A stretch of DNA of 64,000 nucleotides from Ecdyonurus torrentis (Eukaryota > Arthropoda > Insecta > Ephemeroptera > Heptageniidae). A program made the translations under genes and the position numbers. Numbering within the stretch: position 1 is the first letter of the stretch; the number at the start of each line of letters is the position of its first letter. The notes under the pieces were generated by a model. That model was not told where the DNA came from and did no database searches. It saw only the letters and a program-made list of their open reading frames with translations. Location of the stretch: positions 30,626,249-30,690,248 of the forward strand of contig OX439134.1 of assembly GCA_949318235.1 (NCBI GenBank), given 5' to 3'. Positions 1-64,000 of this stretch are shown here, piece by piece.

Positions 1-224
1 TCGAAAAATGTTGTGCTGGTTGCATGAGTCAAAAAAATGCCAATCTACCCGTACAACAATGAATTTTTGTTATTTTGCTCAATATATTTGTCAAATAAGG
101 GACTTCAAAAGAATAATGAGGAAGAAAAAAGTGGCAATTTTATTTCATATTCTTAAAGAGGACGTTGTTCTAAATCAATTTACGTGCAAATGTCTAATTT
201 TAGAATTAACTTAGTATACTTAAT

Positions 225-395
225 TAATTTTTGAAGTGGCAAAATGACGTAACAGTTGGTAACTTTTTCCTTTGTCCATATGCATAAGTTACTAACCATG
301 ACGTCATGTTTCGATGTTCATAAGTTAATTAAAAATATTTAAGTAACTAAAAAATTAAAAATTCATATATCAATCGATTTAAGACAATGTCTTCT
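225..395 (+). repeat. Dispersed repeat M20
   Basis: AACCATGACGTCATG and ATCAATCGATTTAAGACAAT correspond to motifs at 12190-12335. Probably an old MITE. Confidence 0.5.
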
Positions 396-480
396 TATAG
401 AATATAAACTAAAGTTACCCATTTAACTTTTTTTTTTGTCTTCCTCATTACGAAGCATAATACGAAACATGCATATCGAT

Positions 481-795
481 GGTGCTCCGCTATAATGTCC
501 TAAGTCCACTTGACCTTAAAAAATCGTCGGATCGACACCAAATTTTGGATTTTCCCATAATAATAATAATAATAATAGTTCTTTATTGGGTTTAAGATTG
601 TGAATAGTACATATAGCAAAAGAAAAAAAATACAAAAACAACAAGTAAGTAACCCAACGGGTGATGAGAAAAAGACAAAATGCCTATACACTATAGTGAT
701 CTCACACCTTTAACACCCATTTCAGGTCATTTACAGCAAAAATATATATATTTTTTCAAGGTCAAGTGGATTTAGGACATTATAGCAGAGCACCC
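481..795. mobile_element. MITE with ~45-bp TIRs
   Basis: GGTGCTCCGCTATAATGTCC at the left and GGACATTATAGCAGAGCACC at the right, continuing through the AGTCCACTTGACCTT arms. TCGAT occurs immediately outside both ends (476-480, 796-800) and is a candidate 5-bp duplication. The centre holds an ATA repeat followed by TTCTTTATTGGG. Confidence 0.78.
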
Positions 796-802
796 TCGAT
801 AT

Positions 803-1351
803 CCCAAAGTGATAAATATAAGAAAAAATCTTTTACTTTCAAACTAGTTCATTTTTAGAAAGTTATGTTTACCGGTTAGTCCATGAAATAAACAAGTAAA
901 TAGATTTGTCGGGTCAACTATACAACCAGGATATTTGTCCTAAAAACTAAACAATTAAAGTTTCACTGCATACAGTAATGTTTTTGAACACGTAGCAATG
1001 CAGTAACAATAAAGTAAAATATCATAGAAGTGCATATAATTACTATATTGTACAGTATAATTTGTCAAGTTTTCTGATTTCATTATAAAGTCTTTAATTT
1101 AACTGCAAATATAATCCATTCACTAATTGTAATTCATAGAAATAGACAGAGGAAAAGTAAATCAGTCTCTTCACTCACACGGGACTGCTTTTTAGTTCTG
1201 TATGACTTAAGGCAGTTTTATATTATATCATTATAGTGGATTTCAAGTCTCTTATTAAATGTATTCTGATACTGGGATATAACATTTTATTACTTTATGG
1301 CATTATAATGTACAGTATTCTTATAATGATATATTAGTACTCCCAACAGTA
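803..1351. other. AT-rich DNA, no feature seen
   Basis: No ORF of note, no repeat arms recognised. Confidence 0.5.
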
Positions 1352-1353
1352 TA

Positions 1354-1643
1354 TCACTCTAAAAACTGGTGCATTACTTTAGTTACGAATCCTAACTTAT
1401 TTAAGATATACACTTTTAAGTTATTTAAGTAGCTAAAATAATGCATTTTAGCAAGTTATTAAAAATAGCTAATTTAAGTTGTTTTAATTTTTTTAAATTT
1501 TTTTAAAGATATTTTAAGCTAAATTAGCTATTGTTGATAATTTGCTAAAATACATTATTTTAGCTACCCATAATAACTTAAAAGTGTATATCTTAAATAA
1601 GTTAGGATTCGTAACTAAAGTAATGCACCAGTTTTTAGAGTGA
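1354..1643. mobile_element. Palindromic MITE M3, TA flanked
   Basis: TCACTCTAAAAACTGGTGCA to TGCACCAGTTTTTAGAGTGA with TA on both sides (1352-1353, 1644-1645). Nearly the entire 290 bp is one inverted repeat with a short centre. TA flanks suggest a Tc1/mariner-type source (inference). Confidence 0.84.
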
Positions 1644-1651
1644 TAGTTTGC

Positions 1652-1935
1652 TTCATATAAAGTTCGTTCTATAAACTTCACACTTCTTGAGCCAGCTTTG
1701 GAAATTTTCCTTTGTTAAAAACATCTGATTATGACGTCATTGCCTGTTTATATGTATGGTTGATCATTGTTATTTCTTCGTAATTTGGACCTGATAAGAA
1801 TAAACAAAAAAGTTCTATTCTCAACATGCGACTCACTTTTATCGGCTCAAAAAACAAGATCAACCAATGAATGTGTCTTATTTTTTTGGTCAGCCAATCA
1901 CTGTTAATGAGCCTCATTATACTTTACAGATCAAA
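1652..1935 (-). mobile_element. MITE M6, old copy
   Basis: Reverse orientation: AAGTTCGTTCTATAAACTTC at one end, TATACTTTACAGATCAAAC at the other, with CCAATGAATGTG, GTCAGCCAATCACTG and ATGACGTCATTGCCTGTT inside. Confidence 0.68.
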
Positions 1936-2424
1936 CTGTAGTTCCTTATGACTAGGGTAGTTTAATATTATATAAAAAGTCATTAGTAAAAAGTCATTCA
2001 TTAAATTATATACATACTGTAAACCATTGAACAATTTATCTAGCCTTTCCCCAAGTATTAGCAAATCAGTTTTTATTTTCATTTATTGCACAGTATTGTA
2101 TCATGGAATACGTATAATATAAACAATACATACAATGTTGAAGCAGTGGTGTTGAGTTTTATTAAACACTTGGTGTGGATTGTCATGTGGTAGTCATTAT
2201 GTGGCAAACCTAGTCACGATTTAAAACAATTTAATTACACTCAAAATTAATTAACATATGAGCTCATTAACTTTTAGCTTCATGTGCAATGCTAAAATAA
2301 TGAAATATAATATATCACAAATATTTTCTATAGAAAATTAAATTTTGTTATTACGTTATTTATTAAATAAATAACTTGGATTTGAATAATGATAATTTTG
2401 TAAGTTACTTTTATTTGTACTCCA

Positions 2425-2517
2425 ATGCAAGATATCGGTTGGAACGTAGCACCAATCAGAGGCGAGATAGAAATAGGTGTGGAACCTCTAATTTAACATT
2501 ACGCTTATAGGAAGAAC

Positions 2518-2566
<49 letters not shown>

Positions 2567-2740
2567 TAATGTTTTGCAATTTTTGCAATTTTTAAGAAAA
2601 CTACTGAATTGATTTCGGAAAAACTGAAATGAGGGATGCTAGGCATAATTTGACGCTTGACGTACTTAAAGAAAAAAACTGGTAAGAAGCATTGAGAAAA
2701 TAAAAAAAATTGCAAAATAGGTAGCCAATTTTATAAACTC
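2425..2740 (+). repeat. Dispersed repeat M14 (with 46-bp poly-T)
   Basis: AATTTAACATTACGCTTATAGG, poly-T, then AAGAAAACTACTGAATTGAT and TGAAATGAGG. The same order occurs at 33105-33225. Confidence 0.55.
2519..2565. repeat. Poly-T tract
   Basis: About 46 consecutive T within the M14 copy. Confidence 0.9.
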
Positions 2741-2994
2741 TAGCTTTTGTTTCGCCATGAATTTTCAAATTTGACTACTTTACAATTTTTTAAACTCAAA
2801 TTTTAAGGGTGGAAAAGGACGTTTTAATTAGTAGATCCCATCTCACATTGACAAAAATAAACACGTAATAAGTATGCTAGTTCAATGCAGTAACATTTAT
2901 GCATTATATTAAATTTATGCTATATTGTATAGTTATTATACTGAACTATATAGCATAAAAATTAAGATGTTCAGCATAATTCAATTACTTATTT

Positions 2995-3154
2995 ACTGAT
3001 AAAATAACAACTGATTTGAGGCCCACTTTAAGTGATTTTGCTCACATCCCCATCCGTTTTTACTCAATACGCATGCGCAGTATGTCAAAACGGAAGCGGA
3101 TATAAGCGAAATCACTTATGGTAGGCCTCAAAACAGTTGTTTCTTTATTAGTCA
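2995..3154. mobile_element. Palindromic MITE M8
   Basis: TGATAAAATAACAACTGATT... and ...CAGTTGTTTCTTTATTAGTCA are inverted. The arms continue as GAGGCCCACTTTAAGTGATT / AATCACTTATGGTAGGCCTC. ACGCATGCGCAG sits at the centre. Confidence 0.72.
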
Positions 3155-3814
3155 ATGTTATTACAAAATAGTAACATTTGTATTCTACAATATGCAATTA
3201 TTCAATGCAGTATCAATTACGTAATTTATTTGTAAGTGCATGATAATCCGTTTAAGGTCAGAATCCCTTTAAGCTATCTTGGAAATTGATCAAAGTTTTA
3301 CTTTTGGTATATAACTTTAATTAAATAAAAATATATTAAAATATTAATGTATGAAATATATCAGACAAATCAAACAAGACGTCAGAAAACTTGTAAGCAC
3401 CTGATCACTCACTGTGTAAAACAAAAAAATTTCAAAAGAAAACTTTGTGTAAAAAAAGAAAGAAAAATTGAAGCAAATAAATTTCAATATTTACGATGAA
3501 ATATGAAAGTATATTGAAAGAAATCAATAAAAGATATCAAAAATTCACACACAGAGAAAGTTATACTCTTTGCTATCAACTATCTGGGCGTTAACATTGA
3601 AATATTGATGAATTCCAGTCAAAGTGATATGTTCTAATAGAGAATGTTGGTTTGACGTGTTTGATGTTTCTCTCCATTTTTTACAACGTAATCGAGTTCG
3701 CATCGCATGGAATCGTTTTTTTTTTTTGTCATACCAAAATCTAGAACTAGCATGAAAAAATATGAGTAAAATATGGGTTAATTTTATAATAGAAAGAATG
3801 AGTGAGTGAGAGAC

Positions 3815-4030
3815 AGAGCGACGGGGAGAGCGACGGGGAGAGCGACGGGGTGAGCGACGGGGTGAGCGACGGGGTGAGCGACGGGGAGAGCGACGGGGAG
3901 AGAGCGACGGAGAGAGAGCGACGGAGAGAGCGACGGAGAGAGCGACGGAGAGAGCGACGGAGAGAGCGACGGAGAGAGCGACGGAGAGAGCGACGGAGAG
4001 AGCGACGGAGAGAGCGACGGAGAGAGCGAC
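3815..4030. repeat. 12-bp minisatellite (AGCGACGGRGAG)n
   Basis: About 18 units. The first units are AGCGACGGGG(A/T)G and the later ones AGAGAGCGACGG, so two sub-arrays meet near 3900. ORFs on both strands here are artefacts of the repeat. Confidence 0.9.
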
Positions 4031-4566
4031 ATTATTACAACCATACCATAACAGCCTATAATTATCATATAATAAACATAATATGTACATGTAATGCGAT
4101 AATTATAATATGTTCTGAACTTCCAAGCTAACTAACCCACCCACTTCAGTTTGAGATAACATTACATACACACAAGTAAATGTCAGTTACATATTTGCCA
4201 TATATTCATGCCAATCATCCTCGTAGACAACATACTTCGCAATATTTATTACTGCTTAATTATCCATCACGTAATACTACAAACTTTACCTGCCACACGT
4301 ACGTTAATAAAATATGAACCATCATATTAAATAATCTATTATACTGTAAAGGTAGCACTATATAAACAAACTTTTATATAATAATGCTTGCGAAAAAAAA
4401 AATTATAATGGAATTTTCTATGTAATATTTTCTTTTTAATAGTCAGTTTAGATTCCGTGTCTTTTATTACCGTTATTTGTATGTAAAAATGAAATATAAT
4501 ATGAAAATATTTCTGCAGTATTTTATAGCACATCAACAAGAAGTATAGCATTCTCACATGTGATTC

Positions 4567-4571
<5 letters not shown>

Positions 4572-4627
<56 letters not shown>
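4572..4627. repeat. (TC)n microsatellite
   Basis: 56 bp of uninterrupted TC. Confidence 0.95.
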
Positions 4628-4630
<3 letters not shown>

Positions 4631-4673
4631 TTTCTTTTCTTTTTCGTGTCTATGTACATTACTAACGATGTAC

Positions 4674-4815
4674 GGAAAAAGGAAACCACGTGATGTTAAA
4701 AGTGGGAGGAGCTCAGACCTAGCTTGCTGCTAGCGCAAAGTTTCTCCCACATTTTCCGCCACGTGATTTCCGCTTCCAGCACTTCCTTTTCTTGTTTTAA
4801 TAGTTTTACATAAAA
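4674..4815. mobile_element. MITE M9 (CACGTG arms)
   Basis: GGAAACCACGTGATGTTAAA and CCGCCACGTGATTTCCGC are inverted arms around AGCTCAGACCTAGCTTGCTG. Ends with TTTACATAAAATG. Confidence 0.64.
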
Positions 4816-4856
4816 TGTCATTTTTATTAGAAAAAAAGCGGTGTATACCGAGCTGA

Positions 4857-5146
4857 TATTGCCGAGTGTTGATGTCAGCTGACACGTCACTCTGTACTCC
4901 TCACCGAGTATAGGTTCGAGCCACTGCTGAGTGCGTACGTGACGTGTGAGAGAGAGAGAGAGAGTACATCACAACATGATGCACGTTTACAAGCATTCCA
5001 TGACGACACACACTACACACAGCATTACGAGGTCCATGGTCGATTTGATTGCACTGTCCAGCCTGCCTACACGTTTCCACGGTTTCACTAATCTGTCATA
5101 GTAAATGCTGGACTGTAAATTGAGGCCAAGACCACTAGAGTGTTCA
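4857..5146 (+). mobile_element. tRNA-derived SINE, 3' end missing
   Basis: GCCGAGTGTTGATGTCAGCT, then CTCCTCACCGAGTATAGG and GGTTCGAGCC (about 4913-4922), a GA run, then body blocks CAAGCATTCCATGACGAC and CCAGCCTGCCTACACG. Similarity stops near GAGGCCAAGACC, without the poly-A tail. Confidence 0.76.
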
Positions 5147-5679
5147 CTTTCTTTCGTTTAAACTAAGAATATTATTTGCTGGGCCTACGTGATGTAGCAC
5201 GACAGCTCAGTATAAAAACAAAAATATTAATGTCATTTATTGATTTATTTGTTTATTTTTGGTAAAGTACAACATTTTATTTATACATTTGCGTGCTAGT
5301 TTAACTATTTTAAGAGCACTTTAAATGTATAAAACGAGAGAAAAACAAATTGTTGTTTTTAATTTAAATTTTTAATGAAAAAAACGTTGTTACATTTCTT
5401 TTTTTAGATTAAGCTAGGTTTAAAACTGTAAGAAAAAAAGACGGTAGCCTGTCTTTTTTATTTATTTCATGGTTAAAATTAAATAATAGTTTTAACATTA
5501 TTTATAATTTTGTTATTTAAATGTTGTTAGTTTTTTTTTTCTATTTTCCTTTTCCTTTCATTATTATTTTTTCCCAAAGATTTGCAAAACTGTAAAAAAA
5601 AAAAAAAAAAAAAAAAAACTAACAGTTATTAGGGAAGTTACCAAATGCTAGATCTGTAAAAAAAAAATAAAAAATAGAC

Positions 5680-6023
5680 ATTCTTTTAGCCCCGCTTGAT
5701 TGTTTTAAATCAATTTAATTTGAACTCCGAGTCATACTTTTGAAATCGAGTTCTAATTTGAAAAATGAGCCATAGTGCCGTAAACTCAAGGTTTGAATTG
5801 AAACTTGAAAACAAGCTTATGTAAAAAGCTCCTTTTTCCTAATTAAAAAATTAAAAAAAAAAAAAAAAAAAAAGTTTTACATTAAATTAAATTTTTTTTT
5901 TAAATATTCAAAAAAAATTTTGCTACATGCTAGAGAATCAAAAACATAATATTAAATAAAAATCGCAAATTATTCTTTTCTTTTTATTGTTTAAAAATGT
6001 CTTATTAGATTGTTCTGTTTTTC

Positions 6024-6072
<49 letters not shown>

Positions 6073-6480
6073 TCCCTCTCCCTCTCCCTCTCCCTCTCCC
6101 TCTCCCTCTCCCTCTCCCTCTCCCTCTCCCTCTCCCTCTCCCTCTCCCTCTCCCTCTCCCTCTCCCTCTCCCTCTCCCTCTCCCTCTCCCTCTCCCTCTC
6201 CCTCTCCCTCTCCCTCTCCCTCTCCCTCTCCCTCTCCCTCTCCCTCTCCCTCTCCCTCTCCCTCTCCCTCTCCCTCTCCCTCTCCCTCTCCCTCTCTCTC
6301 TCCCTCTATCACTCTTCTTTCTTTTTCACGAGTCATTCACGGCTTCAACTTGATTGAGCTGTCTCGTATTTGAACTATAAGCAAGAAAACCGGGTAGAAA
6401 ATTGAGGGGGGGGGGGCAGGTACCCGAAGATTTTGACTCTGGCGGGTACTAGAACTGGTTTAAATTTACATCTCTACTAA
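5680..6480 (+). repeat. Dispersed repeat M13, interrupted by a microsatellite
   Basis: GAACTCCGAGTCATAC, GAAATCGAGTTCTAATTTG and, beyond the CT arrays, CCCGAAGATTTTGACTC and GAACTGGTTTAAATT parallel blocks at 22970-23395. Confidence 0.5.
6027..6308. repeat. (TC)n followed by (CCCTCT)n
   Basis: About 42 bp of TC, then about 38 perfect CCCTCT hexamers to about 6294, then TC again. The hexamer probably arose by a T-to-C change within the TC array. Confidence 0.95.
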
Positions 6481-7172
6481 ATAAATACACAACAACAAAA
6501 ATTTGAGTTACGAACCTCGTGTGCTGATGTGATAAATAATTGTACACAAGTAAGTAACAACCATATCGCAATGTAAAGTCCAGTCCATTACCAATGTTAT
6601 CCATCATTTTTAACAACACACTAAAATACAATTTCTTATTTGATTAATTGGTCATATCAATCATAAAATCTTCAAGTAATTAATAATATTTAACTTTGAT
6701 AATTCATCATAAAAAATTTATATCATATAATATATTTAAACAATTAATATTATATAATGTTAAAATTAATTAATGTTAAAAGTAAAAAGCTTTTAAAACA
6801 ATCTGTTTTTGAAATATATATATATAAAGTAATAGATTTATATAGTCAAGTGGAAAGTATATATTTAAAAATAGATCTTTTCTGACACAAGATTTAGAAA
6901 GATTTTGTTTAAAAAAATATATGGCTTTATGTAAAATAGCAGGTTTTGAATATCCTGGCAGTGAGCTTTGATTCATGATTCAGAGATACAGGTTCAACAG
7001 AACGGTTAGGGAGAATATTTTAACTTTTTACTATATTTTTTTGAATTTCAAATTTTAGTATAAAGAAATATTTGTACACGTAAAAACAAAAGAGTTAATG
7101 AGAAAAAGAGATCCTGAGATACTAAAAAAAATAAAAGGGAACAAAATTTTAATTACATACACTTACTAATGA

Positions 7173-7299
7173 ATGATCGTAAATCCGGTTTTTCGTGCTC
7201 AAAAAAAAAAAAAAAAAAAAAAAAAGACGATCGACCAATGCTTTTTTAATGGAATTGCGCTTTTTTTTAGAGCAAGGGAACAGGGTTTACGAACATCAT
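7173..7299. mobile_element. MITE M17 copy
   Basis: ATGATCGTAAATCCGGTTTT and GAGCAAGGGAACAGGGTTTA...ATCAT form imperfect inverted arms around GACGATCGACCAATGCTTTT. Paired with 53243-53372. Confidence 0.62.
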
Positions 7300-7444
7300 T
7301 ATTGTATCTTTTAACCCTTTTGCATCCTTTAAACCGCGGGAAAAACTTGTAACGTAGGCAAACCCTCGGAACAAAAATTACTAATTAAGGTATACAGTTT
7401 TTTAAATCATGTAAATTACAATAGGTAGACATTAGCTTAAATCG

Positions 7445-7722
7445 GGCTGCCTAAACAAAATTAGACACATTCATTGGTTAATCTTATTTTTTGAGCCGAT
7501 AAAAGTGAGTCGCATGATGAGCATGGAGCTTTTTTTTTTTTTTTTTTTTTTCGTAAAGTTTCATTCATCAGGTCCAAAGTTCGTAACGAAGAAATAACAA
7601 TGATCAATCATACATATAAACGTAGTAAACAGGTAATGACGTCATGATCAGATGTTCTTAATACAGGAAATTTTTTGAAGCTGGCTAAAGAGTCGTGTGT
7701 AGTTAATAGAACAAACTATAAT
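7445..7722 (+). mobile_element. MITE M6, old copy
   Basis: ACACATTCATTGGTTAATC, AGTGAGTCGCATG, AACAATGATCAATCATAC and AATGACGTCATGATCAG match the other copies. A poly-T run of about 22 lies in the middle and the left TIR is degraded. Confidence 0.66.
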
Positions 7723-7740
7723 GAGATTAATGAGACTAGA

Positions 7741-8011
7741 ATATGGTAGAGACTCAGTTGTTGCCAGGTCTCAATTATTGGCAGATGGGTTAATGAAAAC
7801 TTAAAAAACTTAATATCTCCTCAACTAATAAAGCTAGAGACTTGAAGTTTGAAAATTTGGATACCCAGGGTATAGGATTGGACTCGATGGTGACATCAAA
7901 AATACTCTCAAGTCAATATTTCTCTAAGTGCCAACAATTAAGAATCAACCTTTTCCATTTAAATAACATGTAAAAAGCCGTTAGCATGCCAACATGAGTC
8001 TCTACCATATA
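7741..8011. mobile_element. MITE M16 with short TIRs
   Basis: ATATGGTAGAGACTCAGTTG at the left and CATGAGTCTCTACCATAT at the right are inverted. The interior is non-palindromic and non-coding. Confidence 0.68.
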
Positions 8012-8879
8012 GTAATTTTAGAGAAATGTTGGGTATCGAACCCAAGACTATTTTAAAAAGTGAAATAATTATTTTGGTCAACAAAATATAAAAAAGTTGA
8101 AGTAAACAAACAAATAAACAAATTGTTAGCTGTACACATTGAGCACTATAAACTGGACCTCCAAAAACAACACAATTTAAAACACAGTTATAAAAGTGTA
8201 ATTTTGTATCCACATAGTAAAATATAAAGCTTGAAAAAAAAAAACTTTTTATACATTTTTTTTTAGTATGGCAGAGAAATGATGTTATTTACTCGCTGGT
8301 TTTTTATCCTATTTGATCTAGATTTGTCCCAAGCATTCCATCTAGCTGACTTGAATATTAAATACCATTTTTGTTAGTATGTATGCCAAGTATATTGTAC
8401 AGTATGTATGTATGGATAGGGTGACTGTAAATATTAAAATATATTGATATTATGTGATATGTTTGGGATGTGACGGAAATGATAAATTAGCTTAGCAACT
8501 TATATTTTTATGATCTATTATCGATATGATTATATGTATGATGTTTTTATTATAAAGAGAATAAAAATGACAGCTACAGGTGAAGTAGTATTTTATATAG
8601 TGCACCAACCAAGCATTTTACATGTAATAATAATAAATATTTTATTGAGCAAATATATGTCAATACAAACATTGCACATAAGTCAAAAGAGTTGCTCCAC
8701 AGGAGATCAAAAAAATCAAAGCCCATACAAAATGTGATATCCAAAAATAGAAAAGAGTAAGAGATATAATATAATACAAAGATATGAACTAGATACTAGT
8801 TTTAAATTTAGATAAAGATAAATTTATGACACTATTCTCCAACTTATTGTATAAATTCACACTGCGGAGGAAAAAAGAA
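8012..8879. other. AT-rich DNA with a possible (AAT)n retroposon tail
   Basis: AATAATAATAAATATTTTATTG at 8627-8648 looks like the 3' end of a minus-strand retroposon with an (AAT)n tail. The 75-codon ORF at 8510 has no recognisable domain. Confidence 0.35.
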
Positions 8880-9245
8880 ATATTGTAATATGCTGCTGAG
8901 ACACGGGGAACAACAAAAAGCCTCCAAAAGCCTGAGTTACCTGCCGTTCATCCTTTTACGGTATCGCCCAGCCGCACCCCTTTGAAATGCACGCGAGAAA
9001 AGGGCGATACATTAGTGGTAAAACGATGAATTGGCTGAGGTTTTTTGAGTCGAGTATATATATTCAACACTATCTCCTCCACGCAACCTACTATGTCTCG
9101 TACGTATGGAGAGTCTAGCGTCAGAGAATATTGGCATATCAACATCCCCCAAGAGATACTTATGCAAAAAAGTTACATCCTGTCGATACAACACATCACT
9201 AATTGGGGGAATTTTACACATTAGATTGCGAGTTTTTACCATTAT
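8880..9245. other. Unassigned lower-AT segment
   Basis: Contains inverted TATCGCCC / GGGCGATA (about 8961 and 9002), a TATA-like GTATATATATTC at 9054-9065 and several short overlapping ORFs under 77 codons. I recognise nothing; it may be an old repeat or a regulatory stretch. Confidence 0.3.
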
Positions 9246-9249
9246 GTTT

Positions 9250-10355
9250 ACGTATTATACCATCGACATAATGGAACAAATTTTTGCCAAGAATTAGACG
9301 TGCTGAAGGTGTTTCTTTTAAATTTGAAAAGTCATTTTGTTAAGATATTTACATTTAGTCTTAGGTTCGATTAAAGAATGAGACCTCTGAAAAATATTTT
9401 AATTTTTTAACTTTAAATATGTATGTTTAAAAAAACAAACATGTAACTGTTTTTGTTTTGTTTTTCTTTTTCATGTAAAGCAAACTGTGTATTGTTTTCT
9501 CTTGTCACGGCATGCAAAATATGTAACTCGGAGCACCATCTGCATTACTTACGGAAATACGTTACACAATTTAGTTCCCGTGAAAAAAAAAAAAGAAAAG
9601 CAAAAAGAAAAGAAATAAACATTTTGCTTCAAATAATTAATAAATAATGAGGCACATATTTCACGCTAAAACATTTATAATGATATTTTTCTTTTAAGAA
9701 TTAAATAGGAAACTTATTTTTACGGGTTCTCATTCAAAATAATAAGATATATAAATAATCTTATAAGAAATTCTTAAAAAAGTTATTGTTTCCAGTTTTA
9801 CATTAAACATACTTTCTAGTAGAGAGAGAGGGGGGGGTGGGGGTGAAAGAGGCAGACAGAAAAAATAATTATTGTGACTAAAAAAAAAAAAAAAAAAGTT
9901 AGTGGAAATCCTCTATAAATCAAGTTGGAAATAAATCAAGATGAACTTTTCGCATTAGCTTTGAGCTCCAGCTTCTTATTTTAGAAATAAGACAGACGAT
10001 CGTACAGAAGAAATTAATGTCACTTTATTCACTTAAATCCACATAAAATATACCAGTGCAAATTATGTACTTTAATTGTATTATATTTAAATTAACTATT
10101 TTAAAATGAGTTATTTTTGCTGTATTAATGGTTCCAAATATTAGGTTGCTAAAATTAAATTTAAACACACGAAAAGAAGAGTTAACTATGTTGTATAAAT
10201 TATGTTGTACAACAAAGTTACTCTTTACCACTACAAATATGAAGCTCCCCTGAAAGTTTACTCTATTTCATAACACATTTATGATGTACAGACTGCCAAC
10301 AACAAAGTATTTTGATGTACAGTATATTGTGTTATACTATATTATGCTGTACGCA
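9250..10355. other. AT-rich DNA, no gene seen
   Basis: Short poly-A runs and a G-rich run near 9830. Nothing else recognised. Confidence 0.5.
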
Positions 10356-10585
10356 ACACGGAAAACATAAATTTAATAAATTATTTAGAAACATATCAAT
10401 AACTCTTTAGTACTAAACAATAACTCTCTTGCAAAAAGTTTAAAGAGTAACTCGTTAGTACAAACGTAAATTGTTTAGCGGTAAATAGTTAACTCTTTAG
10501 ATTCTAAAAAGTTTAGTATGTATCTAAAGAATTTATTATGAAAAAAGTCTAAATAGTAACTCTTTAGATAATTTTTTCCGTGTAC
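10356..10585. mobile_element. MITE of the ACACGGAAAA group (M4)
   Basis: ACACGGAAAACATAAAT at the left and TTTTTTCCGTGT at the right. The interior repeats AACTCTTTAG-type motifs several times. Confidence 0.66.
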
Positions 10586-11910
10586 TATATGGTGTACAGC
10601 ATAATTTATAAAAGCCCTTCCCCACCCTTATTTTTCGTTTATTAAAGATTATTAATTTATTTTCTATTGGTCAAATATTGGAAATATTTTTTTTATTTTA
10701 CGAAAATCGGATATTTTAGAGCTTTTATATAATTATATAGGAAAGATAAAAAAAATCCTTTATTATTATTATTTTTTTTTTTTAGGAACAGGGCTTTGTA
10801 TTATAAGAGTTAAATTTCCCCAATTTGTAATTTAAAATTGTTAAACATATCTACCTAGTAAATTACATATTTGGAGGGTTTTATCCTGAAGTACCACTTA
10901 ACATGTTATGAGAAAAAGAAAATGGTTTTGACTTTTCTTTTTTAGTAAAATTCTCGTACTACGCATTTTTAGCCTTTATATATATATTTAATTAGCCTAT
11001 ATTAGTAATTATTTGTAAAAAATATACGCATTTTTCCAATAACTTACAATAAAATCCACAACATTAATTCACCTAATCAAGAAAATAAGAAGAAGAAGGA
11101 AAAAAATGGTAATTTTCATTTTCACATGTTTTTCTTTAGGTTGGACGACATAAATACGATTATAAAATTAAATTGGATATTTGGAAAAACAAGCATATTT
11201 AACAAAATACTCCTAAACAAGCTACATTCTTTCACATCTACATTTTGTACCTATTGACTTGATTAAATTAATAATAACAAATTATAAATATAATAACTTA
11301 AAAGTCAATTTTATTAAAAAATAAACCCAAAGTTTAAAATTAATTAATGTTAACGTAATTCAAATATACAAAATAGCAAAGTTGAGGTAAAAGTTTTGCT
11401 ATATACGAAAGGTAAACAAATTCAATTAATTTGTTATTAATAAACTTTACCAAAGGAACGTTAAAAGTCAACAATTTTTTAGATATTGCAAATTTGTATG
11501 CAAAATAAGTATCACAAAATTTGCATACATATTGAACAATAAATTTTTATTAAATTTTATACTAAACTTTTTTTTATAATTAAATTAATTTTAATATTTT
11601 ATTTAATAAACATTTTTTATATGTTTATATTATTATATATATTTTTAATTTTACTTTAGGGAAATAATATACATATAATATATTATTTGATTTAAATTTG
11701 TCATAATATAATTATAATTATTACAGCAAATAAATCATATTTTTCAAAGTTTTATATTTTTATTGCAACATTTTTTTTTTAAATATTCAATAATAAAACA
11801 TTGCTGCGTCATAGAATTTTTATATTTAAATTGTTAAAATAATGCAAATAAGTAAATTATTCTCTCACATTGCCTTGGTATAATCTCAGAAAATTGCATA
11901 TAGATCCTCT
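10586..11910. other. Very AT-rich DNA, no feature seen
   Basis: Long stretches of A/T with no coding potential. Confidence 0.55.
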
Positions 11911-12104
11911 CGCGTCAAGATGAAGCTTCTACACATTACAAATTTCTGAAAATTGAACTATCTACATACTTTACAAATTTACATCTACCTGGTGAATTCA
12001 CACCTGTTTTATATAGCAGAAGCTTCAGGTAGCCGTGACTTTGTAAAGTGTAGATCGTTCATTCTTTGCAAATTTGTAAAATGTAGAAGCTTCATCTTGA
12101 CGCG
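11911..12104. mobile_element. Small MITE with strong TIRs
   Basis: CGCGTCAAGATGAAGCTTCT at the left and AGAAGCTTCATCTTGACGCG at the right match over at least 20 bp and continue ACA. About 194 bp, non-coding, duplication unclear. Confidence 0.78.
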
Positions 12105-12184
12105 ATGTTAATTATTAATGCCAAAATGTTTAATTTCACAATTTTGCATAAAAAACATCTTCCCTATGTTAATTTGTGAAAATC

Positions 12185-12340
12185 GTGATATATGACGTCA
12201 TGACTTTTGCATGCATTCTCATGGAAAAGTAACCGTCAATGACGTCAAATCATGATTCAAAAATTAACTCAATATACTAAATAAACTCCAAAAATATAAA
12301 ATTGTAGATCAATAGATTTAAGACAATTGTCTTTCACTCG
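12185..12340 (+). repeat. Dispersed repeat M20, second copy
   Basis: TATGACGTCATGACTTTTGC, ACCGTCAATGACGTCA and ATCAATAGATTTAAGACAAT. Related to 225-395. Confidence 0.5.
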
Positions 12341-13119
12341 GGAATGCCCGCAGAATATGCCACAAAAAAAAAAAAAAAAAAAAAAAGCGGACCTTATTAA
12401 TAAATAAATTGTTTTTCTAATCATTAGTGTTTAATATAGAAACATGCAGAGTGTTTTCAACGCTTATTTCCTAGAAGCAGCAAATAGAGCACTTTTTACT
12501 CTTTACTAATTTAGTTTTTATCATGATCTTTAATTTTGTATCTGTATCACACTGAAATACATCAAACTTTATATTCATTAGTTTTCTATATCATTTATTT
12601 CAAGAAAAACAAAATGATAGTATGTAATTGAGACATAATAATATACTTTAATATATTATTGTATAAAAAAAGCTTCGATGACAAAATTGCAGTGTAGAAA
12701 ATTGAATATTTTGATTATAGTTATATCCAAGATAACAAGGCTGTTTTTGTCTTATTATTATTATTTCTCCCTAGGGTTTTCACCGATACAAAACATTACA
12801 GTAGAATGAAGCTAGCCTGCTGCTGCTGCTGTTGGATTTTATCGTATCACGTTTTCACTTGATTTCACACACAATGATAAAGAAAGAAAGAGAAACCCCT
12901 ATGTTCATTAGACGTCTCATTCAACTCCAATTACGGAGCTCAAAGTCGCTGCAAGACCATCGAGGAAAAAAAAAGAAGTTTTTTTTTTGTTCAATACAAT
13001 TTTGAATTTACTGTTACTGTCTGCCGTTAGATAGTGGGTACTACACTCAAAAAACACTTCACTAGTGACAATGCAAGTTTTAGGATAATATAATGAATCA
13101 CCAAAGGAATTACTGGTGC

Positions 13120-13345
13120 ACACTGAAAGAATAAATTACGTAATTTATGCTGCATTTTATGTCATTATAGCATAAGTAATACTAAATTAGAACAACATGA
13201 TGAATATAATATTTATGCTATGTCACATATATAGTTATTATGTTGTGTAGCATAGATTATGCTAAAATTGAACAAATTGTACTGCAAAGAAGTTACTACG
13301 TTTTTTTTTTTTTTTTTTTTTTTTTTTCTTGCCGTGTATAATTGT
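13120..13345. mobile_element. M12 repeat (AGCATAAT palindromes)
   Basis: GAATAAATTACGTAATTTATGC, ATTATAGCATAAGTAAT, TGTGTAGCATAGATTATGC and a poly-T before TTGCCGTGTA. M12 blocks recur at about 2860-2990, 3160-3235, 13430-13535, 16430-16525, 28505-28580, 42570-42715, 47455-47550 and 53060-53235. Confidence 0.55.
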
Positions 13346-13545
13346 GTATTTTAGAATAATGATATAACTACAGATACAGGAGAAGAAGCTAATGCACTAA
13401 AATTTCACTAAAATTCAGTATCTATGACCAATAATTGCACGTAAAAAATTATTCGTTATTGATGCTGCATTGAATATTTGCTATATTGTAGAGCACAAAT
13501 GATGCTATTATATAACAACATCAGAAATAATGTTGAACATCTTGA

Positions 13546-14109
13546 AGAATAGACAAGAAGAAAATATTAGCATTTACATCACAAAACACTTGATGGAAAT
13601 TACATAACATTGCTTTGTTTCAAAACCCTATTGTAATAGTGGTAAGACAATTTCGATTTATGCAACCCGCAAAACATTTTTATACTAAAATTTGTGTCTG
13701 TTTTTGACGTCAGAAACAGAAATAGTCACTCAAATAGCATACTTTACAGTTTTTTCACGCTGACTTGTGATGGCTTGGGACCGGATTTTCAGTTGCAAAA
13801 GTCTGCTTGCGTCTGCAAGTTTGGTTGATCCTCGTACCGCACAACAATTTACTAAATATTTATACATTTTGGTTCATTCCAGGTATTTTGAGGTAAATTA
13901 CAGGTAGATAGGAAATATTTTACAAATTGATAATAAGTTGTGCAGCAGGAAAAGTAACTGCAGTTTTTGCAGGCGCAAGCAGACATTTGCAACTGAAAAT
14001 CCGGCCTCTTATGGGGTACACTTACATTCTGGTAAAAATTGTTATCAGTTCTGGACTTCCCATTTCGTGTTTAATCATTACAACATGTAGTTTTATGTGG
14101 TCTATGGCT
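13546..14109 (-). mobile_element. MITE M1 copy with a nested element
   Basis: Starts AGAATAGACAAG after a TTGA (mutated TTAA) and ends TGTGGTCTATGGCT before TTAA at 14110-14113. The middle is interrupted by the TIR-bearing insert at about 13781-14004. Confidence 0.75.
13781..14004. mobile_element. Palindrome-ended MITE inserted in M1
   Basis: Left CCGGATTTTCAGTTGCAAAA and right TTGCAACTGAAAATCCGG form an inverted repeat that continues through GTCTGCTTGCG / CGCAAGCAGAC. Target duplication is not clear. I know no family with these ends. Confidence 0.7.
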
Positions 14110-14710
14110 TTAAATAAGTTAGTGTATACTTAATATGTTAGAGAAATACTTAACTTGTGACATTTTTCCATTCCCATGACGATATTTTCTCTACTTTAAA
14201 TAAGTTAGTGGAGTCATATTGTTAAAAAAATACTTAACTTATGACATTTTTCCGCTCCCATGCCGATATTTTCTCTAAGTACTATTTGTTTTGTACTGTA
14301 CTTTAACATGAAACAAAAGTTATAAGATTATAAAGTTATGCAAGTATGTTTATTTTTAGATTTTATAGTTTTTATTTACATAATAGCAAAGAAATATAAT
14401 ACTATTATATCACACTTACAACATAAAACATGTATTTGTAATCTACTTTATACTGCAGTTAAATAAATATTGCAAAACTTTATCATAAATATTACATTAA
14501 CTTTGCTTTTGTTTTTCTTAATAGCTCTTCAACTATTTTTATTGTCTTTTGCATATTACATTGTATTTTACTTTTTTATGTATATATATATATAATATTA
14601 TTTGTCTATTTAAATCATATACAGCATTGTAATAAATATGTCATGAACGTAAAAGTTTATTAGTTCATTTTATTTTAAGTTCTTTGATTTTATATTGCAT
14701 TTTCCTTTAA

Positions 14711-15044
14711 AGGAATAGACCAGGGAAAAACATTAGCATTTATATCACAAAACACTTGATGGGATTTACATAAATAACTTTAGTTTGTCTCAAAACCCAA
14801 CTGTAGCTCCGTAGCAGTGATCAGAAAATTTCATTTATGCAACCCGCACAACATTTTCATACTAATTTTGCATGTTTATGACGTCATAAACATGAATTTT
14901 CACGCAAATTGCATACTTTACAGTTTTTTCACGTTCCCTCGTGGGGTTACATTAACATTCTGGTAAAAATTGTCAGCAGTTTTGAAGATCCCATTTTGTG
15001 TTTATTTATTAAAAAGCACATGTTGTTTCATGTGGTCTATGGCT
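14711..15044 (-). mobile_element. MITE M1 copy, TTAA flanked
   Basis: TTAA at 14707-14710 and 15045-15048. Ends AGGAATAGACCAGGG and ...GTGGTCTATGGCT. About 334 bp, with the shared interior motif ATGACGTCA and no coding capacity. Confidence 0.82.
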
Positions 15045-15048
15045 TTAA

Positions 15049-16429
15049 CATTACAAGTGCAATGTTGGTTTTAATTGGTGTTAACGGTGGAATTTGTTTT
15101 CATTGTTGAAATCACGAAAAAAAAAGTATTTTGGATTTAAAATTTTCTTACCTCCGTAGATTGTTTTTTTTTTTTTTTTTCAAAACTTAAATTTAATATG
15201 CTCAAAACATAGTTGCGTAATGCTTACGGATAAAAAATAATATTAACCCTTTTGATTTTCTCACCACCGAGAACTTCACTGGTATATATTACAGTAAGTA
15301 ACTAAAATTATATTTTAATCATATTCTTGAAACATAATGAAACTTATGTTAATATGGTTTAGAATTCTTTTATTTAACAAATTATACTTGGTAATATTAT
15401 GTAACATCATGCTTGTTAAATGGAAATAGTTTTTTTTTTTTTTTTATTTTTTTTTTTTTTAGAATAAATATTTTGAAAAGTATTATTATTAATTTCGTAT
15501 TGACGTTTGGAAATTGGAAACACTGTTTCTCTTGCACTTATACATCATGAAAATATAAATTTAAGAAATTATTCTACATTATTCATTATTCAACTATAAA
15601 TAAAATAAAATATAATACTTTCCCTAAAGCATTTTTTTTTTTTTTTTTTTTTTGGCTGGATATAAATAACGTACTATTGTGAAAATAGCTGAAAACTTGT
15701 TTTAACTATTTCCGCACTGTCAGTCACCATTTTTGTTTAATTATTTAATTTGTTAACACTTAAACTTTAATATTATGTCCTCTTTAATATTTTAATTATA
15801 AAAATTATAATATATAAAAAAAGTATGTAATTAAAATAACAAACATAAGGGGTTATATTTCTAGAGGTGTCAAAAACATTCATGTGGCTTTTAATTTCTT
15901 TCTTACAAGCCTAAGTTAAATGATTAATGATTTTAAAATTTTCCCGCCAAGATAACACTTACTAAATGTTGTAGTTAGGGGTTATTTCAAATGATGGATC
16001 TTTTTTTTTACCCTTACGATATTAGACCCATATCCATGCGTTCCTTTAAAAAAAAAATACCGCACATATGTGTGAAAAAAATATTAGATCAATCATGTTT
16101 TTCTTGGCTTATATATTGAAAAAAGAATACGAAGGAAAGAAAATGATTGAAAAGTATTTTTAATAAAAAAAAACTGTATATTATGCTTAAAATATTTAAT
16201 ATTAAAAATCAACACTTTGAGGGGGGGGAAGTTAATAAATTTTTTTATTGAATTTTGTTTTGTTTATTTCGTAGTATAGTAAATATAGTTCATAACAGAT
16301 TGAATTTCTTTCACAGATCATTTGAAAACTCCTCTAAAGCGTTGTATTATAAAAATATGTTTGAAATTTTCCATAAATATAAAATTGGATAGCAGATTTT
16401 GTAACCCTTATTTTATATCTTAAGTTTAG
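15049..16429. other. AT-rich DNA with T tracts
   Basis: Poly-T runs near 15165, 15430 and 15630. No gene or repeat arms seen. Confidence 0.5.
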
Positions 16430-16529
16430 CACTATTCATGCACAGCAGTATAATTTTTCAATTGAATAATAATTATGCTGCATAGCATAACAAAAATGTT
16501 GTACAGCATAATTATTAGCATATATTTAA

Positions 16530-16830
16530 AGACATAGACCACATCAAACGTGTGCTTTTTAATAATTAAGATCTCTAAAACTGATGACAATTCACAATTT
16601 TTACCAGAATGTTAATGTGGCCCCACAAGAGAGCATGAAAATACTGTAAAATATGAAATTTGCGTGACTATTCCTAGACAAAAAAATTGCTGGAAAAATT
16701 TGTGTAGATTTCATAAGTTGACATTTTCACAGCTACAGTTGGGTTTTGAAATAAACTAATATTATTTGATGTAAGTCCCATCAAGTGTTTTAATATGTAC
16801 ATGCTAATGTTTTCTTCTGGTCTATGCCTT
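16530..16830 (+). mobile_element. MITE M1 copy, divergent
   Basis: TTAA at 16526-16529 and 16831-16834. Starts AGACATAGACCACATC and ends TGGTCTATGCCT. It has internal losses relative to other copies and lacks the GACGTCA segment. Confidence 0.72.
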
Positions 16831-17325
16831 TTAATATAGCAATATTTATGACAAAAATACAGCATGCATTTCTTTTATCCACGTAAAATAAAAATTGAAT
16901 GCATAAATTTTTCCAATGCTTAAACTTTTTAAGAAATTATAAAACTGCTCTGATAATTAGTAATTCACCATTAATTATTTTTTTTATAGTTTTTCTATTC
17001 ATAATTTCTACACTATTTTCTTCCTAAATTATTCACTATTTTCTCAACTTTCAAGAACAGATAAAAACTACGTAACTTATAGACATATACAAAAGAGAGA
17101 AAGCATAAATTTTCACTTGGGTAAAATTGCTGAATCGAGAAACTTTGATATTAGATAAAATCATAGATATACGTAATTGTCACTTTAAATTGCTGAGGTT
17201 TGAAAAACTTTTCTCACTTTTAAACTTTTACAATGTATCTTTACTGTAAGAAAAAAAAAGTGTCATTGGCAGTGCGCAATGAAAAAAAGTGAATGAAATC
17301 CATTTGTGTAGTTTTTAAAACTGAA

Positions 17326-17632
17326 AGGCGTAGACCACCTTGAACAAAAAAGTTGCGTAATATCCTAAAAAACCTGAAAATCAACGTTGATTTGGCCGAA
17401 GTCATTGATTTCTAATTTATTTTCCATTCACAAAATGCCGCTGCCGGTCACTGACGTCACAGCTCGCCTGGTCCACGCTCAAGTAAACCGGGCGAGCTGT
17501 GTCGTCAATGACCGGCAGTGGCATTTTGTGAATGGAAAATAAATTAGCAATCAATGACTCCGGCCAAATCAACGTTGATTTTCAGTTTTTTAAAATATTA
17601 CGCAACTTTTTTGTTCAAAGTGTTCTACGCCT
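17326..17632. mobile_element. Palindromic MITE M2, Kolobok-like termini
   Basis: AGGCGTAGACCACCTTG to ...TGTTCTACGCCT with TTAA at 17633-17636; the left site is TGAA (one mismatch). The arms are inverted over almost the full 307 bp and contain GCCGGTCACTGACGTCA, also found subterminally in the 6.9-kb element. Non-coding. Confidence 0.85.
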
Positions 17633-17941
17633 TTAAAGTCTGTAGTTAAAAAGCTCGTAACTATGACGCATCTTTTTTGATGGCATTTTAAAGTTATAAA
17701 CAAAATCTACGTATTGATAAAAATTTCAGGACCCGCGACTATTAGATAATTCATTAAAAAGTTATTGGAATAAGCATAGCAGCTTATTACTGGTAAAATT
17801 ATGTTTTTTTTTTTTTTTTTTTTATTCAGGGAAATAATTGAACATGATTTTTAAATCCTTTGATATCAGGCTCTGACGTCAGCAAAAACAGAACTCAAAA
17901 TAACTGTTTGATATATTATATATATTTTAAACACAACAACA

Positions 17942-17946
<5 letters not shown>

Positions 17947-17990
<44 letters not shown>

Positions 17991-18037
17991 GCCAAAAATT
18001 TGTCCAAGTTTTTAGATGTTTATTTTTGCTCGAAATA

Positions 18038-18116
<79 letters not shown>
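17947..18116. repeat. Poly-A and (TA)n cluster
   Basis: 42 A at 17947-17988 and a 72-bp TA run at 18045-18116. Confidence 0.92.
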
Positions 18117-18122
<6 letters not shown>

Positions 18123-18639
18123 TTATATAATTAACGACTATTGTAGTTAATGTGATCTTTAAATTTATTTTGTACACGGAAAAAAAAATGCGCAATAATT
18201 ATGCTAGTTCATTTTCTGTACAATTTGATTAATACAGCATACTTCATAACAGAACCGCAAAATTGATATTTAAAATTAAAAAACCCAAAACTTTAACAAA
18301 CTGTTATTTTAAAATTGATTTAAAAAAAAATTCTTCATGATAATCTATTAAAACCATAATGTAATAAATTTGTCTAAAAAACAATTGAAATGAAAATGAA
18401 TTGTTTTTAGATGGCTAAGATATAAATTAGTTCTCAATTGGTACGCAATAATACATCAAGAGTTGAACAATTGCAAAAGCAGCAAAACTTTCTCACATTC
18501 AGCACTAGCAGAACTTTTGCATTGTTAACCAAAAGCTTAATTAATCTTATATATCTATGAGAAGAAATAAAGAAATCGCCAAGCGTTACAAAACCATTTA
18601 GTCTAAAACTAAAGACTGGAGTTCGATTCTCGATCTTTT

Positions 18640-18641
<2 letters not shown>

Positions 18642-18671
<30 letters not shown>

Positions 18672-18741
18672 GTAAAAGTTCAATTCAATGTGAATGTAAC
18701 TAACAAACTGTGTTCATATGTCTTGAAGATAAATTACTTTT

Positions 18742-18805
<64 letters not shown>
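18642..18805. repeat. Poly-T and (TC)n cluster
   Basis: About 30 T at 18642-18671 and 61 bp of TC at 18745-18805. Confidence 0.9.
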
Positions 18806-18808
<3 letters not shown>

Positions 18809-18931
18809 TAAAATACATTTAAAACTTCAACGTTTGATTTTTTGTTGTCAAATTTGTAAGCTAAAGTAGCAAATATAAAGGTAATACATTTCTCTTTATG
18901 TACTGTCAAAAGAGACTCCAAGTATTAGCTA

Positions 18932-19208
18932 CACTCAAAAAAAAGTGTATTACTTCAGTTATAAATCCTAACATATTTGAGATAAACACTTATGAGTTAT
19001 TATGAGCTGCTAAATTAATGCATTTTAGCAATTTATTAACAATAGCTAATTTAAGTTGTTTTCAGCTATTTTATGCAATTTTAAGTTAAATTAGCTATGG
19101 TTAATAATTTGCTAAAATGCATTATTTTAGCTGCTAATAATAACTCAAAAGTGTTTATCTCAAATAAGTTAGGATTCGTATCTGAGTAATGCACAATTTT
19201 TTTGAGTG
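18932..19208. mobile_element. Palindromic MITE M3, TA flanked
   Basis: CACTCAAAAAAAAGTGTATTA to GCACAATTTTTTTGAGTG with TA at 18930-18931 and 19209-19210. 277 bp, same arms as at 1.35 kb. Confidence 0.83.
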
Positions 19209-19210
19209 TA

Positions 19211-19900
19211 TAATATGTTGTATAATATTCAAAAAAAATATTATTTACTGACAATATTTTTTAATGTTGGAAATAGGTGCCTTCAAAAAAAAAAAATAAT
19301 TATAATATAAGAATAGGCAATAATTGGTATTTTTCTATTTACATTTAACAATAATGGAATATAACATACAAATATAGAAAATTCTTTATTGACCCATGCA
19401 GTTCAAAGTAGCATATTATAAAATGCCACAACAAACACAGTAATGAGATTTAGCTAGCGAAATAAAATTTAAATTAATAATCTTATTGCAATTTAATAAT
19501 AAAAAGAAAAAAAAAAAAAAAGTAGAAATTCATACCGAAGTAAACATTTTTAGTTACCAATATATTACGTACACCCTGGCCAAGATCAGAAATTTTCACA
19601 TAATTTCCTCAAAAGTTTTAACAAATTTCTCGGTGTAATATTGACGTAAATACATGTTAAATTTCATTTCTCTAATTTGATTAGAATCTGAGAAAAGGTT
19701 TTGTTGTAGTAACCTCTCATCTTGTTTTGGCAATGGTTTATGTATTAAATATTTATAATATATCTTTATAATAATATGTAGCAGCTCAAAATATATGTAC
19801 TGTACAAAAAAAAATGACAAAGTGTGTTAAAATTCTCGGTAGTTCCTGCGACAAACACACACAAAAAAAAAAAAAAAAAAAAAAACTATATATACGCAGG

Positions 19901-19932
<32 letters not shown>

Positions 19933-20448
19933 CAATTTTAACTTTGAAAAAGTAAGCTTTAAAATGTCGAAATCTTAACGAATAAAAACCCCCAGCAACC
20001 TGTACCCCCAATATATGCGTCACATTACAACTAAAAAAAGAAGCACGTTGCAAGTTTTTTTCTTCTCTGCTATTAAATTGAACAATAGACATGACAATCC
20101 CGTGTTACATAGATCTGGTATAGGATTAAAATAAATAACGTATACTTTTACATCCTACTCACATTTCAAACTATAATCTACCTTGCCCACCCTTTTGTGT
20201 GTGTGCATTGAAAAATACAAAACTAATGTCTAGTTATATAGAAAGCCTTAGTAAGTATTTAGGAATTAGCTATTGTACGGCATGTATAGCAACTTTTTTG
20301 TGAACTATTAAGAAGAAAAATATATATACGAAATGTAATAATACTGCTAGATACTCTGAACAAAAAACTACCTGTGCTCACAACTCATTATTAGCATTAC
20401 TGTATATACCAATTATATATATAAAAAAAAGGTTAAAACACGAAAATG
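19211..20448. other. AT-rich DNA, short poly-A/T tracts
   Basis: A and T runs near 19865-19932. A 74-codon ORF on the minus strand (19596-19820) is unsupported. Confidence 0.45.
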
Positions 20449-20500
20449 CACACTAAAAATAAACATTGAAAAGCTTGTACACAGTTTTGCAATGTTTTAA

Positions 20501-20835
20501 AGCCATAGACCACATAAAACAACATGTGCTTTTTAATGAATAAACACGAAATGGGATCTTCATAACTGATGACAATTTTTACCAGAAAAATAATGTAGCC
20601 CTACGAGAGAGCGTAAAAGCACTGTAAAGTATGCAATTTGCGTTAAAATTCATGTGTATGACGTCAGAAACATGCAAAAATTAGTATGAAAATGTTGTGC
20701 GGGTTGCCTAAATTGAATTTTCTGATCACTGCTACGGGGCTACAGTTGGGATTTGAGACAAACTAAAGTTATTTATGTAAATCCCATCAAGTGTTTTGTG
20801 ATATAAATGCTTATGTTTTTCTCTGGTCTATTCCT
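20501..20835 (+). mobile_element. MITE M1 copy within M11
   Basis: TTAA at 20497-20500 and 20836-20839. Starts AGCCATAGACCACAT, ends CTGGTCTATTCCT. Its right TTAA is also the left TTAA of M10. Confidence 0.82.
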
Positions 20836-20839
20836 TTAA

Positions 20840-21063
20840 GTATTGTGGAATCAAAGGTTATGACGTCACTAAACGTTGAAATTTTAACGATAAAAATGCT
20901 AGTGACGTCACAAGCTTTGAGACTAAATAAAAAAAATCATAGATTTGTAACGGCCAAGTTTAACGTTTATTCCATTGTTATTCTAACGCTTGTGACGTCA
21001 TTTACGTTTTTATCGTTAGATTATCAACGTTTAGTGACGTCATAACCGTTGATTCCACAATAC
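20840..21063. mobile_element. Palindromic MITE M10, TTAA flanked
   Basis: GTATTGTGGAATCAA at the left and TTGATTCCACAATAC at the right, with TTAA at 20836-20839 and 21064-21067. The arms continue as GGTTATGACGTCACTAAACG and its inverse. 224 bp with four GACGTCA motifs and no coding capacity. Confidence 0.85.
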
Positions 21064-21560
21064 TTAAAGCATTGCAAAACTGTGGACAAGATTTTCAACG
21101 ATTATTTTTTAGAGTGTGGGTGCTTAAATAGACGCACAGTCTTTTTACTAAAAAATTTATTTCTATTGACATATGGAAATAACATACAAATGTAGTTTTA
21201 CGTCAACTGAAATCTCCATCTGATTGCATTATATGGCCATATGCATATAGAAATCAATTTTTTAGTAACAAAACTGTACAAAGTATATGGGTGCTCTAGA
21301 TAGCATAAGAATAATAAATTTATGTACTGAAATGTCATGAATAACTTTCAATACATGGGAAAATGTACAAACTGGCAACATTGTAATAACAGATAACAGG
21401 TTTGAGGGCAACGTAGCGCTCAAATAAAAGAGAGGAGAACGGGCATACAGTGTTGCAATTCATACTATTGCCATGAAAGTTTTTGATTCCCGTTCGGTAC
21501 CTACAATATAACTATTGGCATACATTAATGTACAAGATAGCATCATGGAGGTATTTAGGT

Positions 21561-21977
<417 letters not shown>

Positions 21978-22422
21978 AATCAGATTGAATATAAAGTAAA
22001 AGAAAACATTAAAGATTTATATCATTAAAATTTATTCCACACCACAATTTTATATATTTTGCTAAGATATTTAAAATGTCAATATATACTGATGTGTTAT
22101 ATAAAAAAGAAGTCTTGTAAAGAAAACGAAAGAAGAAGATTAAATTATCTTCACTTTTACTGTATTTGTTTTTCCTCTGAGATAAAAATATTAAGAGCTT
22201 TATATTGAAATGATGAAGCTCATCAAGTGTTACTTTGATAGCGACATCAAAGTTGTTGGAGTAATATCTTTTGTATCTGCAGAGAAGAGTAACCTTAGTA
22301 ATGCACTTCATCTCTATAATGTAATGTAGGGTCTAGACCTACGTGAACAATATTGGGCTTGACAGACTATTTTTTGTGCGTCTGGATTTGAAATAAATAA
22401 TAAGAAATAACGTGATTTTTAA

Positions 22423-22756
22423 AGCCATAGACCACATAAAACGACATGTGCTTTTTAATGAATAAGCTTGAAATGGGATCTTCAAAACTAATGACAATTT
22501 TTACCAGAATGTTAATGTAGCCCCACGAGAGAGCATGAAAAAACTGTAAAGTATGCAATTTGCGTGAAAATTCATGTTAATGACGTCAGAAACATAAAAA
22601 TTTAGTATGAAAATGTTGTGCGGGTTGCATAAATGGAATATTCTGATCACTGCTACGGGGCTACTGTTAAGTTTTGAGACAAACTAAAGTTATTTATTTA
22701 AATCCCATCAAGTGTTTTGTGATATAAATGCTTATGTTTTTCTCCGGTCTATTCCT
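22423..22756 (+). mobile_element. MITE M1 copy, TTAA flanked
   Basis: TTAA at 22419-22422 and 22757-22760. AGCCATAGACCACAT to CCGGTCTATTCCT, 334 bp, closely matching the 20.5-kb copy. Confidence 0.84.
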
Positions 22757-22929
22757 TTAATTATGGCTTAAACGCGTAAAAGTGTATAATATACACCTCT
22801 TTTTACCAAAATTGATTCGTAAGTGCATACTATAGCATGGTTAAACGAAGCAGCTTTTGTGGGAGGAGCTGGTAGGGTTGTAGAAAAAACTTGAAAAGTG
22901 TTTAGGCAGGGCAGAGTTTTTTTTTATAT

Positions 22930-23400
22930 AATTTTTGGTTGTTATTATTATTTTAAACAATTTAACTTAAAACTCGGGTTCAGCTTGAAATCAAGCTTAA
23001 ATTTGGAAAATGAGCAAAGGTTTGGTAAGCGTGATATTTGAACCAAAACTTGAAACTTGCCTGAATCAAAAAAAAAAAAAAAAAAAAAAAAAAAAGTGAA
23101 CGAGCTTTTTTGACGATTTCCTTATATAAATATTGTTTTTTTAAGACAAAAATTTACAAATTTATTTTAGGTCCTACATTCTTTTCAAAAGCTAATAAAA
23201 CACAGAACAACCAGTACCCCCCAATCCCAATATATGTACTGAATGTACTTCCAACCTGTACCCCCTTCATGGACTCAGCTTGAGCTGCCTTGTTTTCGAT
23301 CTGAAAGCTTTAAAGCTTTGTTAAGAGTTAGTAAAAAAAAAAAAAAAAGGCATCCGAAGATTTTGGCTCGGGCTTTGAACCGTTTTAAATTATACTGATT
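22930..23400 (+). repeat. Dispersed repeat M13, second copy
   Basis: AAACTCGGGTTCAGCTTGAA, GAAAATGAGCAAAGG, CATCCGAAGATTTTGGCTCG and GAACCGTTTTAAATT. Confidence 0.5.
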
Positions 23401-23761
23401 ATAAGCAAAATTAATTTAACTATATTGTATATTTTCCCACGCAATTGGCTTATGGGTCTTAAAGTATAATTTGAGAAATAATAATATGATATATACCTAA
23501 TTTGAAATAATATTCTAGTAGTTTTAAATATTTAGCAGCAATTTAAATATTTAATCATTTTGTCACCGAATTATTTTTGTGTGTCTTATATATACATGTT
23601 TTAGTTTGTTTTTGTTTTTTTTGTGTTATTTATTACGATCGTCTTCTTATTTTTACTTTTTTTTAACGACACTTGAGAAGGGACGTGTGCAAAGTTAATA
23701 TGGTTTTATTGCAAAACGTTCCAACGACTTAACACGGTTTACATAGTAAATAAATGTGGTA

Positions 23762-23883
<122 letters not shown>

Positions 23884-24102
23884 CCAATTCTCCACAGAAT
23901 AAACACAAAGTTTAACGGTTCTTGTTCAGTTTGGTTTTCCAAATTGTAAGGTGCTCATGTCATTAAATTTAAATTTACCAATGTTTGGATACACCCCAAA
24001 TACAAATAATTCAATTTTTATTTTATTATCAGCTCGTATCTATACACTGAAAAAACATTTACGTAATGAAAATGCAATCTGTAGCATCAAAGCAGTCACC
24101 AT

Positions 24103-24414
24103 GTATAAGATCTATGCATTCATGTTGAAGTCGACGCCATGTTGGATAACTCAATAACATGGGTGGCATAGAGAAAAAAAAATCATTTTGCAAATTTAAA
24201 AACACTATGGAATATTTTTGAGAGAATTGCTGCTGTAAATATGTTGAATTAGTATTTCAAGAATGTGAGAAAAATGACACATATCAAAAAATTAACCGAT
24301 TTCCCAAAGAAAATTGGCTTAAATGAAGTTTGTCCTATGCTGAGCAATGTTATGTACTACTCCAGTATAGCCTCCAAGCGCAATAAATATGGCGTCATCC
24401 GCATACACCCTATA
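24103..24414 (-). mobile_element. MITE MB, third copy, reverse orientation
   Basis: Reads TATGCATTCATGTTGAAGTCGACG at one end and GCATACACCCTATA at the other, with CCTATGCTGAGCAATG inside. It is the reverse complement of the MB copies at 38.4 and 58.0 kb. Confidence 0.72.
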
Positions 24415-24590
24415 GTTTTGAATAGTTGAAATAGTAAGGGTTGTATTGAGATGGTTTGTATCTCAAAATCTAAAGAGAAAAATGCCCAAGTTTATGATGC
24501 CATTTGAAAGTTAATAGTAACAGATTAATATGATAAATATTTCAGAGCATGACCATCAGAACAGAGAGAAAATAATTATTGAAATTAACC

Positions 24591-24754
24591 TGGGCTCGTC
24601 GGGCAGCCGTCAGTCGTTCTATTTGCGACAAGGACCGCTAGAGTTAGGATTGGTCGAACTTTTGCGCCAAGCCAATCGGGAGAGAGCGATAGTTGTCGCA
24701 CTGCTATCGCTTAGGGTACCTATTGACGGCTGCATCGGCCTTTATGGGACTAAA
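24591..24754. other. GC-rich, partly palindromic island
   Basis: GGGCAGCCGTCAGTCG at the left and TTGACGGCTGCATCGG at the right, with TGCGACAAGGACCGC / GCGATAGTTGTCGCA inside. An 80-codon ORF crosses it, but palindromy explains the sequence better. A related fragment, GCCGTCGGGCAGTCGTG, occurs at about 51694. Confidence 0.5.
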
Positions 24755-24985
24755 TCTTTAAAAACAATATAATTTAAAAATCTAGCATTTATTAATATTA
24801 TTACGATTTTGAAGATACGTTAACCTAATGTATCACTGTGCAAAATTTCAGATTTTTCTATCTTTACTACTTTTTAGTCAACTCACTTTTATATTTCGTG
24901 ACCTTTCAGCTGGTGAGATATTAGCCAATCACTTTTTTACTACCTTGAAAAATTAGACTACTTTTGATGGCACTATTTAAATGAA

Positions 24986-25192
24986 ATTTTATGTAAATAT
25001 TTAAAAAACCAGAAAAAGGAAGTGCTGGAAACGGAAATCACGTGACGGCAAACACGCGAGAAGACTTCGCGCTAGCAGCAAGCCAACTGCTGAGGTCTGA
25101 GCCATCTCCCAATTTTAAGATCACGTGGTTTACTTTTCCGGTACTTCCTTTTCCGCATTTTAAGTTTACATAAAATGACGGCTTATGATAAA
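24986..25192. mobile_element. MITE M9, reverse copy
   Basis: TTTTATGTAAATATTT ... GGAAATCACGTGACGGC ... GATCACGTGGTTTACTTTTC ... TTTACATAAAATG. The core CTAGCAGCAAGC is the reverse of the usual orientation. Confidence 0.64.
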
Positions 25193-25197
25193 GCCTA

Positions 25198-25367
25198 AAA
25201 ATGGAAAAGAAAGTGCCAGAAAAGGAAACCACGTGATGTTAAAAATGAGAGAAGCTCAGACCTAGCTTGCTGCTGGCACCAATTTTTCTCCCACTTTTAC
25301 CATCACGTGATTTCCACTTCCGGCACTTCCTTTTCCTCTTTTTATAGGTTTACATAAAATATCAATG
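25198..25367. mobile_element. MITE M9, forward copy
   Basis: AAACCACGTGATGTTAAA ... CAGACCTAGCTTGCTGCTGG ... ATCACGTGATTTCCACTTCC ... TTTACATAAAATA. It abuts the reverse copy, giving an inverted tandem pair. Confidence 0.66.
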
Positions 25368-25759
25368 CCAAGAATTTCAATAATAACAATATTTGGTTGA
25401 TGTGATAGACGTTACAAAATGAACACTACTCTTGAAAGTTAAGTGTAATGGATGTATATACTAATTACAGTAATGCACTTGTAAACATGACTCCACTTAC
25501 ATAAGTTAGTTAAGATGATGCGATAAGATGACAGAAACATGTTTATTTAGGTTTCAGTATTCAAATAATCTTTTGAAATATATATTTATATACAAAATAT
25601 ATAACGTAGTTTCAAATTTCCTTAAAACGTTTCTGTTTTCATTTTCTTAATTACATTAGTTTATTTTTGTTTTTTTAAAGAGCAGCTTATACTTAAGAAA
25701 ATTATATACATTTTTGGACAGAAATATGTCTAGTAAAATATTAATATTTTTTTAAGTGC

Positions 25760-25761
<2 letters not shown>

Positions 25762-25799
<38 letters not shown>
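25762..25799. repeat. Poly-T tract
   Basis: About 37 T, no SINE or LINE body recognisable beside it. Confidence 0.88.
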
Positions 25800-25800
<1 letters not shown>

Positions 25801-25875
25801 GAGAAACTTCAAAGTTTCTTTCAGGAATATATACAGATAAAATTCAATTGAATTAATCATTTTTCAATTTCTTAA

Positions 25876-26210
25876 AGCCATAGACCACATAAAACAACAT
25901 GTGCTTTTTAATGAATATACACGAAATGGGATCTTAAAAACTGATGAAAATTTTTACCAGAATGTTAATGTAGCCCCACGAGAGAGCATGAAAATACTGT
26001 AAAGTATGCAATTTGCGTGAAAGTTCATGTTTATGACGTCAGAAACATGCAAAAATTAGTATGAAAATGTTGTGCGGGTTGCATAAATCGAATTTTCTGA
26101 TCACTGCTACGAGGCTACTGTTGGGTTTTGAGACAAACTAATGTTATTTATGTAAATCCCATTAAGTGGTTTTTGATATAAATGCTTATGTTTTTCTCTG
26201 GTCTATTCCT
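25876..26210 (+). mobile_element. MITE M1 copy, TTAA flanked
   Basis: TTAA at 25872-25875 and 26211-26214. AGCCATAGACCACAT to CTGGTCTATTCCT, 335 bp. Confidence 0.84.
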
Positions 26211-26880
26211 TTAAAGTGAAGCAAAAAAAACTGAAACGTTAAATTCATTAGATAGGATCATAATTATAATAATAAGTACCTTTATTAAGGCGTTGTGTTT
26301 ACAAAATCTTGACCAAAATATTACATAAGTAAAAAATAGATACAGCAATAAAACATAGATTGCTAACAATTTTGACTTATTACATTGCTAAAATTGTAAC
26401 GCTTTTTTTTTGGGAAAATAGACTTTTTTTTTTTTTGCTTATTTTTTAAAATAGGAAATTATTTTACATGAAAATTAAATTATATACTAGATTTATGTAT
26501 ATGTAACAATAACATAATTAACTAATTGAAAGATTAGACGAGAAATTTGTTTATTTAAAAAGTTTTTAGGAGACAATAAAATCATTTTGTATATATCTAT
26601 AATATTTTAAATATACATATACTTATGACATACACATATCATTATGTTCTTCACCCTGCACACAAACTGGTGTAGTAGGCAAATTTAAAAACTCATGACA
26701 TCATGAAATTAGGGTGTACACTAGTAATTGTAGCGCTGGTTGTCTACTTAACAAGTTTTGTCCCCTAGTTTGTGAGAGTACATGTGCATGTACAGTCACA
26801 GTAAAGATACTGTGGTCCATGTAGTCCCATATGATTTATCATTGAGAGGATTTGGCCAGTATCTCTTCAAGATAGAAATA
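26211..26880. other. AT-rich DNA with an (AAT)n-ended fragment
   Basis: AATTATAATAATAAGTACCTTTATTAAGG near 26262 resembles a retroposon 3' end. Nothing else recognised. Confidence 0.35.
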
Positions 26881-27270
26881 TTTTTTTTTTTTTTTTTTTT
26901 TTTTGCTTGCCATATTGTGTTATCGTGCTATACACCAATCCCAGTCCCAGTCAAGACATTGTCTTATCGACAGGTAAGCATTTTCCAATTAATGGAAAAG
27001 CACACTCGGGCCGGCCACGGCCTAAGTACACAGCCCGGCATTCGCCCTGACAGCCTAGAGAAACCGTGGAAACATCTAGGCAGGCTGGTCGGTGCAATCA
27101 CATCAATCATGCACCTCCCGAATACTGTGCGTCGTCATGGAATGCATGTAAACATGCATCGTGCAACGTGTTGTGCTCTCACACTTGACGTACGCACCCA
27201 GCAGTGGCTCGAACCTATACTCGGTGAGGAGTACAGAGTTGCGAGTCAGCTGCCTTCACCACTCGGCCAA
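26881..27270 (-). mobile_element. tRNA-derived SINE, near full length
   Basis: On the minus strand it starts TTGGCCGAGTGGTGAAGG (A-box-like, about 27254-27271), has GGTTCGAGCC (B box, 27215-27206), a unique body of about 290 bp and a poly-A tail (T run 26881-26904). GGCCGAGTGG and the extra arm CTCCTCACCGAG suggest a Ser/Leu tRNA origin. Such elements depend on a LINE for movement. A 180-codon antisense ORF here is spurious. Confidence 0.82.
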
Positions 27271-27324
27271 AAAATAAAAGTTCCAAAAAATCATATATTT
27301 CGTTATAATCAAAGTTTTACCTGA

Positions 27325-28085
27325 AATTTTCCTCTTAAAAAAAAAAAAAAACTACATTTATGCTACAGTATATCACGAAACAAATGCAATATAATTTATT
27401 CACGTGAATTTTTTTCAGGCATTGATAATAATAATTAGGTTCTTTATTTCAGGCAGGCACATTGAAGGATTTTCTATTCCTACTCTATAAAACTTAACCT
27501 TTTGTATACTGGTATGTTTGGTATATTAATACTAAAAAAATGTAAATAAAAAATTAAAAATATTCAACATGTGCATATTAAAAAAAAATGAAATAAATAA
27601 TTATTATTTTAAATAAATTACATTAATAAAAATAAATCACAAAAAAGTAAATATTTTTGTTTGTTGTATATCATATAATACATATTATATGTATATAAAA
27701 AATTAACTTGATTTAAAATACTGTGAAGTGAAAAATGAATTTATAAAGTCAACTTTTTGTAACTGTCAACAGTAATTTACACATATTACCGGGGAGAGAG
27801 AGAGAGAGAGAGGAGACTAAAAAATGTTTAAATATTTTGTTTTTAAACCCTTTTTTTTTATCAAGTGTAAACACTCTACCAAAGAGTATTGAGTATATAA
27901 TTGTATTAAATAATAACATTTTTATTTTTATAATGTAATATAAATAAAATAAAAAATTAACTACAATTTTGTATGTTTTATTTTATGTTATACAATATAT
28001 TATTAAGATTTTTCTACATTAAATTATTAAGCATTTTGTATGAAATGTATACTCATGATTGTGATAATATATTTTAACATTTGGC

Positions 28086-28121
<36 letters not shown>

Positions 28122-28599
28122 AGTTGACTGATAATTTAGCATGAATTTTCGAAAGACTAAAACAATTGTGTCCTATATAAATAATGAAAAAAAATTGACA
28201 TAACACTATAAAATATAATAATACAAATTATGAAAAAAAAATGTGTGTGAGAAATTTTGTGTAAATTGCAAAAAAAAAAAAAAAAAAGATGCAAGAATTA
28301 TTTATTATTATTGATATTTATTATTAAAGTCTTGATTTTTAACACTTCTTAAGTGATTTTTAAACAAGGTATTATTTGTTAGCGTAAAGATCTAATATGC
28401 CAATTTTTACTACATTTTTTCCCCAAAACAAAAATGGATGAATGACAATAATTCTACAAGCCAATTTCAACAATTATTATTCACAACAATAACATAATCT
28501 TATGTTATTGTCTAAAATAATTATGCTGTACATTGTTAAATTTATATTTTAAAGCATAATTATTCATGCATAATTTCAAATTAGTAATATTTAAGCTTT
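27325..28599. other. AT-rich DNA, simple repeats
   Basis: Includes AATAATAATTAGGTTCTTTATTTC at 27427 (retroposon-tail-like), a short GA run at 27795 and a 30-bp T run at 28088. No gene. Confidence 0.45.
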
Positions 28600-28915
28600 T
28601 AAAGGAACCGTCCAGACCATACAACATGCCTTTTTAATTTATTAAACATAAAAAAGGATTTTCAAAAATACAATTATTTTGTCTAAGAACCTAACGTATA
28701 ATAAAATTTTCAGCTTATGCATCCCGCACAACTTTTTCTATTGAATATGAACAATCCTGACGTCAGAAATGTTAAAATTTGTGCATTTTGCCTACTTTAC
28801 AACTTCTTCGTGCTCTCTTGCGCGGTTACATTTGAGTAATAGTAAATATTGAATGTATGCTTGTGGGTGTCACAATTTGTGTTTAATGAATTAGAAGGGC
28901 ATGTTGTTAGATTGT
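28600..28915 (+). mobile_element. M1-related repeat, diverged
   Basis: TTAAAGGAACCGTCCAGACC followed by M1-like blocks (ATGCCTTTTTAATTTATTAAAC, CTGACGTCAGAAATG, ACTTTACAACTTCTTCGTGC). Arm order is unlike the main family and the right boundary is unclear, so this may be a sister family. Confidence 0.5.
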
Positions 28916-30029
28916 CACTCATTTCAGCATACACACAAAAAAAAATAAATAAATAAAAAAAACTGATTTTGATTTTAACGATTCTTTTTATATTCTAATA
29001 TTCCATGGTTTTAATACTATTTCATATATTGTGTAATCCCCTTAAAACTGATAATATTACATTACTATTATTTTTGTTTATTTTAAAATATTTGTGAAAT
29101 CATATTATAAATATCCTTAAAGATGAATAATTGATTTCATTTAAATACTTTAACAAAAATATAATTACTTTTTTTAAGTATGTACTCCTTAATGTTAGTT
29201 ATAAACTATAATTGAAAGTCTTCCCCCTAAAAAATTAATTTTGGTTTACAAAAATCATTAAATTTAATCTCTCTGTATTTACATAAAATTTTAACTTTTT
29301 TTTTTTCTTAACATGAAATCAAATTTAAAACTTCTTTTCTTTTTAACACCACTTTACATTTTTTTTTATAAAAAAAAAAAAGAAAAAAAAAAGTTTGTTA
29401 AAAAGGAGGCTTACAACTTTGTTAATTTTAAATAAAAACTTAAAAGTTAAAAAAAGGATTCATTAAAATTTATGAAGCAAGAAGATTAATTTTGTATTTG
29501 TATGCGTCTTATGTAGTACTTTTTATTTTTTAAAACGATATAAAAATTACAACTTACACCGGGCTACACACTTTAAGTTTTCCTCTGCTGAGTTGATATA
29601 TATTTTATATATTCTGTGTGGTGTGGTGTGGTCGTGAGAGAGAGAGAGAGAATAGAATTATAAAGACCTCAGTTCAATACCCAAGTCGTGTACTTTCATT
29701 TTTATGTGTATTTTTTTTAACTTTTTTTTTCTTTTAACTAAAATGTAAGTAAAAAAATAATTTTGTAATTCTTATTATGCACATTTGAATTTCAAGTAAA
29801 ATTTTGAACTTTTTTTCCCCCAGAATGTTTTTAGAAGAAAATAGTTTAAAATTACTTTGAAACGTTTGCCCATGACTTCATCAAACAAGAGATGTAAAAT
29901 TATCTTTTTCTTGCTGTTATTTTTACGTTAACATTTGTTTGAATATTAAGTAACCATATATAATAGTAACAAAATTTGTTAATAATAAGCTCTTAAAAAA
30001 AAAAAAAAAAAAAAAAAATTCATAAGCCT
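28916..30029. other. AT-rich DNA, no gene
   Basis: Short GA and poly-A runs only. Confidence 0.5.
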
Positions 30030-30180
30030 GGCCCAGGTATTGATGTACCTCAATAATACAGGTAAAACATAATACAACGCAGTTATGTCTCACCTAGAAG
30101 ATGACATTTCACCTAGATCATAGGTGACATTGTATAGTATATCAATACCTGGTCCACATTAATATTTACCTGTTGCGATT
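30030..30180. repeat. Palindromic repeat, possibly M5-related
   Basis: CCAGGTATTGATGTACCTCA and ATATCAATACCTGGTCC are inverted around ATGTCTCACCTAGAAG / CACCTAGATCATAGGTGACAT. The theme resembles M5 (CAGGTATTATTATAC), but the sequence has diverged. Confidence 0.45.
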
Positions 30181-31990
30181 TAAAAGTACCCCAAAGCAGT
30201 AATTTTTTTCTGTTTGAAATCAGAGGCAATAACTTTTTAATTTTTTCAAAAATGATATAAAAATACTCTCATTTATCCATAAATTCTGATAATAAAATCT
30301 CACTAGCTCATAATTGTATATAAATATAATACTAACTTTAATGATACGTTGTGAGGGCATGACAGTCCGATTGACACCTCTGGACAAAATTTTACAAATA
30401 ATTTGTATAGATAACCCTCAACTACTACCTTTAAGAAAAAACGCATTAGCTGCTGCAGCAAAACTTTTGTCTAATTATACTGTACACACGACCACGCTAA
30501 GAATATACCATTCAAAAACTCGCGCTAAATTTGTAATGTTATTCTTATGAGAAAAACACGCACTGGATTTCAATGGTAAAATATCTTATCACGGTCCTGT
30601 GTACATATAAGTATACATAATCTAACTATGGAGTCAGAATTACTAAAAAAAAAATGTACAAATACTGTTAATTACTAAAAAAAAAAAAAAAAAAAAAAAA
30701 AACAGCACAGTAATTTTTTTTTTTTTTTTTTTTTGTAAATTTGATAATAATGATAGTAAATACACATTCAAACTACAGGCTTTCTTGATTAATTTATCAC
30801 TCATTACTCAAATAAACCAAAGTCAACACACATACAATCATTATTTTATTACTATATTAAGCTCGTCCTGTTTACGAACTATCATTCAATATTTACAGAA
30901 CTTCAGCTACAATAATACGTAACGTAGCCTCCTACAGAAAGTCTATACGGCAAACAGTTAATGAAATTAATATGCTGCTTTGTTAAATAAATACACCGAG
31001 AGTAGACTGTTTTATCTTTCGATGAAATACGGGCAAGAAACAAACAACATCTTCAAACATCACGCATGTAATAAAGTCTCTAGCTACCAAGTACTCTCAC
31101 TATTGTTATGGTTGAAAAACTTATTAAATGCATATTATATAGTCTGACCAATGAACTGTCAATTTGAGTGACAATAGGAAGTGGTATAAACTAGAGGAGG
31201 CTAGACAAAATATAATGTATAATTAGCTGTATATCATCTCACTCAAGCAAGTAGTACTCTTTTTGTTTGCGAGACATGGTTTTTTACAGTTTACCTTTGA
31301 TACCAATGAAAAATAAAAAGCTATATTTTTTGCGTGATGTCCCTAGCCATCAATGCATAAAAGTTAGGTAAAGTAGTAGATAAAACCGTGTTACTTTTAA
31401 ATTTTATCATGAAATGCAAAATTTGCACAAAAAAAAAAAAAAAGTTTTGCCTCTTTCTATTTTGCAACCATGGCTGCATCTTAAAACTAAATTTTTGTTC
31501 CTGCACTTTAGTTCATTAGTCAGACTAAATACGATCACATGAACTTTCAGCAATAATAAATATTGTGTAGTGAAGGAGTATTATGCATTTCAATAAGTGA
31601 AAATAAAATTAAATTTCTTGGCTTAGATGGAAGTTTGTAGAAGGCAGATTAAGATGGGACTTCAATCCACATTCCGATGCTTATATAGGTGGTGTCTTGA
31701 CCTATTAACCCGTAAGTTATTGTGGTCTAATGTGGGTTAATTAACAGCAGTGTGTATATGGGTTTGTGTCCTGCCATACTTTTTTTTTTCTAATTTAATT
31801 TCTCTTTTACTGCAAAATACAAGAAAAAAAAGGTGCAAAGTATACTTAAAAATTTGATAAAGAATAAAGTAATAAATATGGCTAAAACAGTGAATTTGTT
31901 TGAATTCAAGGCAAAATTTAAAATGAAACAAGCGCTACAATAATATGAAATTATGTAACTTGAAATATACTCATAAATTTAATGCCATGG
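30181..31990. other. AT-rich DNA, no gene recognised
   Basis: A 78-codon ORF at 30314 and a 64-codon ORF at 31737 (minus) show no domain. Poly-A/T pair near 30676-30734. Confidence 0.45.
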
Positions 31991-31993
31991 GAA

Positions 31994-32134
<141 letters not shown>

Positions 32135-32561
32135 CACATTGTGAATACTCCTTAATGTTATAAAAAAATTACAAAATGGTTAAGGTCTTCCACATAAAAA
32201 GGTTAGTAAATAATTTATAATTCTTTACAACTCACAAGAGAGTTAAAAAAATTAAAATTTTAAAGACCGTGGTTCGAACCTCATGTCATAGTATTATATT
32301 TTTTATATCTTATTTTTACCGCGAATAACAATTCTCACAAGGAATATAAATTACTGTAATTTTCATTATTCTAGACTTCTATATAAAATTGTGACAAGGT
32401 AAAAATAATAAGACCAAAGTATTTAAAACTAATGTAGACTGGGAATTGAAATGTCAAGCTACTTTTTTTGTTGCCAAAATAAAAAAGACGTTGTAAAATT
32501 AAAGGTGACGTTTTTGGCAATTAAAGTAAGAATAGTGACTTTTTCACTACCAATGAGATGA

Positions 32562-32664
32562 GAAAAAAAAAAAAAAAAAAAGAGAGAGAGAGAGAGAGAG
32601 AAAAAAAGACAAAATGACAAAAAGAAATCTGCATTACTGAAAATTTATGTTTTAAAGCATACTA

Positions 32665-32731
<67 letters not shown>
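32562..32731. repeat. Poly-A and two (GA)n arrays
   Basis: Poly-A with GA at 32562-32600, then a second GA run at 32671-32731. Confidence 0.92.
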
Positions 32732-32738
<7 letters not shown>

Positions 32739-33039
32739 ACTGTGATTGGCTAATTCAATATAATTTTCATTTCGGAGAGTTTTTTTTCCAGCTGGGGCCA
32801 AAAATAGTAGTCACAGAACTTAATTTTAACAAATTTTTTCTTTTTTTTTTAAACAGTTTATTCCCAAAAAATAATAAACGTAATTTTAAAAAGTTTTATA
32901 ATTGAAATTTAGGTTTCATTTGAAAAATGTTTCATTATATTAAAAAAAAAAAATTTAACTGGCCCAATTTTGGCATTATTTTTGGCAATTTTAAATTATT
33001 GAACTTTTTAAGTTGAAAAAATTGTAACTTAATTAATGC

Positions 33040-33240
33040 TTGTTACCGGCAGTAATGTAGTAATGTAGGCGTTCGTGGGGCCTCATTCGTTTAAAAAAAA
33101 AAATGCAAAAATTTAACATTACGCTAATGGGGATAAAAATTTTGTTTTTTTTTTTCCCTCGATTTTTTTTATTTTTGAGAAAACTATTGAAATTGATACC
33201 GGAAAATTTTAAATGAGGCATATTTGAACCTTTGCAAAAA
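33040..33240 (+). repeat. Dispersed repeat M14, second copy
   Basis: AATTTAACATTACGCTAATGG, T-rich run, GAGAAAACTATTGAAATTGA and TTAAATGAGGC match 2425-2740. Confidence 0.55.
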
Positions 33241-33884
33241 AAAAATAATAATAAAAAAAAAAAAAATCACCTATGTCTAAAAACTTGTCATGAACGTTTC
33301 ATCTCTACTGTGTAGCTATTTGATTTGTCACTACTTAAATATTTTCTGAGTCTAAAAATATAAATGATGAAAATCTGCAGTATAACATATTAAAAACATG
33401 AAGAAATTTTTAATCTAAAAATATGAATTACTATTTTTATTTCCTTTTGTTTTTTTTCTACGTTTTTTTTTATGTTACTAATATAACAAAATATAATAAA
33501 AAAAACTTTGTACAATAAGAAAAATATATACAGTAATGATAAATGTTTATTCTAAAATAAAAAAAATATCATTATGGAGAATGTAAAGTTATTTTAAATT
33601 GCATGTCAAAAAAATGAAACATTTTAAGTAGCAATTTTAATATAAAACAAAAAAACTTGAGACGCGGCGAGAATGTATAAAATCTTGTACAGATATGATG
33701 TACAGTTTTACTATACAGTAGTGTAGTGCCTTATGACGGTACAATGTGTTCATACGGAGGTATAAATTAACTTAATGCTCCTTATATGGACAAAAATCAA
33801 TACGTAATATTATGCTAGCACAATTGGTTCAAACACACGGAATAAAGTAATTAACAATTTACTATTTACATTTTTTTCAAAAGA

Positions 33885-34059
33885 ATTTTTTAGACGTTTC
33901 CACAGTTTCTCTAGGCTGTCATGGTGAATGCCAGGCTGTGTACTTAGGCCGTGGCCGGCTCGTGTGTGCTTTTCCATTAATTGGAAAGTCCTTACCTGTC
34001 GATAAGACAGTGTCTTGACTGGGATTGGGGTTGGTGTAGCACGATAACATAATATGGCA

Positions 34060-34099
<40 letters not shown>
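33885..34099 (+). mobile_element. tRNA-derived SINE, 5'-truncated
   Basis: Body from GACGTTTCCACAGTTTCTCT through GTGGCCGGCTCGTGTGTGC and ATAATATGGCAAGC to poly-A (34062-34099). The tRNA head is absent, as expected from incomplete reverse transcription. Confidence 0.8.
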
Positions 34100-34100
<1 letters not shown>

Positions 34101-34944
34101 AAATATGAAGGTTGATTGAATTTAATAAACTTTAAAATAAATGCTTTTTTTTTTCTGTGTGTGTGTATTTGCTGGATATCATTATTAAGTTTGTAAGATA
34201 AATCAAGTTTTCAATAAACTATTCAGTTATTTATATTTGTTTGGTGTATATTTTTAAACATTTATATTAAAGGGTATTTTCATAGTATTTGAAATTGTAA
34301 GTTTTAATAAAAGCTAGAAGACTAAAAGTGGGAAAAAAATTATAGTAGGTCAAATTAAAGCTGCAAAATTGAAAACATAAAAACAGAATCAAATCGGGTA
34401 CAGTTTTTTTTTTTTTTTTTTTTTTTCAAAATTTGCAAGAGAATGAAAAGTCAGCTTTAAGCCTAGCTCCATTTCCTTAAATATGGAATTTAGATGCCTC
34501 AAAGACACCCTATACTCATATCAAAATAGCTATAGTACGAAAAACAGTAAAATTTCATCTTTTTTTTCCAGACCTTTTTCCTGTAATAATCTGTGGTATT
34601 TTTATATTATTTAAAGGGTCGCCATTATGGTGACTTATGTTCGTATAATTTTGACACTGGGGCAATTTTAAAGATACGAAACAACATTTTTGTACGGTAT
34701 ATTAAAAATATATGTTTAGAGTTTAGAGCCTGAAGCAAAACGTCCAATATTTAAAATTTATTGCTATAAATTTTAGTTATTATTATTATAATTATTTTAT
34801 TATCACATTCTGAATAAATAAAATTTTGTAAGCAATAATACTATAAAAAACTCAGATCCAGTCAGCATTTTTGTTTCATTTAATGCCACAATAACCATAG
34901 CTAATACATTTTGTATGTAGTATCATTGTAGAATGAGAGAAATG
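34100..34944. other. AT-rich DNA, no gene
   Basis: No repeat arms recognised; poly-T near 34407. Confidence 0.5.
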
Positions 34945-35125
34945 AAAATAATAGTATTAATTATTAGTACCAACAATCTTGCCACCCCCACCTGCTCTCA
35001 GGTATATAAGAAAAGAGAGCAACAGCACCCGGTATACACAAACCTGAAGATGCGTCCAACGTGGAACGTCGAACAATCGGGCCCTAGAGTGAGCCCACAG
35101 CTATGTTTTTATTGATTTTAATAAT
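34945..35125 (+). other. GC-richer retroelement-like fragment
   Basis: GTATATAAGAAAAGAGAGC, CACAAACCTGAAGATGCGTC and AACGTGGAACGTCGAAC. The motif order resembles 3' parts of some retroelements (Penelope-like or LINE), but no reverse-transcriptase coding is present. Identity is uncertain. Confidence 0.3.
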
Positions 35126-35810
35126 AATATAAATATGAATGTAAAAGTAGCACCAAATGTGCATATAGTATGTAAGTGTTTTGACTTTTTCTGTCTGTTA
35201 ATTAACCTTGACGAATACGATGTGTATTGTATACGATTGAAGGAAAGAGAGAAATAAAGAAATTAAAAAAAAAAAAAAAAATTTAAAAATAAAGACAACA
35301 AGGAGAAGAACAACACCCACCACGGTTATCCCGCACGGGTCAATGAGACTAACAACAACTCACAATAATAATAATTTTGAAACTAAAGTAATATTTTGTC
35401 TTTCTGTAAAAAATCCATTAAAAAAATAATTTGCAATGAAAAGGTAAATGAAAATTTTTATAAAGATAATTTTCAATAAAATTTGAAGTAATGTAAAACA
35501 TAATATTGCCATCGGTGTTGGCGTAATAATATTTTAAATTTTAATATAATATATTTTACTGTTATACTCCCTACGTCCACTTTTTTTTTTTTTTTTTTTT
35601 TTTTAGGCGTAGTATTTTTATTTTTTTGTACAGAAAGATGGTAAGACAAGCATAAAACTAACAAGTAGAAAATCAAATAAAAACATTGCCAAAAAAAAAA
35701 AAAAAAATTAAATTAATATTACAATATAAATAAACAATAACACAAAAATTAAAATCTAAAAATGAATTATTTAATATTTTTACTAAAATTATTCTACATA
35801 ATAAGACATA

Positions 35811-36125
35811 AGCTTGTTCTGTAAAGTAAAGTGAATCTCAACAACAGTGATTGGCTGACCAACAAAATACGACACATTCATTGGTTGATCTTGTTTTTTG
35901 AGCTAACAAAATTGACAAAAATTGAGTCACATGAAGAGCATGGAACTTTTTTGTGTGGAGTTTCTTTTATTCTTATCAAGTTCAGAGTTCTAAACGAAGA
36001 AATAACAATGATCGACCATATGTATAAACGTAGTAAACAGGTAACGAAGTCATAATCAGCTGTTATAACAAAGGAACATATCGACACAAAAGTTGCGCCG
36101 GAAGTCTGACTTTGCAGAACGAGCT
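35811..36125 (+). mobile_element. MITE M6, young copy A
   Basis: AGCTTGTTCTGTAAAG and CTTTGCAGAACGAGCT form the TIR; ATA precedes and follows (3-bp candidate duplication). About 315 bp, almost identical to 56861-57174. Confidence 0.8.
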
Positions 36126-36285
36126 ATAATAATCGTTTTTTTTTTTTTATATGTTGCAGAAAAAGATAAGCAGCCAGCTATTAAATGTAATCTGAAGATC
36201 ATTTCCTTCATTAGATATTTCACCCCCCCCCCTCTTTTTTCAATTAATTTTTGTGCTTGTTAGTCTATTTTTTTTTGATACTGTG

Positions 36286-36402
<117 letters not shown>

Positions 36403-36709
36403 TCCCTCCTAATCTTACATTAAATGACACATGTCAATAATTTATTGAATTTCCTTACACCACCGAGACTGTCCATTATAATAGAGATTATTATCAACGT
36501 CAATATTATGCAAATTACTCAAATATAATACAACAACAACAGACACAAAAATTTAATTGATGATAATATTTTTAGGTAATTTTACTCCGATATACACTTA
36601 ATAATAATTAATATTTATACTATCATACAGGGCTGTATGTTGTAACCTGTATAGTTAAACCTTCGATATATAGTTTTTAATTGTTACGACAATCAAAATA
36701 ACAACTTAA

Positions 36710-37026
36710 GGGAGTAGGGTAACAATCTTTTATCTCAAAAACTAGAAGTGTTTTGGGTCTAAATTTAGTGTTATTGTGTAGCTAAGGGTCACACCTAGCC
36801 GTGATACAAAATTCAAGATGTTTGACCGTCCCGAAAAAAAAATCATATTAACATTGGGTCTTATGGGCTTAAAAGTTCAAAAAATCATATTACATTAATT
36901 TGCACGGTGACCCCTTAAAATTTTTATATATTTGGAATTGTCTTAAGCTGCAGTATCATTGTGCCAAATTTCAGATTTTGACGAGAAAAGTTTGAATCAA
37001 ATGGCCGTCGTCGGTACTCTACTCCC
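36710..37026. mobile_element. TTAA-flanked MITE M15
   Basis: TTAA at 36706-36709 and 37027-37030. GGGAGTAGGGTAACA at the left and GGTACTCTACTCCC at the right form a short TIR. 317 bp, non-coding, interior not palindromic. Confidence 0.82.
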
Positions 37027-37031
37027 TTAAC

Positions 37032-37573
37032 TACACGGAAAAAACATTTACTATTCAGACGTTTCTTCTTTCATTTTAAGCACAAATTTGTTAGGTATTT
37101 ACAAAGTTTTTTTAAGATTTGAAGAGTTAACTCTTTTACCGCTGAAGAAATAACGTTTCTACTAACAAGTTACTGTTGAAACGTTTTTCAATTCAGTTAT
37201 TGCATTTTACTGAAGAGTTACATCTATATGTAACTGAACAATTTGTACAATTTATGTTTTCCGCAAACGGTTTAACTGGTTAGTTAGCGTTGCAACTTAC
37301 GGGGGTATGTAAGTTTACTCATAACAAAATAAAAACTATTCCCGTAACATAATTGTACGATTCTATAATGTACTGTTTTTCTGTCAGTCTAAGGTTTACT
37401 GTAACGTAAAATAGTAGATTAACCTTTTACACCGGAGCTTTTTTCTTTAGAAGTGAACTACATGCCTCGGTTGGATTTTGTATAATGATGTGTTTATTTA
37501 AATATATAATATTAAAAATAAAAACTTTGCTCTACAGCAAATTTGAGCCGAAATTGTTAATTTCTTTCCGTGT
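37032..37573. mobile_element. ACACGGAAAA-group MITE (M4-like)
   Basis: ACACGGAAAAAACATTTACT directly after the M15 TTAA, and TTTCTTTCCGTGT near 37573. The block CTAACAAGTTACTGTTGAAAC recurs at about 63384. The right boundary is tentative. Confidence 0.5.
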
Positions 37574-38367
37574 GTTATACACTTTTGGATGTAAAAAAAC
37601 CTAAGCTTTTTGAAAAATAAAAATAATAAACAAGCAAACTAACCCAATTAATTCTGAGCACTATTTGAAGAAGATAGTTAAGAGGGTAGATTAGCAGCAA
37701 CCTTATTGCAGCTACGAAATAAAAAATAATATCAAAACAAGTTGAAATTTTTACTTTAAGGTTTTGTTCTGATAAACGTATGCAGAGACAATTCAATGAT
37801 TAACATTTTCAGCTTTAAAACTTATATTTAAATATTGTATAATATTTAAATTTTAGCAACAATTTATAAATAATAATGATATGATCTCTCTTTTTGCCAC
37901 CTGCAGTTTCTATCAAATAGTTAGTACTGTATTACTCTCATCTTTAGTTTGAGTTAATTAGGATTTTGGTGTTGGTGTTACAGAATAAGAAAGAAAAACA
38001 ACAACAAAGTAATAATAACTGAAAAAATACAAGCTATTAAAATAAACTTTTTTTTTTTTTTTTTTTTTTTTTTGCGGTTTCCTACGCACAAATTTTGTAT
38101 GTAAATTTTAATAATTATGGGCAAATACAGGTCTCTAGCTATTATTTTTCTAGCCCAAGTGGGTACTCTACGTCTTTCAGTTTGGTATAAAAATATATAT
38201 GCTTGGTATTTCAGTTTGCTTGCACTGCTGTTCCCAACTTGCCAAAAAAATATTTGATTTTAATAAAAATGTATTCATTATTGATTTCCTTAAAAGGTTA
38301 ATTTTTTTCTTCTTCTTTATTTTCTCTTTAATGCAATAACAGTCACATTTTACGTGTTTGGTGTGTA
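37574..38367. other. AT-rich DNA, no gene recognised
   Basis: Poly-T at 38049-38073; 73- and 88-codon ORFs without recognisable domains. Confidence 0.45.
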
Positions 38368-38518
38368 TAGGGTGTATGCGCATGACGTCATATTTAATGC
38401 ACTTGGAGGCCATATTGGAGTAGTAAAAATCATTGCTCAGCATAGGACAAACTTCGTTTTTGGCAATTTTCTTGGAAAAATTGCTTGATTTTATATTACT
38501 CTTATTTTTCTCACATAC
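38368..38518 (+). mobile_element. MITE MB, left half (interrupted by the Kolobok-type element)
   Basis: Begins TATAGGGTGTATGCGCATGACGT and runs to the TTAA at 38519. It matches 58020 onward and, in reverse, the end of 24103-24414. The right half is 45448-45598. Confidence 0.8.
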
Positions 38519-38522
38519 TTAA
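38519..38522. repeat. TTAA target-site duplication, left
   Basis: TTAA directly outside the left transposon end, matched by TTAA at 45444-45447. The flanks on both sides belong to one interrupted MITE (family MB), which confirms the boundary. Confidence 0.88.
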
Positions 38523-38944
38523 AAGCGTAGAACACCTTAAATGCCCCAAAAGTGATAAATTAGCAGTTGAAATGTACATACCTGTCTTATATCATGCTTA
38601 GACCGTTTATTCCGCCTTAGTAGTTAATTATCGATTGATTTGAACATTTATCCCTAACGGTCGTTTTGCCGGTCACTGACGTCAGAGTACTACGATCCGC
38701 TTTTCTTGCAGCTGGAGTACTATGGTATACGTTCTCGTTTCCTATTGGCTGCACAAATATTGCGCGAAAACAAGAAGTTTAAAACTTTTTTTGAAGCACT
38801 GCATGTGTTATACACTTATTTTTTTTAATTATTTGCATTATTATTACATATATGGTACACAATATTTTATATCACACGAAAGAAATAAGGAGACGCCATG
38901 TTCTGACTCTGAAAAATATGCTAATAATGCACTTGCACTGTATG

Positions 38945-39210
38945 TCGCGCGCGCTCGCTGCACCGTCACTACATCGCAGTGTCAATGAACCCTTTACTCC
39001 CCGGCCTACAGGCTTGCACTTTGACTGTGTGAGTGTGTGTGTGTTTGTTGAGCTGGCTACAAGCAGAGCGATCACTTCGCGTGAATAAGGGAGGGGGTTC
39101 GTGCTCCACCGCAGGAGCACCTAAGTATTCCTTCATATGGAGAGCTGAGCTGCATGGCTCGCTTCTTGAGATATATCGTGATTCCACCCCGACTTTCCTC
39201 TTTTCAATTC
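38945..39210. other. GC-rich core of the left TIR with a perfect hairpin
   Basis: This block (mirrored at about 44756-45021) is far richer in GC than its surroundings. It contains a CGCGCGCGC run and, at 39101-39120, a 7-bp stem/6-nt loop hairpin GTGCTCC-ACCGCA-GGAGCAC. It could be a promoter, a transposase site or a structured RNA; I recognise no known RNA family. Confidence 0.5.
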
Positions 39211-39633
39211 CCCTCTTTCCTCCCGCTTATATACATACAGAAAAGTATCTCCCCTTGCTGCATTCTTGTGAACAAGGAAGAAATCATTTTTTTATTGTTT
39301 TCATCGGTAAATATATAAAAAAAAAAATATACATAATTAGGTAATTTAAATATAAAAAATTAGAAAATAATTTTTTTTTTTTTGAAACGCAGCTGTTTAT
39401 TGATTCCAAAGTAATTGATAATACATAATAACGAACTCTTAGGCAATAATTAATATAAAAAAATTCCCTTCTTGTTATCTTGATATACAAAAAATCAAAA
39501 GTTTTTTTTTTATTATTATTGTCATCGATAACAGGCTAAGATTTATACCAAAATATGTCTTTATGATACAAAAAATGTTGAATTTTTTTTTTATATACAC
39601 GCAGTTGTTTATGGATTGCAAAGTAATTCGATT

Positions 39634-39638
<5 letters not shown>

Positions 39639-39716
<78 letters not shown>
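39639..39716. repeat. (TA)n in the left TIR
   Basis: 78 bp. The right TIR counterpart at 44219-44325 is longer. Confidence 0.93.
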
Positions 39717-39720
<4 letters not shown>

Positions 39721-40144
39721 CCAAAGTTTTTTTCAGGCAATGCGATCGATGTAAAAAAAGAATTGCACACACAGGCAGAAGTAATAATAAAACGATAATT
39801 ATATGTTAAATTGTATACAAACTTAAAATTTACGCTACATTGTGTATTATAGTGCGTGATTACTACGTATAAGAATATTAATATTTATTCTACATGATAT
39901 TACGTATATTTATTTACAAAATATAGTAACATTTGTATAGTATACAATATAGCGATTAATAAATAAAGCAACTAATACACGGAATTTTTTACTTCATGAT
40001 TTTATATTTTAAATTTATTTAAACTATCCATTTTACATTTATAATTTTTATATATAAATTATACAATCATCAGTTTTATACAGTATTCTATAATACATTG
40101 GCTTCATTTTATATTTACAAAAATAAATTATATATATAGTATCT

Positions 40145-40150
40145 TTTATT
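40145..40150 (-). terminator. Possible polyadenylation signal of the transposase
   Basis: TTTATT on the plus strand (AATAAA on the minus strand), about 110 bp beyond the transposase stop and just outside the left TIR inner end. Confidence 0.4.
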
Positions 40151-40261
40151 ATACTACTTATGTATATTATTTAAGGATAGAATTTTTTTTTAATGGTTAG
40201 ACTATACAAATATGAGCGATGAGTTTTAAAAATATGAATAATTTTACTCTTACTAACTTTA

Positions 40262-42848
40262 TTACAATTTTTTTTTGGTCATTCTTGAGTACTTGGCTTT
40301 TTTGGCTTGAAATTCTATTGGATCTGTCTTTGGAATTGGAGAAATATTTTTGGGTATTTTGAATGGAAAGAGGAGTTTATCTATATGAGGATTTGTTGGT
40401 ATAGATTCAGGGTTCTTTGCATAGGCAACAATATTTGCAAGAATATTTTCACGCCATAAATTTGATTTTGATTTATAAATATTGTAGCTCACATTTTTTT
40501 TTGTTATTTTTGAGTAACGCTGGTATGTTTTTTCAAGAGGTCTACCAATATTATTATTATGATCTAAAATTGCCAATATGGACCTCAAAACCATGCCAAT
40601 ATACCTGAAATGTATTCTTTTCGGCGTATACATTAATCTTACATTGTGATAAGATTCAAGTTGACCTGTATGGCAGAAAAACCTAGCTTGTCTGAGATCT
40701 TTTAAATATCTTGGATTATTTACCATTGAGGAGAGTGCAGAAAACTCTTTTTTTGTATTTTTTTTCCCCAGCCACTTAGCTTTATGTTCTATATTAGAAT
40801 TTATTTTTGCATGAGAACATTTCTTGACAATTTTAAATGATGAATCATTATTCCAGATATGAATATTTTTTACATGCTTTAGAATTGATTTAAATTTCTC
40901 AATAAGGAGATCACCATTTTCATTACAACTGGATACAGCCCAACAAATGTGTTTTATAATACTAGACTTCCAATCTTGTAATATAGGATGCTGTTTGCAC
41001 AGACCAGTAAACTTTTTAGCAAAACTTTTTACAAGGTGCCAAATATCGTAGGCGTGATGGAGCCAGGGAAACTTAGTTCTCATTAACTTAGCTATACCAA
41101 TATGTCTGTCAGTTACAAATAAATAAATTTTTTCCCCGAATACCTCTACAAGTCTGGTTATAAGGTGATTACAGGCATGAAATTCTAATGCACCTACGAA
41201 CATTCCTTTTTGTACTATAACAAAATCAACAACTAAATTGCTGACAACGTCAAATATTGTATAAGTACAGTACTTGGATGTAAAGCCAGGAGAGTCGTGC
41301 TGGCCATCACCTCCAAGAAATATTTTGTTCTGACTTTTGGTTTTTTCTATAATTTCTTTTCGTTGCTCAAACCAAGCATGCTTTAATGTAGGAGATATGT
41401 ATTGATTTACAATGTTATTATAAGTAGTTTTGTTAAAAAATAAAACTTTCATGGTATTTGCAAATTTGTAAAATGTTGCAAAAGGCAATCCACTTAAAAA
41501 TATTGAACTTGCTATTATTATGTTTCCAATATTTCTTCTTTTTTTATCGTTTGGACACGAATGCCATGAGTTTTTATGACCATTTAAACAAGTAGTGTAG
41601 ATGCAAATTTGAGAACCTATAATTGTTTCTTTTTTACTAATAACTTTGCTACCACAAGTTAAGCAATAGGTGAATAAAAGCAGCAGATTTTGAATATAGA
41701 CAAACGCAAAATAATTTGTTTTTTTTTCACCTATTAATGGAACATCTGAATCTTCGTTTATATTTTTTTGATTGTTAATACCAACATCTTCATCACTCCA
41801 CTCCTCGTCATAATGTTCATCTTCTTTTTCTCTAATTTCTTCTTCTTCTATTACAGATTCAGACAAAGCAAACGTATTATCATTGGGGTCATTACATTCA
41901 TATATACTTGAGTTAAAAGTTTCATCAAGAAAAGGGAGGGGAGACACAGGTGGTGGCAAAGAATAAGGTTCAAAGTCGTTCGGCTCGCTATCCGTGTTAG
42001 TGGGAGCAAGGGATGAAGCAGGCGGTGGAGCGGTAGCCGCGCTCGTGCTCGTGCTCGTGCTCGTGCCCGCCTCTTCCGTGTCGTCGCTCACACGCTGCTG
42101 CCTTGTATCAACTCCAAATCTTTGTTTCTGAATGCTGGTTAAGGGAATACATGTTTCCGGCTGTGGTACAGCAGTGATATTTAATTTTGGTGCATAGAAC
42201 TTTTCACCTGGCATGAGCTCTCTCTTTCTTAAATCACTTTCACAGTAATCTGTCTTATCAAAGTGCATACTGCAAATAATATGTCGTGGACGAAGGTAAG
42301 CTGCAGGTATTTTTAAAGCTGTACTCCATTGTTCCAACCTGATAAAGAAAATCCTTTTTTAAACTCATAACAAAAAAATATGGAAAATATATACGGTATA
42401 ATTAAATTATGTAGCACCGTAAAAAAATTAATTATCTAGGTTTTTAATATTATCAGCTTGGCTCTTATGCAACTCAATTTAAAAAATCTCATAAAACTTA
42501 ATCAAAACAGATAATAATTTTAATGTAGTCACATTATTCTTTACATTTGCGGCATTAATTGTTTTAAAGTTTAACAGCATAATCTATGCTATACTAAACC
42601 TTTGCTATGTTTTTCAATGTGAAAAAAAAATTATATTGTTTGAAATTATAGTATCATTTATGTTAAAAAACAAAAACGTAGCATAAAATACGTAATTGGC
42701 TCTTTCCGCGGTATAAAAAATTATATTTAATTAATATTGTAATAACTTACCTAGTAGTATTTTTAATAATTGGCCCTAAACTGTGGAACCAAACATCTTT
42801 ATTATAATCATAGTTTTTGCATCCACCCACGACACACTGTTTAGGCAT
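40262..42848 (-). CDS. THAP-domain Kolobok-type DDE transposase, two exons
   Basis: Modelled as exon 1 (42848-42751), a 412-bp intron and exon 2 (42338-40262, stop at 40262-40264), giving 724 aa. Exon 2 alone is one 691-codon ORF opening on TTG, so the ATG must come from exon 1. Splice signals are CTAG|GTAAGT and TTTATCAG|G, and the phase is consistent. The THAP zinc finger spans residues 1-91: C5, C10, W20, C55, H58 and a terminal AVP (89-91). A low-complexity Ser/Thr/Pro and acidic linker covers about 120-235. A cysteine cluster follows (C258, C261, C278, C283, H292, C294), probably zinc-binding. The catalytic region has GGDG (D377), VTDRH (D443), DIWH (464-467) and GQLESYHN (E594), the likely DDE triad. 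The protein should bind the TIRs through THAP and cut and paste DNA at TTAA in the nucleus. Function is inferred from family motifs; all key residues are present and no frameshift is seen. Confidence 0.88.
42339..42750 (-). other. Transposase intron, carrying an M12-like repeat
   Basis: A 412-bp intron with a GT donor (42750-42749) and AG acceptor (42340-42339), preceded by a T-rich stretch. About 42570-42715 resembles the dispersed M12 family (AGCATAATCTATGCTA, ACGTAGCATAAAATACGTAAT, CTTTCCGCGGT end). A small repeat therefore appears to be housed in the intron without breaking the ORF. Confidence 0.7.
42570..42715. mobile_element. M12-like repeat in the transposase intron
   Basis: TTAACAGCATAATCTATGCT ... 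GTAGCATAAAATACGTAATT ... CTTTCCGCGG. It lies wholly inside the intron, so it is spliced out if the model is right. Confidence 0.48.
42751..42848 (-). other. Transposase exon 1 (N-terminal half of THAP finger)
   Basis: ATG at 42848-42846, 32 codons plus two bases. It encodes MPKQCVVGGC and the WFH segment, i.e. the first zinc-ligand pair of a C2CH THAP domain. It ends AG|GTAAGT at 42751/42750. Joined to exon 2 it makes a THAP domain of normal length (about 90 aa), which strongly supports the splice model. Confidence 0.82.
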
Positions 42849-43009
42849 TTTTAGCTACAATATAAAGTAATCGGCTTAAAAAACTATGAATACATAAGAA
42901 ATAAATCACTTATTTCATATATTACATGTTTCTCTTCCTGGGTTTCAGTGTTAACTGAGTTTTATTTCCTGAACTTGTTTGACTGCGCACGCGCGAGGGA
43001 TAAATAATT
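42849..43009. promoter_or_regulatory. Divergent promoter between the transposase and ORF2
   Basis: 161 bp separates the two start codons. TGCGCACGCGCG at 42984-42995 is CpG-rich and resembles the palindromic NRF1 site, in otherwise AT-rich DNA just upstream of ORF2. Both genes must use 5' control sequence here unless transcription starts in the TIRs. Promoter function is inferred from layout. Confidence 0.5.
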
Positions 43010-43645
43010 ATGTCGTATATGGGAAACTTTCCGTCAAGCGAAAACGTAGGAATTATTGCTAGCGCAGAAGAAACTCAAAATTTATCGTCCGATGAATCAG
43101 AAAATTCATACCCTGGTATTGATGATATTCCTATCTACACAAATGATGAATTGGAGGTGCTTGAAGCTCAGGTAGAGGAGGAGAGAATTGACCATATTGC
43201 ACGGGCTAATAACACCGATTGGTGTTTGTGTGAGAAATGTGAAAATTTATATAATGAATACAGCAGGTGTTGTAATGAATTAGATGTAATAAAAAGAAAA
43301 AAGGGGGACTCTTTGTGCATAACAAATACAAACAATTTTAATATAATAATATTTAATCAAGATATATTGCTTATGCTTAGACATGACTTATTGAAATATG
43401 AAACAGATCCATTAAAAATTGAAGAATTAAACACGCTGCAACCAAAAACCTGGAGATATTTAGCATATTGTCAATTTGTTAAATGGGTGAATTCTTATGA
43501 AAAAATGGGCAAAGGTAACAGAATGATTGTTCCTGCTTGTGTGGTAAAACTGATAAGAGAGAAATGGCCCGAGGAGTCAGGTGTTTACATGGGGCACCGC
43601 GAAGCATTAGATATGCAAGATGATGTTCAACATGTTATTGATTAA
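43010..43645 (+). CDS. Transposon ORF2: P2X7 ballast-like cysteine-rich protein
   Basis: 211 aa, single exon. ATG at 43010 has an in-frame TAA nine bases upstream, so it is the first possible start. Residues 1-68 are acidic and probably disordered. Residues 69-195 carry a recognisable pattern: WCLCEKC (W71, C72, C74, C77), CC (87-88), CIT (103-105), RYLAYCQFVKW (149-159, C154), GNRMIVPAC (169-177), IREKWP (182-187) and GVYMG (191-195). The same order of CC, CIT, AYR-x-[FY]-x-x-W, ILPSC, IRK-x-FP and G-x-Y-x-G occurs in the C-terminal cytoplasmic ballast of vertebrate P2X7, which binds zinc (family knowledge from memory). There is no membrane segment, so it is not a channel. It is divergent from the transposase with about 160 bp between starts. 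A role as an accessory DNA- or protein-binding factor is only inference. Confidence 0.8.
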   Translation: MSYMGNFPSSENVGIIASAEETQNLSSDESENSYPGIDDIPIYTNDELEVLEAQVEEERIDHIARANNTDWCLCEKCENLYNEYSRCCNELDVIKRKKGDSLCITNTNNFNIIIFNQDILLMLRHDLLKYETDPLKIEELNTLQPKTWRYLAYCQFVKWVNSYEKMGKGNRMIVPACVVKLIREKWPEESGVYMGHREALDMQDDVQHVID

Positions 43646-43762
43646 AACACGCATATCTGTCTTTGTCAATATTCCAATAACTATATTTTAATTCAATTAC
43701 TAGAAATGTACTTAATTGATAATTATGTGTCATAACGTTTTCGTTTTCAAATAATTTATATG

Positions 43763-43768
43763 TAATAA
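43763..43768 (+). terminator. Possible polyadenylation signal of ORF2
   Basis: AATAAA about 120 bp after the ORF2 stop and before the right TIR begins. Confidence 0.45.
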
Positions 43769-43828
43769 ACTGATCCTACAGGGTAATTTCCTTCTAAAAT
43801 AAAAATAATAATAATAATAAATAACAAT

Positions 43829-45443
<1,615 letters not shown>

Positions 45444-45447
45444 TTAA
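45444..45447. repeat. TTAA target-site duplication, right
   Basis: TTAA directly after the right end (...TTCTACGCCT). It pairs with 38519-38522. Confidence 0.88.
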
Positions 45448-45598
45448 GATACTAATTCAACCTATTAACAGCATCAATGCTTTAAAAAATATTGCTTAGC
45501 ATTTTTAAACTATCAAAATGAGTTATTTTCCTATGCATCCCATGTTATTGAGTTATCCAACATGGCGTCGACTTTAACATGAATGCATACACCCTATA
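45448..45598 (+). mobile_element. MITE MB, right half
   Basis: Continues MB after the transposon and ends GAATGCATACACCCTATA, the inverted copy of the MB start. Matches 58208-58356 over most of its length, including CATGTTATTGAGT and AACATGGCGT. Confidence 0.8.
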
Positions 45599-47117
45599 CG
45601 CTATACCGTTTTTCCTTTACTCTATTCATAAATTATAAAGTGTATTATGAATGTAAAAATAATAATAAAATAATGATATTATAATATTTATAAAGTAATC
45701 TATAAGATTAAAAATATAACATAAACTACAAACAGCAATTCATAATTAAGCTACTTAATTTCAGGTTATTAGAAATATTGACTTTAAACACTAAAATTTA
45801 ATATTAACCCTAAAATATATCAGATAAAACTAATTCTTTTAAATCATTTAATGATTCTATAAAATTTATTTTATTTCCAAAATTTATTCCCAAATATTCC
45901 AATTAAAACCTGATAAACCAGCTTAATTTATATAGTTATAAATATGTTAAATTTTTAGAGTTATCAGTGATATATTTTAATTGGAAACATAAAAATACTT
46001 TTCATTAACAAATCATATCATAAAGATACAAATTTTTATATTTTATAAAAAAAATTAAAAGATAACAAATTTTAATTAAAACTTTTATTGCATAAGATAT
46101 TAAAATAAGGTAATAAATGTTATTATTACTTTCTTATTAAAGTTAATATTTTATTTTATTATAAAAAAAAGACAAAATTAAGGAAGTCTGAAATATGGTT
46201 TCAATATTTTTTCTTTCTTATTATGACTTTTGATGATTAAATTAAAAAAAAAAGTTTTTAATGTTAAAAAAAAGACGAAAAAGTTTAATTCAGTTTCTTT
46301 TCAGCATAGATTATGCTGCTATAATATCAAATTTGATTGAATTTATTGATTTTTATGATATGGAACATAGATTTTTTTTTTTTTTTTTTTTTTGCATATT
46401 ACTTTCTCTTTTGCATATAGATTAAATGAAGAGCTGCAGTTCAAAAAGTCATATCTCGGTAATTATAAAAATGAAACCCTCGTTTTCTATATCACTTGAA
46501 AGTTATGGTAGTAGTTGCCTATGATAAAAATTTCAGGTCTAACGGATCAAGGAAATAAAAATGGAAACTATATAATATTGAAAACTTATAAGTTATGAGT
46601 ATTACAGTGATTTTAAATTTTGTCAGTGATTCTCCAATAATTTTACATTTTTAATTCTCACTAAGTATCACTGATAAAAAAAAATGCAGCTACAAGTTTT
46701 TTATTTAAATAACTGCATTATCTACGTAAATTTCCTCTTTGAATTTATTTTATGCCCAAGATAACTTACAAAAAAAGAGACAGAGCATTTTTCGATGCTT
46801 TTTACCAACTACAAGATTTTTCTTCTGTAAAATACTTAAGTTGAAGTTCTTAAATCTTTAACTAAAAGATTCATTAATTAGACTATCCTAATTACTTTTC
46901 TTACTAATTAGCTAGCTTCTCAATAAGTTATAAGTTTAATCTGACATTTTGTTTTAACAAAATGAAGACAAAAATATAATTATATTACGTTTCAAACAAA
47001 AATGTTATTTTCTATAATGCTCTATTTATTTTTAAATAGTATTTTGATTGCATAACTATTAGTTGTTTTTTATATATTACGTTTCAAACACAAATATTAT
47101 TTTCTATTTGGTCTATT

Positions 47118-47168
<51 letters not shown>

Positions 47169-49286
47169 TTTGATTGCACAACTATTATAACTTTTTTTAT
47201 TATTACTTTTTTTTTTAATATTGTTTCACAGTTTCACCTACTCATTTTACAGTTTATTCCTACCATTCAAGGAAAAATAAAATTACGTAGATCATGCTAC
47301 ATTGGATAGAATTATCACACCTGGTATTATTAGTATTAGTATTATTATAATGAATTTTTTGAAAATTAATTGCACCGAACAAAAAGCTATGCCTTGGTTG
47401 GAGTATGTAGCTTGTGGAAATTAATAAAAAAACAATTTAAAAAATATGTTAAATTGAATTTGGATACATAATATGCTATACAACACAATTATGCTGAACC
47501 ATATTATATTTTGCATAAATTAAGTGAATCTACTATAATTTTAGCATGTTTAGTTTATTTGGTATATACTGTAAAATCCATAACTTGAGAGCTTTAAAAA
47601 TAATACAAAAATGTAGTAGTATTTGTGAATTGTATGAAAAAAAAAAAAAAAAAAAAAGGCAAAGTAAATGAAAAAAATGAAAAGTTAAATAAAATAAAAT
47701 CCTTAGTGTAAAATCACAATTTGAAGCCGAATAAAGTCACATAAATAAGTGAAAACTGCTCTTGTTCGCCAAACTATTTTATGATTACAATTTTTTTTTG
47801 TTAGGACAAGTAGAAAAGAAAACGATGAAAGTTTGAAGCCAAAGTAGCTATAGAGTATAAAATGAAATCACTTCAAGAAAACTTTATTCTTTATGTTCAA
47901 ATTTTAAGAAAATTTCTTTGTTTTAAAAAGTATTTAAAAAGTACTTGTAGAGGAAAGAAAGAAGATAATATTATTAAAAACTATTTTCTTTAATATTGCT
48001 TTCTTAAAATGTGATATTTTATATTTTATTATACACCTTTATTAACACTATTTAAATTTTAACACAAAAAGTTGAAAAATAATAAATAAAAAAATAAAAA
48101 ATTCTTCTCGTTCCTTTTTCAGTGTTACTATTTGAATTTCTGCAATTAATTAAAAATAAAATATTTCGTAGTGATTATGAGATGAGCTATAATATTTTAA
48201 AACTTTTTTTAATGCGTTATTTTGCAAAATTATCTTCTTCTTTCTATGCAAACCATCGCTATAAATTATATTGAAAATATATTTTTTCATTTTTTTTTTT
48301 TTTTTTCATTTTCATTAAATACTTCATTTGTACTTCATTATTGTATCCATAATGAAAGTTATTAAAAGTTCAATTTTTCCTTAACAGAAAATATAAATTA
48401 CAATTTTTAAATAGAAACTTTAACTTTTTTCATATTTCTCATTTTAATTAAGTACCTTCAAATTTACAAGCAAGAAAAATTGCAATACTCTTTAATTTTT
48501 GTTATTTCACTAGTACTTATTAATTCATAGCACCTTAAAATTTTCTTTACTTTTTTTTTTATAAAAATTAACGAAATTTACCAATTTTAAAAAATTCACT
48601 TTTTTTTTACGAAGTACCTTAAAAGCTTTCCCATAAAAAGTAACTTAAATGATAATTAATATTTAACTACCTGAATAATAATTAATTATTTTTTTCATAT
48701 TTAGTAAAAAAAAAAATTCACTTCTAAAATATCAGTTTCAATAAAAAAGTAGAAAAGCTTACTTACGTGATTTCGACGAAGCACATAAAATCCTTAATGA
48801 ATAAAGTGAACTTAAAAAGCCGGGTAGATCCACACAGAGCACACAAACAAAGTTGGTATAACACGGGAGATGTGTATACAACAGTAGCTAACAGCGTACT
48901 AACTCTGTACTAGCTAGGGTAGGGTTCTCTCACACTCAAATATCAAGAGCGCACGCGCAAGGGACCCAACCCAGATCTCGATACTTTACTACACATTATT
49001 TCAAAATATATATTCTCTCTTTCAAATATTATATTTTAAATCGATTTTTTTTTATCAAAATATTTTTTATATATATGTAAAAAAAAAAAACTAGAAGAGT
49101 CAATTTTGTTTAAAATTACAATAGAATGAAAAGAGGATAAATTTCTTCGTTCTTGTAGGCGTGAAAAATGAATAAGAATTGGTCGTTTTGAAGAAGAGTA
49201 AATTTTGTATATCGTTTGTATTGAAATAATGGTACAGACTTTTGTGAAAAAAGGGAAAAGAATGAAAATAAATAAATATAAGCAAA
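45599..49286. other. Long featureless AT-rich tract
   Basis: 3.7 kb with no ORF above background. M12-like AGCATAAT fragments lie near 46305 and 47460, and poly-A/T tracts are frequent. A slightly GC-richer patch at 48815-48975 has no recognised function. Confidence 0.5.
47120..47164. repeat. Poly-A tract
   Basis: About 45 A in featureless AT-rich DNA. The flanks ATATTACGTTTCAAACA...CTATTTATT are duplicated just upstream (46983-47035 versus 47076-47120). Confidence 0.88.
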
Positions 49287-49770
49287 GTGAATCAATGAAT
49301 TAATCAATGAATGAATGAATGAATGAATGAATGAATGAATGAATGAATGAATGAATGAATGAATGAATGAATGAATGAATGAATGAATGAATGAATGAAT
49401 GAATGAATGAATGAATGAATGAATGAATGAATGAATGAATGAATGAATGAATGAATGAATGAATGAATGAATGAATGAATGAATGAATGAATGAATGAAT
49501 GAATGAATGAATGAATGAATCAATGAATCAATGAATCAATGAATCAATGAATCAATGAATCAATGAATGAATCAATGAATGAATCAATGAATCAATGAAT
49601 GAATCAATGAATGAACCAATGAATGAATCAATGAATCAATCAATGAATGAATCAATGAATGAATCAATCAATGAATGAATCAATGAATGAATCAATGACT
49701 GAATCAATGAATGAATCAATGAATGAATCAATGAATCAATCAATGAATCAATCATTGAATCAATCAAGCA
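49287..49770. repeat. (GAAT)n tetranucleotide array with a decayed right side
   Basis: Perfect GAAT units at about 49305-49519, then mixed GAAT/CAAT units to about 49770. Long ORFs across it are artefacts. Confidence 0.94.
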
Positions 49771-49774
49771 GGTA

Positions 49775-50668
49775 ATCCAATAATAACATGAAGCCAACAA
49801 CTTGACTAATATATCCGGTATAATTATAGTATTTTCATACTGCTTCAAATGTTATACTAGTAAAAATATTAGTACAATGCAGTAATATTAAATTCTCTTG
49901 TATCAAGCACTTTCAGCGGCCAATCTTGCTAGAAATGTATCAGCAACGGGAAATCAAAACTTTTACGACATGAATTTCGAACTACTGATTATAAATTACA
50001 TTTTAACTCTACTATTTAAAAAATATTTAATGGTTAAAAAAAAAAAAAAAAAAAAAAAAATCTAGAATGCCTTTTGTTGAAATTCATCAATCATCACATC
50101 ACACATTCCTTTTTTTTACGATGATACAGTATGCGTTCAGAATTTTTGTAGCTATTTCTAACGACATATTTTGCAGTTTTCGGAAATATATTTTTAATTC
50201 ACTTTACTGTTTCATATAAATAAAATTTATAAAAACAAAGATCATGGAATTCCTCAAATAACTGCATCATATTCCTTGTGATTCCGCTAAGCAATATTAA
50301 TATTATCAGTAATTATTAATTAAAAATTTATGAAATTGCAATGTACAATGCAAATTAAAAATAGCAAAGTTTATGGTTAAATAGACTTTGACATAATTAC
50401 AGCATAACTTGCATAATTTACTTCCATGAACTTTAAAGTCAACCGACATTTAATTTAAAATTAATCGAAGTAATAAAATTCTCTTTCATAAAATTACTAG
50501 TTTAAAATTAAATTATTATTAACAACTTCTTATTATCTCACTTTTGTGTGATGATAATCATCTTTAGTTATAAAAGTGCATTTAATTTCAAGTAAGTTTT
50601 TCTAAGTAAATTATGCAACAGTTTAATATGCAACAAAGTTTTAGATGTTAAATTTTATATTATGTTGC
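49775..50668. other. AT-rich DNA, no gene
   Basis: Nothing recognised apart from a poly-A near 50037. Confidence 0.5.
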
Positions 50669-50672
50669 TTAA

Positions 50673-51375
50673 AGTCAAAGACCACAATACATGAAACAAC
50701 ATAATCACTCTAAAAATTGGTGCATTACCTTGGTTTTGAATCCTTACTTATTTAAGATAATCACATAAAATATTGTGAGTATCTAATATAATGCATTTTG
50801 TCAAATTATTAACAATAGCTATTTTAACTTAAAATAGCTTAACAATTTTAAAACAAATTAAAACCACTTAAATTGACTATTTTTAATAAGTTGCTAAAAT
50901 GCATAATAACGCATAATGCAATCTGAATCCGCGGTGCTTAACCAATCAGAGAGTGTGTTATAAACCTACTAGCCAATCACTGTAGACTTTACATAGTTAA
51001 TTACACTGTATCCACTCGAAATAGAATTAGGAGAAGTCGTAACTAAAGTAATGCACCATTTTTTTGAGTGATTTATTTTTCTTTCAATGATTAAAAACAA
51101 TATAGGATCTCCATAACTGATGACAATTTTTACCAACATGTAAATGTGGCCCCACAAGAGAGCGTAATATAATGTATGCTATTTTTGTGGCTATTTATGT
51201 TTCTGACGTCAGGCACAAATTAGTAAAAAAATGTTGTGCGGGTTGCATAGTTCTAAATTTTCTAATCACTGCTACGGAGCTACAATTGAGTTTTAAGACA
51301 AACTAAAGTTATTTATGTAAGTCCCATCAAGTGTTTTGTGATATAAATGCTCATGTTTTCTTCTGGTCTATTCCT
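50673..51375 (+). mobile_element. MITE M1 copy split by M3
   Basis: TTAA at 50669-50672 and 51376-51379. Starts AGTCAAAGACCACA and ends CTGGTCTATTCCT. An M3 element occupies 50704-51072. Confidence 0.8.
50704..51072. mobile_element. MITE M3 nested in M1, with an internal insertion
   Basis: ATCACTCTAAAAATTGGTGC to GCACCATTTTTTTGAGTGAT. The right arm holds about 110 bp of foreign sequence (around 50910-51030, with CCAATCAGAGAG and CCAATCACTG). Confidence 0.74.
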
Positions 51376-51797
51376 TTAACTTAATGAGAAAACAAGTTGG
51401 AGTGTTTCTTATTTATCATGGACCCGCATAATTATACAAACATAACTCACAGTTTTAAAGGTAAATTGTGTAGTTAATTACTATGTGTAAGGTTTTCTTT
51501 ATATTCAAATATTTGTAATTTTAACATAATTAATTACGAAAACTATAAATTGTTTTTTTAAAATTAATTATGGTCATATTAGATTTTAATTAAAATATAT
51601 TTAAGGAAAATTGTTTGTAAAACAGAAGCTGATGTATTTTAAGATTGGGCCATCGTAGAAACATGCGTCATATCTCTTAACATAATCCGGGAGGGCCGTC
51701 GGGCAGTCGTGAGGGGGGAGGGGGGGACTGTCAAACAAGGAACTGCATTTTCACAATAATTTCTTCTTTGCAATTAATGACCACTTATGTTTACTCT

Positions 51798-51953
51798 AAC
51801 AACAGGAAAAGGAAGTGACAGAAAGTAAACCACGTGATCTTAAAGTGGGAGGTGGCTCAGGCCTAGCTTGCTGCTCGCACGAAGTTTTCGTCCGATTTAA
51901 CCGTCACATGGTTTCCTCTTCCGGCACTTCCTTTTCCGGTATTTTGATTAAAC
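51798..51953. mobile_element. MITE M9 copy
   Basis: AGTAAACCACGTGATCTTAA ... GGCCTAGCTTGCTGCTCG ... CCGTCACATGGTTTCCTC. One CACGTG has decayed to CACATG. Confidence 0.64.
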
Positions 51954-52084
51954 ATAAGCGGTTAATATCCAGTAAAAATATTTAAAATTCTCTAATAATA
52001 TTTATTTCATTAAAAATATACTTTTTGTTAAAAAAAAATCTTAACAAAGTTTCTAATTTGACTTTAAAGTTGGCACTAAGAAAA

Positions 52085-52245
52085 AAAAAATTACAAGTGG
52101 AATAACTTAAATATTTACTCGTGATTGCAAGTGTTTGAAATGATTGAAATGATATATCATTTCAAGTTGAAGGAACGTTTCATCTTTACTTCATGTTAAT
52201 TTTATATTGCGACCGTTCAGTTTGTCAGATATCAGTCGGTTACCT
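52085..52245 (+). repeat. Dispersed repeat M19
   Basis: ATAACTTAAATATTTACTCG, TTCATCTTTACTTCATG and CAGATATCAGTCGGTTACC recur in order at 57189-57323. A weaker match is at about 24855-24930. Confidence 0.6.
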
Positions 52246-52747
52246 AGCTACCTTAATTCTTCTGTGGTCCTACATTCTGGGGGGAGGGGGGGGGGGGTAA
52301 ATTGTAAGAGGCAACGTATGCGTGATGTCACCATTACTTCATTAAGGAAAATATTTTGGTGTACATATTTATGATGGCCTTATTTCATATATCAGCAGTA
52401 CGAAGATATCAGAGATTTTACTTTAAGTACGGTAGCTTCATGAAATATGTTTACGCACTCCGGTATAAAAGAATGAAATCTACCATAAAAAACGGATCCA
52501 TGTAGTAAAGGATTGCTATAAAACAAGGTTCCGGTTTTACACTTTCACCGGTGTGAGAATCTATAAGATGACTTCATCTCATGATTAATTACATTGTTGC
52601 GAGTACAGTAGCCGTTGAACTTGTCTATTTCTGTTAAAAACCATAACTTTAAAAACTTTTTTACTTCCTACAATAAAAATCAAACTTTTACTTATATAGT
52701 CAATTAAATGTGAAAGATTTAGTAAAAATTTAAAAATATAAAAAAGG

Positions 52748-52981
52748 TACACGGAAAAAAATTAATACTAACAATGTAATAGGTAGACATATAACCTAGA
52801 ACTCAGGTATTATTATACTACAATAATACCTAATGCAGGTGCACTGTGCAACAATAAAGGTGTGACTCACTTACATTAAGTGGTATTGTAGTTTTATAGC
52901 TATACCTGTTCCAAATTAAAGTGTACCTATTGCATAATACAGGTTCATGTACCTGACATTAGTACTAATTTTTGCCGTGTA
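52748..52981. mobile_element. MITE M5
   Basis: ACACGGAAAAAAATTAATAC and AGTACTAATTTTTGCCGTGT form the TIR. The interior contains CAGGTATTATTATACTACAA and GGTGCACTGTGCAAC palindromes. Confidence 0.72.
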
Positions 52982-53059
52982 TTACAGAATTTCTCACGCT
53001 CCAAGACTTTACGGTGCATAAAACGACTACAAAACCTTCAAATATAAATTTTACATTGA

Positions 53060-53235
53060 AATAATAAAATGCGTATAATACGGCACTTATGTCATTATAG
53101 CATAAATGATGCTAAAATAGAACAACGTTAATATTTATGCTGAACAACATAATAATGTAATACAGTTTTTATAACGTATAGCATAGATTATGTTGTATTT
53201 AAAAAATTGTGCTGAAAATCAATGTGATTTTGAAT
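53060..53235. mobile_element. M12 repeat copy
   Basis: GTCATTATAGCATAAATGAT, TAAAATAGAACAACG, ATAGCATAGATTATG and AATTGTGCTGAAAATC parallel the 13.1-kb copy closely. Confidence 0.55.
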
Positions 53236-53242
53236 GTTAATA

Positions 53243-53372
53243 ACGATGTTTGAAAACTCTGTTTTTCGTGCTCCAAACTACAGCAAAAACAAAAAAATGA
53301 CGATCACTTAATGCTTTTTAAATGTAATTGCGCATTTTCTGGAGCAAGGGACCACGGTTTACGAAAATCATT
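53243..53372. mobile_element. MITE M17 copy
   Basis: GTTTGAAAACTCTGTTTTTC, TGACGATCACTTAATGC and GAGCAAGGGACCACGGTTTA match the 7.2-kb copy in order and orientation. Confidence 0.62.
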
Positions 53373-53384
53373 AATGTAAAACTA

Positions 53385-53745
53385 AAAAAACGGAAACGAA
53401 AGTGCCGTAGCTCAAACCTATATAGTCAAGTTGTGCTGCACAGGTTCGTCCTATGATTTCTATTTTAACCCCTGTCCAAAAACTATCACCACAACCACCC
53501 TTACTACGGCATGGTTATTAAAGTCAGGAAATCAGGGTGCATCTTACAAACCACCCTGGTGTGCCGTAACCAGGCAGCCTGTAATATGGAATTTTTGGAA
53601 GGAAGAATTTAGGAGTAGCCTGTGCGACACAAGTTGTTGAGCTTGACTTTAGCTTGCTGATGGCGCCAAGTTTTCTACCTTTTTTACCGTCACGTGATTT
53701 CCATTTCCGGCACTTGTTTTTCCGGTTTTGAGATTTTTACATAAA
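53385..53745. mobile_element. MITE M9 interrupted by a TIR element
   Basis: The M9 left arm (AACGAAAGTGCCGTAGCTC) and right arm (TAGCTTGCTGATGGCGCC, CCGTCACGTGATTTCC) are split by 53425-53640. The insert ends in CAAGTTGTGCTGCACAGG and CCTGTGCGACACAAGTTG, imperfect inverted repeats. A 69-codon ORF in the insert (53431-53640) matches nothing I know. Confidence 0.58.
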
Positions 53746-53978
53746 CACTAAATATAAGGTAGTGAAAACGCATATGTTTCGTCTTTTGCAAATGGCAATT
53801 CTTTATTTCTGCTTTTATTATTATTTTTTTATTATTATTCTTTTATTGCATCTTTTGTTGACGGGAAAGTATTTTTACGTGTATTCTTTTTTTTTTAAAT
53901 TGTCACATTTACTGGCAGTAGATCTTAAGGATCGTGACAAATTACAAAAGAAGAACGAAATGCGCTTTCTTTTCCTTA

Positions 53979-54184
53979 CACAGAAAATAACTACTACCAA
54001 TGGCAGGTACATGAATTCCGCAATAGGTACACTTTAATTTGGAACAGGTAGTTATAAAACTACAATACCACTTAATCTAAGTGAGTCACACCTTTATTGT
54101 TGCACAGTGCACCTGCATTAGGTATTATTGTAGTACAATAATACCTGTGTTCTACCTTATATATTACATTTTTAGTATTATTAT

Positions 54185-54224
<40 letters not shown>

Positions 54225-54230
54225 GTGTAC
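53979..54230. mobile_element. MITE M5, inverted copy
   Basis: The reverse complement of the 52.7-kb copy: GTTGCACAGTGCACCTGC, ATTATTGTAGTACAATAATACC. A ~35-bp poly-T lies next to the right end. Confidence 0.7.
54190..54222. repeat. Poly-T tract at M5 end
   Basis: About 33 T just inside the M5 right terminus. Confidence 0.88.
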
Positions 54231-54962
54231 GTTTATATAAAGTTATATTTCTGAAAATGAGATAGCATAATTCTTACGTATTTACATATTTATTTTTGTT
54301 CGTGTATAAACATAAATTTTCTTACATATTTACGTAATGCAGTTTGGTGTCAAGATACTCATTAACACCACAAAACATGTTTTATAACCAGCAGTCTTGT
54401 TCTTGTATTATAATTACTGACACTTGTGATGTACTTTTTAAATTTAAATACATTTTAACGCTTAATAATACAAATTTTGTTACATAATAATTTTTAAAAA
54501 GAAAATAGGTCAAAAATGAATAAATTAAAGTGAAAATGAGAAAACAAGGAAGGGAGATTTAATTTTAATTCCACAAGTGCATAATTAGTAGGTTTCGCAT
54601 CACATTTCATTTTTAATTACATTAATTAAAATTGCATTCAGTATAAACTAAACCTTTCCCTTTTTTTGCTTTAGTAATAATCATTATTTTTTATTTCTAT
54701 GTATCCCCTTCTTATTTTTATTTTAAACTTCTAATAAAATTTTAAGTTAGAAAAGCCTAATTTACTTTAAGTTCCTGTAATTTTAAATTAACTTTTATAT
54801 AGTTGCATAAAATGAAATGACATGAATTTTGATTGGTTTATATATAATGTAGTTAGTATAATGCGTAGAAATATTTATATTAAACCATAACCAGTGCGTA
54901 CAAATGTTGCACTCGGAAATTAAATGTTTTCACCTTTAAAATATATTTAATAAAGTTTGTCC
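54231..54962. other. AT-rich DNA, no gene
   Basis: Nothing recognised. Confidence 0.5.
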
Positions 54963-55258
54963 TTTAAAGTATAGTAAGGCTCATTAACAGTGATTGGCTG
55001 CCCAACAAAATAAGACACATTCATTGGTTGATCTTTTTTTTTTTTTGAGCCGATAAAAGTGAGTCGCATGTTGAGCATGGAACTGTTTTTTTTGTGAAGT
55101 TCAGTTCATTCTTATCAGGTCCAAAGTTTTAAACGAATAAATAACATTGATCAACCATACATATGAACGTAGTGAACAGGTAATGACGTCATGATCAGGT
55201 GTTCTTAACAAAGGAAAAATATCGAAGCTAGCTCAATTTTTGTGTGTAATAAGAACGA
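54963..55258 (+). mobile_element. MITE M6, old copy
   Basis: Starts near TTTAAAGTATAGTAAGGCTC, ends near GTAATAAGAACGAAC, with the family blocks between. Confidence 0.68.
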
Positions 55259-55442
55259 ACCTAAATTTTAAAATTCAAAATACTTTATTTATTTCTTTCA
55301 TTCTACACACCCAATAGTGACAATACGCATACAAAATGCACCAGTCAAGGTTTTTACTTAATTCATTTAGAGAGTGTTAGCTATTTTTATTTTGATAGGT
55401 AACCAAAGTAGAGCATATTATTGTAATTTTATTACACCTAAA

Positions 55443-55714
55443 GACGTAGAGCACCTTGAACAAAAAGTCTAATATCTTAACATACCTAAATATTAAGGTT
55501 GATTTGGTCGGAGTCATTGATTTCTAATTTATTTTCCATTCATTAAATTTAATGGAAGATGCGGTTTTATGACGTAACAGCTCACTTGTTTCCTCACGCG
55601 TGGACCAGGTGAGGTGTGACGTCATAAACCCACATCTGATATTTCGTAAATTAGAAATCAATGACTCCACCCAAATTAACGTTGCTATTTAGGTATGTTA
55701 GGATATTAGGCTAG
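55443..55714. mobile_element. MITE M2, right end missing
   Basis: AGACGTAGAGCACCTTGAAC after CTAA. Palindromic as in other M2 copies, but the last ~35 bp (ACTTTTTTGTTCAAG...) are absent and sequence passes directly into a partial M7. Confidence 0.72.
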
Positions 55715-55980
55715 TTTGACGATTACTTCACGCATCTGACGTCACAATGTACCGATGGGGTCGTGATAGGGGTAAAGAACTTGAGGGAAGGTCTTAAATG
55801 TATCACGTGACCAGAGCGGTGACTGTGATTGGTTGTGGTACATTGTGACGTAAGATGCGTGAAATAACCGTCAAAATGAAAATAAATACAAAATTAACGT
55901 GTTGGTGTCTAATTGATGGATAATAAGGTATGATAATTAATAATTATCAATCTAGTATTCTAAATGATAAAACAGTAAGT
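55715..55980. mobile_element. MITE M7, left end missing
   Basis: From TTTGACGATTACTTCACGCAT through CTGACGTCACAATGTACC and its inverse to GTAAGTTGAGAAGGCC. Corresponds to 63720-64000 but lacks the left ~85 bp. Confidence 0.72.
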
Positions 55981-56595
55981 TGAGAAGGCCTTCAATCTTC
56001 AAAGCTAATTACTATGCCACTTTATTATGATCAAATTTCATACAAATATATCGAGAAACACTTCTTTTTAAATCTTCTGTATAACAAACAACAACTATGA
56101 ATAGCTTGGTGCCAAAATATCGACTTACTGAGGCTTCGTTTTGTGGTATTCCAATCAACTTGGTGTGTGTTACAAACACGTCCAAGTTGTTGTTTTTCTG
56201 CTACACTGAGAAAACAAAGTAGTAGAGACAAGAAGTTAACATTGGAACTAACTAAACACTTCAATAAAGTTGTAAAGAAAGAAATTTCTAAAATTTTGCA
56301 CAGTGATACATTAGGATAAAGTATATTCAAAAATGTGGAAAAAAAATGGCTACATTTTAAATTATGATTTTTGAAGTTTTAGTCCCATTATAGCCCATTT
56401 TAATTCTAATAATTATTTTCTCTATTATCAGATAGTCACGGGTTTTGAACATTTTATCGTAGGTAGCTTTTATGTTAGTGCTGTATAGTTGATATATCAA
56501 ATGGCATCATAAACTTTAGATTTTTTTTTAATTATTTATCTATTTAGAAATACAAGCCACCTAAATACTACCTTTAATACGCAGTCAATGCTTAA
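55981..56595. other. AT-rich DNA, unsupported 99-codon ORF
   Basis: The minus-strand ORF 56031-56330 has no recognisable domain and no supporting context; I do not call it a gene. Confidence 0.4.
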
Positions 56596-56860
56596 TTGGC
56601 TAATAAAGAAACAGCTGTTTTGAGGCCGACTTTAAGTGATTTCGGTCACATCCGTTTCCGTTTCTAATTACCACGCAATAATTTTTTGTGCATTAATAAT
56701 TTCCAACAAAACAAACACTATAATTTTCAAATGAAATCAAATAAATTAAATAATAATAATAATAATTAAAAAAATTTAATACTGTAATATTTTTAATTAA
56801 AAAAAAAGTTTCTATGACTAAAATTTGCTGCTAAAATATGAATTTCTACATTTATAAGTT

Positions 56861-57174
56861 AGCTTGTTCTGTAAAGTAAAGTGAATCTCAACAACAGTGA
56901 TTGGCTGACCAACAAAATACGACACATTCATTGGTTGATCTTGTTTTTTGAGCTAACAAAATTGACAAAAATTGAGTCACATGAAGAGCATGAAACTTTT
57001 TTGTGTCGAGTTTCTTTCATTCTTATCAAGTTCAAAGTTCTAAACGAAGAAATAACAATGATCGACCATATGTATAAACGTAGTAAACAGGTAACGAAGT
57101 CATAATCAGCTGTTATAACAAAGGAACATATCGACACAAAGTTGCGCCGGAAGTCTGACTTTGCAGAACGAGCT
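56861..57174 (+). mobile_element. MITE M6, young copy B
   Basis: Same ends as copy A, flanked by GTT on both sides. Only a handful of differences from copy A. Confidence 0.8.
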
Positions 57175-57184
57175 GTTATCTTTA

Positions 57185-57325
57185 AAATAAAATAACTTAA
57201 ATATTTGATCATGTTTTCTTTCACATGTTTGACATAACTAAACTTTAAGTACCATTTCTTCTTTACTTTGTCTTTATATTATAATTCACTACCGTCTAGT
57301 TTGCGAGATATCAGTCGGTCACCGA
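57185..57325 (+). repeat. Dispersed repeat M19, second copy
   Basis: ATAACTTAAATATTTGATCA, TTCTTCTTTACTTTGTC and GAGATATCAGTCGGTCACC, immediately right of M6 copy B. Confidence 0.6.
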
Positions 57326-58019
57326 CCCCCATAAAGTCAGCGTCAAAACATTTGTTCCTTTATTAGCCAACAGTTACTCTCTAAATTCTTGTGCGTTGTG
57401 AGTAAACATTTGTTTTTTGAGTGTAAAAGCAATAAAATGCATTGTACTTTTTCCCCACAAACCTCAAGATATTAATATTTAAAACTTCAATCAATTATAG
57501 TAACAACAGACAACCTAAGAAATAGTAATTTTCCAATGCAGTACATAAAATACTATTGTTTATATCTCCAATTTTATATTGTTGTTGCTTTAAAACACAC
57601 AACTATAAAAATTTTATGCTTTTTTGTTCATATTAATTATTTATTACTCTAAAGGATTCTTAAAGGGGATATAAGACTACTTTTAGCGGGGTGTATTGTG
57701 AATGAGATTTTTAAGTTAGCTAAAAGTACTTTGCACTCAAAAAAGGGTTTTTTTTTTTCTTTCTGTTTCTCCTAAGGGTATATTAAACACAAGGTAAATT
57801 ACAGTTGTGATAAGTAAAAGAATAATAACAATTTAACTTAAATGTATATTTAACTTAATTTGATGGTAAATTTGTTTATTACATGCATTAAATTAAGTAC
57901 AGTTGTAGCATTAAAAATTAACTCAGTATAACTTGGTATGATAATATCATGTATGTAATAGTGTATTCAAAAAGTAGACATTTTGTATGCATTGAGTGTA
58001 CTTTTACTAAATGATATTA

Positions 58020-58107
58020 TAGGGTGTATCCGTATGACGTCATAATGATTACGCTTTGACGCCATACTATATTATTGAACAACATGGCTCAGCATAGAAC
58101 AAACTTC

Positions 58108-58140
<33 letters not shown>

Positions 58141-58356
58141 GCTACTTACTTTAGGAAATTGGTTATTTTTTGGCTATATTATTATTTTTCTCACTTACTT
58201 GAGATAATAAATCAATCTATTAAGACATCAATGCTCTCAAAAATATTTCTTAAGTATTTTTAAACTATGACAATATGAGTTATTTCTCCATACCAGTCCA
58301 TGTTATTGAGTGATCCAACATGGCGTTGACTTTAACATGAATGCATAGACCCTATA
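58020..58356 (+). mobile_element. MITE MB, uninterrupted copy
   Basis: TATAGGGTGTATCCG at the left and CATAGACCCTATA at the right form the TIR. At the position equivalent to the transposon insertion it reads CACTTACTTGAGATAATAAATC with no insert. A poly-T run lies at about 58109-58139. A TA duplication is possible, but the TATA palindrome at the ends hides it. Confidence 0.75.
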
Positions 58357-58535
58357 AAACTAAAGTTAGAAAACTGCAAGCTGTAAAAAAAAAAAAAAAA
58401 AAAGTTCACAACTGCAGTGATACTTAAAGACAAATAATTTCAAATATTTAAATTTGGGGAATCAACATGCAAAATTTTGAGTTATGAATAGTTAAAATTT
58501 TACCCTCATAAGTAAAATTGATTTATTCTAGATGG

Positions 58536-58537
<2 letters not shown>

Positions 58538-58599
<62 letters not shown>
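58538..58599. repeat. (GA)n microsatellite
   Basis: About 62 bp, uninterrupted. Confidence 0.95.
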
Positions 58600-58601
<2 letters not shown>

Positions 58602-59399
58602 TGACTATAAAACGTACAGTTCTGGTCAAAAGTTCCCGACCCGAAACCACACTATGTTATCTTTATGAGAAAACGCACTGCCCGTTCAGGAATTTTTGGC
58701 TAGAGTTGTACACTACATACACACAAATTATGCCTCTTAACCCTTTTTTACCCTCAAATCCTGTTAAAATTGCAAATAAGGCTACTTTTAGAATTCATGA
58801 CGTCACAAAATCTAATCCTATATTTTTTTTATGCTCTCTAATTAAATGAAATTTTTATCAAAATTTACCTGTTTTTTAATACTGTTTTTATTATTCATCT
58901 CGAAGTATATTATTGATCTTTAAGACTTTCACGTTTGAAGAAAACATAAAATTGCATAAAATGAACAAATAAAGCAGTAAAAAAACATATCATCTTGAAA
59001 TATTTTTTTTTTATCTTTCCATTTCCTCAATTTTTATGACACTATTTTATTTTCATATTTGGATTAAGATATTTTTCTGAGGTGTTGGATTTCTTTATGT
59101 TCTTCATTTAATTTTCTTCTTCTCTCTTATCGTAAAAATATTTTAGAGTTATAAAAATTTCTGCTAATAATAACTTCTCAAACTTGGAAGTTTTTTATTT
59201 CATTATTTTGAAATCTTCTTTTCTTTTGCCTTAGAATTTATTTTATAAAAAAGTTGTCAGATTACAAATCTTACGTTTATCTTGTAATTAATACTAATAT
59301 AATGAAATATAAATCTTTTAGGCATTATTTCAGCTTGAAGTTAGCGTTGTAAAACTCATAATAAAAAAATTATTACAATAATTGCCTAAATATGTAAGT
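58600..59399. other. AT-rich DNA, no gene
   Basis: An ORF beginning in the GA array extends to 58849 without a recognisable domain. Confidence 0.45.
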
Positions 59400-59403
59400 T
59401 TAA

Positions 59404-59739
59404 AGCCATAGACCACATACAACAACATGTGCTTTTTAATGAATAAACACAAAATAGGATTTTCAAAATTGATGAAAATTTTTACCAGAATGTTAATGTA
59501 GCCCCACGAGAGAGCATGAAAAAACTGTAAAGTATGCAATTTGCGCAAAAAGTCATGTTTATGACGTCAGAAACATGCAAAAATTAGTATGAAAATGTTG
59601 TGCAGGTTGCATTTTCTGATCACTGCTACGGGGCTACTATTTGGTTTTGAGACAAACTAAAGTTATTTATGTAAATCCCATCAAGTTTTTTTTTTTATAT
59701 ATATAAATAAATGCTTATGTTTTTCTCTGGTTTATTCCT
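59404..59739 (+). mobile_element. MITE M1 copy
   Basis: TTAA at 59400-59403; the right site has decayed to TCAA (59740-59743). AGCCATAGACCACAT to CTGGTTTATTCCT. Confidence 0.8.
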
Positions 59740-59924
59740 TCAATTGTTATTATACCTTTTGATAAGTCTAACTGCAAGTCTTGGTTGTACTGAACAATAA
59801 TAGATGTAAGATTTGTGTAACTTACGTTAGAGAGAGAGAGAGAGAGAGAATGTAAGTGAGTGTATTTTCTCAAACATTTTTTTTCCTTAAAATATTCAGT
59901 TGCTGGAAAAAATGTCTTAAAAGC

Positions 59925-60243
59925 ATTTTATATTTATATAAGCATTTATATCACAAAACACATGATGAGATTTACATAAATAACATTAGTTTGTCTCAAA
60001 ACCCAACAGTAGCCCCGTAGCAGTGATCAGGAAAATTCGATTTATGCAACCTGCACAACATTTTCATACTAAGTTTTGCATGTTTCTGACGTCATAAGCA
60101 TGACGTTTCACGCAAATTGCATACTTTACAGTTTTTTCACGCTCTCTCGTTTAACATTCAGGTAAAAATTGTCATCAGTTTTGAAGATCCCAATTCGTGT
60201 TTATTCATTAAAAAGTACCTGTTGTTTTATGTAGTCTATGGCT
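59925..60243 (-). mobile_element. MITE M1 copy, inverted relative to the 59.4-kb copy
   Basis: Body from AAGCATTTATATCACAAAAC to TTATGTAGTCTATGGCT, then TTAA at 60244-60247. The first bases are degraded. With the copy about 185 bp upstream it forms a large inverted pair. Confidence 0.75.
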
Positions 60244-60247
60244 TTAA

Positions 60248-61076
60248 GAATTTTTATATACACCAATATTATTGATTTTTTCTAAAGAATTTTTTGAAGA
60301 CTATATTATTTATACATTATATGAATGACATAAAATTTGTCTATTCTACAATACTTACCCACTCAACACTTATTTAGCCACTTTTACGTACTTACAAACA
60401 CTAACTTCAGGCTACTACTAACATAAAAAAACAAACCAAAAAAAGCATAAAACTCAGAGAGTAATCAGAACCGAATTTGCTTGTGATGATAGAAACTCTG
60501 TTAATTTACTTCTCACATACCTTTATCACTGTTAAAGAAGTTTTTTTTTTTAAATATGAGAACTAATGACAACGTAAGGAAATAGTAGTAAAAGGAGATA
60601 AAAATAATTTATATAATATAGCGGTATGAATTATATTTTCAAAGTATGGCTAATTCATACTAAAATTATGGTAGAAATGTCCTGATACCTAAACAGAGTA
60701 AAGCTTACATATAAGTCTTGCATCGTATTATTATTTATCTCTAATTAAGTCATGAATAATGGAAACATAAGCTACTTATGGAAATGAAGCACATACAAAC
60801 ATCCAAACAAATCATCATTGCGAATGATGAAGGGACTATAAAGAAAGGAACACACAAAGCCACAAATTTTACCAATTAAAATGATACTTCAAACACAATT
60901 GTACTAATTAAGCTCGAATTAAACTGTCTGATCTATTTTTTTATTCTCTATTAAGGTAATAATGTAGTAAATTGCACATAATGTAGGACATTAGGGGAAG
61001 CTTTAGTCATTTTACTTTGATTGAATGGATCATAGTTTGTTAGCAAGAAATGTACATAGGAAAGTATGAATTAATG
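60248..61076. other. AT-rich DNA, no gene
   Basis: Nothing recognised before the GGGA array. Confidence 0.5.
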
Positions 61077-61542
61077 TGGGAGGGAGGGAGGGAGGGAAGG
61101 AGGGAGGGAGGGAGGGAGGGAGGGAGGGAGGGAGGGAGGGAGGGAGGGAGGGAGGGAGGGAGGGAGGGAGGGAGGGAGGGAGGGAGGGAGGGAGGGAGGG
61201 AGGGAGGGAGGGAGGGAGGGAGGGAGGGAGGGAGGGAGGGAGGGAGGGAGGGAGGGAGGGAGGGAGGGAGGGAGGGAGGGAGGGAGGGAGGGAGGGAGGG
61301 AGGGAGGGAGGGAGGGAGGGAGGGAGGGAGGGAGGGAGGGAGGGAGGGAGGGAGGGAGGGAGGGAGGGAGGGAGGGAGGGAGGGAGGGAGGGAGGGAGGG
61401 AGGGAGGGAGGGAGGGAGGGAGGGAGGGAGGGAGGGAGGGAGGGAGGGAGGGAGGGAGGGAGGGAGGGAGGGAGGGAGGGAGGGAGGGAGGGAGGGAGGG
61501 AGGGAGGGAGGGAGGGAGGGAGGGAGGGAGGGAGGGAGGGAG
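61077..61542. repeat. (GGGA)n tetranucleotide array
   Basis: About 465 bp of nearly perfect GGGA with one GGAA near 61096. Purine-only on the plus strand; G-runs of three every four bases could form quadruplexes. The 159-181-codon ORFs here are artefacts. Confidence 0.96.
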
Positions 61543-61817
61543 TATATCAATCAATCAATCATACAATCAATATGTGCAAGGCCAAATGACGCAGACCATC
61601 AAAAAGTATCCTGCAAGGTAGGCAATAAGTCGGACACAAAACCACTCATAGTAAGGCTGATGGGGATTTGGAAGGCTCTGAATGGGTTTGAAATACTATG
61701 TTGACGTTATGTTTATAGTTTTAATACTTTTAATCTGAACATGATTTCTATTTTTTTTTTTTACCATGAATATACTCTGACACAAAAAATAAAGATACTG
61801 AAATGTAAGGTAAGTTC

Positions 61818-61819
<2 letters not shown>

Positions 61820-61868
<49 letters not shown>
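61820..61868. repeat. Poly-A tract
   Basis: About 49 A. Confidence 0.9.
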
Positions 61869-61870
<2 letters not shown>

Positions 61871-63048
61871 GAACAGTGAAAGTATAATGATGGAACTCAG
61901 CTATATTTTAGGATATAAAATTAGAACTACCTTTCAGGTAGCTCATACAGTCAATACGTAACTATGTTCAAGGTTTTTTTTTAATTTAAAAAGATGCGAA
62001 TCTCTATTTTTCAACACTGACATTAATAATTTTATGCCTTTTCAAATTCGATAGTAACATCTATCTATTCATGATGAAAAAATAAACGTAACTATGAGAT
62101 AAAGGACAAAATATAATTACAGTTTACATAAACAATTATAAAAGGTAAAAACAAAAGTTTTAAAAAAGTGCATCCCTAACTTTAATTATTTTAACATATT
62201 TTTATATTTGTAAAGAATTATTGTGATTTTTTTTTAAAAAAATTCCACATTTATATATATTTTTTTAAATAGCCGAAGCTTCTGATCAAAATTCTAAATA
62301 TTTAAATAGCTTAAATTTCAAATGTTCATATTTTATATCAAAGAACACCAAAATGGCGTCTATAAATAAAAAAAAAATCATAAATCTATACAAAAAAATA
62401 TTTTTAATAATAAATAATTCCATTTAGTTATTAATATGCAACATGCATAAAATGTGTTGAAAATGAATGTTTTTATATTCTTTATAAATTTGATTGAATA
62501 AAAAGCTTATAATATTTATTAAAATTCTTCTACTAATATTATATATAATACATAAAAAAAAAATGTTGCTTTGAAAAGCATACAATTATATAATAAATAT
62601 GCTATTATATTCTTTTTATATTATATTTTATTATGAATATAAAAAACACAAAAATACCTTTCTTTGTATATACGAGCGTTTTTTGATGTATCATTTTTCT
62701 ATTTTGTTCAGCTTTCAATACACGTTTTTAACACGTTTCAAAGGAACTTTTTTTTTTTTTTTTTTCTGAATGGATTTATAAAAGCTTTTTTAAAAAAGAG
62801 AGAAAACGCGTATATACACGGCAAAATAAATAATAATGGTTATTTTAAATATTATTTAACGGTAACTTTTCTCTTACATAATAAAATTTCGTTGAAAAAC
62901 TGTTATAGAGCTTTTAATTAACGGTTTAAAAAAAACTTTGAAAATCACGTCATCACACGGTAAAAACTAACTAAAATGTTTTTTTTTTTCAAATTTTTTT
63001 TTAGAACTAATTTCTTAGATATAAAAAAGTTTTTTAAGATGTAAAAAG
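61869..63048. other. AT-rich DNA, no gene
   Basis: An 85-codon ORF at 62664 is low-complexity (poly-F from a T run). Nothing else. Confidence 0.5.
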
Positions 63049-63052
63049 TTAA

Positions 63053-63348
63053 AGGTGTAGAACATCTTGAACAAAAAAGTTGTATAATATCCTAACAAAC
63101 CTGAAAATCAACGTTGGTTTGGCCGGAGTCATGGATTTCTAATTTATGATCCATTCATATAATGCTACTGGCGGTCACTGACGTCACAGCTTGCATGTTT
63201 TACCGGGCGAGCTGTGACGTCAGTGACCGACAGTAGCATTTTGTGAATGGAAAATAAATTAGAAATCAATGACTCCAGGAAAATCAACGTTGATTTCCAG
63301 GTTTGTTAGGATATTACACAACTTTTTTGTTCAAGATGATCTACGCCT
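63053..63348. mobile_element. Palindromic MITE M2, intact TTAA sites
   Basis: TTAA at 63049-63052 and 63349-63352. AGGTGTAGAACATCTTG to CAAGATGATCTACGCCT, 296 bp. The best-preserved M2 boundary in the window. Confidence 0.86.
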
Positions 63349-63365
63349 TTAACTGTTTTCCATTA

Positions 63366-63476
63366 AAAAATAACTTTTATAAACTAACAAGTTACTGTTA
63401 AAACATTTTTCAAATCAGTTATTAGTCTGTACTGAGAATCTATGTAACTGAAAAATTTGTAAAATTTATACTTTAC
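63366..63476 (+). repeat. Fragment related to the 37.1-kb M4-like repeat
   Basis: CTAACAAGTTACTGTTAAAACA, CAGTTATTAGTCTGTACTGA and GTAACTGAAAAATTTGTA match 37152-37258 in order. No TIR remains. Confidence 0.55.
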
Positions 63477-63632
63477 ATGCAGCACTAAGATCACAATAAA
63501 ATAATATCAAAGTGAACATGACAATCCTAGGAGTAATTTGTGACGCTAAATTTAAAAAGAAATGTACCCTTTTTAAAGAACCCATTGATATTTTTATCGT
63601 TCCCTGTTTTTATAGAATGGCAAGTGCCTTAA

Positions 63633-64000
63633 AGCCCTTGTCAACTTACTTTTTTAACATTTAGTATACTAGACTAATAATTACCATACCTTATGTATTT
63701 ATTGTTATTTATTTTCTTTTTGACTGTTATATCACGTATCTGACGTCACAATGTACCGATGGGGTCGTGATATGGATAAAGAACTTAAGGGAGGGGCTTA
63801 AATTTATTACGTGACCAGAGCAGCAACTGTGATTGGTGGCGGTACATTGTGACGTCAGATACGTGATAAAACATTCAAAAAGAAAATATGTAAAAATAAA
63901 TACAAAATCAATGTGTTGGTGTCTAATTCATGGAAAATAAGGTATGGTAATTATCAATCTAGTATTCTAAATGATAAAAAAGTAAGTTGACAAGGGCTTT
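63633..64000. mobile_element. Palindromic MITE M7, cut by the window end
   Basis: TTAA at 63629-63632, then AGCCCTTGTCAACTTACTTT; inverted arm GTAAGTTGACAAGGGCT ends at 63998. The last two bases (TT) would begin the right TTAA. Interior arms include CTGACGTCACAATGTACC and its complement. Confidence 0.82.

Follow-up and report, generated by a model that had tools for sequence, protein, structure and literature searches.

KolX, a homologue of the P2X7 ballast, in an apparently recently mobile Kolobok transposon of Ecdyonurus torrentis

P2X7 is an immune receptor and drug target, in which the function of the cytoplasmic ballast matters. In the window (the whole stretch of 64,000 nucleotides analysed here, from the mayfly Ecdyonurus torrentis), a homologue of this ballast is encoded inside a DNA transposon, beside the transposase, which raises the question of what a receptor-tail domain does in a mobile element and of the direction in which it moved. 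According to Kojima & Bao 2022 (PMC9587614), Kolobok elements of the Kol0 type encode a second protein, KolX, which resembles residues 476–595 of human P2X7, with its two zinc ions and seven cysteines, and P2X7 is argued to be a P2X4-like gene fused with KolX. The idea of a preliminary description of this locus, that mobile elements are carriers of the domain, is therefore borne out, but it is not new, since the pairing was already published in 2022. Searches of the open-access literature found KolX named in no other paper, and found neither another paper linking the P2X7 ballast with a transposon nor, since 2021, one linking purinergic P2X7 with a domesticated transposon. The window element is thus a further Kolobok of the kind described in 2022; what is new is the evidence on linkage, co-divergence and constraint from the host genome, which turns the annotation of KolX into evidence that this gene serves the element.

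The element and its transposase

The element is complete, spans 6,921 bp (38523..45443) and is flanked by TTAA target-site duplications on the left (38519..38522) and on the right (45444..45447), with RR...YY termini (5'-AAGCGTAGAAC...GTTCTACGCCT-3'). Its terminal inverted repeats, of 1,595 bp on the left (38523..40117, + strand) and 1,626 bp on the right (43818..45443, - strand), differ by 6 mismatches and 31 gap columns, mainly in AT microsatellite length; at about 1.6 kb each, they account for nearly half of the element. Between them, KolX (43010..43645, +) and the transposase (-) stand head-to-head, and their start codons are separated by 161 bp (42849..43009), presumed to hold a shared divergent promoter. 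This arrangement agrees with the preliminary description, where the frame was placed inside a 6.9-kb transposon and divergent from the transposase.

The transposase gene consists of two exons. Exon 1 (42751..42848, -), which encodes the first part of the THAP domain (residues 1–33), ends in a GT-AG splice and is present in two other copies; a predicted intron with GT-AG ends (42339..42750, -), absent from the preliminary description, separates it from exon 2 (40262..42338, -), which holds the rest of the THAP domain and the DDE core. Joined, both exons encode 724 residues, and the match to the THAP family (PF05485) reaches an E value of 1.7e-9 with exon 1 compared to 0.002 without it. The DDE core bears the motifs GGDGQ (375), TDRH (442), DIWH (464), CSH (540) and LESYH (593), numbered along the 724 residues, and GGDGQ, TDRH, DIWH, C-x-H and LESYH align with six relatives (two from mayflies, one from Xenopus, one from Mytilus and two others), some blocks being missing from partial rows. 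The assignment of catalytic residues is inferred from the motif order of the Kolobok signature, given as DxxH, Cys/His and E by Kojima & Bao (PMC9587614). As expected for a Kolobok transposase, the protein combines a THAP (C2CH) domain with a DDE core in which DxxH lies between the second D and the E, followed by Cys/His. No relatives were confirmed when the transposase, the KolX frame, the transposase alignment (A1) and the KolX/P2X7 alignment (A4) were compared with viral contigs, nor when A1 was compared with genome contigs, and no phage records were retrieved by near match.

Two further copies, on contigs C8 and C12 of the host assembly, measure 6,883 and 6,854 bp and differ from the window copy by 4 and 19 substitutions, respectively, being 99.7–99.9% identical over aligned bases. 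The three copies lie at unrelated sites, each with a TTAA duplication and with flanks devoid of mutual similarity (up to 600 bp per side). All three have the 5'-RR/YY-3' termini of the Kolobok superfamily, which read AA...CT in the window copy and AG...CT in the other two, both beginning with AGGCG. Judged by its sequence, the window element is apparently an autonomous and recently mobile Kolobok transposon, of the Kol0 type by its KolX gene with the ballast and seven cysteines.

This element shares with the Kol0 elements described earlier (Kolobok-1_XT type; PMC9587614) the TTAA duplications and the RR...YY ends, the THAP-DDE transposase with DxxH and the Cys/His pair before the last E, and the second gene with the ballast and seven cysteines. 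Its inverted repeats reach about 1.6 kb, whereas for full-length Xenopus elements PMC6004289 tabulates terminal sequences of 16 bp, which may not represent the whole repeat. The target site TTAA is also that of piggyBac; unlike piggyBac, the window element has a Kolobok-type transposase with THAP and DxxH, and RR...YY ends.

Two additional families of the host genome, L011 (5,961 bp) and L012 (4,662 bp), hold both genes between TTAA-flanked inverted repeats. KolX moves as part of a two-gene unit. Convincing TTAA-flanked inverted repeats were obtained at four of the 19 loci searched (C8, C12, L011 and L012), and in older or larger elements the ends may be lost or obscured. Repeat length varies among the KolX elements of this host, with about 100 bp in L011 and 466 bp in L012.

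Regarding the rest of the window, no host gene was recognised by reading its open frames, and Rfam gave no matches at the gathering score over the 64 kb. Long, near-perfect microsatellites are found at 61078–61542 (GGGA, x116), 6028–6307 (CTCTCC, x47), 49288–49764 (a TGAATGAA-type array) and 3815–4030 (a 12-bp unit, x18). A dispersed repeat of about 340 bp, with inverted copies 90–96% identical (14707–15048, 22419–22760, 20497–20839 and 25872–26216), is possibly a short non-autonomous element.

KolX and the P2X7 ballast

The KolX frame runs from ATG to stop without interruptions, and residues 45–197 of the 211-residue product match the ballast. Against the Pfam family of the P2X7 C-terminus (PF20478, P2RX7_C) it scores 63.8 bits (E 2.7e-17), above the curated cut-off of 23.5, and P2X7 chains from the PDB are matched with E values from 1.2e-6 to 2.4e-5. 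No other Pfam family exceeds its cut-off, including the P2X channel domain (PF00864), and NCBIfam gives nothing up to E 0.1.

Overall identity between KolX and P2X7 is low (about 21–31%), which might be expected of a chance resemblance or of a generic cysteine-rich zinc finger. This explanation can practically be dismissed, because the frame scores 50.0 bits with a profile built from P2X7 tails only (36 of the 37 proteins of the profile search below, the remaining one lacking the motif used for cutting), in contrast to the best of 2000 shuffled sequences, which reaches 17.4 bits even when all Cys and Trp residues are kept in place, and 8.4 bits in 2000 free shuffles, 1722 of which scored at all. 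The intact frame with P2X7 C-terminal homology put forward in the preliminary description is confirmed by these controls and by the Pfam match. Its list of motifs is also correct in content and order (W71-C72-x-C74-x2-C77, C87C88, C103-I-T, A152-Y-C-Q-F-x2-W159, I173-V-P-A-C177, I182-REKWP187 and G191-V-Y-M-G195), except that two residues, and not three, precede W159. The C-terminal domain of KolX is, as shown at the sequence level, homologous to the two-zinc cytoplasmic ballast of P2X7.

Other searches bear less directly on this homology. A protein search with the frame alone returned 76 candidates, none at E <= 0.001. A profile search with a further alignment (A2) recovered 37 PF20478 proteins, which resemble vertebrate P2X7 tails as far as the 11 sequences read and the displayed names reveal, with no invertebrate KolX recognised among them; as A2 contains P2X7 rows, this search is not an independent proof of homology. 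In the predicted structure, the part holding the zinc cluster (residues 55–101) has a pLDDT below 50, and a model from the single sequence has a mean pLDDT of 33.4. Foldseek found no match to the KolX model at E <= 0.001; its best ten matches are P2X7 (0.0097–0.14), a comparison that lacks independence, since the input alignment included P2X7 sequences.

Despite their similarities, both proteins exhibit clear differences. KolX shares with the P2X7 ballast the seven zinc cysteines, the motif order and the equivalents of R546 and R578. Unlike P2X7, it is devoid of the P2X channel domain, lies inside a transposon and has a different N-terminal region, which is acidic (16 acidic and two basic residues within residues 1–68). 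According to Rump et al. 2020 (PMC7016195), rat P2X7 contacts GDP through R546, H547, R574, R578 and K583. Two of these five are kept in KolX (R149 and R183, equivalent to R546 and R578), while H547, R574 and K583 correspond to Y, V and E; the retention of both arginines with loss of the other GDP residues is what the same source reports for invertebrates. The nanor/ZCD proteins (PANTHER PTHR36981) are, like KolX, short stand-alone ballast proteins, although in Rump et al. they are regarded as genes of the host that share an ancestral synteny (PMC7016195).

Linkage, co-divergence and constraint in the host genome

The host assembly of the window comprises 503 Mb in 117 contigs. A search with the KolX frame gave 24 matches, merged into 22 loci, and a search with exon 2 of the transposase gave 36 matches at 25 loci; as these searches score relatives of the query only, more distant KolX genes or transposases would be missed. 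The 22 loci lead to the rejection of a one-off insertion. A single P2X locus was found in the host, with six exon matches on contig C1, and none of the 21 matches to PF20478 falls on that contig, so that the host shows no P2X7 from which the frame could have been copied, and the capture of a host P2X7 tail is rejected as well. The preliminary description had stated that its idea would be overturned if the frame proved to be a fragment captured from the host and confined to this copy; this case is excluded by the 22 loci, the three near-identical copies at different sites and the lack of a ballast match at the single host P2X locus.

A transposase lies within 10 kb of KolX at 17 of the 22 loci, 16 of them within 5 kb, and the linked frame that the preliminary description proposed to look for in other Kolobok elements is therefore found in this genome. 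The genes are divergent in 16 of the 17 pairs and convergent in the remaining one (L011). Random placement would give 0.1% per KolX locus, and the binomial tail of 2e-47 overstates the linkage, because related copies are counted as independent. When the transposase loci are sorted by the stop codons in the search output, merged per locus, KolX accompanies all 15 loci in which the match over the catalytic part contains no more than one stop, and two of the nine decayed ones (four stops or more). At the 25th locus (L029), a zinc-finger gene, the match is confined to the THAP part.

L029 (G000:C17:24520000-24525999) deserves a separate description. Its exon 1 (4841–4743, -) is 70% identical to transposase residues 1–33, and the next exon, within an open frame (3–3104, -), is 62% identical to residues 33–116 and continues in-frame into C2H2 fingers. 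The transposase search matched none of the DDE part in it, and Pfam names only C2H2 fingers in the second frame alone. With an N-terminus resembling the THAP domain of the transposon, L029 has the appearance of a fusion between host and transposase sequences; alternatively, the THAP part of the transposon may have come from it.

KolX and the transposase also diverge together. Their pairwise distances correlate with a Mantel r of 0.86 (permutation p 1e-4) over nine non-redundant loci, and with an r of 0.94 over twelve. The seven zinc cysteines are kept in all 16 KolX loci whose frame spans them, and arginine occupies the R546 position in 21/21 loci and the R578 position in 18/19. Purifying selection on KolX is shown in one group of eight loci (L014, L015, L016, L018, L020, L021, L024 and L025), which is not the family of the window, whose own copies differ too little. 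The 25 diverged pairs of this group have dN values of 0.15–0.34; dS is saturated in nine of them and amounts to 1.2–3.1 in the other 16, for which dN/dS ranges from 0.05 to 0.19; the frames were cut from stop to stop, so some hold a few codons before the start. Near-identical pairs, with dN/dS from 0.23 to 1.39 on 2 to 11 changes, are uninformative.

These data bear on whether KolX is a mere passenger, in other words a gene of the host that travels with the element but does nothing for it. At five of the 22 loci, KolX lacks a transposase within 10 kb, as would be expected of such a gene: one on C17 at 15.93 Mb (with an intact 198-residue frame), two on C20, one on C42 near the contig end and one on C4 at 4.77 Mb. 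However, a passenger would not account for the parallel divergence of KolX and transposase, for the constraint on one KolX group over deep divergence, or for the recurrence of KolX, usually in one orientation, in several separate families, and the host offers no P2X7 as supplier. The passenger reading is accordingly disfavoured, and considered very improbable.

Some of the transposase-less loci have features of their own. The locus on C17 (L027, G000:C17:15931457-15931987) is the most diverged KolX, stands 7.65 Mb from the nearest transposase match on its contig and keeps all seven cysteines in its intact frame, which makes it a candidate domesticated KolX. Those on C20 (L018 and L021, G000:C20:179072 and 281382) lie 102 kb apart inside a duplication of at least 7.4 kb with 97.5% identity, in which one frame is kept and the other has a stop.

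Role of KolX and origin of the domain

The role that we consider probable for KolX, as the second gene of an autonomous Kolobok, is that of an accessory transposition protein and partner of the THAP-DDE transposase. In this model, the THAP domain would let the transposase recognise the inverted repeats, and the enzyme would cut and paste the element into TTAA. KolX, driven by the shared divergent promoter, would serve as a helical scaffold, stabilised by zinc, that contacts the transposase, the ends of the transposon or a host factor. The proposal of the preliminary description that the protein helps transposition gains support, albeit indirectly, through linkage, co-divergence and constraint. 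Against this role count the five transposase-less KolX loci, the convergent pair of L011 and the recovery of TTAA-flanked repeats at four of the 19 loci searched.

The main rival is that KolX might act on the host and not in the transposition reaction: as accessory proteins of other transposons suggest by analogy, it would sustain expression of the element through anti-silencing or regulation. Linkage, co-divergence and constraint would be equally expected from such a function, and the acidic N-terminal region would suit it. In addition, the only other functional hint for the family concerns zebrafish nanor, for which a role in transcription has been proposed (PMC7016195). Nothing specific speaks against such a function; Pfam shows no other domain above its cut-off. 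This alternative is regarded as unlikely, though less so than the passenger.

A stronger version of the accessory role, in which the Kol0 transposase has KolX as its obligate partner and not as optional cargo, is suggested by the fact that the transposase loci with a catalytic part but without KolX are all decayed in this genome; it is put forward tentatively, as somewhat less probable than its negation. If it is true, the P2X7 ballast would be a piece of transposition machinery, and the receptor tail would owe its zinc and nucleotide chemistry to that inheritance. An intact, apparently recently mobile element bearing KolX provides a system for testing the ancestral job of this fold.

As for the origin of the domain, the ballast of P2X7 would, in line with the proposal of Kojima & Bao, have arisen through domestication of KolX. 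The opposite order, in which an ancient ballast or nanor-like host gene was captured early by a Kolobok and gave rise to both KolX and P2X7, concerns the origin only and is compatible with an accessory role. In an unrooted tree, 12 KolX from this one genome and six P2X7 tails form the two sides of one branch, from which the direction of transfer cannot be read, and which therefore leaves room for a host gene. On the other hand, 17 of the 22 KolX genes adjoin transposases here, and Kojima & Bao attribute to Kolobok the stand-alone ballast genes that Rump et al. found in diverse animals. A host-gene origin is rated as rather improbable, and domestication of KolX is preferred.

The tentative reading of KolX as an obligate partner has a corollary for the linkage reported by Rump et al. 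2020 (PMC7016195), who describe two linked markers beside ballast genes, from sponge to sea urchin, as ancestral synteny, and who also mention a protein of Ixodes in which the ballast motif is combined with a THAP domain (spelled 'TAHP' in print). The word stem 'transpos' is absent from the main text of that paper. Since KolX is paired with a THAP-bearing transposase, what has been read as conserved host gene order, and likewise the Ixodes protein, may instead be vestiges of the two-gene unit of Kolobok elements.
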